Under the pieces are notes generated by a model that was given only the letters and a program-made list of their open reading frames with translations, had not been told where the DNA came from and ran no database searches. Shown one piece after another: positions 1-64,000 of a stretch of 64,000 bases of DNA. Both the position numbers and the translations under genes were made by a program. The DNA comes from Peptococcaceae bacterium BRH_c4a (lineage in GTDB: Bacteria; Bacillota; Desulfotomaculia; Desulfotomaculales; Desulfocucumaceae), in contig LADN01000033.1 in NCBI GenBank assembly GCA_000961585.1, positions 1 through 64,000 on the forward strand. Direction: 5' to 3'. The first letter of the stretch is position 1. Each line of letters begins with the position of its first letter.

Positions 1-9802: not shown

Positions 9803-11380
9803 AATCTTCACATCCTTTCGAAAAATTGGTTTACTCAAAACATTTATTTCTTGCATAACCTGAATAAGCACCAAATGTTTCATCACAATATTACACAAAT
9901 AAAAATCGCTGTTTTCTTTTGAGTAGTACGGTAGATTTTTATATACATCCCTCTTCTGTCGCTGTATTTGAGAAAACCCTTTGTCTACTGCTTCCATCGC
10001 ATATTGAAATAATAGACGGGGATTGATCAATTGTCTTAACAAAAGTGCCTTGTATACATCCAATACTCGTTGTATATTCAACTGTTTGTTCTTCTTGTCG
10101 GAACGCACTGGTATAATCTGGTATACCTTTCTTAACGACATGCCCGACTTTACATGCTCACGCATTCGATCTTTCCACACACCAAAAAGACGCATAATTT
10201 CCATTAACCGAAAAGGAGGAACATCTTCCAAAGCAGCTAGTGCTGTTATTGAAGTCTTATCAGAACGATAAAAAATTAAATTGATAGTATATCCATTAGT
10301 AAATACCTGTTCTTCGGCTTCTAATATAACTTTTTTATACCATTCTTGAGCATCTTTTGCCTGAAATGCAAAATCTATAGTTTTTTTAATTTCAGGAAAA
10401 TACTTATAAGATTCAAAAGGCTTATATAATCCTTCCGGCAGTATAAATACACTTTCTCCGGCAATCTTTGTAGAAAGTTTTTCTTCAATATATAATTCAC
10501 CGCAACTAAGTTTCACATAACACTGCTGACAAACCGCATAAGAATCGTCATATCCAGCCTTTTTGATATCTCTTGCTGAATTTATTGTTGTAGTAGTAAA
10601 AATTTTATTTATTCCAATTCGAGATAACTTTGTTAAATATTTATCACTAGCAACTTTAGACATCCTCCGGCGGCAAAGATGACACGTACGTAAGTCTCGC
10701 TGATTTAATTCCAAAATCTCTTCCTCTTCCAATTTCAGCGCCTTTCTTACTAGTAGATGATAATCCGGGTGTTCATTTAATAACAACTCCGAGCCATCTG
10801 GAAAAACTACTGCCGGAACAACTACAACAATCTTTTCCCGTGGATTAAATTCTATATTATCTCGAATCATCTTTTCAACAGTAACATCCGAATCCTGCCC
10901 TGAAATTTTAAATATACCTTCTTCTCTGTCAAATACAATTTGTTTTCCCTTAAAATTATCCCACTTATCACAGGCTAGAAATCCTTCCTTAATTTTTGAC
11001 GCCTGAACATATAAGCCCGCCTTTTCTAATTGTTGTAAAATTTGACTTAATTCACAATCTTGCATGTTATAATTATACAATTCCAAATGCAAATTACTTA
11101 ATACAGAACCTAATAAATATTTTACACCTTTTAACGAACGAACTAAGTATATCTGTGCCGAATTACCTTGATTAGTCCCAAAATAATAAAGTTCACGATT
11201 AGTTTTAGTTCTAGAATCAAACTTAAAATACATCGAATTTTTACTTAAATCAAAAACTAACTTAACTGAACAAGAAACTTCTCCTTTCTCTATTTTTACT
11301 TTAGGCAACGAATCAAACGGTAAATTATCTGTTTCCGACAACTCTGAGCCAATTCTAGCTGTAATCTGAGTTAAATTCAT
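9320..11380 (-). CDS. cas8b: Cascade large subunit Cas8b (Csh1 family)
   Basis: This 686-residue protein is the I-B large subunit, which recognises the PAM and holds the target strand. A zinc-finger region in the middle has two CxxC pairs, in TCHLCRRRMSK and VCQQCY, as in Csh1 proteins. The C-terminal third is helical and resembles a fused small subunit. I chose the ATG at 11380, which has GGGAGG 8 nt upstream. The gene is strongly AT-rich. An internal start may produce a separate Cas11 (see next entry). Cas8 families diverge widely, so the assignment rests on position, length and the Cys pairs. Confidence 0.93.
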   Translation of the reverse strand: MNLTQITARIGSELSETDNLPFDSLPKVKIEKGEVSCSVKLVFDLSKNSMYFKFDSRTKTNRELYYFGTNQGNSAQIYLVRSLKGVKYLLGSVLSNLHLELYNYNMQDCELSQILQQLEKAGLYVQASKIKEGFLACDKWDNFKGKQIVFDREEGIFKISGQDSDVTVEKMIRDNIEFNPREKIVVVVPAVVFPDGSELLLNEHPDYHLLVRKALKLEEEEILELNQRDLRTCHLCRRRMSKVASDKYLTKLSRIGINKIFTTTTINSARDIKKAGYDDSYAVCQQCYVKLSCGELYIEEKLSTKIAGESVFILPEGLYKPFESYKYFPEIKKTIDFAFQAKDAQEWYKKVILEAEEQVFTNGYTINLIFYRSDKTSITALAALEDVPPFRLMEIMRLFGVWKDRMREHVKSGMSLRKVYQIIPVRSDKKNKQLNIQRVLDVYKALLLRQLINPRLLFQYAMEAVDKGFSQIQRQKRDVYKNLPYYSKENSDFYLCNIVMKHLVLIQVMQEINVLSKPIFRKDVKIVQHDFQNVMTQESIRRMESFVQEQGFNTEAKGLFYLGALLHRVALVQYSKGYKSKPILKKINFQGMKPRDMHRLFADLTEKLMQYRRMSAFSDALMNRHQVYYGPFVTGVATVLDELQNVFFLLAGYSFMVGKKTPDATKEEEEVMQGMMSDNEKEQEDN

Positions 11381-11438
11381 TAACACTACCTCCCAAGATA
11401 TTTATATAAAATTTATGTTGTTTAATAAGCACATTCTT

Positions 11439-12176
11439 TCATCTCCCTCCAACTTCCACACATCCAAAACCCTGGCCATTCTTACTTCCAATCCCTGCAT
11501 CTACCGCCATCTGTAACAATTCCTTCGGTCCAGTCGTAACCAACTTACCCGAACATCCCTTGATCACAGTTCCTTTATAATCGAGTATATGTAGCCTTAT
11601 TTGCCCCAATTTCCTAACCTTTACCTCCCCCGGCGGCGCTTCAATACCGTAAAAAGCCTGGTATTTCTTGCGAAGATTATTCCCCACCAGCACATCATAA
11701 TCCGGCTCTCCCGGCTGGAAATAGCAAGTATACTTTCGCCCATCCGGCCTCAGAAATGTACTGTATACCACAACCGGTGATAAAGTCCTTAATACGACTC
11801 TTTCTCTTTCAACTTTAAACTGTCGCACCAACATTTTCTCCACTTCCACATCGCCGTTGCCGAACCGAATGCTTCCTTTTGTCAGCATCCCGTTGGCTAT
11901 AGACTGACAGAACTCATCCACGGGAGAGGAAATCACCAGTTTGATTTCTTCCATGAATCTAATGGTTTTCTTCTCTTTGTTAATTTGAAACCTTCCAATG
12001 AGCCTCGAAAATGCAAACAGTTTGAATTTGCGATTACCGCTTTCATATCCTTTTTTGTGTAGAAAAGCTGCCAATTCAGGTTCGATGGCATTGTAAACAG
12101 CACCCTGTATCAGGTGGTTGTAGTGTACGGGTATTTCTAAAAAGCTATCAGGTTTCAATGTAAAATAAATATGCAA
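11439..12176 (-). CDS. cas6: CRISPR RNA endoribonuclease Cas6
   Basis: Cas6 (245 aa) cuts pre-crRNA within each repeat, leaving the 8-nt ATTGAAAC handle. It has two RAMP-type domains and the C-terminal glycine-rich loop GIGSKNGQGFGCVEV. An early HYNHLIQGAVYNAI segment carries the region of the usual catalytic His. The TTG start at 12176 is supported by AAGGAG 7 nt upstream. It is the first gene of the leftward cas operon. Confidence 0.96.
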   Translation of the reverse strand: MHIYFTLKPDSFLEIPVHYNHLIQGAVYNAIEPELAAFLHKKGYESGNRKFKLFAFSRLIGRFQINKEKKTIRFMEEIKLVISSPVDEFCQSIANGMLTKGSIRFGNGDVEVEKMLVRQFKVERERVVLRTLSPVVVYSTFLRPDGRKYTCYFQPGEPDYDVLVGNNLRKKYQAFYGIEAPPGEVKVRKLGQIRLHILDYKGTVIKGCSGKLVTTGPKELLQMAVDAGIGSKNGQGFGCVEVGGR

Positions 12177-12418
12177 CCTCGTTCTCCTTCTTTTCTTCTC
12201 TGGCTTTTTATTCCCTCATTCTCCAAATTATTTACACAATGGCACATACTTCCATATAAAACACTAAAATCCTTCCGATTTAACTGGAAATATTTTCTGC
12301 ATTTGTTTATAGTTTTAATTTTAACACCAGGCACTGACCACAGCTTGTCAGTTAAAAATCTATATTGAAAAAAAATTTTCGCCGGCGTTTGATAGTAAGG
12401 GGAAATAGCAAAAGCCCG
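12177..12418 (-). promoter_or_regulatory. Probable cas operon promoter region with small palindrome
   Basis: This AT-rich gap between the WYL regulator and cas6 must hold the cas promoter if cas6 starts the operon. A perfect inverted repeat, ACTGAC (12333-12338) and GTCAGT (12347-12352), lies about 160 bp upstream of cas6, with TTAAAAT-like -10 candidates nearer the gene. I could not settle on one promoter. The palindrome is a candidate operator for the adjacent WYL protein. Confidence 0.35.
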
Positions 12419-13456
12419 TTAAATTTTATCGTTATCAGATGTTGAGTTTTGCTTATCGTACAACCCCGCTATGGATGCGGCCATGGCCCTTATTTCCTCC
12501 CGCAGGCTCTGCGGTTCGAGGACCTCTGCGGTGTCTCCCCACTGTATAACCCAGGTTCTGAACTCTGCCAGCCCACAGATTTCAAATGAAACAACAACTG
12601 ATCCGTCGGGCAGTTCTTTGATCTGCTGGGAAGGATGGTAGATTATATTCTTGACCCTGTGGGCAACGGATTTATTAAATCTCACCCTAACCTGTCTTAC
12701 CTCTCCATCGTTAAAAACACCCCAACTGTTGGCCATGTAATCTTTCAGTGAGAATTCCCTGGGATATATAAATTTTTCAGTTAGGTAGGGAAAAACACAA
12801 CTTATCTGGTCCACCCTGAAAACCCTGATGTCATTCCTTTTCATGCACTTTCCCAGGAGGTACCAGTTTTGCCGTTTGCAAATAAGGCCGTAAGGCTCCA
12901 CGACACGCTCGGTTTCCTGGCAACTATGGGAGACAAAGTACCATATCTTCACCCGGCAGGAATCCTTTATGGCGTCTATGAGCTTGGCAAAATTATTGCC
13001 GACATCTCCGGGGTTTGCCAGATCATCCTCCACTAAATGAATCCGGTCCTGAATTTTTTCAAGCTGAAGAGTATCCGGGGAGTACTTGTATTTGAAGAGG
13101 GTACTTACCAGGGTATCTTTTATATCGTTGAGGCTGCCGGTAAGGGCCGAACCTTTTTGCTGGAGGAGGCTTAAAAAAATGATGGTGGCTTTTTGAGGGC
13201 TGATGGAGGGAAGGTAACCGGCGTCCAGGCGGTAGAGACCTTCTCTTTTTGAGCTGTTCTTCTCCGGTCTTACCAGTCCGACCTTCAGTTCGTTTTCGAT
13301 GTAGTCGAAGTACCGGTAAATCTGGCGTTCACCAACGCCGCATTTTTCCTTTAATTCAGCAATGGTTACACCGCCATAGGGGCTCTTTCTATTGAGCATA
13401 TCAAAGATAATACTTAACCTTAAAACCTTGCCCTTTTCGGATTGGGATTTCGGCAA
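12419..13456 (-). CDS. WYL-domain transcriptional regulator next to cas operon
   Basis: This 345-residue protein has an N-terminal winged helix (GGVTIAELKEKCGVGERQIYRYFDYIE) and a central-to-C-terminal WYL domain (VKIWYFVSHS... VVEPYGLICKRQNWYLLG... RVFRVDQI), ending in a WYL C-terminal extension. WYL proteins are ligand-responsive regulators, often linked to CRISPR and other defence loci. TTG at 13456 is chosen because GGGGGG lies 7 nt upstream. It points into the cas operon from 240 bp upstream. A role in cas control is inference. Confidence 0.9.
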   Translation of the reverse strand: MPKSQSEKGKVLRLSIIFDMLNRKSPYGGVTIAELKEKCGVGERQIYRYFDYIENELKVGLVRPEKNSSKREGLYRLDAGYLPSISPQKATIIFLSLLQQKGSALTGSLNDIKDTLVSTLFKYKYSPDTLQLEKIQDRIHLVEDDLANPGDVGNNFAKLIDAIKDSCRVKIWYFVSHSCQETERVVEPYGLICKRQNWYLLGKCMKRNDIRVFRVDQISCVFPYLTEKFIYPREFSLKDYMANSWGVFNDGEVRQVRVRFNKSVAHRVKNIIYHPSQQIKELPDGSVVVSFEICGLAEFRTWVIQWGDTAEVLEPQSLREEIRAMAASIAGLYDKQNSTSDNDKI

Positions 13457-13503
13457 GCAGAATCCCCCCTGACAAAATTTACATGGTAAATATTGATGAG
13501 TTC

Positions 13504-14136
13504 TTAAAGTGTTTGCATGATCATTTCTCTTAATCTAACATTATACGGCAATAAGACTGATTTTTCAAACTTGATGAAGTTTATGTTTTTCAATGGACCT
13601 ATATCATATTTGTAATCTTCTTCTGCCAATAGCCTGGTTGTAACATTTCCCTCCTCTTTCCACTTTCTAAAGAAATGATTTCTGGCAGTATTATTTTTTT
13701 CATAATACCAGGATGTGGGCAAATAAATATAGTCAATTTCCTCGCTTTCATAATAACTGATGTCAGCCTCCTTCAGCCTCCTGATAAAATCGTTGTCCTC
13801 ATAACCTCCGCCAATAAACCGCTCATCAAAAAAACCAATCTTTCTGATCAAATCCTTTTTGAAACCGAAAAAACCAAACCGGTAAAGGGCAACCAACCCC
13901 CAGCCATCTTTTAACATGGCCAAAATTTTTTCTACAGACTTATGCGTTGGCCTGGCTTTATCGTTACATATGATAATCTCCTCGTATTCGCTTGATGTTA
14001 TACAATCATTGACCAGCTTTGAAAACGAGGGATAATTTGTGCCGTCGAATACTCTACTATTTAAGCCGGCTAAACATGATTGCGCTTCCCGGCTTAGGTG
14101 CGGTCTGTTTGATACAATAATTACTTCATAATTCAT
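13504..14136 (-). CDS. GT-A type glycosyltransferase-like protein
   Basis: This 210-residue protein resembles a short family 2-type glycosyltransferase. An N-terminal nucleotide-sugar strand (NYEVIIVSNRPH) is followed by EEIIICNDKARP, where a DxD-like metal site is expected, and then GFFDERFIGGGYEDNDFIRRL, the (G)G-x-EDxD acceptor-side signature. It lacks membrane segments. GGGGG precedes the ATG by 9 nt. The gene stands alone between the WYL regulator and a chemoreceptor remnant, so its substrate is unknown. Confidence 0.7.
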   Translation of the reverse strand: MNYEVIIVSNRPHLSREAQSCLAGLNSRVFDGTNYPSFSKLVNDCITSSEYEEIIICNDKARPTHKSVEKILAMLKDGWGLVALYRFGFFGFKKDLIRKIGFFDERFIGGGYEDNDFIRRLKEADISYYESEEIDYIYLPTSWYYEKNNTARNHFFRKWKEEGNVTTRLLAEEDYKYDIGPLKNINFIKFEKSVLLPYNVRLREMIMQTL

Positions 14137-14262
14137 AGTTTAATTCCCCCAGGGTCGTAATTCAGCCTTTATTATAGTGTATGTAATCACTATCGGAATG
14201 GTTGTAAAATGTAATTGGCAGAATAATCCAACCCACCATAATCAAGTAAAAAACCCATTTGC

Positions 14263-14848
14263 GTGGTGGCTGCGCCCATAAAGGAAAACGGCAGCATCAA
14301 AGGAGTGGTTAACCTTTCATTAACCCTGGACTCATTGGGTAATCTGGTTGAAAGCATCAAGACCGGAGAATCGGGTTATTCATACATTGCAGACAGTATG
14401 GGAAGGGTTATAGCCCATCCAAACAAACAGTACATTGAGGAACAAAAGGATCTGTCCCCCATGGCTCCGGTACAGTCCGGGCTGAAGGGCGAAACAGGGT
14501 TTGTGGAATTTTCTGATGAGGGTAAAACGTGGCTGGCCAGCTATGCCCGGACACCCATCCTGGGATGGATAGCGGTAACCCAGCAGGATCAGAACGAGGC
14601 TCTGGCCGAGGCAAACATAATGGTAAGGAACACACTGGTGGTGCATTTCCTGGGGGCGCTGTTTGCGGCCCTGGCTGGAGTATTTCTTAGCAACAAGGTC
14701 GTAAAACCCATAATATAATGGAATCCAGAACGTAGCCGGAACCACCCAGGAGCAGACGGCCGCCATGGAAGAGGTGGCCTCAGCCACCGAACATCTTGCC
14801 AAAACTTCTTTTGAGTTAAATGAATTGGCCAAAAGGTTTAAAATATAG
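14263..14848 (+). pseudogene. Remnant of a methyl-accepting chemotaxis protein
   Basis: The first part reads the end of a dCache sensor domain (IKGVVNLSLTLDSL, GYSYIADSMGRVIAHPN, GWIAVTQQ) and one membrane helix ending VFLSNKVVKPI. The HAMP and nearly the whole signalling domain are missing. The extreme C-terminus (QTAAMEEVASATEHLAKTS... LAKRFKI, stop at 14846) follows in another frame. The N-terminus is also lost: a stop lies at 14239 and no ribosome site is seen. An internal deletion plus frameshift is the simplest reading. Confidence 0.8.
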
Positions 14849-14869
14849 CAGCGGTAAATGTTCATTCCC

Positions 14870-14904
14870 GCGGCCGGGCAAAATAACTTGCCCGACCGCT
14901 TCTT
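14870..14904 (+). terminator. Terminator after chemoreceptor remnant
   Basis: GCGGCCGGGCAA pairs with TTGCCCGACCGC around a six-base loop, followed by TTCTTTTA. It ends the chemoreceptor remnant and separates it from the permease gene downstream. Confidence 0.75.
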
Positions 14905-14962
14905 TTATGTTAATTATAATTTATATAGGTATTTGAACTTTAATGTGACAGGAGTTTTTATT

Positions 14963-15727
14963 TTGCATCAGGATGTGCTTTTTGTACTGATATTTCTACT
15001 CAGCTCGTTTGTTTCCGGAGTGTCCGGGTTTGGCTTTTCCATGATCGCCGTGGCCCTCCTGACCCTGCTTTTGGACGTGAAAATGGCGGTGGTCTTTATG
15101 TCGGCACACACACTGACCATTAATACACTGCAGCTAATAAGGCTGAGAATACACATCTCCCTCAAAGAAATAATTCCTTTGCTGGCAGGGTCCGTCGCAG
15201 GGGTTCCGGGAGGGGTTTTCCTGCTGAAAAACATGGACCCCTGGTGGATAAAAAAAATGCTGGGACTGGTGGTAATCTGGTTTGTATTGCAGCAAATTAT
15301 CTATTTCGGAAAGCAAAATGATCGTCCCGATCATCCGCCGGAATCCGAACCAATTGCGCAGACAAATAAAAAGGAAACCCTGGCGGGCTTCCTGGTGGGA
15401 ACTGTAAGCGGGATCCTGATGGGAGGCATACTTTCCGGGGGACCCCCGGTGATGATTTACTCTCTGAAAAAGTTCAGCGATAAATACCAAATAAAGACCA
15501 TACTGCAAAGCTTTTTCCTTTTTAGCGGCGCCTATGCCATGATCTTATATATTAGCTCAGGCCTACTGACTGTGCCGGTGCTTTTATCCAGCATCATCTA
15601 CCTGCCTGCCAGCATAGCCGGGACAGTATTGGGAATTATGGTTTTTGAGGCCATTTCGTCAGTGGCGTTTCACAGGATAGTCATTGTATTCATGGCCCTG
15701 CTGGGGCTGTCCCTGTTATTAAAATAA
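14963..15727 (+). CDS. TauE/SafE family permease (1 of 3)
   Basis: This protein belongs to the TauE/SafE family of membrane exporters for sulfite, sulfoacetate and related anions. With the TTG start at 14963 (254 aa; AGGAG 8 nt upstream) it begins directly in the first membrane helix (FVLIFLLSSFVSGVSGFGFSM), as is typical. Two halves each contain the G-rich repeat (SGVSGFGFS; GTVSGILMGGILSGGPP), joined by a polar linker near residues 110-130. The substrate is not fixed by sequence. It is convergent with the leftward cluster starting at 15741. Confidence 0.85.
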   Translation: MHQDVLFVLIFLLSSFVSGVSGFGFSMIAVALLTLLLDVKMAVVFMSAHTLTINTLQLIRLRIHISLKEIIPLLAGSVAGVPGGVFLLKNMDPWWIKKMLGLVVIWFVLQQIIYFGKQNDRPDHPPESEPIAQTNKKETLAGFLVGTVSGILMGGILSGGPPVMIYSLKKFSDKYQIKTILQSFFLFSGAYAMILYISSGLLTVPVLLSSIIYLPASIAGTVLGIMVFEAISSVAFHRIVIVFMALLGLSLLLK

Positions 15728-15740
15728 CTTTTATCCCGCA

Positions 15741-16568
15741 TCAGTGGTTTAATTCCCGGCCAATACCAGGCTTTTCACTGCCGCCCAAAAGGGATTCAGC
15801 ATAATTAAACAAGGTTGTGATCAGCACGCCGGAAACCAACGCAATAATAACTGCGATAAGTCCATAAGAAGGCCCGTCATAAAAGGCCATTATGTTGAGC
15901 CATTGGATTATCCCCGTGCTGGAAACGTTAATGGAGCCGGTTTTAATATCCAGTAGCTGCCCATCCCTGATTGCATACATAGTAACGTCAATAGTTTCTT
16001 GAGGAATACCGGGAGGCAGACGCACTTTACCACTGAATTTGCCATCCTCCACCTTTACCGATTTTTCCCCGGTAAAGTAAAGACCATTTTTTCTGTTAAT
16101 GCCTATGGATGCCTCAATGTATTCAAGGGCCTCCTCACCTGTCACCGGCACCCAATCATCTTCCCGGTGTTTGTCTATAATGGCTCTGGAATAGATTTCC
16201 GGAAAATCCCCGCCAAGCCCAAGTTGTTGCCTTAAATCAGCGGACACCTGACTAAAGGGCGCCGAAGAAATAATATGGTATAGCCTGGGCACTTCAGTCA
16301 TCCTGACTCTTTCAGTATTGAGCCAGAACATTCCCACCTTGCCTTTTTTATTCATCACCGTTATCGAATCAGCCGGAGAAGAAACCTTCACAAATATACC
16401 GGCATCGTCCGGAGCCCTACCGGACACAGTTATTTCAGCACCATTGAAACCTAAGCCAATGTGGACATTGCGAGGGTAAATATCCAGGCCGGTCTCTGCC
16501 GCCCAGGCTGCTGTTATCAAGGATAATATAATAACCGAAAGCAAAGGAATTACTATCTTTGCCTTCAT
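15741..16568 (-). CDS. PF09608-type transmembrane protein of a TauE/SafE cluster
   Basis: This 275-residue protein has an N-terminal signal peptide (IVIPLLSVIILSLITAAWA), a large extracytoplasmic beta-rich domain starting at ETGLDIYPRNVHIGLGFNGAEITVSG, and one C-terminal membrane helix (GLIAVIIALVSGVLITTLF). This matches the TIGR02186/PF09608 family, found mainly beside TauE/SafE permeases. Its start overlaps the stop of the upstream permease gene by one base, so the two are probably co-translated. Its biochemical role is unknown; an accessory or substrate-binding part for the permease is inference. Confidence 0.75.
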   Translation of the reverse strand: MKAKIVIPLLSVIILSLITAAWAAETGLDIYPRNVHIGLGFNGAEITVSGRAPDDAGIFVKVSSPADSITVMNKKGKVGMFWLNTERVRMTEVPRLYHIISSAPFSQVSADLRQQLGLGGDFPEIYSRAIIDKHREDDWVPVTGEEALEYIEASIGINRKNGLYFTGEKSVKVEDGKFSGKVRLPPGIPQETIDVTMYAIRDGQLLDIKTGSINVSSTGIIQWLNIMAFYDGPSYGLIAVIIALVSGVLITTLFNYAESLLGGSEKPGIGRELNH

Positions 16569-17485
16569 TAATGGCCACCTCCCGGAACTATCAGCTCAGA
16601 AGGGGCGGACACCAGGTCAATGATCATTTTCAGCATAACCAAAAGCACCACCACTGAGAAAACCATGCGGAGCTGGACGGCATTCAGCTTTCCGCCCAGC
16701 CTTGCACCAATCTGAACACCGGCGGAGGAGCCTATCAGAAGCATCATTGCCAGGATAATATCCACGGTATGATTGATTACACTCTGTGCTATGGTGACAT
16801 TTATGGCGGTGAAAAAAACTACAAATGCACTGGTTCCCACAGAGTTCCGCACCGGCATGCCGATTAAATAAATCATTACGGGCAGCATTATAAACCCGCC
16901 GCCCACACCCATTAACGCCGACAGAACACCGGTCAGCAACCCCAGCGCCAGAAGCGCCACTGCTGAACTTTCTATGCCTGAGGCCTCAAAATAGGTTTTC
17001 ATGGGCAGCCTGTTTAATATAAATGAGGCCAGCGGTTTTTTCCCTGCTTTGGAGGGACTATTGTTCTTGTTCAAGGCAGAAAGGCTTTCCATAAACATAA
17101 AGGTACCTACCACAAAGAGCATAACTACATAGGCAGCTTTTAATACCACTTCGAAATTTCCCATGGCCGTGAGGATCCTAACCAGTACCGTGCCAAAACT
17201 GCCTCCGATAAGGCCGCCTGTAACGATTATCAAACCCAGTTTGAAATCAACATTTTTGTTTTTGCCGTGCGCCAGCGTGCCCGACACAGACGCCGCCACA
17301 ATCTGGTTGGTATCGCTGGCCACAGCCACTGCCGGAGGTATGCCCAGCATCATCAAAAGGGGTGTCATCAAAAAACCTCCACCCACTCCAAACATCCCCG
17401 AAAGCAAACCCACCAGACCTCCCAATCCTATGATGGAAAAGGCCGGAACCGACATTCTGGCTATTGGAAGAAAAATATCCACCAC
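16568..17485 (-). CDS. TauE/SafE family permease (2 of 3)
   Basis: A 305-residue polytopic membrane protein with two related halves: GLGGLVGLLSGMFGVGGGFLMTPLLM near the N-terminus and ALGLLTGVLSALMGVGGGFIMLPVMI near residue 190. The GVGGGF repeats define the TauE/SafE family. A cytoplasmic linker rich in Lys/Asn/Ser lies near residues 145-160. It is the middle gene of a leftward trio, with a small membrane protein 12 bp upstream and the PF09608 protein overlapping downstream. Confidence 0.9.
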   Translation of the reverse strand: MVDIFLPIARMSVPAFSIIGLGGLVGLLSGMFGVGGGFLMTPLLMMLGIPPAVAVASDTNQIVAASVSGTLAHGKNKNVDFKLGLIIVTGGLIGGSFGTVLVRILTAMGNFEVVLKAAYVVMLFVVGTFMFMESLSALNKNNSPSKAGKKPLASFILNRLPMKTYFEASGIESSAVALLALGLLTGVLSALMGVGGGFIMLPVMIYLIGMPVRNSVGTSAFVVFFTAINVTIAQSVINHTVDIILAMMLLIGSSAGVQIGARLGGKLNAVQLRMVFSVVVLLVMLKMIIDLVSAPSELIVPGGGH

Positions 17486-17497
17486 TAATCACTCCTA

Positions 17498-17881
17498 TTA
17501 TACCCCAGGCATATAACCATGCCTGGGCATTGTTTCCCTATGCAATACTATTCTGGTGTAATAACCAACCACAGTGCTATGAACAAAAAATGTAATACCC
17601 ATGACAAAAAGCAGCAGCATGGTGGTTCCCCAAGTGAAGTTTCTTACATGGCTGTCTTCGGGGGTATATACTTCACCGTTTAGGTCTTTCCACGAGTATA
17701 TTTCCCTGGTATCCTGGTTTTGACTTACAATAATGTGTTCTTTTGGATTAAAATAGTGTGTAAAAACCTCTTCTCTTATAAAGTTCATACCAATCCAATA
17801 TATAATAATTGAAACCAAAAACATCAAAGACCCAGTCCATATTACGAACCTGTCAATGCTTTTTTTACTCTGCCTGGTCAT
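17498..17881 (-). CDS. Small two-helix membrane protein, first gene of TauE operon
   Basis: About 127 residues, with two hydrophobic helices (FVIWTGSLMFLVSIIIYWIGM and TTMLLLFVMGITFFVHSTVVGYY) flanking a polar, presumably extracytoplasmic loop of about 55 residues containing TREIYSWKDLNGEVYTPED. I chose the ATG at 17881, 8 nt after GGGAG; an ATG five codons earlier overlaps that ribosome site. I do not recognise the family. Tight linkage to the permease and the PF09608 protein suggests one membrane complex. Confidence 0.7.
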   Translation of the reverse strand: MTRQSKKSIDRFVIWTGSLMFLVSIIIYWIGMNFIREEVFTHYFNPKEHIIVSQNQDTREIYSWKDLNGEVYTPEDSHVRNFTWGTTMLLLFVMGITFFVHSTVVGYYTRIVLHRETMPRHGYMPGV

Positions 17882-18323
17882 TATAAACACTCCCATCCTT
17901 TTACAAACAATAGTAAATGCACTTAGTCAATATTGAATCATTAAAAAAGCGACCGGAATTTTTGAATAAACCTGCACCTTATTTCGCCTCCTGCATGTGC
18001 CTGGAATTATAATAACTCTTTCCTTAGATCAAGTAAACGCCAAAGCCCTTAAACATCTTAAAGACATGTCTACGGTTTCACAAAAAGCTCATTGTCATTT
18101 AGGCTAGTCGAACGTTTCACAAACCAATGGACAAGAAATGCATTATAATAAATTTATCTGATAAATAAAAGTAACCAGGCTTTGCGCCTGGTTACCGTAC
18201 TTGACAGCTATTATCGGCTATAAACCAATATCTCTGCATACTAATAGAACATATTATTGTTACCATAATAAATTATTATTCTAACGGAAAAAAACTACTC
18301 AAATCATGTTTTGTGATGGAGAT
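17882..18323. other. Intergenic region between two leftward genes
   Basis: This 440-bp AT-rich spacer holds no ORF with a ribosome site. It contains the terminator at 18160-18195 for the chemoreceptor-domain gene and, nearer 17900-18010, presumably the promoter of the TauE operon. I see no convincing -10/-35 pair. Confidence 0.5.
18160..18195 (-). terminator. Terminator, leftward
   Basis: A perfect 10-bp stem (GTAACCAGGC and GCCTGGTTAC, loop of five bases) is followed on the minus strand by TTTTATTTAT. It lies about 130 bp downstream of the chemoreceptor signalling-domain gene. Confidence 0.7.
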
Positions 18324-18860
18324 TTAATTGCCCGTTTTAAACTGATCGGTCAACTTGTTAAGCTGTTCCAGGGCGTTTTTAAGGCTCTCAGCAGCCTCGG
18401 CAATGTTATTGGTAACCTCGGCCTGCTGCTGGACAGTCTCGCTGATATACCGGCTGCCGGTGGACATCTGCTGGGTGGTGGCGCTGATAGACTCGGTTTC
18501 CCGTCTGAGCATTGTTATCGAGCCGGATATTTGGCTGAAAATCTCTCCACATTTATTAATTATCTCTACCCCTTTTCGCACCTCCCCGGCACTGGTCTCA
18601 TTACTGGCAACCACCTGGCCGGTATCCTTCTGCACAGCGCCTATCAACTGCTGGATCTCCGAAGCCGCCTTGCTTGACTTCTCGGCCAGCTCCCGTATTT
18701 CACCGGCCACCACCGCAAAACCTCTGCCCATCTCCCCCGCCCTTGCAGACTCTATGGCGGCGTTAAGGGCCAATAGGTTGGTCTGTTCTGAGATAGACTT
18801 GATAACCTCAACTATCTGGCTTATTTCATGAGCCTGATCCTTTAGTTTTTTTACCGCCAC
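18324..18860 (-). CDS. Truncated chemoreceptor: signalling domain only
   Basis: This 178-residue protein is the cytoplasmic hairpin and C-terminal half of a methyl-accepting chemotaxis protein. It keeps the conserved tip [20 protein letters not shown] and [18 protein letters not shown] and the descending coiled coil. It has no sensor, membrane helix or HAMP. The GTG at 18860 has AAGGA 8 nt upstream, so it could be expressed as a soluble fragment. Equally, it may be the surviving 3' part of a broken gene. A second receptor remnant lies on the other side of the TauE cluster. Confidence 0.7.
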
Positions 18861-18911
18861 AGAAGTATTCCTTGTTAATAGCTTTTACGATAATAAATAT
18901 TTTTCTTTTGA

Positions 18912-19124
18912 TTAATTTTTTTCCCATACACTTCTATCAGAGATATTACTCTGGACATTACACTTCCCTCCGGTTACCGTGATAAATTCCTGATTGCGCA
19001 GGTTCAGTGTTGCGCCGGCTATCACCGGATCCTGGGGCGCCATGGACCTGCCCATGCTACCCCTTAAGCAAAGGGTACCGCTGAAAGCACCGGGTAAAAT
19101 TCCAATCGCTGCCTTGCATATCAA
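18912..19124 (-). pseudogene. Short orphan ORF, possible gene fragment
   Basis: This 70-codon frame starts at a TTG overlapping the TGA of the upstream permease gene and has no clear ribosome site. The product (…LRGSMGRSMAPQDPVIAGATLN… VTGGKCNVQSN…) reads like the folded end of a larger protein rather than random sequence, but I cannot name the family. It is either a coupled small gene or a decayed fragment. Confidence 0.3.
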
Positions 19125-19846
19125 ATAATTCCGGTGCTTGTTATAAACAAATATGTCCCTGTAAATAAAAGAATCATATAGGTGATTGTCCGAAACATTT
19201 TTTGATTTATCCAGTTAAAAAGACGCTGTCCGAGAAAAATACCCAGAAGAACTATTGGTATGGATATAAGTGATGACATCCAGATGTTCTTGTTGGTACC
19301 ATCAAATACTATTTGCATAGCCAGACTGGCGGAATAAACAAAAACATAAAAAGCTAAAGTTGTACTCCTTAATGTTGCCTTATCGGTTTCACTTCCGGTA
19401 AAATATAACAGTAAAGGCGGACCAGGCATACCCAAACTGGTTGTCAACATACCTGATATCCCTCCTGATGATAAATCCCTCCCTTTTGTTTGATTTATCC
19501 TTAGTTTTAATAGCAACAAGAAAGTTAATGCCAGTATGGTTAAACTAATAACTATTTTTAAATATTCCACATTCAACTGTATATATATAAAAATACCTAT
19601 TGGCAGACCAATAATACTCCCCTTTAATAAGCTAATAAGACGGGTTTTATCAACTTCTTTCCCTATTTTTGCGATCATTAAAACAGAAATTAGAAGAGAA
19701 AGAATTATATTTATTTGTATGGCATCGTGAGCATCATAAATTAAAAGCAAAAACGGTGTGGCCATTATAGAAAAACCAAAACCTGTGCTTGCTTGTAGCA
19801 CTGAAGCTAAAAATACAATAATTCCGGTTAAAACCCAAATCTCCAT
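19121..19846 (-). CDS. TauE/SafE family permease (3 of 3)
   Basis: A 241-residue membrane protein starting directly in a helix (IWVLTGIIVFLASVLQASTGFGFSIM), with the second-half repeat GISGMLTTSLGMPGPPLLLYF. The TGFGFS and GMPGPP variants place it nearer the permease at 14963 than the GVGGGF type at 16568. It is more AT-rich than the flanking SLC13 gene. It is read leftward, away from the SLC13 gene. Substrate unknown. Confidence 0.85.
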   Translation of the reverse strand: MEIWVLTGIIVFLASVLQASTGFGFSIMATPFLLLIYDAHDAIQINIILSLLISVLMIAKIGKEVDKTRLISLLKGSIIGLPIGIFIYIQLNVEYLKIVISLTILALTFLLLLKLRINQTKGRDLSSGGISGMLTTSLGMPGPPLLLYFTGSETDKATLRSTTLAFYVFVYSASLAMQIVFDGTNKNIWMSSLISIPIVLLGIFLGQRLFNWINQKMFRTITYMILLFTGTYLFITSTGII

Positions 19847-19883
19847 ATAATTACCGCCGCTCCCATTTTAATACTTTCAAAAC

Positions 19884-20003
19884 TCAGGCGAAAATATGAT
19901 CTATGCCTGGGTACACTGTTGCCAAAATTTCGGCAGCGGGCACTGAAACCACCATTTTACCGATGTTCAGCGCCGCGCCGCCTTTTAAAAAAGAATTTCT
20001 GAT
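19884..20003 (-). pseudogene. Possible C-terminal gene fragment after the transporter stop
   Basis: Directly after the SLC13 gene the minus strand stays open for about 38 codons (…FLKGGAALNIGKMVVSVPAA… YPGIDHIFA, stop at 19884-19886) without a start codon or ribosome site. It looks protein-like. It may belong with the orphan frame at 18912-19124, as parts of one gene split by the permease; I cannot show this. Confidence 0.25.
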
Positions 20004-20007
20004 ATCT

Positions 20008-21444
20008 CTAGGTCCTGAAGTAAAACGCAAACTTAAACACGAACATTACAAGGTACCAAAAGATCCAGTTGGCCACCCAGGCTATGGCAAAGGCAATCAA
20101 ACCGTTGGTAAACATCCTCCTGATGTTGGCCCCGTACGCCACCACCACGGCAATGCCTCCCGAGGCAGAAACCACGGCGTAGCCCAGGCTTCCCATCAGC
20201 CCGACGGAATACGCCCATGGAATTGGAGACTGTCCAACCGCCTTCATGGTGGAAACGGCCATGGGCACAACCACAGCGTTGGCAGCCGTGTTGGTGGAAA
20301 ACTGGGTCATAAGGCCGGCCAGGCCTGTAAATCCGGCCAGAGCAATGGCCGGGCTGGCCGTGGCCAGGGGTGCCAGCCAGGAGCCCATTACCTTGGTGGC
20401 CCCGCTCATTTCCAAAATTGCCGCCAGGGCCACGGCGGTGGGCCACACCACAATGGCGGTGATGGGGAAGTGTTTTTTCACCATTTCCTCGCTAATTACT
20501 TTTTCCCCTTCTTTATTGGCGGGAATAAAGAACATTATTACGGCTATAAGCAGAAATACCGCGGCCGGCTCGATTTTAAAAGGCAATCCTTTGATAAACG
20601 GCTCCAGGAAGGCGATGCCAATGGCAACCAGGAATCCTATCAAAGACACCCACTCGCCTGTATTCATGGGCCCTAATTTCTTTAATTCTTCCCTGTACAC
20701 ATCCCTGCCGCCGGAAAAGGTCTGAACATCGTACTTCATGCCCCAGCGCAGGAAGGCCACTATAAATATGGCTGTGAAAAGGGTGGGCGGTATGGCCCTC
20801 ATGGCCCAGTCAATAAATGCTATGTTGTGCCCAACTTCCTTCCCCAGCAACTGGTAGACCACCAGGGCCTGACCGCCCCCCAGGGGTGTGCCGAAACCGC
20901 CGTGGGATGATCCCCAGGCCAGGGCAATCATTAAATTGGAGGCCGAAAGTGAATTCCACCGGGACTCCACGGTATCAAATCCTGATGCCATGAGGACCGA
21001 AGCGGCTATGGGCGCGAAAGCCACTGCCGTTATGGTGTCGGCAACCAAGCAGCTTACCAGGGTAGCCAGTACAAACCAGATGGTAACCTGGTTCCTGGCA
21101 TTGTTTCCGGAAAACACCAAAACGTTCAGGGCCAGCCTCCGGGCCAGTCCCCAACGTATCCAGGCCGCCGATATAAAGCCGGTGGCCACTATCAGCAGTA
21201 TCAATTTGTCCACATAGGCCGATACCACCTTACCCAGCGGAAGCACGGGAAATAAAATGGCTCCCAGTATGGGCACCAAAATGGTGTAGTTGATGGGAAC
21301 TGCCCCACTGACCCAGTAATAAGCTATCCAGAATAAAATTCCAAAACCTACCCTTGCCTCCATGGGACCTAATATTGGCAGGGACAGGGCGATAAAGTAC
21401 AAAATTGGTCCAATTGCTATTTTCAGACCATTATTATTCCCCAA
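20008..21444 (-). CDS. SLC13/DASS-type sodium:anion symporter
   Basis: A 478-residue protein with about 11-12 hydrophobic segments, of the divalent anion:sodium symporter family that carries dicarboxylates, sulfate or related anions. The second half has the conserved STNT-type motif in MTQFSTNTAANAVVVPMA. The first-half counterpart is shifted to SLSASNLMIALAWGSSHGGFGTPLGGGQ, with an unusual GTPLGGGQ loop. A sulfotransferase gene lies 150 bp upstream on the same strand, which fits an organosulfur or dicarboxylate substrate but does not decide it. Confidence 0.85.
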   Translation of the reverse strand: MGNNNGLKIAIGPILYFIALSLPILGPMEARVGFGILFWIAYYWVSGAVPINYTILVPILGAILFPVLPLGKVVSAYVDKLILLIVATGFISAAWIRWGLARRLALNVLVFSGNNARNQVTIWFVLATLVSCLVADTITAVAFAPIAASVLMASGFDTVESRWNSLSASNLMIALAWGSSHGGFGTPLGGGQALVVYQLLGKEVGHNIAFIDWAMRAIPPTLFTAIFIVAFLRWGMKYDVQTFSGGRDVYREELKKLGPMNTGEWVSLIGFLVAIGIAFLEPFIKGLPFKIEPAAVFLLIAVIMFFIPANKEGEKVISEEMVKKHFPITAIVVWPTAVALAAILEMSGATKVMGSWLAPLATASPAIALAGFTGLAGLMTQFSTNTAANAVVVPMAVSTMKAVGQSPIPWAYSVGLMGSLGYAVVSASGGIAVVVAYGANIRRMFTNGLIAFAIAWVANWIFWYLVMFVFKFAFYFRT

Positions 21445-21481
21445 AGTATTAACCCCTTTCTTATAACAATAGGGTTTAAGG

Positions 21482-21558
21482 GAAAACCGGAGAATGGAGA
21501 AAGTTTTTAATATCTCCGGCTTCCCTGCATGACCTTCGGTTTAGGATTAACCGAAGGT
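21482..21558 (-). terminator. Two hairpins between sulfotransferase and transporter
   Basis: On the minus strand, ACCTTCGGTT pairs with AACCGAAGGT (21532-21558, perfect 10 bp). A second stem, CCGGAGA with TCTCCGG (about 21487-21520), follows and is trailed by TTTT. The second is a plausible terminator for the sulfotransferase mRNA, so the transporter may have its own promoter or be attenuated. Confidence 0.5.
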
Positions 21559-21594
21559 ATTATTTATTTTTAAGAGGAAGTACGTTTTATTATA

Positions 21595-22752
21595 TCAGAA
21601 CACTACACCTTTAGCAGTGTACTGTCTCTTGATACTGAAGTGTTCCTTCCACTGTTTCCAGGCGCGGTAGCCGATGATCAGTTCCTCGTTTGGGTCACCC
21701 GCCGGGAATACCCTGGGGGCGTCCGCCTCGCTCCAGATACCTTCGCGCTTTCTTGCCTCCCTTTGGTCCGCAATCCAGTCACGGTAGCTTTCAAACAGTA
21801 TGTGTCCGCCGGGAGCGTCCAACAGTGCGGCCCTGATTCTTCCGTCCCACTCGCGGTAGCGGTCTATGTCTTCCTGGGTTAATTCTATAGGATCAACATC
21901 GTTTTGGTATCCGGACTCCTCCAGTTCCTTACCGGCAACGGCCGCAAACACCCTCTGGTCCCTGATGCTTAAAAGCTGTTTGTGAATACCGATGTATCTG
22001 TCACTGGCAGCGTGTCCCAAGGGTTTATGATCTCTGGTGGTCCCCCGCTTTTGACCGATGTCGCCCTTCCAGAAATCCAGCATAATGGGATTAAATTCCT
22101 CACCCAGGAACCGGCAAACTTTGACCAATGTGGCCTCAGGCTGCCGTACCAGATCCTCGTACTTTATATCCAGCCACTGATCCGAGCTGAGTTTTTCCCT
22201 CCACGGTTTCACAGCGTTCTGGCAGAGCTTCCAGCTTTCTGCCGCGCAGAATATATTGGTGGGCCCAAAGGCTGATTCTATATAGTCCGAGCTGGCATCC
22301 CGGCCGTCCCGGACGATGAAAATAAACTGGGCGTTGGGAAAGCACTCTTTTATAGATTCTATAAAATACAGGTTGTGAGGTGTTTTCTGCCCCCAGCGGG
22401 GCTTATCGCCATTTTTGCGGGCGAACATTTCGTGCATGGCACAGTAAATACCGGCAAAACTACGTTCCTTTACTTCCATAAGCAGCTCATCCACTGCGGT
22501 CCGGGGGTTCAAATCCATCCCCCACAGGTGCCGGTTCAGTCCGAAAAGCATTTCATCGGCCAGGGTACGCAGATTTTCCTCTTTGTTCAAATCTCCGTAG
22601 GTATGCAAAAAGGGATAGAATCTGGGAAAAAGCCAGCCCACTTCCGGAACTCCAATACGGGGATGGGCGCCCAGCATGACCATGAGAAGTGTGGTGCCGG
22701 ATCTTTCGGCGCCAATTACAAATATTGGTTTTTCCTTTAAAACAATAGCCAT
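21595..22752 (-). CDS. PAPS-dependent sulfotransferase family protein
   Basis: This 385-residue cytosolic protein has the 5'-phosphosulfate-binding loop GAERSGTTLL near the N-terminus and the 3'-phosphate site FIVRDGRDASSD near residue 145, so it should move a sulfuryl group from PAPS to an acceptor. The C-terminal 100 residues (DRYREWDGRIR… RAWKQWKEHF) are less conserved. I chose ATG at 22752 because AGGAG lies 5 nt upstream. The acceptor is unknown. It is divergent from the LysR gene, whose product may regulate it. Confidence 0.88.
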   Translation of the reverse strand: MAIVLKEKPIFVIGAERSGTTLLMVMLGAHPRIGVPEVGWLFPRFYPFLHTYGDLNKEENLRTLADEMLFGLNRHLWGMDLNPRTAVDELLMEVKERSFAGIYCAMHEMFARKNGDKPRWGQKTPHNLYFIESIKECFPNAQFIFIVRDGRDASSDYIESAFGPTNIFCAAESWKLCQNAVKPWREKLSSDQWLDIKYEDLVRQPEATLVKVCRFLGEEFNPIMLDFWKGDIGQKRGTTRDHKPLGHAASDRYIGIHKQLLSIRDQRVFAAVAGKELEESGYQNDVDPIELTQEDIDRYREWDGRIRAALLDAPGGHILFESYRDWIADQREARKREGIWSEADAPRVFPAGDPNEELIIGYRAWKQWKEHFSIKRQYTAKGVVF

Positions 22753-23110
22753 TTTTTCTCCTTTCCTTCCTGTCAAGACATAGTATCTTAAAAACTCTCC
22801 GGGAAACCAGCCGCTTTACGACAATATACCCCGGCCTACACGCAAACTGTTCTCCTTACAACCCTCCCCTCTCTGGGATTGCGCTTTTTTTCACCATCCT
22901 TATTGCAGACATAACAGGGAAATCCCCTAACTCCACCGGGCAATATCAAATTGAAACCTGATCAATAATCAATTATAATTATAAATGATTTGTCAGATTA
23001 TCTGATCTTATCGTCATTTTTACTTTAACATGCAAAGTAATTATTAATCCAATTCCCTGTTGGTATGGATTAATAACTTTAGGGAATATGCTTTTAGGGG
23101 GGAACAACGG
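22753..23110. promoter_or_regulatory. Divergent promoter region, sulfotransferase and LysR
   Basis: This 360-bp spacer separates divergent genes. The part near 22960-23060 is AT-rich with partly dyad words (ATTATAATTATAAAT near 22974), the usual place for LysR-type sites. I see no ORF with a ribosome site. Confidence 0.4.
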
Positions 23111-24028
23111 ATGAACCTCGAGCGGCTCAAAATATTTCAGAAGGTGGCTGAACTGAGGAGTTTTACCGGGGCCGCGGAAAGCCTTTACATGACCCAGCCC
23201 TCCATTTCCAAGCATATAAAGGCACTGGAGGAATTCTACCACACGGCGCTCTTTGTCCGGACGGGACACGGAATAAACCTCACACCGGCCGGAGACAAGC
23301 TGCTGGTGTATGTGAACGAAATAGTCAATCTCTCCGAGGAGGCCCAGAACGCTCTCCAGGAGTTACGGGAGATTACCTCGGAAACACTGCATATAGGAAC
23401 CAGCATGACGGTGGGGGTTTATTTCCTGCCCGACATGCTGTCCAGTTTCAAAAAAGAATTCCCCAATATTAACGTTTCTGTCATCGTGAAGAACAGTGAG
23501 ATGGTCTCCGGGGAAATCGCCGCAGGAAAAGTTGACCTTGGGCTGGTGGGGGCGCTGATGAGCAACCCTCCGCTGATATACCTGCCTTTTTGTGCCGAGC
23601 GGCTGAAACTGATAGTGGGGTGCAATCATCCCTGGCTGCAGAACCCTCCCCAAGGCCCGGGCGATATTACCAAACAGTTGTTTCTATTGAGAGAAAAGGG
23701 ATCGGGCATGAGGCACATGCTGGAGAAAAAGCTGGAGGAATACAACCTGAACCTGGAAACGGTAATGGAGCTTTCCAACACCGAAATGATCATAAGGCTG
23801 GTGGAAACCGGAATGGGAGTATCAATCGTATCGGAATACGCCGTGGCCAGGGAGCTAAAACTGGGAACCATCAGGACACTGGATCTTCCCTTTATGGAAA
23901 TAAAAAGATTTTTCTACATGGTATACAGCCGTGAAATCCCCCCTTCCCCCGCCCTGAAAGCCTTTGTTCACTTTATTGAAAAGGGTTATACCGTTAACCC
24001 GGAAATATGTGGGGATGCTGGTTCATAA
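23111..24028 (+). CDS. LysR-family transcriptional regulator
   Basis: A 305-residue regulator. The N-terminal winged helix (LKIFQKVAELRSFTGAAESLYMTQPSISKHIKALE) is the classic LysR HTH, followed by a linker helix and a periplasmic-binding-like effector domain from about residue 90 (LHIGTSMTVGVYFLPDML). ATG at 23111 is preceded by GGGGGG at 8 nt. It is divergent from the sulfotransferase and overlaps the asparaginase-like gene. Its subtype resembles CysB/CysL-like regulators of sulfur genes only loosely. Confidence 0.92.
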   Translation: MNLERLKIFQKVAELRSFTGAAESLYMTQPSISKHIKALEEFYHTALFVRTGHGINLTPAGDKLLVYVNEIVNLSEEAQNALQELREITSETLHIGTSMTVGVYFLPDMLSSFKKEFPNINVSVIVKNSEMVSGEIAAGKVDLGLVGALMSNPPLIYLPFCAERLKLIVGCNHPWLQNPPQGPGDITKQLFLLREKGSGMRHMLEKKLEEYNLNLETVMELSNTEMIIRLVETGMGVSIVSEYAVARELKLGTIRTLDLPFMEIKRFFYMVYSREIPPSPALKAFVHFIEKGYTVNPEICGDAGS

Positions 24029-24983
24029 ATCTGTTAATGATAAAAATGTGAATAAGATGAATGTTGTTATGGTGCACGGGGGTGTGGAAACCAGTTGCGC
24101 CCCCCATTACATTAAAGCTTTACGGGAATCCGCCCTGGCAGGATATAATGCCCTGGGACGGGGATTGGTGGACGCCGCCGAAGAGGCCGTCATGATTCTG
24201 GAAGACTGCCCTCTTTTTAATGCCGGCTATGGATCGGTGCTGAACATGGACGGAGAGGTGGAGATGGATGCCTCCGTAATGGACGGCGGTACCGGTAAAT
24301 TTGGAGCGGTGGCTGCCATCGGATGCGTTGCCCATCCCGTTTCAGTTGCCCGGAAGGTGCTGGAAGACACTCCCCATGTGCTCCTGGCAGGGGCGGGGGC
24401 CACAAAATTCGCCCGGTCCAAAGGTTTTCCGCAGATTAACTGCGTGGCCCCCGGAATGTTGGAAGCGTGGCAAAGGGCCACAGACAAAATGTCCCGGGGA
24501 ATACTGCCAAATGCCAGCCTGTTCACCGGCCTGCCCGAGGAAAATGGGATTGCTGCCTGTGATACCGTAGGTTGCGTGGTAGCCCACAATGGACAAACAG
24601 CGGCCGCATCCTCCACCGGCGGTTCCTTTTTAAAGCTGCCCGGCAGGGTTGGTGACACACCATTAATAGGGGGAGGCATATTTGCATCCGGCAGGTGCGC
24701 GGTGGTATGCACCGGACTGGGGGAGGCCTTCATGGAAACGCTGACAGCAGCCTACGTTGATTCCCTGCTGGCCCGGGGAATACACCCCCAGGAGGCTGCG
24801 GAAAAGGCCATAGAAAGGTTAAACGAAAAGAGAGGGGCGCCCGGAGGGATACTGGTGGCCGACAGCCAGAACCGCTACGGGGCAGCCCACAACACCCGGT
24901 CCTTCCCGGTGGCTGTGGTGCTGGGAGGCAGCCTGGCGGAAGATTTCAGCCCCCGGAAAATAGCGGTAAGCGATAGGCGATAA
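24015..24983 (+). CDS. Isoaspartyl peptidase/L-asparaginase (Ntn hydrolase)
   Basis: About 322 residues, of the plant-type asparaginase/isoaspartyl dipeptidase family that self-cleaves to expose a nucleophilic Thr. The processing site is seen in ACDTVGCVVAHNG, followed by AAASSTGG and the substrate loops GDTPLIGGGIFA and CTGLGEAF. The N-terminus VMVHGG matches the family start. ATG at 24015 overlaps the LysR end by 14 nt and suggests coupling; ATG at 24057 is an alternative that starts closer to the family consensus. Neither has a strong ribosome site. Confidence 0.88.
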   Translation: MLVHKSVNDKNVNKMNVVMVHGGVETSCAPHYIKALRESALAGYNALGRGLVDAAEEAVMILEDCPLFNAGYGSVLNMDGEVEMDASVMDGGTGKFGAVAAIGCVAHPVSVARKVLEDTPHVLLAGAGATKFARSKGFPQINCVAPGMLEAWQRATDKMSRGILPNASLFTGLPEENGIAACDTVGCVVAHNGQTAAASSTGGSFLKLPGRVGDTPLIGGGIFASGRCAVVCTGLGEAFMETLTAAYVDSLLARGIHPQEAAEKAIERLNEKRGAPGGILVADSQNRYGAAHNTRSFPVAVVLGGSLAEDFSPRKIAVSDRR

Positions 24984-25013
24984 GCTTTTTTTGCGGTTAA
25001 AGAAGTTCAATTT

Positions 25014-25415
25014 TCGTTAAGGAAAGTATGCGCCATATTAAAGTATTAAAGCGCTAAATCACCAAAGCATTTTTATGCAGCCCAGAGTTTTTCCGGTGTC
25101 GCTCCTGGGTCACTTGAGGGTCGCAACATGGTCGCTAATGGGTAGGCGGAGCGATTTAAGTCCGGCCTGCATTACTTCCGACTGCAACTGTCTCTAAACT
25201 CGGTCGCCAACGGAATGCCGACCGCCTCCAACGCCGCGTCCTTGCGTCGATTCCGGCTTCCGGCTGCGTCCTGCAGCCGGCTCGGCATTCCGTAGGCTCG
25301 GTCGTTAAGAGACAGTAGCAGCCTCCGGCACATTCCGCACGGACTTAAATCACTCCCCCTCACTGCATGTCGCTGTGGGGTCGCTTGAGGGTCGCTTTTA
25401 AGGCAGCCTGTCACC
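25014..25415 (+). repeat. Dispersed repeat, copy A, interrupted by a fold-back insert
   Basis: The flanks 25014-25124 (TCGTTAAGGAAAGTAT…, AAAGCATTTTTATGCA, GCCCAGAGTTTTTCCGG) and 25378-25415 (TCGCTTGAGGGTCGC, TTTTAAGGCAG, CTGTCAC) match, in inverted orientation, the continuous copy at 59632-59760. The middle, about 250 bp, is absent from the other copy. No gene is visible in the element. Confidence 0.8.
25125..25377. mobile_element. MITE-like fold-back element inside repeat copy A
   Basis: The near-perfect terminal arms GGAGCGATTTAAGTCCG (25148-25164) and CGGACTTAAATCACTCC (25340-25356) face each other. Inner arms also pair: ACTGTCTCTAA with TTAAGAGACAGT, and CGGAATGCCGA with TCGGCATTCCG. 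The whole can fold into one long hairpin. Direct repeats of 18 bp (GGGTCACTTGAGGGTCGC at 25107 and GGGTCGCTTGAGGGTCGC at 25378) flank it. It encodes no protein. A non-autonomous insertion is inferred. Confidence 0.6.
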
Positions 25416-25452
25416 ATTCTGGATTCTGGCTTCTGGATTCTGGATTCCCAAG

Positions 25453-25473
25453 CGCCCGTCAGGGCGTTTTTTT
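25453..25473 (+). terminator. Rightward terminator before convergent yhaM
   Basis: CGCCC and GGGCG form a short GC stem followed by seven T residues. It faces rightward transcription from the asparaginase gene side and touches the stop codon of the convergent gene. Confidence 0.7.
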
Positions 25474-26428
25474 ATCTCAGAAAAATATACCTTTCCAAAG
25501 TCCGGTTCCATGGGGACCAGGATGAATTCTCCTCCACTTTATCGTCCAGCGCCTTTGAAAAGGCGTCAACCACTGTGTCCAGCATATCCAGTATATGTAT
25601 TACGGCGGCCTCCGGAAATTTTGGCTTTTTGGGAGACTGCCATTCGTAGAGCCCGTGATGGCTGGTAATGATGTGAAGTATCTTTAGCCTCAGGTCTCCC
25701 GGGAAGGCGTCTTCCCCTTCCAGACTGCCAATCCTCCTGTCCACCTCTCCCACACCGGTGACTATGTGGCCCAACAGCCGCCCTTCGTCGGTGAAATCAA
25801 TGTATCTGTCGCAACTGTATTCCTGTATCTTTCCAATGTCGTGAAGAATAGACCCGGTGACAAGAAGGTCGGTATCCAGCCTGGGGTAAAGCCTGGAGGC
25901 GGACACCGAGGCCCTGGCAACATTCAGGGTGTGCTCCAGTAGTCCCCCCAGGTATGCCTGGTGGTTGGCCTTTGCCGCCGGGATGGTGCAAAAATCAGCC
26001 ACCCACTTTTCATCCTCAAAGAAGCACAGCAGCAGTTTTCTAAGATGCCGGTTTTTTACCGAGTCAACCATTCCCCTTAGTTCAGCCAGCATTTCCCCTG
26101 TATCTCTGGGGGACGACGGCAAAAAATCCCTGGGATTATATTCATTTTCGGAACAAACCCGGTATGATGAAATATTTATCTGTATGGCTCCGTTGTATTC
26201 ATTGGCATTACCCTTTATTTCCAGCAAATCACCGGTATTGATCATAACAAAGGCGTCCTCGGCCTTCTCCCATATCTTTGCCTCCACCTGCCCTGTGCTG
26301 TCCCCCAGAAAAAGAGTCAAAAAGTGTCCGGGCTTGCCTTTGTACGGATTCAGCCTTTTTCCCTTGAGTATAAATTTTGACACAAATTTCATTCCACTTT
26401 TTATATCTGCAACATTAACCCTTGACAA
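25472..26428 (-). CDS. yhaM: YhaM-type 3'-5' exoribonuclease
   Basis: A 318-residue protein with an N-terminal OB-fold (LTLFLGDSTGQVEAKIW, about residues 35-80) and a C-terminal HD phosphohydrolase domain (HQAYLGGLLEHTLNVA, GSILHDIGK near 190, ITSHHG near 255). This is the YhaM/Cbf1 architecture of a Mn-dependent 3'-5' exonuclease acting on RNA and DNA ends. TTG at 26428 has GGAGG 7 nt upstream. It follows the radical SAM gene on the same strand by about 35 bp. Confidence 0.9.
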   Translation of the reverse strand: MSRVNVADIKSGMKFVSKFILKGKRLNPYKGKPGHFLTLFLGDSTGQVEAKIWEKAEDAFVMINTGDLLEIKGNANEYNGAIQINISSYRVCSENEYNPRDFLPSSPRDTGEMLAELRGMVDSVKNRHLRKLLLCFFEDEKWVADFCTIPAAKANHQAYLGGLLEHTLNVARASVSASRLYPRLDTDLLVTGSILHDIGKIQEYSCDRYIDFTDEGRLLGHIVTGVGEVDRRIGSLEGEDAFPGDLRLKILHIITSHHGLYEWQSPKKPKFPEAAVIHILDMLDTVVDAFSKALDDKVEENSSWSPWNRTLERYIFLR

Positions 26429-26463
26429 ATCGCTTCCTCCCCAAATTAAATAAAAAGCCTGAT

Positions 26464-27591
26464 TTATATCATATGGGCCCTCAGGGACGAGAGTGTTCCG
26501 TCCAGCTTACCCCCGGCCTCCAGACTCCGTACCAGGGCTTCCACCCTTTGATATCTCTGCGGGTCATTCATATGATCAAGACTCCTGTACTGCCCCCATC
26601 TCTTCCCCATCCGGAAATTAACCCTGTCCTTTTCCGGCATTGAAAGGTACCGATCCATTACTGAGATAATGTATTCCTTCTGTTCCGGCAGCTTCCCCTG
26701 CACCTCTTCCAGCAGGTTCAGCATGTGATCGCTGACCACCTGGCTGTCTATGCCCTCCAGTTTTTCAATCATCAGCCTTTCACCGGCCACTATCTCATCC
26801 TCGGTCTGCTCGGTAAACTCCCCGCATACAAGCTTATGGTACAGGGGAGTCTCCTCCGGTACAGCCAGGGTTCGCAGCCGTATGAAGTGAGGATTGATTT
26901 CATTTAGCACCCTGGCGGTTTCCAGAGGGTGTTCCTCAGACCACAGCCTGCCCCCCAGCCCCAGTAATACGTACTCGGAAAGAGAAATCCCGGCCTCCAC
27001 CACCCGCCTCCCGGCTTCAATGTGATCCCGAGAGGTTACCCCTTTTTGCATAAACCTCAGTACGGCGTCCGATCCCGATTCCATTCCCACATGAATTCTG
27101 TTAAGGCCGGCCCCGCCAATTTCCTCCAGTTCCTGCCTGCTTTTTCTCACCAGGGTTGCCGATCTGGCGTAGGAGGTTATCCTCTCCACCGTGGGCAGCT
27201 TTTCCTTTAAATACCGCAGTGCCTCCACCAGCTCCGCTGTTTTCATTACCAGCGAATTGGCGTCTTGTATAAAAACTGTCCTGCCGCCCCTGAAAGCCCA
27301 GGAGGCCACGTGTATGAAAAGGTGATTACCTTCCCGGTGTATGTCGGCCAGCACATCCCGTTTAATCTCACCGCCGAAGCCCATGCGGAAAGACCTCTCC
27401 CTGATTCGGTCCAGTATGTGGGAAACGGTGTCGACATCCCTTTTTATCTCCACCACTGTCCGGCGGGAAAAAGCTTCATCACTGTATGTGCCGCAGAACA
27501 AACATTTGTTCCACGGGCAGTTCCTGGTAAATCTTAAAAGAAGGCTTTCCGCCTCACTGGGAGGTCTTATGGGACCCTGTTCAAAAATCAC
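26464..27591 (-). CDS. Radical SAM protein of unknown substrate
   Basis: About 375 residues, with an unusually spaced Fe-S motif, RNCPWNKCLFC (C-x4-C-x2-C), near residue 25, typical of a subgroup with the PWNKCxFCG signature. The TIM-barrel strands follow: RITSYARSATL, GLNRIHVGMESGSDAVL, GISLSEYVLLGLGG. The C-terminal 100 residues form a helical extension. GTG at 27591 is preferred (GAGG 8 nt upstream). The neighbours are a nuclease and a phosphoesterase, which give little hint of the substrate. Confidence 0.85.
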   Translation of the reverse strand: MIFEQGPIRPPSEAESLLLRFTRNCPWNKCLFCGTYSDEAFSRRTVVEIKRDVDTVSHILDRIRERSFRMGFGGEIKRDVLADIHREGNHLFIHVASWAFRGGRTVFIQDANSLVMKTAELVEALRYLKEKLPTVERITSYARSATLVRKSRQELEEIGGAGLNRIHVGMESGSDAVLRFMQKGVTSRDHIEAGRRVVEAGISLSEYVLLGLGGRLWSEEHPLETARVLNEINPHFIRLRTLAVPEETPLYHKLVCGEFTEQTEDEIVAGERLMIEKLEGIDSQVVSDHMLNLLEEVQGKLPEQKEYIISVMDRYLSMPEKDRVNFRMGKRWGQYRSLDHMNDPQRYQRVEALVRSLEAGGKLDGTLSSLRAHMI

Positions 27592-27713
27592 CCGCAACAC
27601 CTCTTTTTATAACATCTCTGTCACCGGCGCAATGTGACCAATTACCGGTGGATCAAACTATTCAACAAAAACCTCTGAACTTCCTCCCTGAAAAAGGCAA
27701 GGCAATATTACTT

Positions 27714-28772
27714 TTACAAAGGGTGCAAAACCCTTCTTTCTTCTTCAATGTCATTGTTTACCAGCCGGCAGGACCGGATCACCGCCATTTCCCCAAACAG
27801 CCATTCAATGGCGGCAAAACCCGGGTAGTCTCCATTCCTGGTTCTTTCCGAAAAGGTGGGGCTCTGTACGGCAAAGCACCGGCCACGCCCTTTATCCAGC
27901 CGGACCGAGTCAAAACTGTGCTGGTGCCCCCAAAGAAATAAATCCGCCCCGGCGGCGGAAAAAAGTTTTATTACATTATCCGCCCCCGTCATTGCCTTAT
28001 GTAAATTATTTTCAAACCTTACCAATGGATGATGACAGAAAACCACCTTTAAATGACCGGCAGGCGTTGCCTGCAGTATCCCTCTGGCCCTGGCCCGCTG
28101 ACTGTCGGTCAGATAACCGTTAACAAAGCCGGCGGGATTGATGCCGTGGGCCGAGTTCAGTCCAAGAATCAAACAGCCCGGCCCCCGCACACAGGGATCT
28201 ATGGGCCTGTCGATAATCTCCATCCACCTGTGGTATTTTCTCCCGGTAAATTGCCGGCCCACCGACATAACATTCCCCCAATATCCTATGTCGTGATTGC
28301 CGGGAACTACGGCTACCCTGGCTCCCGCTGACTCCACATCCCTTATCCAAGCAGCGGCGCCTTGATACTCCTCTTTACCCGCCCTGGAGGTCAAATCGCC
28401 GCTGATCAGCACGTAATCCATACCCTCTTTGGCAATCCATTTTTTTAAAAGGCTGACCTCCTGCGAATAATCCCTCTGGCTGAAATGTATATCTGTGAGG
28501 TGAAGCAGCGATACTTTGCCGGGCATGCCGACTTCTTGCCCGGGAATACGCAAATCCTCATCCCAGCATAAACCGCAAACCCTTTTGTTATCAGCCAGGT
28601 GCTCCCGGTGGGTTCTGTGCAAACAGACAGCGCAGCGCCTTCCGCCATTTCCTTTATATAACCGGCCAACCCTGCCCCCGCAAACACGGCAGTACTTTTT
28701 GGCCTCATACCTGTCCGTACTGGCTTCATAACCTAAATGGATCTTCTCACCAGATGGTCCTTTGGTCCCCAT
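27714..28772 (-). CDS. Metallophosphoesterase with N-terminal zinc-finger
   Basis: A two-part protein of about 352 residues. Residues about 25-75 have a Cys/His cluster, C-x2-C-x15-C-x2-C-x4-H-x2-H-x7-C-x2-C, that looks like a double zinc finger. From about residue 85 there is a calcineurin-type phosphoesterase: LLHLTDIHFS, VLISGDLTSR, VVPGNHDIG, VFCHHPLV and WGHQHSFD carry the metal ligands. The start lies inside the 3' end of the preceding gene. The substrate is unknown. Confidence 0.85.
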   Translation of the reverse strand: MGTKGPSGEKIHLGYEASTDRYEAKKYCRVCGGRVGRLYKGNGGRRCAVCLHRTHREHLADNKRVCGLCWDEDLRIPGQEVGMPGKVSLLHLTDIHFSQRDYSQEVSLLKKWIAKEGMDYVLISGDLTSRAGKEEYQGAAAWIRDVESAGARVAVVPGNHDIGYWGNVMSVGRQFTGRKYHRWMEIIDRPIDPCVRGPGCLILGLNSAHGINPAGFVNGYLTDSQRARARGILQATPAGHLKVVFCHHPLVRFENNLHKAMTGADNVIKLFSAAGADLFLWGHQHSFDSVRLDKGRGRCFAVQSPTFSERTRNGDYPGFAAIEWLFGEMAVIRSCRLVNNDIEEERRVLHPL

Positions 28773-29254
28773 AATCTCCACCACGGTCTTTTTGCCTCCA
28801 CAAAACTCACTACCGCCCATTCCTTCTTAACCACGGCATTTTCCGGGCCCGGTATTTCTCCCCCCACCGGATCAACCCCGGAATCGTTCCCATGAAGCAA
28901 AAGGGATTGTTCGGCCGTATTCCCATTGGGGATATTGATTTCCGGGTTAATAGTTTCCGGCCGTTCTTCCTGGACGGCCATCTCTGACGCCTCGTACTGG
29001 GTCGCCGGTTCTGCTGAGATATCTCCCGGGGATTCCGGCTGCGCCAGAGACAGAGGAGGATCACAGCAGCATTCTGCCATCCCTCCCGCCTCTGCCGCCA
29101 TTTCTGCAGGAGAATTCTCCCCGGCCTGATCCGGCGTTATAAGAAACAGCCTGTCTTTTAAAACCGAAAGCTCAGCCCTTAGTTCCTGCAACTCGGTTAT
29201 GGTACGGATTAATATATCCTTCTCTTCATTTTTCTTAAAACCCAACCCAAACAT
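28733..29254 (-). CDS. Hypothetical acidic protein
   Basis: A 173-residue protein with a short coiled-coil start (DILIRTITELQELRAELSVLKDRL), a long low-complexity middle rich in Pro, Glu, Ala and Ser, and a basic/aromatic end (AKRPWWRLWGPKDHLVRR). The ATG at 29254 has GGAGGG 7 nt upstream. I do not recognise a family. Its 3' end overlaps the phosphoesterase gene, so they are probably co-translated. Confidence 0.6.
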   Translation of the reverse strand: MFGLGFKKNEEKDILIRTITELQELRAELSVLKDRLFLITPDQAGENSPAEMAAEAGGMAECCCDPPLSLAQPESPGDISAEPATQYEASEMAVQEERPETINPEINIPNGNTAEQSLLLHGNDSGVDPVGGEIPGPENAVVKKEWAVVSFVEAKRPWWRLWGPKDHLVRRSI

Positions 29255-29695
29255 ATAATCCCTCCATAATTTAACATTACTTATTATATTTGCCAGCAAT
29301 TAAAATACTCCTGCATTTTTGTCCGGAGGGTGTCCTGCCGGGAATGGAGCATTCCCGGTCTATGTGCCGGGCCTGTTTATGCCTGTAATCTTTGTGAGAC
29401 GTTTGCGATATGACGCCGGGCCGCTATCCCACACCGGGCGATAGCCCCCGGAGCTGCTGCCCGGAACGAAATAATTTCTTACTACTCCCTTTATAACTTT
29501 TCTGGCCAAATTGTTTCCCCCTTTGTATTTAGACTATATCAGTTATTCTCCCTGACAAAGAAATATTTATTTAGAAAATGAACTGTCAACAGAGCAGGAA
29601 TTTAAATCCCACCGTAGAAAGTAAAATATTCAGGGCCGTTTTAAGTCGATAGCAGACAGAATAAATATTACAGACAGGAGAAGGGAGAGGTTCCA
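29255..29695. other. Intergenic region with GC hairpins
   Basis: This 440-bp divergent spacer holds CCGGGAATG and CATTCCCGG as a perfect stem near 29338-29358, and a second dyad (GCTATC, GATAGC) near 29420-29446. The promoters for the flanking divergent genes should lie here, but I did not find a convincing pair. No ORF with a ribosome site was seen. Confidence 0.45.
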
Positions 29696-29908
29696 ATGAC
29701 CGCAGAACCCAAAAAATTTAAATTCAGTTTTCGAATCAATGCCCAGGCATGCATGGCATGCGCCGCCTGCGAACTGGAATGCAGGGACGAGGCCGTTTTC
29801 ATCGATGATACCGTAAACTACGCCATAAACCAGGAAAACTGCAAAAGGTGCGCGCGCTGTCAGCGGGCCTGCCCCAGCGGGGCGGTAGAGAAGGTAATGA
29901 ATGCCTAG
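29696..29908 (+). CDS. 2[4Fe-4S] ferredoxin
   Basis: A 70-residue bacterial-type ferredoxin. The clusters are bound by CMACAACELEC and CKRCARCQRACP (C-x2-C-x2-C-x3-C in each half). The N-terminal ten residues are a basic extension. GGGAGAGG lies 6 nt before the ATG. It forms a one-gene unit closed by a terminator. Electron carrier role follows from the family; the partner is unknown. Confidence 0.93.
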   Translation: MTAEPKKFKFSFRINAQACMACAACELECRDEAVFIDDTVNYAINQENCKRCARCQRACPSGAVEKVMNA

Positions 29909-29917
29909 CAAAAAAAA

Positions 29918-29947
29918 CCCCTACTGAACAGTAGGGGAATATTTTTC
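29918..29947 (+). terminator. Terminator after ferredoxin gene
   Basis: CCCCTAC pairs with GTAGGGG around a six-base loop, followed by AATATTTTT. Confidence 0.85.
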
Positions 29948-29980
29948 ACTATACACTTTTATACGAAAGGATGGGCGTCT

Positions 29981-30181
29981 ATGCCACGGGATTGCGGCAG
30001 TTGCGGGGGCTGTGACAGCGATTGCAAAGCCCCTGAATACATAAATTCCGATGGGTACTCGGCAGTGCAGTGTCCTGCCTGTGAAACCGAAATCGTCATT
30101 GACAGGTCCTCAAACCTGAAAAAAGTTTCGTGTGAGCAATGCGGCACGGCAATAAAAATTGTACCGGTACTGCTTAACTAA
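29981..30181 (+). CDS. Small zinc-ribbon protein
   Basis: A 66-residue Cys-rich protein. The N-terminus CGSCGGCDSDC may bind a metal or Fe-S cluster; the rest is a zinc ribbon with CPAC and CEQCG knuckles about 25 residues apart. AAAGGA lies about 10 nt before the ATG. It follows the ferredoxin gene across a terminator and converges on the kinase gene. Function unknown. Confidence 0.75.
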   Translation: MPRDCGSCGGCDSDCKAPEYINSDGYSAVQCPACETEIVIDRSSNLKKVSCEQCGTAIKIVPVLLN

Positions 30182-30221
30182 AATGGGTATGCGTAAAAAG
30201 ATTGGTTATTGGTTAATAGCT

Positions 30222-31910
30222 TCAATAAAAACAGCTCTGACCGATAAATTCCCTGATAAGTGAGTTGGAGGGAACCTCGTCGCAGGGCAGGGTGTTGAAA
30301 AAGCTCAGTATTTTCAAAAGTCTCCTGGCCTCGGAATACTGCGGGTAATACTTGGTAACCCCGTCTAAGAGTGGCTTCACGAACCCCTTCAACCCCGCCA
30401 GCTCATAAACCAGGGCTGAATTAAACATGGCGTCGGCCTCCTCCTGGAAGGGGAAAATGTTCTTCTCCTCCCCCCTCCTGACCATGGGCCATCTCTCCAG
30501 GGTCTGAACGGCGCTATAGCCCCTGTAATTATAGTCCCTGACCATCCGCCTTAGAAGCCTGAGGTCTGTTGTGTGAATACGGTTCTGGTTATCCAGGGAC
30601 AGGTGAGTAATGGCGCTGACATATACCTTGAACTTCCGCCCCTTGGGAATGGATGAGGTCAGCCGGTCATTCAGCCCGTGAATGCCTTCCACCAGAATCA
30701 GATCATACCGGTTCAGTTTTAATTTCTCACCCATATACTCCCTCTGTCCGGTCTTAAAATTATAACGGGGGAGTTCTATTTCCTCTCCCTGTATTAACTT
30801 GATCAGGTGTTCATTGAAAAGGGGCCGGTCTATAGCCTCCAGGCTTTCAAAGTCATACTCTCCCCTTTCGTCCCGGGGAGTTTGTTCTCTGTTAACAAAA
30901 TAATCATCCAATGATATGGCGTAGGGGGTTATTCCGTTTACCCTTAACTGTATGGACAGCCTTTTTGAAAATGTGGTTTTCCCGGATGAGGAAGGCCCTG
31001 CTATCAGTACTATCCTTATTCTGTCTATATTGGATACGATCATGTCGGCAATCTGGGATATCTTTTTTTCCTGAAAGGCCTCGGCCACCCTGATCAGATC
31101 GCCCGGATCTCCCCTTTCCAAAACCCTGTTCAATGAAACGACGTCCCTTACCTTTAGTACCTTTCCCCATTTTTCAGCCTCGAAAAAGACATTGGGCAGC
31201 TTGGCCAGCTCGATATATTCCGGTAAGGAAAGAGGGTCATCCTTCCTGGGAAGCTCCAAAATAAAGCCCGGCAGATAAAACCTCAGCCTGAAGTGTTCTA
31301 AAATGCTCAAACGGGGCACCACCGGCCCAAGTGTATAGTCATAAAAATCACCGCATTTGATCAGGTTAACCATGGGGGAATCCCAGTGGGAAAGAAGTTC
31401 AACCTTGTCCTTTATACCCCTCTCCCTGAAAAAAATTATAGCTTCCTCCAGGGAAAGAGACAGTCTTTCAAAGTTTTCACAGCCGCTTATAACAGACCTC
31501 ATTCTTTTCTCAATTTTTTCTATATCCGAACCCTTCAGAGGCCTTTTAATCCTTATCTCACCGTAAATGGCGTTGGCCAGGGAGTGCTGGATAACCACCA
31601 CACAGTCCGGTAAAACCTCCCGGGCCGCCCTGTTTAAAACCGTTATCAGCCCGCCCTGGTATACCCTCATTCCTTCGTCACTTTCCAGGTCCACAAACTG
31701 AAGATTGCAGTCTCCGTTTAATTCTGTTTTAAGATCCTCAAGGGAATTATTAATCCGAACGGCCACCACCGGTGATCGTCGGGATTCTTTATCAAATTTA
31801 GTTGCCTCCTCAACCGTGGAGCCGGCGGCTATTTTGAAAACTCCCGATCCCGGAATACTGACACTGATTAGTTTTTCGCCCGGTAGCGACTGATTTTCCA
31901 TTGCAGTCAT
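30222..31910 (-). CDS. Nucleoside (uridine-like) kinase with TGS-type N-terminus
   Basis: This 562-residue protein has an N-terminal TGS-like domain (ISVSIPGSGVFKIAAGSTVEEA), a threonyl-tRNA-synthetase-type second domain (VVVIQHSLANAIYGEIR), and a C-terminal P-loop kinase of the uridine kinase/phosphoribulokinase family (LIAGPSSSGKTTFSKRL near residue 300, then ISLDDYFVNREQTPRD and LILVEGIHGLN). This is the common Firmicute nucleoside kinase architecture. ATG at 31910 has GGAGGGG 6 nt upstream. The substrate is not proven. Confidence 0.88.
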   Translation of the reverse strand: MTAMENQSLPGEKLISVSIPGSGVFKIAAGSTVEEATKFDKESRRSPVVAVRINNSLEDLKTELNGDCNLQFVDLESDEGMRVYQGGLITVLNRAAREVLPDCVVVIQHSLANAIYGEIRIKRPLKGSDIEKIEKRMRSVISGCENFERLSLSLEEAIIFFRERGIKDKVELLSHWDSPMVNLIKCGDFYDYTLGPVVPRLSILEHFRLRFYLPGFILELPRKDDPLSLPEYIELAKLPNVFFEAEKWGKVLKVRDVVSLNRVLERGDPGDLIRVAEAFQEKKISQIADMIVSNIDRIRIVLIAGPSSSGKTTFSKRLSIQLRVNGITPYAISLDDYFVNREQTPRDERGEYDFESLEAIDRPLFNEHLIKLIQGEEIELPRYNFKTGQREYMGEKLKLNRYDLILVEGIHGLNDRLTSSIPKGRKFKVYVSAITHLSLDNQNRIHTTDLRLLRRMVRDYNYRGYSAVQTLERWPMVRRGEEKNIFPFQEEADAMFNSALVYELAGLKGFVKPLLDGVTKYYPQYSEARRLLKILSFFNTLPCDEVPSNSLIREFIGQSCFY

Positions 31911-32135
31911 GTTTTTCCCCTCCGATTCTGTCAATGGCTGATTATACAATTATATAATTAACGAGTATTTTCTACAAACGGAAAAATAAAGGGGCGGAAA
32001 AAATTAATATGTTGCGCCAACTGCTTTATGGCATTGAAAAGCCGCAAACCATTTGCAGCACTTAAATCCCCGCATTCAAAAAAACTTTGTTTAATACCAG
32101 TCAATATCAATATACGGCAGTTTAGGCCAAAATCA

Positions 32136-32164
32136 TTGAGCGCTTTTTATCTGGATTATATAAT
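32136..32164 (+). promoter_or_regulatory. Sigma-A-type promoter for the two-gene unit at 32198
   Basis: TTGAGC (32136-32141) and TATAAT (32159-32164) are 17 bp apart, about 34 bp upstream of the next ATG. Confidence 0.6.
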
Positions 32165-32197
32165 TAATTTTGGATACGTAAAAAAGGGGGGGACAGA

Positions 32198-32377
32198 ATG
32201 AATCCGGCGGAGAAGGCTATTGAGGTCATCACCACTATTCTGGACAAATACACCGATCAGATGGATCTGCTGGATATTATTGAAATAGTTGACAACCTCC
32301 GAATTATTCTTGAGAACACAAGCTGTGAAGAGATAAATATAAATACCAATTGCGAGGGGGGATTAGCGTGTCAATAG
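32198..32377 (+). CDS. Small helical protein (59 aa), coupled to AMP-binding domain gene
   Basis: A 59-residue ORF with a strong ribosome site (GGGGGGG, 5 nt before the ATG) and a good promoter just upstream. The product is acidic and helical (KAIEVITTILDKYTDQMDLL, IIEIVDNLRIILENT) with three Cys near the C-terminus. Its last codons overlap the GTG of the following gene, so the two are translationally coupled. I do not recognise the family; a binding partner for the next protein is a reasonable guess. Confidence 0.65.
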   Translation: MNPAEKAIEVITTILDKYTDQMDLLDIIEIVDNLRIILENTSCEEININTNCEGGLACQ

Positions 32378-32673
32378 ACAGCACAGAGATTCACTCGGAA
32401 GTGAGGGAACTGGAGGAAATCATATCCCTTATCCAGGGTGTCAGTGATGTCGTAGTAATTTCAGTACACCAGTCTTCAGGAGACTCATTATTGCGGGCCT
32501 TTGTGGAGACTGAAGAAAACAACGGCTTGAACGCACAATCGATAATTAACTACTGTCTTAGGAAATCCACCCGCAAATGCGCCCCGGTTTCCGTAACCTT
32601 CGGAAAAATACCCAGAACTCCGTCAGGCAAGGTTGCCCGGCAGGTTTTACTGGAACAGTTCGCAGTCTCATAA
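32368..32673 (+). CDS. Stand-alone AMP-binding enzyme C-terminal domain
   Basis: A 101-residue protein that matches only the mobile C-terminal domain of acyl-CoA synthetases and adenylating enzymes (PF13193 type). It has the core VSDVVVISVHQS, an RAFVETEEN strand, and the catalytic Lys loop KIPRTPSGKVAR near the end. The large adenylate-forming domain is absent; there is no sign of one upstream. GTG at 32368 follows GGGGGG at 7 nt. A complete small gene or the retained end of a synthetase are both possible; the clean promoter and coupling favour a real gene. Confidence 0.75.
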   Translation: MSIDSTEIHSEVRELEEIISLIQGVSDVVVISVHQSSGDSLLRAFVETEENNGLNAQSIINYCLRKSTRKCAPVSVTFGKIPRTPSGKVARQVLLEQFAVS

Positions 32674-32740
32674 AGACAGGTTTCATACAAAAACCGGCCC
32701 CCCACAGGCCGGTTTCTGCTTTGTCTATTTGATTTGACTC

Positions 32741-33889
32741 TTAAACGTGAGGTGAAAGATTTTTTTGTATCCTGCTCTTCTGCATTTTCACATACCGGGA
32801 AATCATTATTCTGTATATCTGATCTATCATTTCCGGATCGGCCCCCTTCATGGCCGCAATGGCGCGAACCCTCCTGAGCACCTCTTCCTCCCTGCCGGCG
32901 TCCCTGACGCTTTCAGGATCCTTTTTAAAGTTGCCAACCTTTTCCACCAGCCTGGTTCGAATTCCGATAAGGTCCACTATCTGGCTGTCCACCAGATCAA
33001 TTTCAGCCCTTGCCTCTTCCAGCGATACCGTTCCGGGGGAGGATTCCTTTTCAGGTGGCGACACCGATCTGTCCATGGGATAGGATCCCAAAATTCTCAG
33101 GTATTCAGCCTTGCCGGACAGGGCCTTTATGGCTTCGCCCACACTATCGTCATCCCGGTGTCCTTCCAAATCAATAAAAAACATGTACTGACCCAGCTTT
33201 TTCTTGACAGGTCTGGATTCTATCCTGGTGAGGTTTATTTCTCTCAGAGTAAACTCCCTGAGAATTCCATACAAAGCTCCAGGTCGGTCCCTGGCAATTA
33301 CAATAAGCGATGTCCGGCAGTCCGGGGCGGGGCCGGCATCTTCCCTGGACAGGATTATAAAGCGGGTGGCGTTATCACTGCTGTCCTGAATGTCTGCCGC
33401 CACCATTTCCAGGCCATAATCCCTGGCTGCAAGATTAGTCCCTATAGCCGCCCAAGGCTCCCCGGAAGCGGCCACCATACTGGCAGCCTGGGCCGTGCTG
33501 CTGGTATCGGCGGTTTCTGTTTCCGGAAGGCGGTTCGCCAGATATTCCCTGCACTGTGCCAGGGCCTGGGGATGGGACAGCACCTTTTTAATGTCAGAAA
33601 TGGCGGTTCCGGACCTTACCAGAAGGTTGTGACGGATATTCATTATAACTTCGCCCCGGAACTTTATGCCGGGAGACTGGGCCACCAGGTCAAGTATCTG
33701 GTTTACCGCCCCTTCAATGGAGTTTTCCAGTGGAACAACCCCCTCGTCCAGCTGTCCTCTTTCCACTGCCGCCACTATTTGAGACATATTCCGGCAGCAG
33801 ATGAGATCAGCCGGAAGGTTGCCGGCATATTTTATGGCAGCCGCCTCGGTGAAGGTTCCCGAAGGCCCCAGATAACCTACTTTTTTCAT
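32741..33889 (-). CDS. pheA: Prephenate dehydratase-ACT-chorismate mutase fusion
   Basis: A bifunctional phenylalanine enzyme of 382 residues. Residues 1-180 are prephenate dehydratase (VGYLGPSGTFTEAAA; DSSDNATRFIILSR is the catalytic TRF region). An ACT regulatory domain follows (LIVIARDRPGALYGILREF, LTRIESRPVKK). Residues about 290-375 are an AroQ chorismate mutase (EARAEIDLVDSQIVDLIGIRTRLVEKVGNFK). The mutase is at the C-terminus, the reverse of the E. coli P-protein. It is read after aroF, 15 bp downstream, so it should share the T-box control. Confidence 0.95.
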   Translation of the reverse strand: MKKVGYLGPSGTFTEAAAIKYAGNLPADLICCRNMSQIVAAVERGQLDEGVVPLENSIEGAVNQILDLVAQSPGIKFRGEVIMNIRHNLLVRSGTAISDIKKVLSHPQALAQCREYLANRLPETETADTSSTAQAASMVAASGEPWAAIGTNLAARDYGLEMVAADIQDSSDNATRFIILSREDAGPAPDCRTSLIVIARDRPGALYGILREFTLREINLTRIESRPVKKKLGQYMFFIDLEGHRDDDSVGEAIKALSGKAEYLRILGSYPMDRSVSPPEKESSPGTVSLEEARAEIDLVDSQIVDLIGIRTRLVEKVGNFKKDPESVRDAGREEEVLRRVRAIAAMKGADPEMIDQIYRIMISRYVKMQKSRIQKNLSPHV

Positions 33890-33904
33890 TTTGATCCCCC
33901 GTCT

Positions 33905-34918
33905 TTAGACTAATCTGCCAACTGCCGCCGCCACTGCCTTTATGTCTCCAGCCAGTTTACTGAATTCCTCCGGGCTGAGGGATTGATGGCCATCACACAG
34001 CGCCTTCTGTGGTTCAGGGTGTACCTCCACTATCAGTCCATCGGCTCCGGCGGCCACAGCCGCCAGGCTCATGGGTCCCACCAGCTTCCTCAAACCGGTG
34101 GCATGGCTGGGATCCACCACCACCGGAAGGTGTGAAAGACTCTTAACCATAGGTACCGCACTAAGATCCAGGGTGTTCCTGGTATAGGTCTCGAATGTTC
34201 TTATACCACGCTCACAAAGTATTATGCCGGCGTTACCTTCACTGGCTATATATTCCGCAGCCATAAGCCATTCTTCCATGGTGGCCGAAAGCCCCCTTTT
34301 CAAAAGAACCGGGTAACCAGCCCTGCCCACCGCCTGAAGCAGCCGGAAATTCTGCATATTTCTGGCGCCTATCTGAACCATATCCACATATTTAAGGGCT
34401 GTTTCCAGGCTCTGCAGGTCGATAATCTCAGTTACCGTGGCCAGCCCGTATTGTTTTGCCGCATCCGACAATATCCTGAGGCCTTCTTCCTCCAGTCCCT
34501 GGAAGCTGTAAGGAGAGGTTCTGGGCTTGAACGCCCCTCCCCTCAATATACCGGCTCCAGAAGCTTTTACCGCCCCGGCAGCCGCAAACATCTGCTCCGG
34601 GGTTTCCACGGCGCAGGGGCCGGCCATCAAAGCCAGACTGCGGCCACCAACCTTTACGTTTCCAACCTTAACCACCGAGTTCCCATCAACAGCCTCCCTG
34701 CTGACCAGCTTGAAGGGCTTCATAATGGGAACAACACTAATCACTCCGGGCATTACCTCAAGGCCCATGGAGGATATTGACCCCCGGTCCCCCACTGCGC
34801 CAATTACTATTCTCTCCACACCTTTTATAAGATGCGCATGCAGCCCGCTGCTTTCCAGTTTATCCACCACTGCGGCTATATTTTCCTCAGGGCTTTTTAT
34901 GTCCATTACAATAATCAT
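33905..34918 (-). CDS. aroF: DAHP synthase, AroF/KDPS-like type
   Basis: A 337-residue 3-deoxy-D-arabino-heptulosonate 7-phosphate synthase, first step of the shikimate pathway. It has an N-terminal ferredoxin-like regulatory domain (residues about 1-70) and a type I-beta barrel: LMAGPCAVET, RGGAFKPRTSPYSFQG, ILCERGIRTFE and VVDPSHATGLR are the substrate- and metal-binding motifs. It is the first gene after the tandem T-box leader, followed by pheA. Regulation by aminoacylation of an aromatic tRNA is the natural reading. Confidence 0.95.
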   Translation of the reverse strand: MIIVMDIKSPEENIAAVVDKLESSGLHAHLIKGVERIVIGAVGDRGSISSMGLEVMPGVISVVPIMKPFKLVSREAVDGNSVVKVGNVKVGGRSLALMAGPCAVETPEQMFAAAGAVKASGAGILRGGAFKPRTSPYSFQGLEEEGLRILSDAAKQYGLATVTEIIDLQSLETALKYVDMVQIGARNMQNFRLLQAVGRAGYPVLLKRGLSATMEEWLMAAEYIASEGNAGIILCERGIRTFETYTRNTLDLSAVPMVKSLSHLPVVVDPSHATGLRKLVGPMSLAAVAAGADGLIVEVHPEPQKALCDGHQSLSPEEFSKLAGDIKAVAAAVGRLV

Positions 34919-34989
34919 AGCTTTCCCGGCCCGACCCCGCTAAAGCGCAGGCTTTCTTTGCCGGGTCACCTGCCTTTCTTTAATTTGAT

Positions 34990-35455
34990 GAATTTTATAA
35001 AATAAAAAAGCCCGCAATTCCACCCGTAGGGACGAAAGTTGCAGACTTCCGCGGTACCACCCTTGTTGGTCCGAAACCGGACCCTCTTAAAAAAGGTACT
35101 GAAAAAATTACCCCGGATAATAAAAAAACCTTCCATCCCTGTTCAGGGACGGAAAGCCTTGTTATCCGTGTTACCACCCTAATTGGCCGCCTCACGGCGC
35201 CGTCTTTCATGACGTTCCGGATAAGGCTAGCCCACTTATAAGGTACGGGAAATTGATCCGATACCCCTTCCCTTTAACGCAGGAATTGCGGCCCAGCCTA
35301 CACACCGGCTGCCTGGTTTTTCAGGCGGTGGCTTCAGCCTGCATCTCCGGAGAGAACTTCTGCGGGTCATACCCTGAAGACGCTTACAGTCGGTGACGTC
35401 TCCTCCCTTAAGGGTTGTTTCCAGCCTACTTTTCTCCTTCATAGATTTTTTAGCA
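34990..35455 (-). promoter_or_regulatory. Tandem T-box leader of aroF-pheA
   Basis: On the minus strand the leader begins with a T-box-like start (GAAGGAGAAAAGTAGG near 35440) and stem I, then T-box 1 AGGGTGGTAACACGG (35166-35180) and a terminator (CCGTCCCTG, CAGGGATGG, T7; 35129-35158). A second T-box, AAGGGTGGTACCGCG (35050-35064), follows with its own terminator (GCAACTTTCGTCCC, GGGTGGAATTGC, GGGC T6; 34998-35045). Between them only a small stem (GGTCCG, CGGACC) is seen, so unit 2 lacks stem I. A UUC triplet near 35354-35356 is a candidate Phe specifier, not proven. Confidence 0.92.
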
Positions 35456-35606
35456 ACTTTTAATTATATCTGTAATATACTATTCGAAGGGGGAAAAATC
35501 AAGTCAATTTTATCCGGAATTAATAATATTTTTTTAACGGGCTGTGCTATTCAACGTTATTATTCTGCCATTTATTAATTTTAACAACTTTTTAACTGTC
35601 AGTTCA

Positions 35607-35634
35607 TTGACTTATTATAAAAATGGCATATAAT
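35607..35634 (+). promoter_or_regulatory. Sigma-A-type promoter of micro-ORF unit
   Basis: TTGACT (35607-35612) and TATAAT (35629-35634) are separated by 16 bp. It drives rightward, divergent from the T-box leader. Confidence 0.7.
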
Positions 35635-35691
35635 TCAAATAACACAGTGTTGTAATATTCACTGTAAATATTCTATGAGGGGGGGTACCAA

Positions 35692-35775
35692 ATGACAAAA
35701 GAGCTAATCGACCAAATTCTAAAAGACATTGGTCTGGAAAGTATTGATTTCGACGCCGAAACGGAAGACCGCTAG
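35692..35775 (+). CDS. Micro-ORF, 27-residue acidic peptide
   Basis: ATG at 35692 is preceded by GGGGGGG at 6 nt and a near-consensus promoter about 60 bp upstream. The peptide starts MTKELIDQILKDIG and ends DAETEDR: amphipathic and very acidic, with no signal sequence. A second ribosome site (GGAGG near 35828) precedes a GTG and only seven further codons (QSKAKGK), ending inside a strong terminator. It may be a microprotein or a leader peptide of a small RNA; I know no family. Confidence 0.5.
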   Translation: MTKELIDQILKDIGLESIDFDAETEDR

Positions 35776-35863
35776 AATTTTGTTACACACCGGAAGTAGA
35801 TTGTGTTTAAATACAAAATCTGCGATTGGAGGTAATACAGGTGCAGTCTAAAGCTAAAGGAAA

Positions 35864-35912
35864 ATGAACGGGGGTAGGCAAAACAATTGTTGCCTGCCCC
35901 CGTTCATTTTTT
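35864..35912 (+). terminator. Strong terminator of the micro-ORF unit
   Basis: An 18-bp stem (ATGAACGGGGGTAGGCAA with TTGCCTGCCCCCGTTCAT, one G-U pair) with an 8-base loop is followed by TTTTTC. It can also act on the opposite strand for the convergent region. Confidence 0.92.
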
Positions 35913-35948
35913 CATCCGGAGATAACTAAAAACCCTCATGCTGCCTCC

Positions 35949-36206
35949 TCAACCCAGAGATTCCCCCAGGCACAGGCCCTTTACCGTTACACCATCAATT
36001 CTTTCCAGATCCTCCTCCAATCCGCGGTACTCCTTTTCTTCGGCCTGCATGGCGAGGGTTATAATTCCCCTTTCCCTGCCGGGATCAGGTATGCCGCAAC
36101 GCATCAAAATCCTGGAACCAAACCTGGTAAGCACCTCCTGCACCTCGGGACCGTGCACCGCCCTTTTTTCCACCAGTATGCCAACCACCCTTATGTCTCT
36201 AGCCAT
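35949..36206 (-). CDS. TM1266-type putative iron-hydrogenase system regulator
   Basis: An 85-residue single ACT/NikR-C-like domain protein: RVVGILVEKRAVHGPEVQEVLTRFG, then RCGIPDPGRERGIITLAM. This matches the small TM1266/TIGR03959 family found beside [FeFe]-hydrogenase maturation genes. ATG at 36206 has GGAGG 7 nt upstream. No hydrogenase genes are in the window, so it is separated from its usual partners or has another role. Confidence 0.75.
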   Translation of the reverse strand: MARDIRVVGILVEKRAVHGPEVQEVLTRFGSRILMRCGIPDPGRERGIITLAMQAEEKEYRGLEEDLERIDGVTVKGLCLGESLG

Positions 36207-36361
36207 GCCAAAACCTCCATCAATATTGGTGTAAATATTATAACCAAAATGAGGAAGGCATATCATCCTTAAATAAAGAATTCAGAATCCAGGAGTCAGA
36301 ATAGAATAAATTCATAGCCCCTGTGGATATGCACCGCACAGGCAAAGTTCATGGGCTCTTA

Positions 36362-37042
36362 TCAGTACACAGAAAGGTTTTTTCGGGGACTCATTGTTTT
36401 TATCAAAAATATACCGGTCAAAAAACCGCCCACATGGGCCCACCAGGCAACTGCGTCGGCGGATCCTCCAAGGGAAGCCGTGCCGTTAAAAATCTGAAGC
36501 ACAAACCACAAGGCCAGGAATATAACTGCCGGGATCTCCACTATGGTAAAGAATATTATTATGGGAATTAGAGTCAGCACCCGGGCCCGGGGAAAGGCTA
36601 CAAAATAAGCCCCCAGCACCCCGGCCACAGCCCCGCTGGCCCCTATGACGGGCACCTCGGAAAAAGGACTGGAGATTATATGGGCTATGCTGCCGGCTAC
36701 ACCCACAGCCAGGTAAAAAAAGAGGTACTTCAGGTGGCCCAGACGATCCTCCACATTATCCCCGAAAACCCACAGGAAAAGCATGTTGCTCAGAACGTGC
36801 ATCCATCCGCCGTGTAAAAATATTGCCGTTATAAACGTAATCATAGAGACATCCAGGGGAGACCCACTTAGTACCAAATGTGTCACATTTGACGGAATAA
36901 GTCCCATATTATAAAAAACCACATTCAGCTCTCCGGGCGGAATCATTATCTCCCTTATAAAAATATATATATTCAACGCTATCAAAATCCAGTTTATAAA
37001 GGGAGTTGTTCTGGGCCTGACACTGTCTCTAAGCGGGATCAC
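36362..37042 (-). CDS. Rhomboid family intramembrane serine protease
   Basis: A 226-residue polytopic protein with six or seven helices. The catalytic Ser is in VIGASGAVAGVLGAY, the His in WWAHVGGFLTGIFL, and the early HGGWMHVLSNMLFLWVFGDNVED loop is typical of rhomboids. GTG at 37042 has GAGG 7 nt upstream. The gene is flanked on both sides by intergenic CAGAATCCAG-type word repeats. Substrate unknown. Confidence 0.92.
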   Translation of the reverse strand: MIPLRDSVRPRTTPFINWILIALNIYIFIREIMIPPGELNVVFYNMGLIPSNVTHLVLSGSPLDVSMITFITAIFLHGGWMHVLSNMLFLWVFGDNVEDRLGHLKYLFFYLAVGVAGSIAHIISSPFSEVPVIGASGAVAGVLGAYFVAFPRARVLTLIPIIIFFTIVEIPAVIFLALWFVLQIFNGTASLGGSADAVAWWAHVGGFLTGIFLIKTMSPRKNLSVY

Positions 37043-37346
37043 GGTAAAACCTCTTTTCGGATAGTTGTAGGGGGTCAGAATCCAGGAGCCAGAATCCAGA
37101 ATAAAACGAACAGACTGAGTTATTAGACCTGGCAGTAGTATTATACCGGCTGCACACTATTATTAATTTCTCTGTCCGGTAATATTTTCTCCTAAAATAT
37201 ATTGACCTTTAAGTCTTATTATAAACCGTTACCGGTTTTTTGGGTGAATAAAATAGACGCCTGAAAATGCTCCGGCGGCTATCAGTCCTGCATGAATTCA
37301 TGCAATTCTATTCTGGATTCTGAATTCTGGATTCTGGATTCTTCTT
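37043..37346. repeat. Intergenic inverted pair of tandem word repeats
   Basis: A left arm of CAGAATCCAG words (37076-37103) and a right arm of CTGGATTCTG words (37309-37341) face each other around about 205 bp of AT-rich sequence. The same word appears at 25416-25448, 36278-36305 and 59599-59631. No gene is seen here. Confidence 0.75.
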
Positions 37347-38219
37347 TCACGGAATTACCTTATTGAGAGGATACTCTATAAGGTCCTGGGCGCCCATTTT
37401 ACGGAGCGGGGGAATAAGATCCCTGACCATCTTTTCGTCCAGCACCACCTCCACGGCCACCCAGTCGCTGTTGTATAACTGAGAGACGGTGGGGTGCTTC
37501 ATGGCTGGCAAAACCGACAGCACATCGTTTATTCTGTCCCCGGGAACATTCATCTTGAGCCCAACCTTGGAATCAGCCTTGAGGGCCCCCTGCAGCAGCA
37601 CCGATAAATTTTCCAGTTTTTCCCTTTTCCAGGGATCCTCCCAGGAGCGGCGGTTGGCGTGCAGCTTGGTGTTTGATTCCAGTATCGTGGCTATTATCCT
37701 GAGGTTGTTTGCCTTTAGAGAGCTTCCCGTTTCTGTCAAATCTGCGATGGCATCCACCAGATCCGGCACCTTAACCTCGGTGGCGCCGTAGGAAAACTCC
37801 ACGGTGGCGCCGACACCGTGTTTTTCCAGGTAATTTTTGGTAACCTTAACCAGTTCGGTGGCGATTCTTTTTCCCTGAAGGTCATAGACCGATTTGATAT
37901 TGCTGTCGTTGGCCACCGCCAGCACCAGCCTTATGGGGTTATTGGTCTGCTTGGAGTACATCAGGTTGGCCACTTCCACCACATCGGCCTCATTTTCCAA
38001 TATCCAGTCAAGACCGCTTAATCCTGCGTCCAAAACCCCTTCATTGACATACCTGGGTATCTCCTGTGCCCGCATCAGCACAACCTCTATCTCCGGATCG
38101 TCAATGGCCGGAAAGTATGACCGGCTTCTCACTGATATATTAAAGCCCGCCCTTTTAAAAAGCTGAAATGTGGCCTCCTGAAGACTACCCTTGGGCAGCC
38201 CCAGTCTAAGTTTATTCAT
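37347..38219 (-). CDS. hisG: ATP phosphoribosyltransferase, long form
   Basis: HisG (290 aa) carries out the first step of histidine synthesis, joining ATP and PRPP. The periplasmic-binding-like catalytic domains hold LGLPKGSL and LSGLDWILE; the PRPP loop is around IVATILESNTKLHANR. The C-terminal 75 residues form the ACT-like histidine-sensing domain of the long (hetero-partner-free) form. GGAGG lies 10 nt before the ATG. No other his genes are nearby. Confidence 0.94.
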   Translation of the reverse strand: MNKLRLGLPKGSLQEATFQLFKRAGFNISVRSRSYFPAIDDPEIEVVLMRAQEIPRYVNEGVLDAGLSGLDWILENEADVVEVANLMYSKQTNNPIRLVLAVANDSNIKSVYDLQGKRIATELVKVTKNYLEKHGVGATVEFSYGATEVKVPDLVDAIADLTETGSSLKANNLRIIATILESNTKLHANRRSWEDPWKREKLENLSVLLQGALKADSKVGLKMNVPGDRINDVLSVLPAMKHPTVSQLYNSDWVAVEVVLDEKMVRDLIPPLRKMGAQDLIEYPLNKVIP

Positions 38220-38323
38220 GCTGAAAATTCCTCCAAAACTCTTTACTGCTTTAACGCTTTATCTTATTAAAGCACCATAGAAACATTATAATCTCCCCTT
38301 CAAAAGGGTGTCAAGCACTTTTT

Positions 38324-41300
38324 TTAGATAACCAGCACTTCCCCATTCCAAAAAAGATATATATACTTCTCCCTGACCTTCTTTCCGGTCAGCATCTCCA
38401 AAGCCCGGGCGTAATAGCTGATTTGCAGCCTGTACCTCTCCCTGATCGTTTCAACTTTGCCGACAGGCGCATAGTCGGTCTTGTAATCCAGCAGTACAAT
38501 TCCATCCGGCTCCTCAAAATAGCAGTCGATAACTCCCTGCAGCAGCAGCGTCTCACCCTGATAGGCCTCGCCCCGCATATCGGGGTACAGCTCATGGCAG
38601 GGTATTTCCATATTGAAGGGCACTTCCCGGTTGACACTTTCTGAGGCCAGCAGCCTGCTGCCCAGGGGTGATTCAAGGAAACGCCGGATTTTGTCCACAT
38701 CCACACTTTTTGCCTGCTGCTCTGTGAGCAGGTCCTTGGCGACCATTTCCTCTATCTGCGCCTCCATATCAACCTGTTTATAATTCAGCCGCTGCATGAC
38801 AAAGTGCAGGACAGTCCCGGCCTCTGCGGCGCTTAAGCCCTTCTTCTCCTCAAGGAACAGGGGTTTCTTGACCAGTGCCGGAAGGTACCCGGAAAAGGCG
38901 CCGGTTTCCCCCAAAAGCTCAGCGTCAAAACGCCTCTTCAGCTCGGTTACCGAAACCTTGGCGGGCACCTTCGAGGCCTTTTCGTACTGATATTCCCAGC
39001 TCAGCCTGCCGGCGATTTCTTCCGGGAAAGCATCGGCTTGCTCTGCGGTATCCAGTCCGTCCAGCCATTGGATAAATTGGCTTTGGTCATGCTCTTTGGC
39101 GGTTTTGCCGCTCAATACATCGCTTTTATTCCATATCCGGATGCCCCATACCGATGGGTCTTCAATCAGAAGTCCGCCGAACCGGCTTCCTATTCCGGCG
39201 CTTTCCCTAAAAACCCCGCAGTCTTTGTGTCTTAGCAGTGCGGGCACAATCCAGTCAAGGTAACTGCCGCCTTTCAGCATTTCATAGGCTGGCAGCTTAT
39301 GCTCCGGGACATCGGCACATTTAGCCCATTTTGCCGCAGCTTTGGGAACATCTCTGACCGCTCCGGTGATGATCAGCTTTTCCCGGGCCCTGGTCAGGGC
39401 GACATAGAGTATCCTCATTTCCTCGGAAAGGGTTTCCGCTTTTATCTTCTCCCGGATAGCCTGCTTTGGAGCGGACGGGTAGGAAAGCCTTCGCCTGTGG
39501 TCAACCACATCGGGGCCGAAGCCGAGCTCCTGGTGCAGTAAAATGCTTTTATTCATGTCCTGCAGGTTGAATTTCTTACCGCAGCCGGAAAGGATCACCA
39601 CCGGGAATTCCAGGCCCTTGCTTTTGTGGATGCTCATTATGCGCACCACATTGTCATTCTCGCCAAGTATTTTGGCGCTTCCCATGTCCCCTTTGCTGCT
39701 TTTTAATTTGTCAACAAAGTTTATAAAATTGAACAGACCTTTGTAGGCCGTTTCTTCAAACTGCCTTGCCCTCTCAAACAAAATACGCAGGTTTGCCTGC
39801 CGCTGCTCTCCTGCCGGCATGGCCCCCACCGTTCCGAAGTAGCCCGTTTCATTGTAAAGCTGCCACAGCAACTGGTCGGTGGCCATGTACAGCGACATGT
39901 CCCTCCACCTTCGCAAATCATTCAAAAATGAAGCCGCCTTTTTTGCCGCCTGGCTTTCACCGCCTTGCGCCAATACCTGCAAGGCATCATAGAGCGCTGC
40001 TTTCCTGCGGGCCAGGCGCAGCTCGGCCAGTTCATCGGTGGTGAAGGAAACAATGGGAGACCTGATCACCGACAGCAGCGGAATATCCTGCAGCGGGTTA
40101 TCAATGATTTGCAGCAGCGACAGAATCACCTGTACTTCAGAGGTTTTAAAAAAACCGGCGCCTGTATCGGCAAAAGCCGGAATTCCCCGCATCGCCAACT
40201 CTTCCATAAAGACATCAGACCATCTCCTCACAGTCCGCAAAAGAATGACCATATCCCGGTAGTCCGCTTTTCGGTATGCCTTCCTGCCCCTATCAAATAT
40301 GCGGAACTCTCTCCCCTGGTCATCCGGCTGCATAAGCTCCCGTATTCGTTTTGCCGCAAGCCGCGCTTCACACTGAATACTGTCCAGCATTTCCTCATCA
40401 TCCGGCTCTTCCTCTGCGGATTCCTGTTCTTCACCGGATAACTCTTCCTCGGAAATAATGTTCCCGCCGCCCCCGGTTTGTATCAGATGAAATTCGGCTG
40501 CCCCCCCTGCCACAGTCGTTTCCTTATCATTTTCTGCGAAAACCGCTCCCGGATTCAAGGCTTCAATATCGGTATAATCCAGTTCTCCCACACTGACCGA
40601 CATGATCTGCTGGAAGATGAAATTGACGGCATTGACGATCTCTTTACGGCTTCTGAAGTTCTTGAACAGCAGTATTTTTCTGAAGGGATTTCCCTTCTCC
40701 GTGGAATAGCTGCTGTACTTATCAAGGAACAGCTCGGGCTTTGCCTGCCTGAACCTGTATATGCTCTGCTTAACATCTCCAACCATAAACACATTGGGCT
40801 TAGCGGTGTCCGCCCTGGAAACCATGCTTATCATTATTTCCTGTATCAGGTTGCTGTCCTGATACTCATCCACAAGAATTTCAGCATAACGATCTCTGTA
40901 ACCTAACGCTGCTCCGGAGGGGCTGATCTCTCCATGCTCATCCTTTTGGGATAGTATTTCAAGACAGAAGTGTTCCAGGTCATTAAAATCAACCACCGAT
41001 TTTTGGCTTTTCTTTGCGGAGTATCTTTCGCCAAAATCCGACACCAGCCCGGCAAGACACTTCATAATCGGGTACATGGCTTTCATGTCATTCAGTATTT
41101 CGGCGGAATCGGCGGTAAATGTTTTTTCTTTCATTCTTTTAATCCGGGCCTTAACGTCATCCCTTATTTTTTTAACATATTCCTGCTTTTCCTTGTCGGC
41201 ATCCTTGCCTGCGGAAGGCAGGCGCTTGAATTCCAGGCTCTGGATCGCTCCATAAACCGCATCCCATTTTGTGCCGCTTTCATCTGTACATACCTTGGAC

Positions 41301-42091
41301 AGCGCATCCAGGCTGGACAGGTCCTCAAGGTAAACGTTCAGATATTTTTCAAGACCTGCCGCATACTTTAAAATATCCGCCGCCCGGGCGATCATTTCTT
41401 TCAAGCCGCAAAGCTCAAGCATGACGGAATTCAGCAGCACCCGCCCCCATGGGGTATCTCCAAAATCCAGCCCTTCAGGGGCATTAAAGCTTTCGGTCAT
41501 TCCATCAAGCCATTTTTCCGGCCATGGACTGCTCTGGATAAAGCTGAACAGGTTCAGCACCATGTCCTGCACTGCCTGGTCATCCCTGTTCCCGCCATAG
41601 CACTCCAAAAGTTCGAAGAAATCCCCATTTTCCTCTTTTTCATATTGGTCTTCGAACAGATCATTCAAAACCTCCAGCTTCATCAATGCAGCTTCGGTTT
41701 CATCGGTGATCCGGAAGCCGGGGTCGATATTGATACTCTGAAAATTGCTGCGGATCACCTCCAGACAAAATGAGTGGATGGTGGTGATACTGGCTTTATT
41801 TAACAAGGTCAGCTGCCTTTGAATATTTTTTGAACCGGGATTTTTCTCTAAAACCGCCGATATGGCTTCGGCAATTCTCTCCCTCATTTCAGTGGCAGCC
41901 GCATTGGTGAAGGTCACTATCAGCAGTCTGTCTATATCCACAGGATTCCCGGGGTCTGTTATCTTCCGGATGATTCTCTCCACCAGCACGGCAGTTTTTC
42001 CTGCCCCTGCAGCCGCAGCCACCAGAAGGTTACAGTCTTTTCCGGTGATGGCCTCCCATTGTTCACCTGTCCAATTGGTATTTTCCTTCAT
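38324..42091 (-). CDS. addA: ATP-dependent helicase/nuclease subunit A
   Basis: AddA (1255 aa) pairs with AddB in double-strand-break repair, the Firmicute counterpart of RecBCD. A UvrD-type helicase has Walker A AAAGAGKTAVL, then ILVDEYQDSN, VGDVKQSIYRFRQA and MSIHKSKGLEFPVV. The RecB-type nuclease at the C-terminus shows GTVLHFVMQ and VLLDYKTDY. ATG at 42091 is favoured by AAGGTGG 8 nt upstream; a GTG four codons earlier is possible. It follows addB by about 55 bp. Confidence 0.95.
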   Translation of the reverse strand: MKENTNWTGEQWEAITGKDCNLLVAAAAGAGKTAVLVERIIRKITDPGNPVDIDRLLIVTFTNAAATEMRERIAEAISAVLEKNPGSKNIQRQLTLLNKASITTIHSFCLEVIRSNFQSINIDPGFRITDETEAALMKLEVLNDLFEDQYEKEENGDFFELLECYGGNRDDQAVQDMVLNLFSFIQSSPWPEKWLDGMTESFNAPEGLDFGDTPWGRVLLNSVMLELCGLKEMIARAADILKYAAGLEKYLNVYLEDLSSLDALSKVCTDESGTKWDAVYGAIQSLEFKRLPSAGKDADKEKQEYVKKIRDDVKARIKRMKEKTFTADSAEILNDMKAMYPIMKCLAGLVSDFGERYSAKKSQKSVVDFNDLEHFCLEILSQKDEHGEISPSGAALGYRDRYAEILVDEYQDSNLIQEIMISMVSRADTAKPNVFMVGDVKQSIYRFRQAKPELFLDKYSSYSTEKGNPFRKILLFKNFRSRKEIVNAVNFIFQQIMSVSVGELDYTDIEALNPGAVFAENDKETTVAGGAAEFHLIQTGGGGNIISEEELSGEEQESAEEEPDDEEMLDSIQCEARLAAKRIRELMQPDDQGREFRIFDRGRKAYRKADYRDMVILLRTVRRWSDVFMEELAMRGIPAFADTGAGFFKTSEVQVILSLLQIIDNPLQDIPLLSVIRSPIVSFTTDELAELRLARRKAALYDALQVLAQGGESQAAKKAASFLNDLRRWRDMSLYMATDQLLWQLYNETGYFGTVGAMPAGEQRQANLRILFERARQFEETAYKGLFNFINFVDKLKSSKGDMGSAKILGENDNVVRIMSIHKSKGLEFPVVILSGCGKKFNLQDMNKSILLHQELGFGPDVVDHRRRLSYPSAPKQAIREKIKAETLSEEMRILYVALTRAREKLIITGAVRDVPKAAAKWAKCADVPEHKLPAYEMLKGGSYLDWIVPALLRHKDCGVFRESAGIGSRFGGLLIEDPSVWGIRIWNKSDVLSGKTAKEHDQSQFIQWLDGLDTAEQADAFPEEIAGRLSWEYQYEKASKVPAKVSVTELKRRFDAELLGETGAFSGYLPALVKKPLFLEEKKGLSAAEAGTVLHFVMQRLNYKQVDMEAQIEEMVAKDLLTEQQAKSVDVDKIRRFLESPLGSRLLASESVNREVPFNMEIPCHELYPDMRGEAYQGETLLLQGVIDCYFEEPDGIVLLDYKTDYAPVGKVETIRERYRLQISYYARALEMLTGKKVREKYIYLFWNGEVLVI

Positions 42092-42148
42092 CACAGTTTC
42101 CACCTTGTCCTATCAAACATTTTGGCGCATGGTCCGGTGCGGCGCATA

Positions 42149-45100
42149 TCACGGTTTACCATATTCACCCATCAGGCTCCAGACCTCTGCGTCCTCCCGA
42201 TCATAAAACAGCTTGAAGGTGTTCTCTTCCCTGGCGGTATCAAACTGGCACACTGCGGAAAAGCCGCAGTATTGGCAGGATGTGATTTCTTTTTTCTTGT
42301 ACGGTTTTATAGAAACATTCCCTTTCATGATCTCCTCACACAGTTTTTTTAACAGCTTCCTTACATATTTCCGGAGCAGCTTGAACTGCTCCGGGGAAGC
42401 TGCCGAGGATTTGCCCAGGACATCTCCCTTATTGATTCTGGCCGGGATAATCAGTGAAGCCCCTTCAATGGTGTGATCCATTTCCCTGATCAGCTTCACA
42501 TCGGCCAGCAGCAATCCCTTCATTTTGAGCTGCCGCATGATGGCCTGTTCGATTTCTTCCCCGGTGATCTTGCCATTCCCTTTCACAATGGGGTCATCAA
42601 TCCTAAAGTAGAGCACACCTCCCGGAAGAACAGGCGGAGTGATATCCAGGCTGTTTTCCCGGATGGCGTCCAGATAGGTGATTAACTGAACCTGAAGCCC
42701 GTAAAATACATCCGACAGCCTGAAATCCCTGCTGCCCGATTTATAGTCTATAATCCGGAGGTAAGTGCCTTCTTCGGTTTTCAGGGCGTCCACCCTGTCA
42801 ATCCTTCCGGTTAAGAATATCTTTTCTCCTGATTCCAGTTCAATGGTAATGGGGGGGAATTTTCTATCATCACCATCCCCAAAGTCCATTTCATAGCCGA
42901 CGGGATTGAAGCCGCCGCGCCGGATATGCTCGGCAATAAGCCAGACAGCCCTTGAAATTACCCTCTTCAGCCTCAAGGTGAGGGCAGTGTATCTTTTTGA
43001 TCCGGACAGACCTGAACCCTGCATCTTTTCCAGCATTTCATCCACAATTCCGGAAACCTTTTCTCTACACCATTCCCGGTCAAATTCCCGCCAGGAAATG
43101 TTCTGTTCAGCAACCTGCCCTGAGAACCTTTCAATCACGGCATGCATAAAGGTGCCTACGTCGGGCGGACTCAGGCGGTATATTTTTCGTTCCCTGGCGC
43201 CCAATCCATACTGAACATAATAGGCGAAAGGGCAGGCGGTATATTTCTCCAGTCTGGATACGCTGGAATAAGCAGGCTCTCCGTAAAGCAAGGCGATTTT
43301 GTCCCTGCTGACCGGTTGGGCAATATTTTTATACCTAAAGGCAAAGCGGGCAGACTGACATTTCGGCTGCCAGTCCTCCTGTGCGGCAAACCAGCGGTAT
43401 ACTCCCTGCCACAAGGGCCTTATGTCCTTTCCATCCGCTTTCCTCCGCAGGGCGGACACCATATGCTTAAAGGCCGGAGTCTTTCCTGTCACCAGTTCCA
43501 TTTCAGCCTTATCCGATTCAGGCTTTAAAATATTGCCGGCTTCGGTTATCGCCGGAAAAAGCTTCCGAAGCCTGGATATAATAATTGATGGCCGCATTGT
43601 TCGACCTTCGTGGTCGGCAATGGGCCAGCTCAACCTGAGATAGTTTCCCGCGGTGGTCAACGCCCTGTATACCAGATATTGCTCGTCAAAGGCTTTGGTC
43701 CTTGTATCACTGGCCAATTCAATACCGGCATTGTTCAGGGCCGCCCTGTCCAGGTCTGATAGGATGCCTTCTTCGGCTGCCGATGAAGGGAACACACCGT
43801 CATTGGCGCCAAGGATATATAACGCTTTGACCTCATGGCTTTTTGAACGCTCCACGCTTCCCACCAGCACCTGGTCAAGGGAAGCGGGAATCAACCCCGC
43901 CTTGTATTCTCCAAGACCTACCCTGATAATATTTGAAAACCTTTCTATGCCAAAGGTTTCATCCCCCATAACCTCAACAGTCTGGTCAAAGACCTCCATT
44001 ACTATATTCCATACCTGAGAGTATTCATTGGCAAGGCTTAACTTACCGCTTTTTCTGAATTGGTCAATACTGGCTTCAATTCTCCCGGGCACTCCGGTGA
44101 CGCAAAGGAAATCATACAGTGCGCCGCAAATTTCAGAGGCTTTTTTTCTGCCTCTGGTTTTCTTTCTAAATTCCAGCAACGGCCCGCAAATATCATATCT
44201 TACTTTATTAATTTCATTGAGCCATCTGTCTTGACCGCTCAAGTCTCTTTCGTCGGGAATCAGGCCGGGGACCATATTCCAGTCCTGCCCGCCGGTCCAG
44301 CGTCCGCCCCGGATGCCGCAGGCCAGAACATAGTTTTCAAGCCTGTCGATACTGCTCCTGTCAACCCCTGTCAGGCCGGTTTTAAGGTAGCGAAATACTG
44401 CTTCGTAAGACCAATTCTCATTGAAAATGTCCAGCATGGACAGAATCAGTCTGACCAGCGGATTATTTGCGATGTCTATTTTTCTGTCAATAAAACAAGG
44501 TATTTCGTACTCTGCGAAGATGACTTCAATAAGCCGGTCATAGGCCGCCAGATTTCTTGTCACAACAGCAATGTCACGGTAGCGCATTCCTTGGTCCCTG
44601 CACAGCCGGACAATTTCCCGCGCGGCAGCTTCAATTTCTGAGAATATATTGACTGAGGAAAACAAGGAAATATCCCGGGTCTTTTCCAGATAGGTTTTAT
44701 ATGGATATGCGTTTATATACCGCTCCAAGTGAGAAAGCTCCGGACTGGTTTTAAACCGGAACAAGGGCTCTTCACCTAAAACGACCTCATTTTCGACCAT
44801 TATGTCCAATTCTCTGGCAATTCTTATAAATTTCCCGTAGGCCCCTTTCACAGCAGAAAAAACATCGGATCGGTCTGAAATACCTTCTCCCCCCAGGCTG
44901 TCGGCACACAAACTGATATTAACCCTTCCCGCCTTTTGCAGCAGCTTTGCAATCAACATGTATTCCTGTGGGGTAAAGCCGGCAAAACCGTCAATCCAAA
45001 TTTCCGCCCCGTCATACAGTGCAATGGAGTTTAGCTTTTCCGAAGCCAGGGTCAGGTCATCATCGGAATCCCTGTACCTCTCTGCTATGGTTTTCTCAAA

Positions 45101-45589
45101 GGCGGCATAGACAGAATTCAGCTCCACCAGTTTGTCCTTTAACGGATTATCGTCCGCAAGGCCTTTGCTTGCATTCTCCAGGGCTCCGGGAGTTATATTG
45201 TACCGTTTGAACTCAGTGATCAAAGTAGACAGCGTATTTACAAAACCCTGGCGGTCGGCTGATTTGGCAAACACCTTGAAGCTGTCCCTCATTTTGTCCA
45301 GTATTCTGTAGATAATCATAGATTTGCCGGCGGAATGGATGTGGGGGTAGGTGATCCCCCCGGCCTCGTTGAATATCCTGAAAGCCATACGCCGGAAGCT
45401 CAAGACTTCGGTCTTGAGGATGCCTCCTGTCCCCAGCGCGCTGATCAGGTTCCTTTCCGCCTGAAAGGTGAACTGCTCCGGAACCAGCAGCACCAAGGGG
45501 TGTGCGCCACTGACTTTTGATTTTATTTCATTCAGGCAGTATCGGGTTTTACCGCTGCCTGCACGGCCAACAATAAAACGAAGGCTCAA
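42149..45589 (-). CDS. addB: ATP-dependent helicase/nuclease subunit B
   Basis: AddB (1146 aa) supplies the second nuclease and Chi recognition. The N-terminal P-loop is IVGRAGSGKTRYCL. The C-terminal nuclease (IDRVDALKTEEGTYLRIIDYKSG) is held by an iron-sulfur cluster: one Cys in YTACPFAYY and three in CQYCGFSAVC. All four are present. It is the first gene of the addBA pair. Confidence 0.95.
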   Translation of the reverse strand: MSLRFIVGRAGSGKTRYCLNEIKSKVSGAHPLVLLVPEQFTFQAERNLISALGTGGILKTEVLSFRRMAFRIFNEAGGITYPHIHSAGKSMIIYRILDKMRDSFKVFAKSADRQGFVNTLSTLITEFKRYNITPGALENASKGLADDNPLKDKLVELNSVYAAFEKTIAERYRDSDDDLTLASEKLNSIALYDGAEIWIDGFAGFTPQEYMLIAKLLQKAGRVNISLCADSLGGEGISDRSDVFSAVKGAYGKFIRIARELDIMVENEVVLGEEPLFRFKTSPELSHLERYINAYPYKTYLEKTRDISLFSSVNIFSEIEAAAREIVRLCRDQGMRYRDIAVVTRNLAAYDRLIEVIFAEYEIPCFIDRKIDIANNPLVRLILSMLDIFNENWSYEAVFRYLKTGLTGVDRSSIDRLENYVLACGIRGGRWTGGQDWNMVPGLIPDERDLSGQDRWLNEINKVRYDICGPLLEFRKKTRGRKKASEICGALYDFLCVTGVPGRIEASIDQFRKSGKLSLANEYSQVWNIVMEVFDQTVEVMGDETFGIERFSNIIRVGLGEYKAGLIPASLDQVLVGSVERSKSHEVKALYILGANDGVFPSSAAEEGILSDLDRAALNNAGIELASDTRTKAFDEQYLVYRALTTAGNYLRLSWPIADHEGRTMRPSIIISRLRKLFPAITEAGNILKPESDKAEMELVTGKTPAFKHMVSALRRKADGKDIRPLWQGVYRWFAAQEDWQPKCQSARFAFRYKNIAQPVSRDKIALLYGEPAYSSVSRLEKYTACPFAYYVQYGLGARERKIYRLSPPDVGTFMHAVIERFSGQVAEQNISWREFDREWCREKVSGIVDEMLEKMQGSGLSGSKRYTALTLRLKRVISRAVWLIAEHIRRGGFNPVGYEMDFGDGDDRKFPPITIELESGEKIFLTGRIDRVDALKTEEGTYLRIIDYKSGSRDFRLSDVFYGLQVQLITYLDAIRENSLDITPPVLPGGVLYFRIDDPIVKGNGKITGEEIEQAIMRQLKMKGLLLADVKLIREMDHTIEGASLIIPARINKGDVLGKSSAASPEQFKLLRKYVRKLLKKLCEEIMKGNVSIKPYKKKEITSCQYCGFSAVCQFDTAREENTFKLFYDREDAEVWSLMGEYGKP

Positions 45590-45689
45590 AAAATCACATC
45601 CCCGGGGGAAAATTACTATTATATAATTCTACCGATATATAATTCTACCGAAGGCCTTCCCATCCTCCACATTACTGCCAAAATATTAC

Positions 45690-45713
45690 GGGGCCTCCCT
45701 TTAAGGCGGCCCC
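45690..45713 (-). terminator. Terminator after fliY
   Basis: GGGGCCGCC and GGAGGCCCC-type arms pair on the minus strand and are followed by GTAATATTTT, 43 bp after the fliY stop. Confidence 0.7.
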
Positions 45714-45755
45714 GCTGTTGTTGATATTTCGTTATGCCTTGATTAACAGATTTTA

Positions 45756-46832
45756 TCACTTGAGAGATGACTTCACAAGGTTGTTAACCCTGAATTTACC
45801 ATCCGACAGTTCCCCCTCGGCCACCACCAGTCCGTTTACCACCAACTGGACACAGCCTGCCGCCTGGGGAACATCAACAACCATCCCGGGTTTCAGGTAT
45901 GCAATATCAGCCACCCGACAGTTGATTTTTCCGGCCATCAGAGTGGCTTCCAGCGGAAGGTTCATGGCCACTTCCATGGCCTGTCCGCCAGCAGCATATG
46001 CGGCGGATTCCTCCTGTATCCGGGTCAGCTCTTTGGGGAGTCCCTCCACCCGGACTTCCGACCGCTCCGTTTCCAGTGCCTTCCTGGGAGGCTCAACCCC
46101 CATTTTATCAAAAAGGTAGGCCACCTGTTCCTTGGCCGTTTCAATTCCGGTTATCTGCATTATTGTGGTTTCTAACAAATCACCCACCGAAAGCATGAAC
46201 TGAACCACCACCACCGGCTCATCGGTGGGCAGAGGGTGATGATTGGCTTCTCTAAGATCTTTAACGTGTATCGTTCTGGGCGGAGTTATTTCCACATACT
46301 CGCCAAACATATCCGACAGGGCGGTGGCCGCCGCGCCGTTCATCTGGTTCATGGCCTCCGAGGTAGCGCTGATGGCCATCTCGTCCACCTCAACATTTTC
46401 CGGCCTCCCGTCTCCACCCAACATCAAATCCGCAATGACACCCACGTCGGCTTCTTTTATTACCAGCACATTAAAGCCCTTCAGCCCCTTGGTAAAATCA
46501 ACCTGAATGGTCAGGTAGGGGGTGTCAAAGGAGGAAAACACCTTTTCCTGATAGGCTATATAACTGTTGGGGTTTGATATGTTGACAGGAACTCCCAGCA
46601 GTTCGGACAGAGGGGTGGATGCCGAACCCATGGTGATATTACCTATTTCAGAAATGGCGTCCAACTCCTGAAACAGAAGGTATTCTCCGAAGTCCTCTTC
46701 AGATGTTCCGATTGGCTCCGGCCCCCCCGGAAGGGTTTCAACATTACTGACATCACCGGAAATGCAGTTATTTTCATCCGCCCCACCTCCGCCATTAAGT
46801 AAGGCGTCTATTTCAGCCTGAGACATAGCCAT
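45756..46832 (-). CDS. fliY: Flagellar motor switch phosphatase FliY
   Basis: A 358-residue protein of three parts. The N-terminal MSQAEIDALLNGG peptide binds CheY-P. A CheC-type phosphatase domain shows both active-site helices (ISEIGNITMGSAS; ATSEAMNQMNGAAAT). A SpoA/FliN domain (LPLEATLMAGK… RVNNLVKSS) builds the switch. ATG at 46832 is chosen because GAGGTGG lies 5 nt upstream. No other flagellar genes are in the window, so it is separate from the main cluster. Confidence 0.93.
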   Translation of the reverse strand: MAMSQAEIDALLNGGGGADENNCISGDVSNVETLPGGPEPIGTSEEDFGEYLLFQELDAISEIGNITMGSASTPLSELLGVPVNISNPNSYIAYQEKVFSSFDTPYLTIQVDFTKGLKGFNVLVIKEADVGVIADLMLGGDGRPENVEVDEMAISATSEAMNQMNGAAATALSDMFGEYVEITPPRTIHVKDLREANHHPLPTDEPVVVVQFMLSVGDLLETTIMQITGIETAKEQVAYLFDKMGVEPPRKALETERSEVRVEGLPKELTRIQEESAAYAAGGQAMEVAMNLPLEATLMAGKINCRVADIAYLKPGMVVDVPQAAGCVQLVVNGLVVAEGELSDGKFRVNNLVKSSLK

Positions 46833-46868
46833 ATGTACCACCTCTTAACGCTTTTTGACACATTATTT

Positions 46869-47861
46869 TCATTCAAAGGACATCTGTCCGCCGCTTCCAA
46901 AAACCATGCTGGCCTTGTAGGAAAGCCTGTGAATGGCCTTGATATACCTGATGGTTTTGTTTTTATTGCGCATGACCAGGGAATGGGTTTCGGCCATATC
47001 CCTGCCCAGCATGCGCACCCCCTTGAGCAGTTCCCCGTCTGTCACTCCGGTGGCGGCAAAAATGGCGTCATTTCCCTTTACCATGTCATCCAGATAGAGT
47101 ATTTTACTGATATCCTGTATGCCCATCTGAGCACACCGGGCCCTCTCCTTGTCGTCCTCCGGCCATAGCCTTGCCTGCATTTCACCCCCCAGGCATTTAA
47201 GGGCGGCGGCGGCGATTACGCCTTCCGGCGCTCCCCCGATACCAACACACAGATCGATTCCGGTTTCCGGGATGGCTGTATATATGGCGGACCCCACGTC
47301 ACCGTCACCTATGAGCCTGACCCTGGCCCCGGCATTTCTCACGGCCTCTATTATTCCCTGGTGCCGGGGGCGGTCCAGAATCATAACGGTACAGTCGGAT
47401 ATACGCTTGTCGTTGGCCCTGGCAACTATTTCCAGGGTCTTTTCAATGGGATCGTCGATATGTATTTTTCCTGCCGCCCTTGGCCCCACCGCTATTTTCT
47501 GCATATACATGTCCGGGGCGTGCAGCAGGTTGCCCCTGTCGGCTATGGCCACCACCGAAAGCGCATTGGGCAGCCCCTTGGCCAGTATGTTGGTCCCTTC
47601 CAGGGGATCCACGGCCACATCCACCTCAGGAGAAAGGGCGTTGCCAAGCCTCTCACCTATATATAGCATCGGCGCTTCATCCATTTCACCTTCACCAATC
47701 ACCACGGTGCCGTTTATTGCCACGGTATCAAACATAGCCCTCATGGCGTTGGTTGCAGCGCCATCGGCCTCGTTTTTCCGCCCGCGGCCCATCCATTGCG
47801 AGGCCGCCAGCGCAGCCACCTCGGTTACTCTTACCAGTTCCAGGGTTAGCTCCCGGTCCAT
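46869..47861 (-). CDS. glpX: Fructose-1,6-bisphosphatase class II
   Basis: GlpX (330 aa) removes the 1-phosphate of fructose 1,6-bisphosphate in gluconeogenesis. Metal and substrate motifs are [27 protein letters not shown] and [21 protein letters not shown] at 47861 follows CAGGGAG by about 9 nt. It is 36 bp upstream of fliY on the same strand, an odd pairing that may only reflect shared transcription. Confidence 0.95.
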
Positions 47862-48024
47862 AAATTCACACTCCCTGAAAAATTTTGAAATAATTGAATC
47901 AGGATAATTATATTGTAGCACAATATAAAGTTAAGATGGACTATATAATTGTTTTATTGAAATTGAGCAGGCTTAGAAGGGAGAGGCGTAACGCCCTCCC
48001 TCTCTTTTGATCAGTCCGATTTTA

Positions 48025-48840
48025 TTACCTGTTAATACGGGTCATCAGCGCCAGGGTGATTTCTCCGGGCATTCCGCTCCCCACCGGCCCATTACCTATG
48101 CGGGTCAGGGGCATTACACCCATCAGTGCGTTGGTAATGAAAGATTCTTCTGCCGAGGATAGTTCACCGGGATGAATGCTTTTTTCTTCTACAGATATTC
48201 CCATGCAGGAGCACTCCTCCAGCACACGCCGCCTGGTAATGCCCGGCAGCAGGCCGCACCGGGGATGCGGGGTTTTTACCTTCCCCCCGGCCACCAGGAA
48301 GATGTTGCTGACGGCACCCTCGGCCAGACTGCCGGAGTTGTTCAAAAAAAGCGCCTCGTCCCATCCTGCGCCGACTGCCTCGCCCCGGGCCATGATGTTT
48401 TCAAAGTAATTAAGCGTTTTGTGCCTCACCAGCGGCGATCCCTCATTTCTTCTAATGCTGGAAAAGGCCGCGGATAGGCCATTATGATACTGGTCTTCAC
48501 GGTACGTCAGGGGTCTGCCCTGGATGAACATGCTGGGGCCTCCCATTCCTCCTCCGGTGAGGGTCAGGCGCAGGCCTCCCTGTTCCATCCCGTTCTTTTT
48601 GGCCGTAAGGCACAACATTTCTTCAATTTCTCCGGCTCCAAAGGGCACCTTCAACCCAAGTTCCCCGGCCGAAGCAAACAGACGGGACAGATGCCTTTCC
48701 AGCACCAGGGGGCTGCCCCCGGATACCCTTATGGTTTCAAATATACCAATGCCGTAAAGCACGCCCTGGTCGCTGATCGGTACCGAACCTTGCCCGGCCC
48801 CCAGGTATTCACCGTTAAAACAGACAATATCCATATTCAT
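48025..48840 (-). CDS. pabC: Aminodeoxychorismate lyase, class IV aminotransferase fold
   Basis: A 271-residue PLP enzyme. The catalytic Lys lies in VRHKTLNYFENIMAR, with the class IV hallmarks DQGVLYGIGIFETIR, EALFLNNSGSLAEGAVSNIFLV and PGITRRRVLEE. Fold-type IV members include branched-chain aminotransferases and D-amino-acid aminotransferases; its place after pabA-pabB makes 4-amino-4-deoxychorismate lyase (p-aminobenzoate release) the likely role. Confidence 0.85.
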   Translation of the reverse strand: MNMDIVCFNGEYLGAGQGSVPISDQGVLYGIGIFETIRVSGGSPLVLERHLSRLFASAGELGLKVPFGAGEIEEMLCLTAKKNGMEQGGLRLTLTGGGMGGPSMFIQGRPLTYREDQYHNGLSAAFSSIRRNEGSPLVRHKTLNYFENIMARGEAVGAGWDEALFLNNSGSLAEGAVSNIFLVAGGKVKTPHPRCGLLPGITRRRVLEECSCMGISVEEKSIHPGELSSAEESFITNALMGVMPLTRIGNGPVGSGMPGEITLALMTRINR

Positions 48841-48905
48841 AAACTCCTGTATTTTCTGGCTTTAAGCTTTAAGCTCAACCAATTCATCTGTTCGAACTTC
48901 GAACC

Positions 48906-50348
48906 TCACGACCCCAGCAGGGCTTTCACCAGCGCTTGTGCCTTATCCAGTGTTTCCACGTATTCCGATTCGGGGTGGGAATCGATGGTAAGTCCCCCCC
49001 CCACCTGGAAATATATTTTTTCAGGAGTAAACAACAGAGTCCTTATAACTATATTCAAATCGGCATCCCCGTTAAATCCCAGATACCCTATGGCTCCGCA
49101 GTAGATACCCCGCCTTACCGGCTCCAGTTCTTCAATTATTTCCATAGCCCTGATTTTAGGGGCGCCGGTTATTGAACCCCCGGGGAAAGAGGCCTTTAAC
49201 AAACCCATAACACCACCGTTCTCCAGCCTGCCCACAACTGTGGAAACCAGGTGAAAAACGGTGGGGTACTCCTCCAGCCGGTACAGTTCCGCAACATGTA
49301 CCGTTCCCGGAACACACACCCTTCCCAAATCGTTTCTCTCCAGGTCCACTATCATTACCAGCTCGGCCCTGTCTTTTTCGCTATTCCACAGTTCCTCCCG
49401 CAGTATGCCGTCCTCCAGGGGGTTCCTGCCCCTGGGCCGGGTGCCTTTGATGGGCCTGGTTTCCACCATGCCCCCGGATACCTTGAGGAATCTTTCAGGA
49501 GAGGCGCTGACCACCTGCAGATGGCCACAATTTATATAGGCCGCCATGGGAGCCGGATTTATCTTCCGTAATCTCCTATACACATCCCACGGCCGGTCCC
49601 TGCCTGGAAAGCTGAAGCGCTGGGAAAGGTTTACCTGAAATATGTCGCCGGCCGCTATATATTCCCTGGCCCTTTCAACCACCTGGCAGTAACTTCCCCT
49701 GTCAAAATCCGAAATCATTCCTGGCTGGTGGGCATCAGCAGGTCCGCCGATAATCTCCGTTACCTTTTCCGGGGATTCTTTTATTCTTATGCTTTTTCTT
49801 ATTTGATCTTCCAGCCAGTCCAGGCGCTCCCCCGCCCTGCGTTCTTTCTTCAGCGCATCCTGTTCCGGTTTGCCTGTGGATACAAGGTAAACCGACCGGC
49901 CCACATGATCCAGGGCGGCCACCACGTCGTAAAATCCCAGCCAGCAGTCCTCAACGTTGATGTCGTCGGCGGCTTTTTCCGGCAGTTTCTCCAGCTGTCT
50001 GCCCATATCATAGGAAAAAAAACCGGCGGCGCCGCCAAAAAAAGGAATGGGGCATTCCACCCCTTCCATCTTGTGCTGTCTCATCAGATCATCTATGATA
50101 TCAAAGGGATTCCCCAGTCTGATTTCTGTTTCCCCGGCCCGGGGCCCGCGCCTGGTTTCAATACATACCCGGTTCCCCCTGGATGTAACAATCATAAAGG
50201 GATCCGCCGATATAAAAGAATACCTGGATAAACCCTCCATGATCAGCCCGCTGTCCAGCAGTATACTGCCGGGAATATCGGCCATGCCGTTAAAGAACGA
50301 CACGGTGTCAGGTTCCAGATCAAGTTTTTTAAGCAGATACGGTTTCAC
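48906..50348 (-). CDS. pabB: Aminodeoxychorismate synthase component I
   Basis: A 480-residue chorismate-using enzyme. The C-terminal half holds [36 protein letters not shown] and [22 protein letters not shown]. The Lys in PIKGT is the PabB mark; anthranilate synthase has Ala there (PIAGT). GTG at 50348, with GGGGGG 6 nt upstream, overlaps the pabA end. It works with PabA to make 4-amino-4-deoxychorismate for folate. Confidence 0.93.
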
Positions 50349-50928
50349 GAAGAACCCCCCGGATCCCAAGAAAATTTTTCAGCATCATTTTTCCGCAGTG
50401 GGTTAGTATGGACTCCGGATGAAACTGAACTCCCTCGACCCAATATTCCCGGTGCCTTAGGCCCATAATCTCCCCCTCACCGGTAAGGGCGGTAACCTCC
50501 AGGCATTCCGGCAATCCTTTGTTGCTGACCAGCAATGAATGATATCTGCCTACTTCCAGTGCAGAAGGGAGTCCTGAAAAAATACCCCTGCCGTCATGCC
50601 TGATAATTGAAGTTTTACCGTGCATGGGCCGGTGGGCCCTTACCACCCTCCCCCCGAAGGCCTGACCGATGGCCTGGTGCCCCAGGCATACACCCAGTAT
50701 CGGTATTTTACCCGAGAACTGCCTTACCATTTCCAGGGAAATACCTGCCTCATCGGGGGTGCAGGGTCCCGGTGATATGATGATGTGATCGGGATTGATT
50801 TTCTTGACCTCTTCCGGCCCAATACTGTCGTTGCGGCAAACCTGAACCTCCTGGCCCATTTCCCTCAGGTACTGAACCAGGTTGTATACGAAGGAATCGT
50901 AGTTGTCAATCATTAATACCAACTGCAA
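50329..50928 (-). CDS. pabA: Aminodeoxychorismate/anthranilate synthase glutamine amidotransferase
   Basis: A 199-residue type 1 glutaminase. The nucleophile is in [13 protein letters not shown], the His/Glu of the triad in VQFHPESIL, and the start [16 protein letters not shown] is typical. In Firmicutes this subunit often serves both PabB and TrpE, which explains why it can be under tryptophan control. It is the first gene of pabABC and is preceded by a 110-nt leader with a terminator. Confidence 0.94.
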
Positions 50929-50939
50929 TCACCTCTCCC

Positions 50940-51082
50940 AATAAAAAAAGACCAGCATAAATACGCCGGTCCTCACCCCGAAAGCTCCGAGTCGTCTCGT
51001 CAAAACCTGCTCTCAACTCTTATACACTCAGCTCGTCTTATCTTTGGAAAAAAGTATAACACTAAAATAGCCTACACCTCAA
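50940..51082 (-). promoter_or_regulatory. pabA promoter and attenuator-like leader with NAG triplets
   Basis: On the minus strand TTGAGG (51077-51082) and TTATAC (51054-51059) are 17 bp apart. Just after the expected start, AAG, GAG, GAG, (UAU), GAG, GAG, CAG occur at an exact 5-nt pitch (51039 down to 51007), with another GAG at 50998. AGCTGAGT (51026-51033) can pair with ACTCGGAGCT (50983-50992). A terminator (GACCGGC, GCTGGTC, T7) lies at 50943-50971, 20 nt before pabA. The triplets look like a TRAP-binding site; that is inference. Confidence 0.6.
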
Positions 51083-51149
51083 CTGAAAAAGACGGTCATC
51101 TAAAAAAAAATTGCATGGCGCTGTTTTTATTATAAAATGTATTATAACA

Positions 51150-51292
51150 GTCTCCCTATAGGGAGACTTGCGGTCAGCGGTCAGCTCTCAGCAATCAGCA
51201 TTTAGGAGAATAAAAGCTGATATTTCTGCTGATTATTCTGAGTTCTCATATCTAAGAGCTGACGGCTGATAGCTGATAGCTGACAGCTTTTT
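51150..51292 (+). repeat. Word-repeat hairpin and T-tract directly upstream of aldehyde oxidoreductase
   Basis: GTCTCCCTATAGGGAGAC (51150-51167) is a perfect dyad. It is followed by GTCAGC/ATCAGC words (51171-51200) and their inverse, GCTGAC/GCTGAT words (51257-51287), ending in TTTTTTT just before the AGAGGAGG ribosome site. The long hairpin plus T-run would work as a terminator facing the gene. A regulatory role is inference. Confidence 0.55.
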
Positions 51293-51308
51293 TTAGAGGA
51301 GGTTTATA

Positions 51309-53099
51309 ATGACATTCGGCTGGCACGGAAAGCTTCTAAGGATAAACCTGGCCAACAAAACCATTGGCCGGGAAAGCATAGACCCCGGCATACTGCACCG
51401 GTGGATAGGGGGCCGGGGGCTGGGTGTGGCCTTATTGGCCCGAGAAGTACCCCCTTCCCCGGACCCTCCCGGCATAGAAAACAAGCTGATATTCTCGGCG
51501 GGACCCCTTACCGGGACAGGCGCCCCCGGATCCGGAAGGTTTTCCCTGGTCTCCCGATCCCCCCTGACCGGCACCATTTTTGACTGCAACGCCGGGGGAT
51601 TATGGGGAATAATGCTAAAGAAATGCGGTTATGACGCCCTTATCATAGAGGGCGGAAGCAGCCTTCCCTGTTACCTGGCGGTAATTGACGGCCAGTGCAG
51701 TATTCTGGATGCCGGAGGTCTTTGGGGGCTGGACATACCCTCCTGCTGCAGCGCTTTGAAGGCAGTGCACGGAGACGGCGTCAGTGTAGCCTCCATCGGC
51801 CCAGCCGGGGAAAATGGGGTGCTGCAGGCATCGGTGATTACCGACGACGGCAGGTCCCTGGGGCGCGGCGGCCTCGGGGCGGTAATGGGAGCCAAGAATC
51901 TGAAGGCCGTGGTGCTGATGGGCCGCCAAAAAACCGTCCTGGCAGACCAGGCCAAGTACAAATATATGTTCTGCGAGATCGGTAAATGGATTAAAGCCAA
52001 CCCCATAACCTCCCAGGGCCTTCCGGAATTCGGCACCCCAGTGCTGGTGAATCTGTTTAATGAACTGGGCGCCCTGCCGGCCTATAACTTTCAGAAATCA
52101 TACTTCAGTGGAGCCAATAAAATAAGCGGGGAAACCATAGCCGAGACCGTCACCGTAAAGAGAACCGGCTGCCGGGGCTGCCCGGTGCGCTGCACCAGGG
52201 TAACCAGGGGAAGATCGGGCGCCGGTCACGGCCCCGAATATGAAACCATCTGGTCCATGGGGCCTCAGTGCGGCATAGATGACCTGGATACAATCATAGA
52301 GGCCAACAGGCTGTGCAATATACTGGGTATGGATACCATATCCACCGGGTCAACCCTGGGCTGTGCCATGGAACTGGCCCAAAGGGGTCACCTGGACATA
52401 CCTCTTGGGTTTGGAGATGGGGAAGGCCTTTTGGAAATGATATATAAAATGGCCTACCGTAAAGATGCCGGAGATTCATTGGCCGAAGGGTCATACCGGC
52501 TGGCCTCGGGCTGCGGACAGCCGGGCTACGCCATGCAGGTCAAAAAGCTGGAAATACCTGCCTATGACCCCAGGGGACTTCAGGGCATGGGGCTGGGCTT
52601 CGCCACCTCCAACCGTGGGGCCTGTCACCTGAGGGCCTATATGGTGGGTACAGAGGTATTGGGAATTCCCAAAAGGACAGATCGTTTTTCCACCGGCGGG
52701 AAAGCCGGGCTCACCATATTCAACCAAAATGTCAATGCTGCCATAGACAGCCTGTCTGTCTGCCGTTTCATATGTCTGGCGGTTTCCGAAGAATACTGGG
52801 CCAGGATGCTGACTGCGGTGACCGGAATAAGCTACCAGCCCCAGGACCTGCACCTCATTGGCGAGCGCATCTGGAACCTGGAGCGCCTTTATAATTTAAA
52901 ATCAGGATTCACTTCGGCGGATGACCGGCTTCCCCAAAGGCTTACCGATGAACCGGCAGCCGAAGGGCCCTCCAGGGGGCACGTGGCCCGGCTGGATGAA
53001 ATGATGGGGGAATACTACCGCTTCAGGGGCTGGAGTCCGGACGGAGTCCCCACTGAAACTAAAATAGCCCGACTGGGGCTGGAGGAAATGATATGCTGA
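51309..53099 (+). CDS. Aldehyde ferredoxin oxidoreductase (tungstopterin type)
   Basis: A 596-residue enzyme of the AOR family, which oxidises aldehydes to acids with ferredoxin, using a tungsten bis-pterin and one [4Fe-4S] cluster. The N-terminal domain starts GWHGKLLRINL and contains GPLTGTGAPGSGRFSLVSRSPLTG. Three cluster ligands are in TGCRGCPVRC, and the fourth is probably in LSVCRFICLA. AGAGGAGG lies 7 nt before the ATG. Its last 7 nt overlap the aldolase gene, so the two products are likely made together. Confidence 0.93.
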   Translation: MTFGWHGKLLRINLANKTIGRESIDPGILHRWIGGRGLGVALLAREVPPSPDPPGIENKLIFSAGPLTGTGAPGSGRFSLVSRSPLTGTIFDCNAGGLWGIMLKKCGYDALIIEGGSSLPCYLAVIDGQCSILDAGGLWGLDIPSCCSALKAVHGDGVSVASIGPAGENGVLQASVITDDGRSLGRGGLGAVMGAKNLKAVVLMGRQKTVLADQAKYKYMFCEIGKWIKANPITSQGLPEFGTPVLVNLFNELGALPAYNFQKSYFSGANKISGETIAETVTVKRTGCRGCPVRCTRVTRGRSGAGHGPEYETIWSMGPQCGIDDLDTIIEANRLCNILGMDTISTGSTLGCAMELAQRGHLDIPLGFGDGEGLLEMIYKMAYRKDAGDSLAEGSYRLASGCGQPGYAMQVKKLEIPAYDPRGLQGMGLGFATSNRGACHLRAYMVGTEVLGIPKRTDRFSTGGKAGLTIFNQNVNAAIDSLSVCRFICLAVSEEYWARMLTAVTGISYQPQDLHLIGERIWNLERLYNLKSGFTSADDRLPQRLTDEPAAEGPSRGHVARLDEMMGEYYRFRGWSPDGVPTETKIARLGLEEMIC

Positions 53100-53683
53100 A
53101 AACCTTTCAACAGATAGGCCGCGATCTTTTTAAGGCCGGACTGAACAGTTCCCACAGCGGCAACATCAGTATCCGGTCCGGAGACAGAATTATTATAACC
53201 AGGCGGGGTTCCATGCTGGGCCACCTTCAGGAGGGAGACCTGATAGAAACCGGACTGGAAAAAAACGACAGCCGGATCACCCTGGCGTCCACCGAAATTA
53301 AGGTACACCGGGCCATTTACCGGAAAACTTCGGCCCTGGCCGTAGTTCACGCCCATCCTCCCTACGCCATATCCCTTTCCCTGCTGGAGGACGAGATTGT
53401 TCCGCTGGATTCTGAAGGGTCGTACCTGCTGCACAGAATCCCGGTGGTTCGGGCCGAGCATACCATTGGATCCAGCGAGCTGGAGGAAATGCTTCCGGAG
53501 GTTTTGAAGGAATACAAGGTGGCCATGGTCAGGGGCCACGGAAGTTTCGCCGTGGGGCAGCTTCCCGAGGAGGCCTACCAGTGGACCTCCAGCCTGGATC
53601 ACAGCAGCAGGATTATTTTTATTACCAGATCCCTGGGCCATAATCCCCTGTCAGTAGGAACACAAAAAAACAAAGTCTGGTAA
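53093..53683 (+). CDS. Class II aldolase, fuculose-1-phosphate type
   Basis: A 196-residue zinc aldolase of the aldolase II/adducin family. Zinc ligands are in VVHAHPPYA and VRGHGSFAVG; the acid Glu is in LASTEIKVHRAIY; the phosphate loop is NSSHSGNISIRSG. Members cleave fuculose-1-phosphate, 5-deoxyribulose-1-phosphate or methylthioribulose-1-phosphate to DHAP plus an aldehyde. Overlap with AOR and closeness to mtnA/mtnP favour the salvage substrates. It is convergent with rlmI. Confidence 0.88.
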   Translation: MLKTFQQIGRDLFKAGLNSSHSGNISIRSGDRIIITRRGSMLGHLQEGDLIETGLEKNDSRITLASTEIKVHRAIYRKTSALAVVHAHPPYAISLSLLEDEIVPLDSEGSYLLHRIPVVRAEHTIGSSELEEMLPEVLKEYKVAMVRGHGSFAVGQLPEEAYQWTSSLDHSSRIIFITRSLGHNPLSVGTQKNKVW

Positions 53684-53690
53684 AACACTA

Positions 53691-54875
53691 TTACAACACT
53701 TGCAGTATTACACATTTAAGGTAATAGGTCTCCGGAGAAGCCGCCAGCATGGGGTGATCCCTGGCCTGCCTGCGGACTTCCACCACCCTGGCCATTCTCC
53801 CGGCATCCATGGCGGCTTGGTTTATAACCTCCATAAACAGATCTTCGCTCATATGGTAGGAGCACGAGCAGGTTAGCAGGAACCCTCCGGGGCGGATCAT
53901 TTTAAAGGCCCTGAGATTAATTTCTTTGTAACCTCTGGCCGCTCCTTCAAGGGCCTTCTTGGATTTGGTAAAGGCGGGCGGGTCCAGAATCACCAGATCA
54001 AACTTCTCTTTTGCCCTCTCCATTGCCCTCAGCTGATCAAAGCTATTGCCCTCCCTGAATGAACAGATATTCTCCACACCGTTTTTGGCGGCATTTCTCC
54101 CGGCCACCTCCAGGGCGGCCCCTGAAATGTCTATACCCAGAACCTCACTGGCCCCGTACCCGGCGGCGTAAACAGAGAAGGTGCCGGTATGGCAAAAGCA
54201 GTCCAGAACCCTGGCCCCTTTACAAAGGCTTTCCAGAGCCATCCTGTTTTCCCTCTGATCCAGAAAATAGCCGGTTTTCTGTCCTCCGGCCAGATCCACC
54301 TCAAATATCCTGCCGTTTTCCTTTATCTCCACCATGGTGTTGAATTCATCGCCGATAAAGCCGGTCTTAAGGGGCAGTCCTTCCAGTTGCCTGACACTGA
54401 CATCGTTCCGCTCGTATATTCCCGCCGGTCTGATAAGACTATTCAGTACTTCGGCAATGGTATCCTTATGTATGTCAATTCCCAGGGCAAGGGTCTGCAT
54501 CACCAGGTAATCACCGAACTTATCCACCACCAGCGCCGGAAGAAAGTCAGCCTCGGCAAACACCACGCGGAAGGCGTTGGTGTCTTTTACAACCTTCTGC
54601 CGGTATTCCCAGGCCGACTTAATACGCCTCTGGAAAAAGTCGCTGTTTATTTCTTCTTCCCTGTTTCTGGTCAGGATACGCACCAGTATCTGGGAGGCCG
54701 GGTTGATATAACCCTTCCCCAGGAATCCTCCCCGGAAATCCAATACCTCAACAATATCGCCGGGGCTGAATTCCCCCTCTATATTTCCAACCTCTGTCCG
54801 GTAAACCCAGGAATGTCCCCCGGCCACCCTCGGGTGCCGGCCCCTGGCCAATTTAACAGTCGCCGTTACTGTCAC
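53691..54875 (-). CDS. rlmI: RlmI-type 23S rRNA (cytosine-C5) methyltransferase
   Basis: A 394-residue SAM-dependent methyltransferase. The N-terminal 75 residues are a PUA domain (ARGRHPRVAGGHSWVYRTEV). A middle EEHUD-like part precedes the Rossmann methylase with SAM motif VLDCFCHTGTFSVYAAGYGA, LVILDPPAFTKSK and LTCSCSYHMS (catalytic Cys region). GTG at 54875 lies 14 bp after the deaminase gene. Being a methyltransferase it also yields SAH, the substrate of the upstream genes. Confidence 0.88.
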   Translation of the reverse strand: MTVTATVKLARGRHPRVAGGHSWVYRTEVGNIEGEFSPGDIVEVLDFRGGFLGKGYINPASQILVRILTRNREEEINSDFFQRRIKSAWEYRQKVVKDTNAFRVVFAEADFLPALVVDKFGDYLVMQTLALGIDIHKDTIAEVLNSLIRPAGIYERNDVSVRQLEGLPLKTGFIGDEFNTMVEIKENGRIFEVDLAGGQKTGYFLDQRENRMALESLCKGARVLDCFCHTGTFSVYAAGYGASEVLGIDISGAALEVAGRNAAKNGVENICSFREGNSFDQLRAMERAKEKFDLVILDPPAFTKSKKALEGAARGYKEINLRAFKMIRPGGFLLTCSCSYHMSEDLFMEVINQAAMDAGRMARVVEVRRQARDHPMLAASPETYYLKCVILQVL

Positions 54876-54889
54876 CTCTTTCCACCCCT

Positions 54890-56194
54890 TTATTTTATCC
54901 CCGTAAGCCTCTTCGCCCTTGCCTCAACCTGTTCATACACTTCATCCTCGTCAATGGTTAAAACCTTGCGCCCTTCCATTACTATATTTCCGTCTATAAT
55001 TACGGTATGCACATCAGAGGACTGGGCTGCGTACACCACATTGGCTATCCAGTCATGCCTGGGGAAAAAGTGTGGCTTTCTGGTGTCCATCAGTATAATG
55101 TCAGCCTTGAGACCTTTCCTTAATACGCCTGTCTGACCGGCCATTCCCAGTGCCCCGGCGCCCCCGGCGGTGGCCATGCGCAGGGCCTGGAAGGATGGAA
55201 GCGCCAGTGGATTCATGGTGCTTACCTTCTGCAGAAGGGCGGCGCTGCGCATCTCTTCCAGCATATCCAAGTTGTTATTGCTGGCCGCCCCATCTGTCCC
55301 CAATCCCACCGTTACTCCGGCCTCCAGCATTCTGGTGACCGGAGCCACACCGCTGGCAAGCTTCATGTTGCTTTCCGGGTTATGAGCCACCCCAACCTTC
55401 TTTTGTGCCAGTATTTCAATATCGCCGTCATCCAGGTGCACACAGTGGGCCGCCAGCACAGGCAGTTCGAATAGCCCCACACTGTCCATCAGCCGGATGG
55501 GACTCATGCCGTATCTTTTTGCCATGTCCTCTATTTCTGTCTTTGTCTCGGCCAGGTGTATGTGTATTCCCACATTCAGTTCCCCGGACAGACTAATTAC
55601 CTTTTTAAGATAGTCCGGAGGGCAGGTGTACGGTGCGTGGGGGCCAAGTCTGACGGTTATCCTGCCGTTCCCCCGGCCGTGCCATTGGGATACGAATTCC
55701 CGGCTGAAGTCCAGGGCCGACTGGGCCTCGGGGCCGACACCAATCATGCCCCTGGAGAGATCGGCCCTTATACCGGACCGCTCCACAGCCCTGGCCACCT
55801 CATTCATATGGAAGTACATATCTGCAAAGGCGGTGGTCCCCGATCGGATCATCTCCAGGCAGCAAAGCATTGTCCCCCAGTATATGTCCTCTTCCTCCAG
55901 CTTGGCCTCCAGGGGCCAGATCTTTTCTTCCAGCCACTTCATCAGGGGAAGGTCATCGGCGTAACTGCGCAGAAGAGTCATGGCGGCATGGGTGTGGCTG
56001 TTCACAAACCCCGGCATTGCCAGCATGTCCGGGGCGTCCAGCACCCTGTCCGGCACGAAGCCAGCCGGTGCCGAGCCAGCCGGCCCCACACTGACTATAT
56101 ACTGCCCCTCTATGGCTATTTCCCCGCCGGGAATTATGTCGTCATGGTTCTCAACGGTAATTATGGTGGCGCCTTTGATAAGTATTCCGCCCAT
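54890..56194 (-). CDS. mtaD: 5-methylthioadenosine/S-adenosylhomocysteine deaminase
   Basis: A 434-residue amidohydrolase of the MTA/SAH deaminase family. Metal ligands are HTH in VNSHTHAAMTLLR, His in IHIHLAETKTE, His in AAHCVHLD and Asp in LGTDGAASNNN. The SAH and adenosine loops (HNPESNMKLASG) are intact. Related enzymes also deaminate 5'-deoxyadenosine, a radical SAM by-product. GAGGAGG precedes the ATG. It forms a run with ahcY, mtnA and mtnP. Confidence 0.9.
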   Translation of the reverse strand: MGGILIKGATIITVENHDDIIPGGEIAIEGQYIVSVGPAGSAPAGFVPDRVLDAPDMLAMPGFVNSHTHAAMTLLRSYADDLPLMKWLEEKIWPLEAKLEEEDIYWGTMLCCLEMIRSGTTAFADMYFHMNEVARAVERSGIRADLSRGMIGVGPEAQSALDFSREFVSQWHGRGNGRITVRLGPHAPYTCPPDYLKKVISLSGELNVGIHIHLAETKTEIEDMAKRYGMSPIRLMDSVGLFELPVLAAHCVHLDDGDIEILAQKKVGVAHNPESNMKLASGVAPVTRMLEAGVTVGLGTDGAASNNNLDMLEEMRSAALLQKVSTMNPLALPSFQALRMATAGGAGALGMAGQTGVLRKGLKADIILMDTRKPHFFPRHDWIANVVYAAQSSDVHTVIIDGNIVMEGRKVLTIDEDEVYEQVEARAKRLTGIK

Positions 56195-56257
56195 TAGGAA
56201 GCCTCCTCTTTCTCATCTTGGATAAGCTGTAAGCTGTAAGCTCAAAAAACCATCCTT

Positions 56258-57517
56258 TTAACCGTGGTTCCAGCTGTTGATGTATTGATCCTGTTCGGCG
56301 GAAAGACGGTCTATCTCTATTCCCAGCGACTGGAGCTTCAACTGGGCCACCCGCCTGTCCAGATCCGGGGGAACATCATAAACGTGATTCTGCAATTTCC
56401 CGCCGTTCTCCAGCATGTACCGGGCGGAAAGGGCCTGCAGGGCGAAGGACATATCCATTATTTCAGCCGGATGGCCGTCGCCGGCCGCCAGATTCACCAA
56501 TCTCCCCTCTCCCAGAAGGTAGATCTTCCTTCCGTCCGGAAGGGTGAACTCTTCAATATCCTTTCTGACCACACGCCGGCTGACCGAGGCATCCGAAAGC
56601 TCGGGCTTGTTTATTTCAACATCGAAATGTCCGGCATTGGCCAGTATGGCCCCGTCCTTCAGGCGATGGAAATGACGGCCCCGCAGTATGTCTTTGCAGC
56701 CTGTCACAGTGATGAACATATCCCCCACCGGAGCGGCATCCTCACTGTTCATTACCCGGTACCCGTCCATATATGCCTCTATGGCCCTCACCGGGTCCAC
56801 CTCGCAGATTATAACCCTGGCCCCCAGGCCCCTGGCCTTCATGGCCACACCCCGGCCGCACCACCCGTACCCCATCACAACAACATTTTTGCCGGACACT
56901 ATCAGGTTGGTGGTGCGCATTATGCCAGACCACACCGATTCACCGGTGCCGTACCTGTTGTCAAAAAGGTATTTACACAGGGCATCATTGACTGCAATCA
57001 TTGGGAAAAGCAGCTTTCCAGCCTTATCCAGGGCCCTTAGCCTGAGCACCCCGGTGGTGGTTTCCTCGGATCCCCCGATGACGTTGGGAACCAGGTCTTT
57101 CCTTTCATTGTGCAGAGCACCCACCAGGTCGCCCCCGTCATCGATAATTATCCTGGGACCGGTCTCCAGTGTCTCCAGAATGTGATTATGGTACTCTTCG
57201 GCAGTGGCGTTGTACCAGGAGTACACGTTTATTCCCCCGGCTGCCAGGGCCGCCGCCACATCATCCTGGGTGGAAAGGGGGTTCGATCCCGTTATGGCCA
57301 CCTGGGCGCCGCCGGCCCTCATAACTTCGGCAAGATACGCTGTTTTTGCCTCCAGGTGAATACTCATGGCCACCCGGATTCCCTCAAAGGGCCGGTCCTT
57401 TTCAAACTCGCTCCTGATTACATTCAAGACCGGCATATGGGCCTTTACCCAGTCTATTTTCAGCCTGCCGCCCGGGGCCAGCCCAATATCCCTGATTACA
57501 TAATCTTTCATTATCAT
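56258..57517 (-). CDS. ahcY: Adenosylhomocysteinase
   Basis: A 419-residue NAD-dependent SAH hydrolase, splitting SAH to adenosine and homocysteine. The substrate domain has MSIHLEAKTAYLAEVM and VNDALCKYLFDNRYGTGES; the NAD fold has VVMGYGWCGRGVAMKARGLGARVII. The length suits the shorter archaeal/bacterial-thermophile type without the 40-residue insert. The two ATGs at the start (57517 and 57511) share one ribosome site. Confidence 0.95.
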   Translation of the reverse strand: MIMKDYVIRDIGLAPGGRLKIDWVKAHMPVLNVIRSEFEKDRPFEGIRVAMSIHLEAKTAYLAEVMRAGGAQVAITGSNPLSTQDDVAAALAAGGINVYSWYNATAEEYHNHILETLETGPRIIIDDGGDLVGALHNERKDLVPNVIGGSEETTTGVLRLRALDKAGKLLFPMIAVNDALCKYLFDNRYGTGESVWSGIMRTTNLIVSGKNVVVMGYGWCGRGVAMKARGLGARVIICEVDPVRAIEAYMDGYRVMNSEDAAPVGDMFITVTGCKDILRGRHFHRLKDGAILANAGHFDVEINKPELSDASVSRRVVRKDIEEFTLPDGRKIYLLGEGRLVNLAAGDGHPAEIMDMSFALQALSARYMLENGGKLQNHVYDVPPDLDRRVAQLKLQSLGIEIDRLSAEQDQYINSWNHG

Positions 57518-57531
57518 TACACCTCACCCTT

Positions 57532-58560
57532 TTAATAAAGCTCTCTGATAGAACGGTCATAGGGAGACCGCAGAACACCTCTTTCCGTTATTATGGCGCT
57601 TACCAGCCTGGCCGGCGTTACATCAAAGGCGGGGTTCCATACCCTGACCCCTTCCGGCGCCAGCCTGATCCCGCCCAGGCAGGTAACCTCCTCCGGACTG
57701 CGTTCTTCTATGGGTATCTGGCTGCCGGATTGAAGACTGATATCAATGGTGGAAAAGGGAGCGGCCACAAAAAATGGAATACCGTGTTCCCTGGCCAGCA
57801 CAGCCACCCCGTAGGTGCCTATTTTGTTAGCCACATCCCCGTTGGCGGCAATCCTGTCCGACCCCACCACCACCAGATCAACCATACCCCGGGACATCAG
57901 GTATCCAGCCATATTGTCTGTAATCAGCGTGACCGGTATACCCTCCTGCAGCATTTCCCATGCCGTCAGCCTGGCGCCCTGCAGAAGGGGCCTGGTTTCG
58001 TCGGCATATACACTTACCTTCTTACCGGCTTCGTGGGCTGCCCGGATTACACCCAGAGCGGTGCCGTAGCCGGCGGTGGCCAGAGCCCCTGCATTGCAGT
58101 GTGTCAGTATTCTGGCCCCCTGGGGTATCAAATCCAGACCGAACAACCCCATTTTTCTATTGCCTTCAAGGTCTTCCCGGTGTATGCTGTCCGCCTCCCG
58201 GATCATTATTCCGATTATTTCTTCCGGAGTCATGGAGTCTTCAGATTTCACCCTGTCCAGCATTCTTTCCAGCGCCCAGTTCAGATTGACTGCGGTGGGG
58301 CGGGTTGCCGAAAGATGTCTGGCAATTTCCTCCACACCGGCCAGGAAATTCTGTTCTTCCTCCCCTTTCAGACCCATGGCCCCTAAAACCAAACCGTAGG
58401 CGGCGGCTGCCCCAATGGCCGGCGCCCCTCTCACCGACAGCCTTTTTATGGCTTCGGCCACCGTTATATAATCCCGGCAGCATATGTATTCCGACTGTCC
58501 GGGAAGTTTTGTCTGATCCAGTAAATAAAACTCGCCGTTTTCCCAGCGCATGGTGTCCAA
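57532..58560 (-). CDS. mtnA: S-methyl-5-thioribose-1-phosphate isomerase
   Basis: A 342-residue eIF2B-like isomerase that converts methylthioribose-1-phosphate to methylthioribulose-1-phosphate. Typical motifs are VRGAPAIGAAAAYG, ILTHCNAGALATAGYG (catalytic Cys), VVGSDRIAANGDVANKIGTY (catalytic Asp). TTG at 58560 follows GGAGGG by 7 nt. The mtnBCD/W genes of the aerobic dioxygenase route are not in the window. Confidence 0.95.
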   Translation of the reverse strand: MDTMRWENGEFYLLDQTKLPGQSEYICCRDYITVAEAIKRLSVRGAPAIGAAAAYGLVLGAMGLKGEEEQNFLAGVEEIARHLSATRPTAVNLNWALERMLDRVKSEDSMTPEEIIGIMIREADSIHREDLEGNRKMGLFGLDLIPQGARILTHCNAGALATAGYGTALGVIRAAHEAGKKVSVYADETRPLLQGARLTAWEMLQEGIPVTLITDNMAGYLMSRGMVDLVVVGSDRIAANGDVANKIGTYGVAVLAREHGIPFFVAAPFSTIDISLQSGSQIPIEERSPEEVTCLGGIRLAPEGVRVWNPAFDVTPARLVSAIITERGVLRSPYDRSIRELY

Positions 58561-58577
58561 AATAAATCCCTCCTATA

Positions 58578-58656
58578 TCGGACGTCGGACGTCAGTCGTC
58601 GGTTAAATTCGACATTCAGTCAGTGTCTTTCACCCCGACGTCCGACGACTGACGAC
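58578..58656. repeat. Inverted GACGTC-word repeat spanning the mtnP stop
   Basis: The arm CGGACGTCGGACGTCAGTCG (58579 on) and the arm CCGACGTCCGACGACTGACG (58635 on) face each other around about 32 nt. The right arm lies inside mtnP, so the repeat encodes its C-terminal residues. It may serve as the mtnP terminator. Confidence 0.75.
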
Positions 58657-59446
58657 TTATGGCCGTTTCGACCGGGCCTTCCTCCAGGGCACTGTGGCAG
58701 GGGCAGGCCTCATCGGAATCAAGTTTTGAGACCGCCTGCATTATCAGATTCCTGAGATTTGCCGCATTCTGGGCCATTACATCCACCACTTCCCGGTGTG
58801 TCAGTTTGTTTTGGGATATGCCGGCCGCAAAGTTAGTCACCATGGCGATGGTGGCGTAGCACATCTCTTTCTCCCTGGCCAAAACCGCCTCCGGGACGCT
58901 GGTCATACCCACCAGGTCACCCCCCAATTGCCGAAACATCCTGACCTCGGCTGCAGTCTCAAACCTGGGCCCCTCTGAACAGACATAATTACCGGCGCTG
59001 TGAAACTCCAGCCCCAGTTCACCGGCGGTATTTATCATTAAACTTCTCAGCCTGGAGCAGTAGGGTTCAGTGACATCCAGGTGTACCACCCCCTCTTCCA
59101 CAAAGGTGGAATGCCTGCCCTTGGTAAAATCCATGAACTGGTCAATAAAAACGAACTGTCCCGGCTTCATATCCGGATTAAGAGATCCCACCGCAGCGGT
59201 GGCAAATATGCTTTTAACCCCCAATTGCTTAAGGGCGGCGATGTTTCCACGATAATTCACCAGGTGGGGGGGAACCGAGTGATCAGTTCCGTGTCTTGCC
59301 ATAAAAGCAATTTCCCTTTGACGGTAATTGCCGATAACGGCGCACACCGTCCCATAGGGTGTGTCAATACTCTCTTCCCTTATCCCTGTAAGTATTTGGG
59401 GATCGTAAACCCCTGTTCCCCCGATAATGGCTATCTTCACTGACAT
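58616..59446 (-). CDS. mtnP: 5'-methylthioadenosine phosphorylase
   Basis: A 276-residue trimeric-type nucleoside phosphorylase that cleaves MTA to adenine and methylthioribose-1-phosphate. Seen are IIGGTGVYDPQIL (phosphate loop), FMARHGTDHSVPPHLVNYRGNIAALK, GRHSTFVEEGVVHLD and EGPRFETAAEVRMFRQLGGDLVGMTSVPEA. ATG at 59446 has GGAGG 7-8 nt upstream. The last dozen residues (QSSDVGVKDTD) are encoded by an intergenic-type repeat and are probably not part of the ancestral protein. Confidence 0.94.
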   Translation of the reverse strand: MSVKIAIIGGTGVYDPQILTGIREESIDTPYGTVCAVIGNYRQREIAFMARHGTDHSVPPHLVNYRGNIAALKQLGVKSIFATAAVGSLNPDMKPGQFVFIDQFMDFTKGRHSTFVEEGVVHLDVTEPYCSRLRSLMINTAGELGLEFHSAGNYVCSEGPRFETAAEVRMFRQLGGDLVGMTSVPEAVLAREKEMCYATIAMVTNFAAGISQNKLTHREVVDVMAQNAANLRNLIMQAVSKLDSDEACPCHSALEEGPVETAISRQSSDVGVKDTD

Positions 59447-59903
59447 ATCGGCTCCTCCTGTCTTCCACATCTTTAAATTATATTGCTTAACGGTCCTACC
59501 TAATATTCGCCCTAATGTATACCCTTTCCTTTGAAATGTCTATAAAGTGGATCAAATAAAATAACCGCCTTGTGGGCGGTGCCGTCTTGCAGACGGCGGA
59601 ATCCAGGAGCCAGGAGCCAGGAGCCAGAATAGTGACAGCCTGCCTTAAAAGCGACCCTCAAGCGACCCCGGAAAAACTCTGGGCTTGCATAAAAATGCTT
59701 TGGTGCTTCAGTACTTCAGTGCTTTAATGCTTTAATGCGTCATATACTTTCCTTAACGATAAAAAACCGCCCTGCGGGCGGCTGGGATACAGAACTCAGT
59801 ACTCAGTACTCAGAATATTCCGGGCCGGGATAGAAGGCATCGGTTACCATCTTTTTCTTTTTTATTCTGAGTCCTGAGTTCTGTTTAGCCTACAGCTTAT
59901 TGC
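59447..59903. repeat. Repeat-rich intergenic region: copy B, hairpins, word repeats
   Basis: No gene is seen. From left: two GC hairpins (ACCGCC/GGCGGT near 59563-59580; GCCGTC/GACGGC 59581-59597); GGAGCCA words (59599-59631); dispersed repeat copy B (59632-59760), inverted relative to 25014-25415 and lacking its fold-back insert; a leftward terminator; and an inverted pair of CTCAGTA/CTGAGTC words (59791-59816 and 59864-59883). The mtnP promoter must lie near 59460-59540. Confidence 0.75.
59761..59781 (-). terminator. Leftward terminator
   Basis: On the minus strand CCGCCC and GGGCGG form a stem with a three-base loop followed by TTTTTT. It lies about 120 bp downstream of the unknown gene at 59904. 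Confidence 0.85.
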
Positions 59904-60743
59904 CTACCTATTGATAACCCTCCAACCAAACGGCTGAAACTTCCTCTCCTTGCCTGTCCCCGGTAATATTGGCTGCAAATACTGCTGCAACTCCTCCAGT
60001 TGCCGGGGAGAAACCATGTCCATCCCGGGTGAAAGCTGTATGAATACTGCGTTTGAGTCCCCATGTCCCATCTCGGCTATTCGGTATGCCGGGGCTTTGC
60101 TTTTTACTTTTTCCAGCCCCCCCAGCTTTTTTATGTGCTCTGTACTCAGTATATTACCCCAATAGGCGCCGCGAAAATTATTCCTGAAATTCCAGGAGAC
60201 CTTTTGATAGTCCAGTTTCAATCTCTGCTCAAAGGGGCTTGCCGATCTCATCCCGGCCTGCATATTGTCGATGGTGATATATCCGGAAACGGCTTTTAAG
60301 GATTTGAAAGTATCCAGGGTAATTTCCAGAAGCCTTTCCTGAAAAACACCCATATTATCGCCGATGAGATCTCTCCTGATGGAGAGTTCCACACCGTTGG
60401 CGCAGTACGGAAAACCCTTCGGCCCCCTCAAGGCCGCCACCACCGCCGGATCATCGCCACATGACGGGGAAACCAGTTTATTGTTTGAGAGGGATAGCTC
60501 TTCAATCTCTCCTGAGGCCAGGCGCCTGCCCACATCCAGCCAGTTATGCCGGTTCATCAGGCAACAGCCCGGCTTACGGTAAAAGAGCTTGCTCAATAAA
60601 TTAACCCGCACCCCCAAAGGAAAAATAAGATCCAGGTAAGCCCTCTGAAAAAAATCTCGCAAAGCTATACCGAAATGGTAAATATTTTCCAGGGTAGCGA
60701 TCTCCATGTATACATTCTGCCGGCCAATTGTGTTTTGAGCCAT
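59904..60743 (-). CDS. Conserved-looking protein of unknown function
   Basis: A 279-residue soluble protein, no signal or membrane segment. The middle has SGYITIDNMQAG and the later segment FRGAYWGNILSTEHIKKLGG, a pattern that loosely recalls DUF3396-type (type VI immunity-like) proteins; I hold this at low confidence. GGGGGGAG precedes the ATG by 9 nt. The gene stands alone between repeats and thiL, with its own terminator. Confidence 0.6.
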   Translation of the reverse strand: MAQNTIGRQNVYMEIATLENIYHFGIALRDFFQRAYLDLIFPLGVRVNLLSKLFYRKPGCCLMNRHNWLDVGRRLASGEIEELSLSNNKLVSPSCGDDPAVVAALRGPKGFPYCANGVELSIRRDLIGDNMGVFQERLLEITLDTFKSLKAVSGYITIDNMQAGMRSASPFEQRLKLDYQKVSWNFRNNFRGAYWGNILSTEHIKKLGGLEKVKSKAPAYRIAEMGHGDSNAVFIQLSPGMDMVSPRQLEELQQYLQPILPGTGKERKFQPFGWRVINR

Positions 60744-60989
60744 TAAGCCTTACTCCCCCCACAATTTGATAACAAATACCTCTATATTTGAGAAAGTGCA
60801 ACTCAATTGCCTATACATTTAAATTTTTACAATAACAATTCCTTCCCCTAAATCTATAAAGTGATTTTAGGTGTCCACAAAGGGAAACAGCATGTCTGAA
60901 AGCCCCATTTTTATGTCCAAAAAAAATAACCCCTGAAGGTTATTTGTCGACAGCCAAGCACCGCTGTTTTATCACAGGCGTTATTATTT

Positions 60990-62003
60990 TTACCCTGAAA
61001 AATGATCAAAACCCTTTGCCAGATGCTTTATATCCTCTTCAAAACCCACCAATCTCACACCGCAACCAGGGTCGGTGATCCTCCCCGCCGCTGTCACAGC
61101 GCCCAGACCGGCCCCGCAGAAGGCCTCAATAACCTCCTCCTCTTTTCCGGACGGAACGGTGAAAAGCAGTTGGTAATCCTCACCGCCGTTCAAAGCCCAG
61201 TGAACAACATTTTTACCGGCCATCCGGGCCACTCTTGCCGCACACTGAGAATAGGGCAGCCGGTCCAGATATATTTCGGCCCCCACCCTGCTGCTTTCGC
61301 ATATATGTTTAATATCTCCCGCCAGGCCGTCGCTCAGATCCATCATAGCGGTAACAAAGCCCAATTTTACCAATAGGGAGGACTGATCCAGCCTTGGCTC
61401 CGGCGTAAGGTGAGCGGCCAGAAGATATTCCCTGTCATCTGCGGAAACTCTGCCGGAAAGCTGATCATTCAAAAGAATCTCCAGTCCTGCGGCGGAATCT
61501 CCCAGACTGCCGGTAACCATCACAACATCGCCTGGCCTGGCGCCGCTGCGCATGATTACCGATCCTATCAGGGCCTCCCCCAGTATGGTCACGTCTATGG
61601 TAAAAACATCAGATCTTACAGTATCCCCGCCGATAAGATTGACCGATCGCCTTGACAGGAGGGACTTCATGCCGTTAAACAGTTCCTCGGCCTCTTCCAC
61701 GGTAAACCGGGACGGCAAAGCCAGGGAAACAAGAACATGCCTGGGCACGCCCCCCATGGCCGCAATATCGCTCATGTTGACCGCCACAGCCTTGTGGCCC
61801 AGATCAAAAAGGGGTATTTTACCGTAGATGAAGTGCACCCCGTCCACCAGCATATCGCAGGAAACCAGCAGCACCCTGTCCTGACCGGTCATGATCACCG
61901 CCGCATCGTCACCTATACCCTTGATCACTCCGTTGGGATTGAAAATGGTCCCCCCGGCCAGCCTCTTGATAAGCCCGAATTCACCAATATCAGAGATTTT
62001 CAC
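60990..62003 (-). CDS. thiL: Thiamine-monophosphate kinase
   Basis: ThiL (337 aa) makes thiamine diphosphate from the monophosphate. PurM-like motifs are IKGIGDDAAVI, LLVSCDMLVDGVHF, NMSDIAAMGGVPRHVLVSLALP, GGDTVRSD, MMDLSDGLAGDI and NGGEDYQLLFTVP. GTG at 62003 is chosen for the run of G 5 nt upstream; the longer frame would overlap ftsY. It follows ftsY by about 25 bp. Confidence 0.93.
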   Translation of the reverse strand: MKISDIGEFGLIKRLAGGTIFNPNGVIKGIGDDAAVIMTGQDRVLLVSCDMLVDGVHFIYGKIPLFDLGHKAVAVNMSDIAAMGGVPRHVLVSLALPSRFTVEEAEELFNGMKSLLSRRSVNLIGGDTVRSDVFTIDVTILGEALIGSVIMRSGARPGDVVMVTGSLGDSAAGLEILLNDQLSGRVSADDREYLLAAHLTPEPRLDQSSLLVKLGFVTAMMDLSDGLAGDIKHICESSRVGAEIYLDRLPYSQCAARVARMAGKNVVHWALNGGEDYQLLFTVPSGKEEEVIEAFCGAGLGAVTAAGRITDPGCGVRLVGFEEDIKHLAKGFDHFSG

Positions 62004-62028
62004 GGCAGCCCCCCCCCCCGAAAAGCGC

Positions 62029-62937
62029 TTATGCGAAAAGCGCCTCAACGAACTCACCGGAGTCAAAGGGCCGGAGATCCCCGATAGCCTCTCCTATTCC
62101 GATGAATTTAACCGGTATGTCCAGGGCCTGCTTGATACCTATGACAACTCCGCCCTTGGCCGTTCCGTCCAGCTTGGTCAGCACAATACCGGTAACCCCG
62201 GTGGCCTCTCCGAATATCCTGGCCTGATTAATGGCATTCTGGCCGGTTGTGGCGTCCAGGATGAGCAGAACCTCGTGGGGGGCTCCCGGGCATTCTCTGG
62301 CCAGAACCCGGCCAACTTTTTTTAATTCCTCCATGAGATTGCTTTTGGTGTGAAGCCTGCCGGCCGTATCCACCACCAGCACATCGGCGCTTCTGGCCCT
62401 GGAGGCCTGAAGCGCGTCAAATACCACCGCTGCAGGATCTGATCCCTCTTTGTGCTTAATAACATCCACACCTGCCCGGTTTCCCCATATTTCAAGCTGG
62501 TCAATGGCTGCCGCCCTGAAGGTGTCTCCGGCAGCAAGAATAACCTTTTTACCTTCCTGTTTAAGATTATAAGCCAGCTTGCCGATGGTGGTGGTCTTGC
62601 CCACTCCGTTCACCCCCACCACCAATATCACCGTGGGATTGCCTTCTGCAGCAAGTGGAGAGTGGTCCTGCCCCAGAACATTACTCATCAGTTCCATCAG
62701 TATCGGCCTTAGATCGGAGGTGTCCGACACCTTGCGGTCCTTTACCATCCTGCGAAGGTCTTTCACAAGATCCAAGGCGGTATCGGAACCTACATCGGCC
62801 TGAATAAGAATCTCTTCCAGTTCCTCATAAAAATCCTCATCTATATTCTTACTGCCGGTAATCAAGCTGTCTATTTTTTCCACAAAGCCCTGCCTGGTTC
62901 TGGTAAGGGACTCTTTAAGCCTGCTGAATATACCCAT
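62029..62937 (-). CDS. ftsY: Signal recognition particle receptor FtsY
   Basis: FtsY (302 aa) is the membrane-associated SRP receptor GTPase. After a short basic start ([15 protein letters not shown]) come the N domain and the G domain: [55 protein letters not shown]. It lacks a long acidic A domain, as in many Firmicutes. GGAGG lies 11 nt before the ATG at 62937. It follows rnc with no smc gene in between. Confidence 0.94.
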
Positions 62938-63013
62938 TTTAAAGGTAACCTCCATAAAATTGAAACATCCGTGGTTAATGATCGGCACACTCACTTTAGC
63001 CAGTCGGTTTTAT

Positions 63014-63709
63014 CTAATCTTCCAGGCACTCCAGGGCATGACGCGCAGCCTGCTGCTCCGCTTCCTTTTTGGAATGGCCCGTTCCCATGCCCAACTGCCT
63101 TCCCAGGCAGATTACTCCAGCCGTGAAAAAACGGTCATGGGCCGGGCCTTCCTCATTAAGTATGACATAGTTTACAGTATTACTGGATTTCTTTTGTAAT
63201 ATTTCCTGCAGCTCAGTCTTATAATCCCTGTCCAACCGCCCCTCCAGAACGTCTGAGACTATTCCCTCCAGGCGTTCCAGGGCAAATCTTCCGGCCGCCT
63301 CCAGCCCGCTGTCCAGGTAAAACGCCCCCAGGAGGGCCTCAAAGGCATCCGCCAGTATTGAGGGGCGATCCCTGCCGCCGGACCTTTCTTCCCCCTTACC
63401 CATATAAAGGCAGGGTCCAATGTTCAGATCCCTGGCCACCCTTGCCAAAGAAGGCTCACAGACTATTGACGCCCTCAGCTTGGTCAGCTCTCCCTCAGTA
63501 AAGGCGGGGAATTTATCGAAAAGATATTCGCTTACGATCAGTTCCAGCACCGCATCTCCCAGGAACTCCAGCCTCTGATTACTCTTAAGCCGGTCCTTCT
63601 TTTCAAAGGAAAAAGAACTGTGAGTAAGGGCAACATGCAGAAGGCCTATATCCTTCCAGCGGATCCCCAGTTTTTTGCACATGGCGTTAACGGCATCTTG
63701 CTGAGTCAT
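63014..63709 (-). CDS. rnc: Ribonuclease III
   Basis: RNase III (231 aa) cuts double-stranded RNA in rRNA and mRNA processing. The signature LEFLGDAVLELIVSEYLF and the second acidic site PSILADAFEALLGAFYLD form the active centre; the C-terminal dsRBD runs from DYKTELQEILQK to the end (KKEAEQQAARHALE). It lies 19 bp downstream of fabF. Confidence 0.96.
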   Translation of the reverse strand: MTQQDAVNAMCKKLGIRWKDIGLLHVALTHSSFSFEKKDRLKSNQRLEFLGDAVLELIVSEYLFDKFPAFTEGELTKLRASIVCEPSLARVARDLNIGPCLYMGKGEERSGGRDRPSILADAFEALLGAFYLDSGLEAAGRFALERLEGIVSDVLEGRLDRDYKTELQEILQKKSSNTVNYVILNEEGPAHDRFFTAGVICLGRQLGMGTGHSKKEAEQQAARHALECLED

Positions 63710-63728
63710 TTTGGCACACCCCGACTGA

Positions 63729-64000
63729 TTATTGCATAAACCTCTTAAAAATTAGGGTTACGTTATGTCCTCCGAAGCCGAACGAATTTGACATAGCTAC
63801 ATCCACCCGGGCCTTTCTGGCCTGGTTGGGCACATAATCCAAGTCGCACTCGGGATCAGGACTATCCAGGTTGACCGTGGGCGGTATGACCCCCTTAAGC
63901 ATTGTCATAAGACATGCCACGGCCTCCAGGCCCCCCGCAGCTCCCAGCAGATGACCGGTCATTGATTTTGTGGATCCCACAGCTATTTTATAGGCATGCG
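63729..64000 (-). CDS. fabF: 3-oxoacyl-ACP synthase II, C-terminal part (runs off window)
   Basis: Only the last 90 or so codons are present; the frame stays open to the window edge. It contains the second and third catalytic positions of the ketosynthase, [19 protein letters not shown] (His) and [15 protein letters not shown] (His in GFGGHN). Followed by rnc and ftsY, the common Firmicute order. Confidence 0.93.

Follow-up and report, generated by a model that had tools for sequence, protein, structure and literature searches.

TRAP, the product of mtrB, is the textbook RNA-binding, tryptophan-sensing ring protein of 11 subunits and is known mainly from Bacillus; the Yanofsky and Merino groups, among others, have published comparative work on it in Gram-positive bacteria. 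One known target is the B. subtilis trpEDCFBA attenuator; in this species the ring still promotes termination when the attenuator hairpin is lacking (PMC3913778). On trpG (the pabA ortholog), trpP and ycbK, B. subtilis TRAP instead blocks ribosomes (PMC11255114). Here we compare with these systems the leader of a pabABC operon located in the window, that is, the whole 64,000-nucleotide stretch of DNA that was analysed, in which a reading of the sequence alone had pointed out TRAP-like triplets. A literature search for TRAP control of pab genes by attenuation found nothing; older comparative predictions of some of the sites are possible.

Results

The operon lies on the minus strand and consists of pabA (50329-50928, TTG start), encoding the aminodeoxychorismate synthase glutamine amidotransferase and scoring over the TIGR00566 cut-off, pabB (48906-50369), encoding aminodeoxychorismate synthase component I, and a probable pabC (48025-48840) with the aminodeoxychorismate lyase / branched-chain aminotransferase fold, which we named from its operon position as no model scored over its cut-off. 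The products of pabABC make a folate precursor. Since PabB passes the TIGR00553 cut-off and fails those of the trpE models, and a separate trpE-trpG pair exists in the genome, the operon is, judged from these matches, pab and not trp.

Upstream of pabA we predicted by eye a sigma-70 promoter at 51053-51082 (−35 box TTGAGG, 51082-51077; 18-nt spacer; −10 box TATACT, 51058-51053), which places the expected transcript start at about 51046-51045. The minus-strand series AAG-GAG-GAG-(UAU)-GAG-GAG-CAG follows in 5-nt steps from 51039 to 51009, exactly as the sequence-only reading described it. The register gains one further upstream step, an AAG at 51044 that adjoins the predicted start, in agreement with the claim that the triplets begin close to it, and extends downstream with spacers of 2-3 nt to GAG 50998 and GAG 50987. 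The complete order is AAG 51044, AAG 51039, GAG 51034, GAG 51029, (UAU 51024), GAG 51019, GAG 51014, CAG 51009, an empty place, GAG 50998, (GAC/ACU) and GAG 50987. We annotated this region, 50985-51044, as a putative TRAP site, with eight NAG in its best 11-place chain and a register conserved in relatives.

An alignment of relatives outlined an ultraconserved block, AGACGACUCGGAG-CUUUC-GGGGUGAGGACC (50968-50997), which contains places 9 to 11 of the site together with the first bases of the terminator. Within it, a small hairpin can form between CUCG (50988-50991), which overlaps place 10, and UGAG (50972-50975), whose GAG is common to the hairpin and to the base of the terminator stem. The intrinsic terminator expected before pabA is located at 50943-50974, with the stem GAGGACCGGCGU-AUUU-AUGCUGGUCUUU followed by a U run; it covaries in relatives, and pabA starts at 50928. 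The triplets do not overlap the ribosome-binding site, the last of them lying ~55 nt upstream of the start codon with the terminator in between; with the site this far upstream and directly before a terminator, termination would be the mode of control, in contrast to B. subtilis trpG and as the sequence-only reading suggested. Compared with Rfam 15, the leader gave no riboswitch or T-box at the gathering score and nothing meaningful at E up to 5. Elsewhere in the window we observed imperfect repeats of the GCTGTCAGCTATCAGC type, in both arms, at 51160-51290 between the divergent gene (51309) and the pabA promoter, a CRISPR array of 39 repeats matching Rfam CRISPR-DR2 at 38-2572, and a TwoAYGGAY RNA motif above the gathering score at 25173-25330 on the minus strand.

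The best 11-place chain in the pabA leader scores 7.4, a value reached by none of 2000 dinucleotide shuffles (mean −1.4, sd 2.2, maximum 7.0). When 87 kb of the own genome were read on both strands, the trp leader alone exceeded it (17.0), and the next unrelated place reached 2.1. A search of the whole genome for a six-AG register returned exact matches in the trp leader only, with the pabA leader among the places found when one mismatch was allowed; as these places number 13 against 12 in the reversed control, the single-genome pattern would not have been decisive on its own. In 34 non-redundant leaders the AG-AG distances of 5, 10 and 15 nt are enriched above shuffles (z = 18.4, 9.9 and 4.2) and are the only enriched ones among those up to 16 nt, so the triplet spacing of the sequence-only reading is conserved in relatives.

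The triplets are also limited in number. In 50 non-redundant leaders, with steps counted upstream from the conserved NAG in the block, the NAG frequency over nine steps was 1.00, 0.78, 0.58, 0.52, 0.56, 0.74, 0.70, 0.84 and 0.66, and at step ten it was 0.14, under the 0.27 of shuffled sequences. Downstream, place 10 in the block is ACU or GAC, never NAG, and place 11 is usually NAG; the nine steps plus places 10 and 11 therefore make 11 places, the subunit number of TRAP. As the transcript start lies at the same point, the promoter and the upstream limit are not independent of each other.

The leader is present at 19 of the 25 pab-type loci, defined as pabA followed by pabB and including the window itself, with a conserved layout of AGACGACUCGGAG, 4-7 variable bases, GGGGUGAGRACC and then a terminator. 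The block that follows the nine NAG steps in the 50 non-redundant leaders reads AGACGACUCGGAG-N4-7-GGGGUGAGNACC. The leader stands upstream of pabA or pabB across several families, in the Desulfotomaculales, in Moorella, where pabB is the first gene after the block, and in other related lineages. A scan of 84,980 GTDB genomes for the exact degenerate block retrieved 31 stretches; AG triplets precede the block in 31 of 31, and pabA or pabB comes just downstream wherever the sequence can be read, two stretches running to the edge of what is available. The block is absent from trp leaders that carry TRAP sites, and its conservation exceeds what four base pairs and terminator complementarity would need. 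Desulfofundulus thermobenzoicus has two different copies of the pab leader (L097 and L103) ~11 kb apart on one contig, one of them preceding a pabA-like gene that is truncated where the contig ends.

The own genome does encode TRAP: PF02081 matches one protein over the Pfam cut-off (E = 1.4e-38, 132.6 bits), and the nearest solved PDB structures are MtrB/TRAP chains. The remark that TRAP is patchy in Clostridia proved wrong for this order, with mtrB in 57 of 60 relatives, and in 105 of 113 genomes of the class. With TRAP encoded and the triplet spacing conserved, neither of the two outcomes that were to count against the sequence-only reading occurred. Contig C98 of this genome holds its trp operon (trpE-trpG), in whose leader ten NAG keep a perfect 5-nt register ahead of a terminator; by its sequence this leader is a positive control for TRAP attenuation within the same genome. 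The trpG of that operon is dedicated and separate from pabA. In two relatives, T-boxes replace the TRAP triplets in the trp leaders (L087, 748-1351, two in tandem; L088, 775-1017), and both keep mtrB.

We then ran a covariance model of the leader (E ≤ 1e-5) on 398 genomes spread over the phylum. Matches occurred in 41 of them, and all 41 carry mtrB, against 200 of the 398 overall; the association has a Fisher p of 5.7e-14, or 6e-13 outside the own order, values that treat the genomes as independent and are too optimistic because these are related. Some low-scoring matches fall on TRAP leaders other than those of pab, and the link to TRAP is no weaker for it. Among the genomes with an exact block, a second set that overlaps the first, mtrB was found in 29 of 30. 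The remaining one is a fragmented MAG that matches G001, which has the leader and in whose 180 contigs mtrB was not found; since this assembly is fragmented and its trp leader (L068) is also a strong TRAP site, the missing mtrB probably sits in an assembly gap. Both mtrB and the leader are lost in genus g27 (G099, G100 and G102), which is no clean test of the link to TRAP because these genomes also have no pab-type pabA.

The CUCG:UGAG hairpin is paired in 33 of 33 distinct rows of the alignment, with a double change from U-A to G-C in seven, and sliding or shuffling abolishes the pairing. In family f46 (L209-L212, L214-L217) ACUC and UGAG are replaced by ACGC and UGCG, so that the hairpin covaries to CGCG:UGCG. 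Since this covariation is probably a single evolutionary event, it supports the hairpin but does not prove it. The 5′ strand occupies place 10, the only place that is never NAG, and the hairpin and full TRAP occupancy are therefore likely to be exclusive. In the CGCG:UGCG family the hairpin overlaps no paired terminator base, which makes a simple exclusive antiterminator impossible there. Three other pairings were discarded: the ACUC:GGGU register suggested by RNAalifold breaks in one family in which CUCG:UGAG holds, a long antiterminator of AAGCUGAG with CUCGGAGCUU is good in some leaders and is not kept in relatives, and a GGUUUU-AGGACC pairing is present in a few leaders only.

Folding the leaders with and without the triplets, as the sequence-only reading had proposed, did not show TRAP occupancy tipping the balance in the pab leaders. 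The difference between terminator and no-terminator structures in the pab leaders is about −11 kcal/mol whether free or TRAP-bound, and masking shifts it by −0.4 kcal/mol for the triplets (n = 26) and by −0.03 for the whole ring (n = 39); equilibrium folding with TRAP-masked triplets thus revealed no classical switch in these leaders. In the trp leaders of the same bacteria, masking moves the balance by a median of +2.3 kcal/mol towards the terminator (n = 34), and many of them show the classical competition of triplets and terminator. The end of the ring in pab leaders is usually ~10 nt from the terminator stem.

Weak matches of the model within the order include strong leaders, with triplets and a terminator, before trpE, trpG, trpD and trpB. 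In four relatives TRAP-like triplets followed by a terminator also precede iorA, encoding the alpha subunit of indolepyruvate ferredoxin oxidoreductase (L180, L182, L186 and L176, the last with a weaker site; the gene was identified by an IOR_alpha match for L180 and by sequence likeness for the others), which makes iorA an unexpected candidate target. Similar sites with terminators lie upstream of genes for TrpX-like tryptophan ABC binding proteins (L174, L177, L181) and TrpP transporters (L187, L189, L193), and a very strong 11-place site (score 20.2) with a terminator precedes an open reading frame without an NCBIfam match (L175, G034:C48:9786-9900). Judged by these leaders, TRAP attenuation in the same bacteria also seems to reach the genes for indolepyruvate ferredoxin oxidoreductase and for tryptophan transport.

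Discussion

Our analysis supports the sequence-only reading and makes it quite likely that the pabABC leader is a TRAP-dependent transcription attenuator, in which, on the model of the B. subtilis trp leader, tryptophan-bound TRAP would displace the small hairpin and promote termination before pabA. Tryptophan probably controls the synthesis of the folate precursor here by termination and not by ribosome blocking; we infer the binding of TRAP itself, repression rather than activation by tryptophan and the role of the hairpin as the competing structure. When tryptophan is plentiful, the 11-subunit ring would wrap the leader as it emerges, starting at the first bases and reaching to the end of place 11 (GGAG), and cover the CUCG strand, so that the CUCG:UGAG hairpin would be blocked and the full terminator stem, GAG included, would form directly downstream of the ring and stop transcription before pabA. 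At low tryptophan, TRAP would be empty and the hairpin would form in the emerging RNA, with UGAG common to it and the terminator base; acting either as a minimal antiterminator or as a pause hairpin, it could delay or weaken the terminator and let the polymerase read into pabABC. Given that B. subtilis TRAP promotes termination in the absence of an attenuator hairpin (PMC3913778), a direct role of the ring in termination is possible.

An extension that we consider rather unlikely is a composite switch, in which TRAP occupancy and the structured ultraconserved block, the latter perhaps through a second ligand or through activation by TRAP, would jointly set termination. If so, TRAP would serve as the hub from which chorismate is shared out to tryptophan and folate.

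The main rival on the direction of control is that TRAP binds but activates, the ring disabling the terminator so that pab is on at high tryptophan, when chorismate is no longer required for making tryptophan. Our folding calculations show no advantage for the terminator from TRAP occupancy, the terminator is strong on its own, and with a dedicated trpG in the trp operon there is no obvious physiological reason or benefit for repressing pabA at high tryptophan. However, every studied TRAP site represses (PMC3913778, PMC11255114), B. subtilis TRAP promotes termination even when the attenuator hairpin is missing (PMC3913778), and the other leaders with triplets and terminators found here precede trp genes, where repression is expected; we therefore judge activation improbable. 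A low probability also attaches to the reading of the block by a different factor from TRAP, which might be a second protein or a small molecule, with the triplets as part of a composite sensor. Conservation of the block beyond its pairing needs, its absence from trp leaders with TRAP sites and the missing Rfam family would agree with such a reader, but AG triplets precede every exact match, every leader-positive genome of the phylum sample has mtrB and the block itself holds the last TRAP places.

Control of pabA translation by TRAP has the precedent of B. subtilis trpG, with the same regulator and an orthologous target (PMC11255114), but it is very improbable here: the triplets end ~55 nt upstream of the pabA start with the terminator between, the distance in relatives reaches about 320-345 nt, and pabB can come first. 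Finally, a chance purine-rich spacing before an ordinary terminator, for which speak the mere eight NAG in 11 places of the window leader and the six-AG count matching its reversed control, is already refuted by the comparison of sequences (the 5-nt spacing in relatives with z = 18, the sharp 11-place limit) together with 0 of 2000 shuffles, and we give it practically no weight.

TRAP attenuation would then act on the PABA/folate branch, with an unusual conserved element that the trp leaders lack. The folate operon is apparently controlled by termination, an arrangement conserved throughout the Desulfotomaculales and in several further lineages of the phylum. The candidate TRAP regulon with terminators widens to pab, iorA, trpX and trpP, and it becomes testable whether TRAP acts with a minimal or unconventional antiterminator.

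Among the known systems, T-box leaders likewise attenuate trp genes in some relatives (L087, L088), but the pab leader has no T-box features. The B. subtilis trpG (pabA) site shares with it the regulator and an orthologous target in PABA synthesis, but there TRAP binds over the ribosome-binding site and prevents translation (PMC11255114), and trpG there serves both pathways, whereas trpG and pabA are separate genes here. Likewise, the trpP candidates described above carry terminators, unlike B. subtilis trpP, which is under translational control. The trp, trpB, trpX and trpP leaders of the same order have the NAG register and terminator of the pab leader but not its conserved block. The pab leader also resembles the B. 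subtilis trpEDCFBA attenuator: close to the transcript start there are 11 NAG places with 2-3 nt between them, a hairpin takes in part of the last triplets, and an intrinsic-type terminator precedes the first gene. Unlike that attenuator, the pab leader targets pabABC, contains an ultraconserved block that trp leaders do not have, and combines a competing hairpin of only four pairs, and no predicted energy shift upon TRAP binding, with a terminator that is strong alone.
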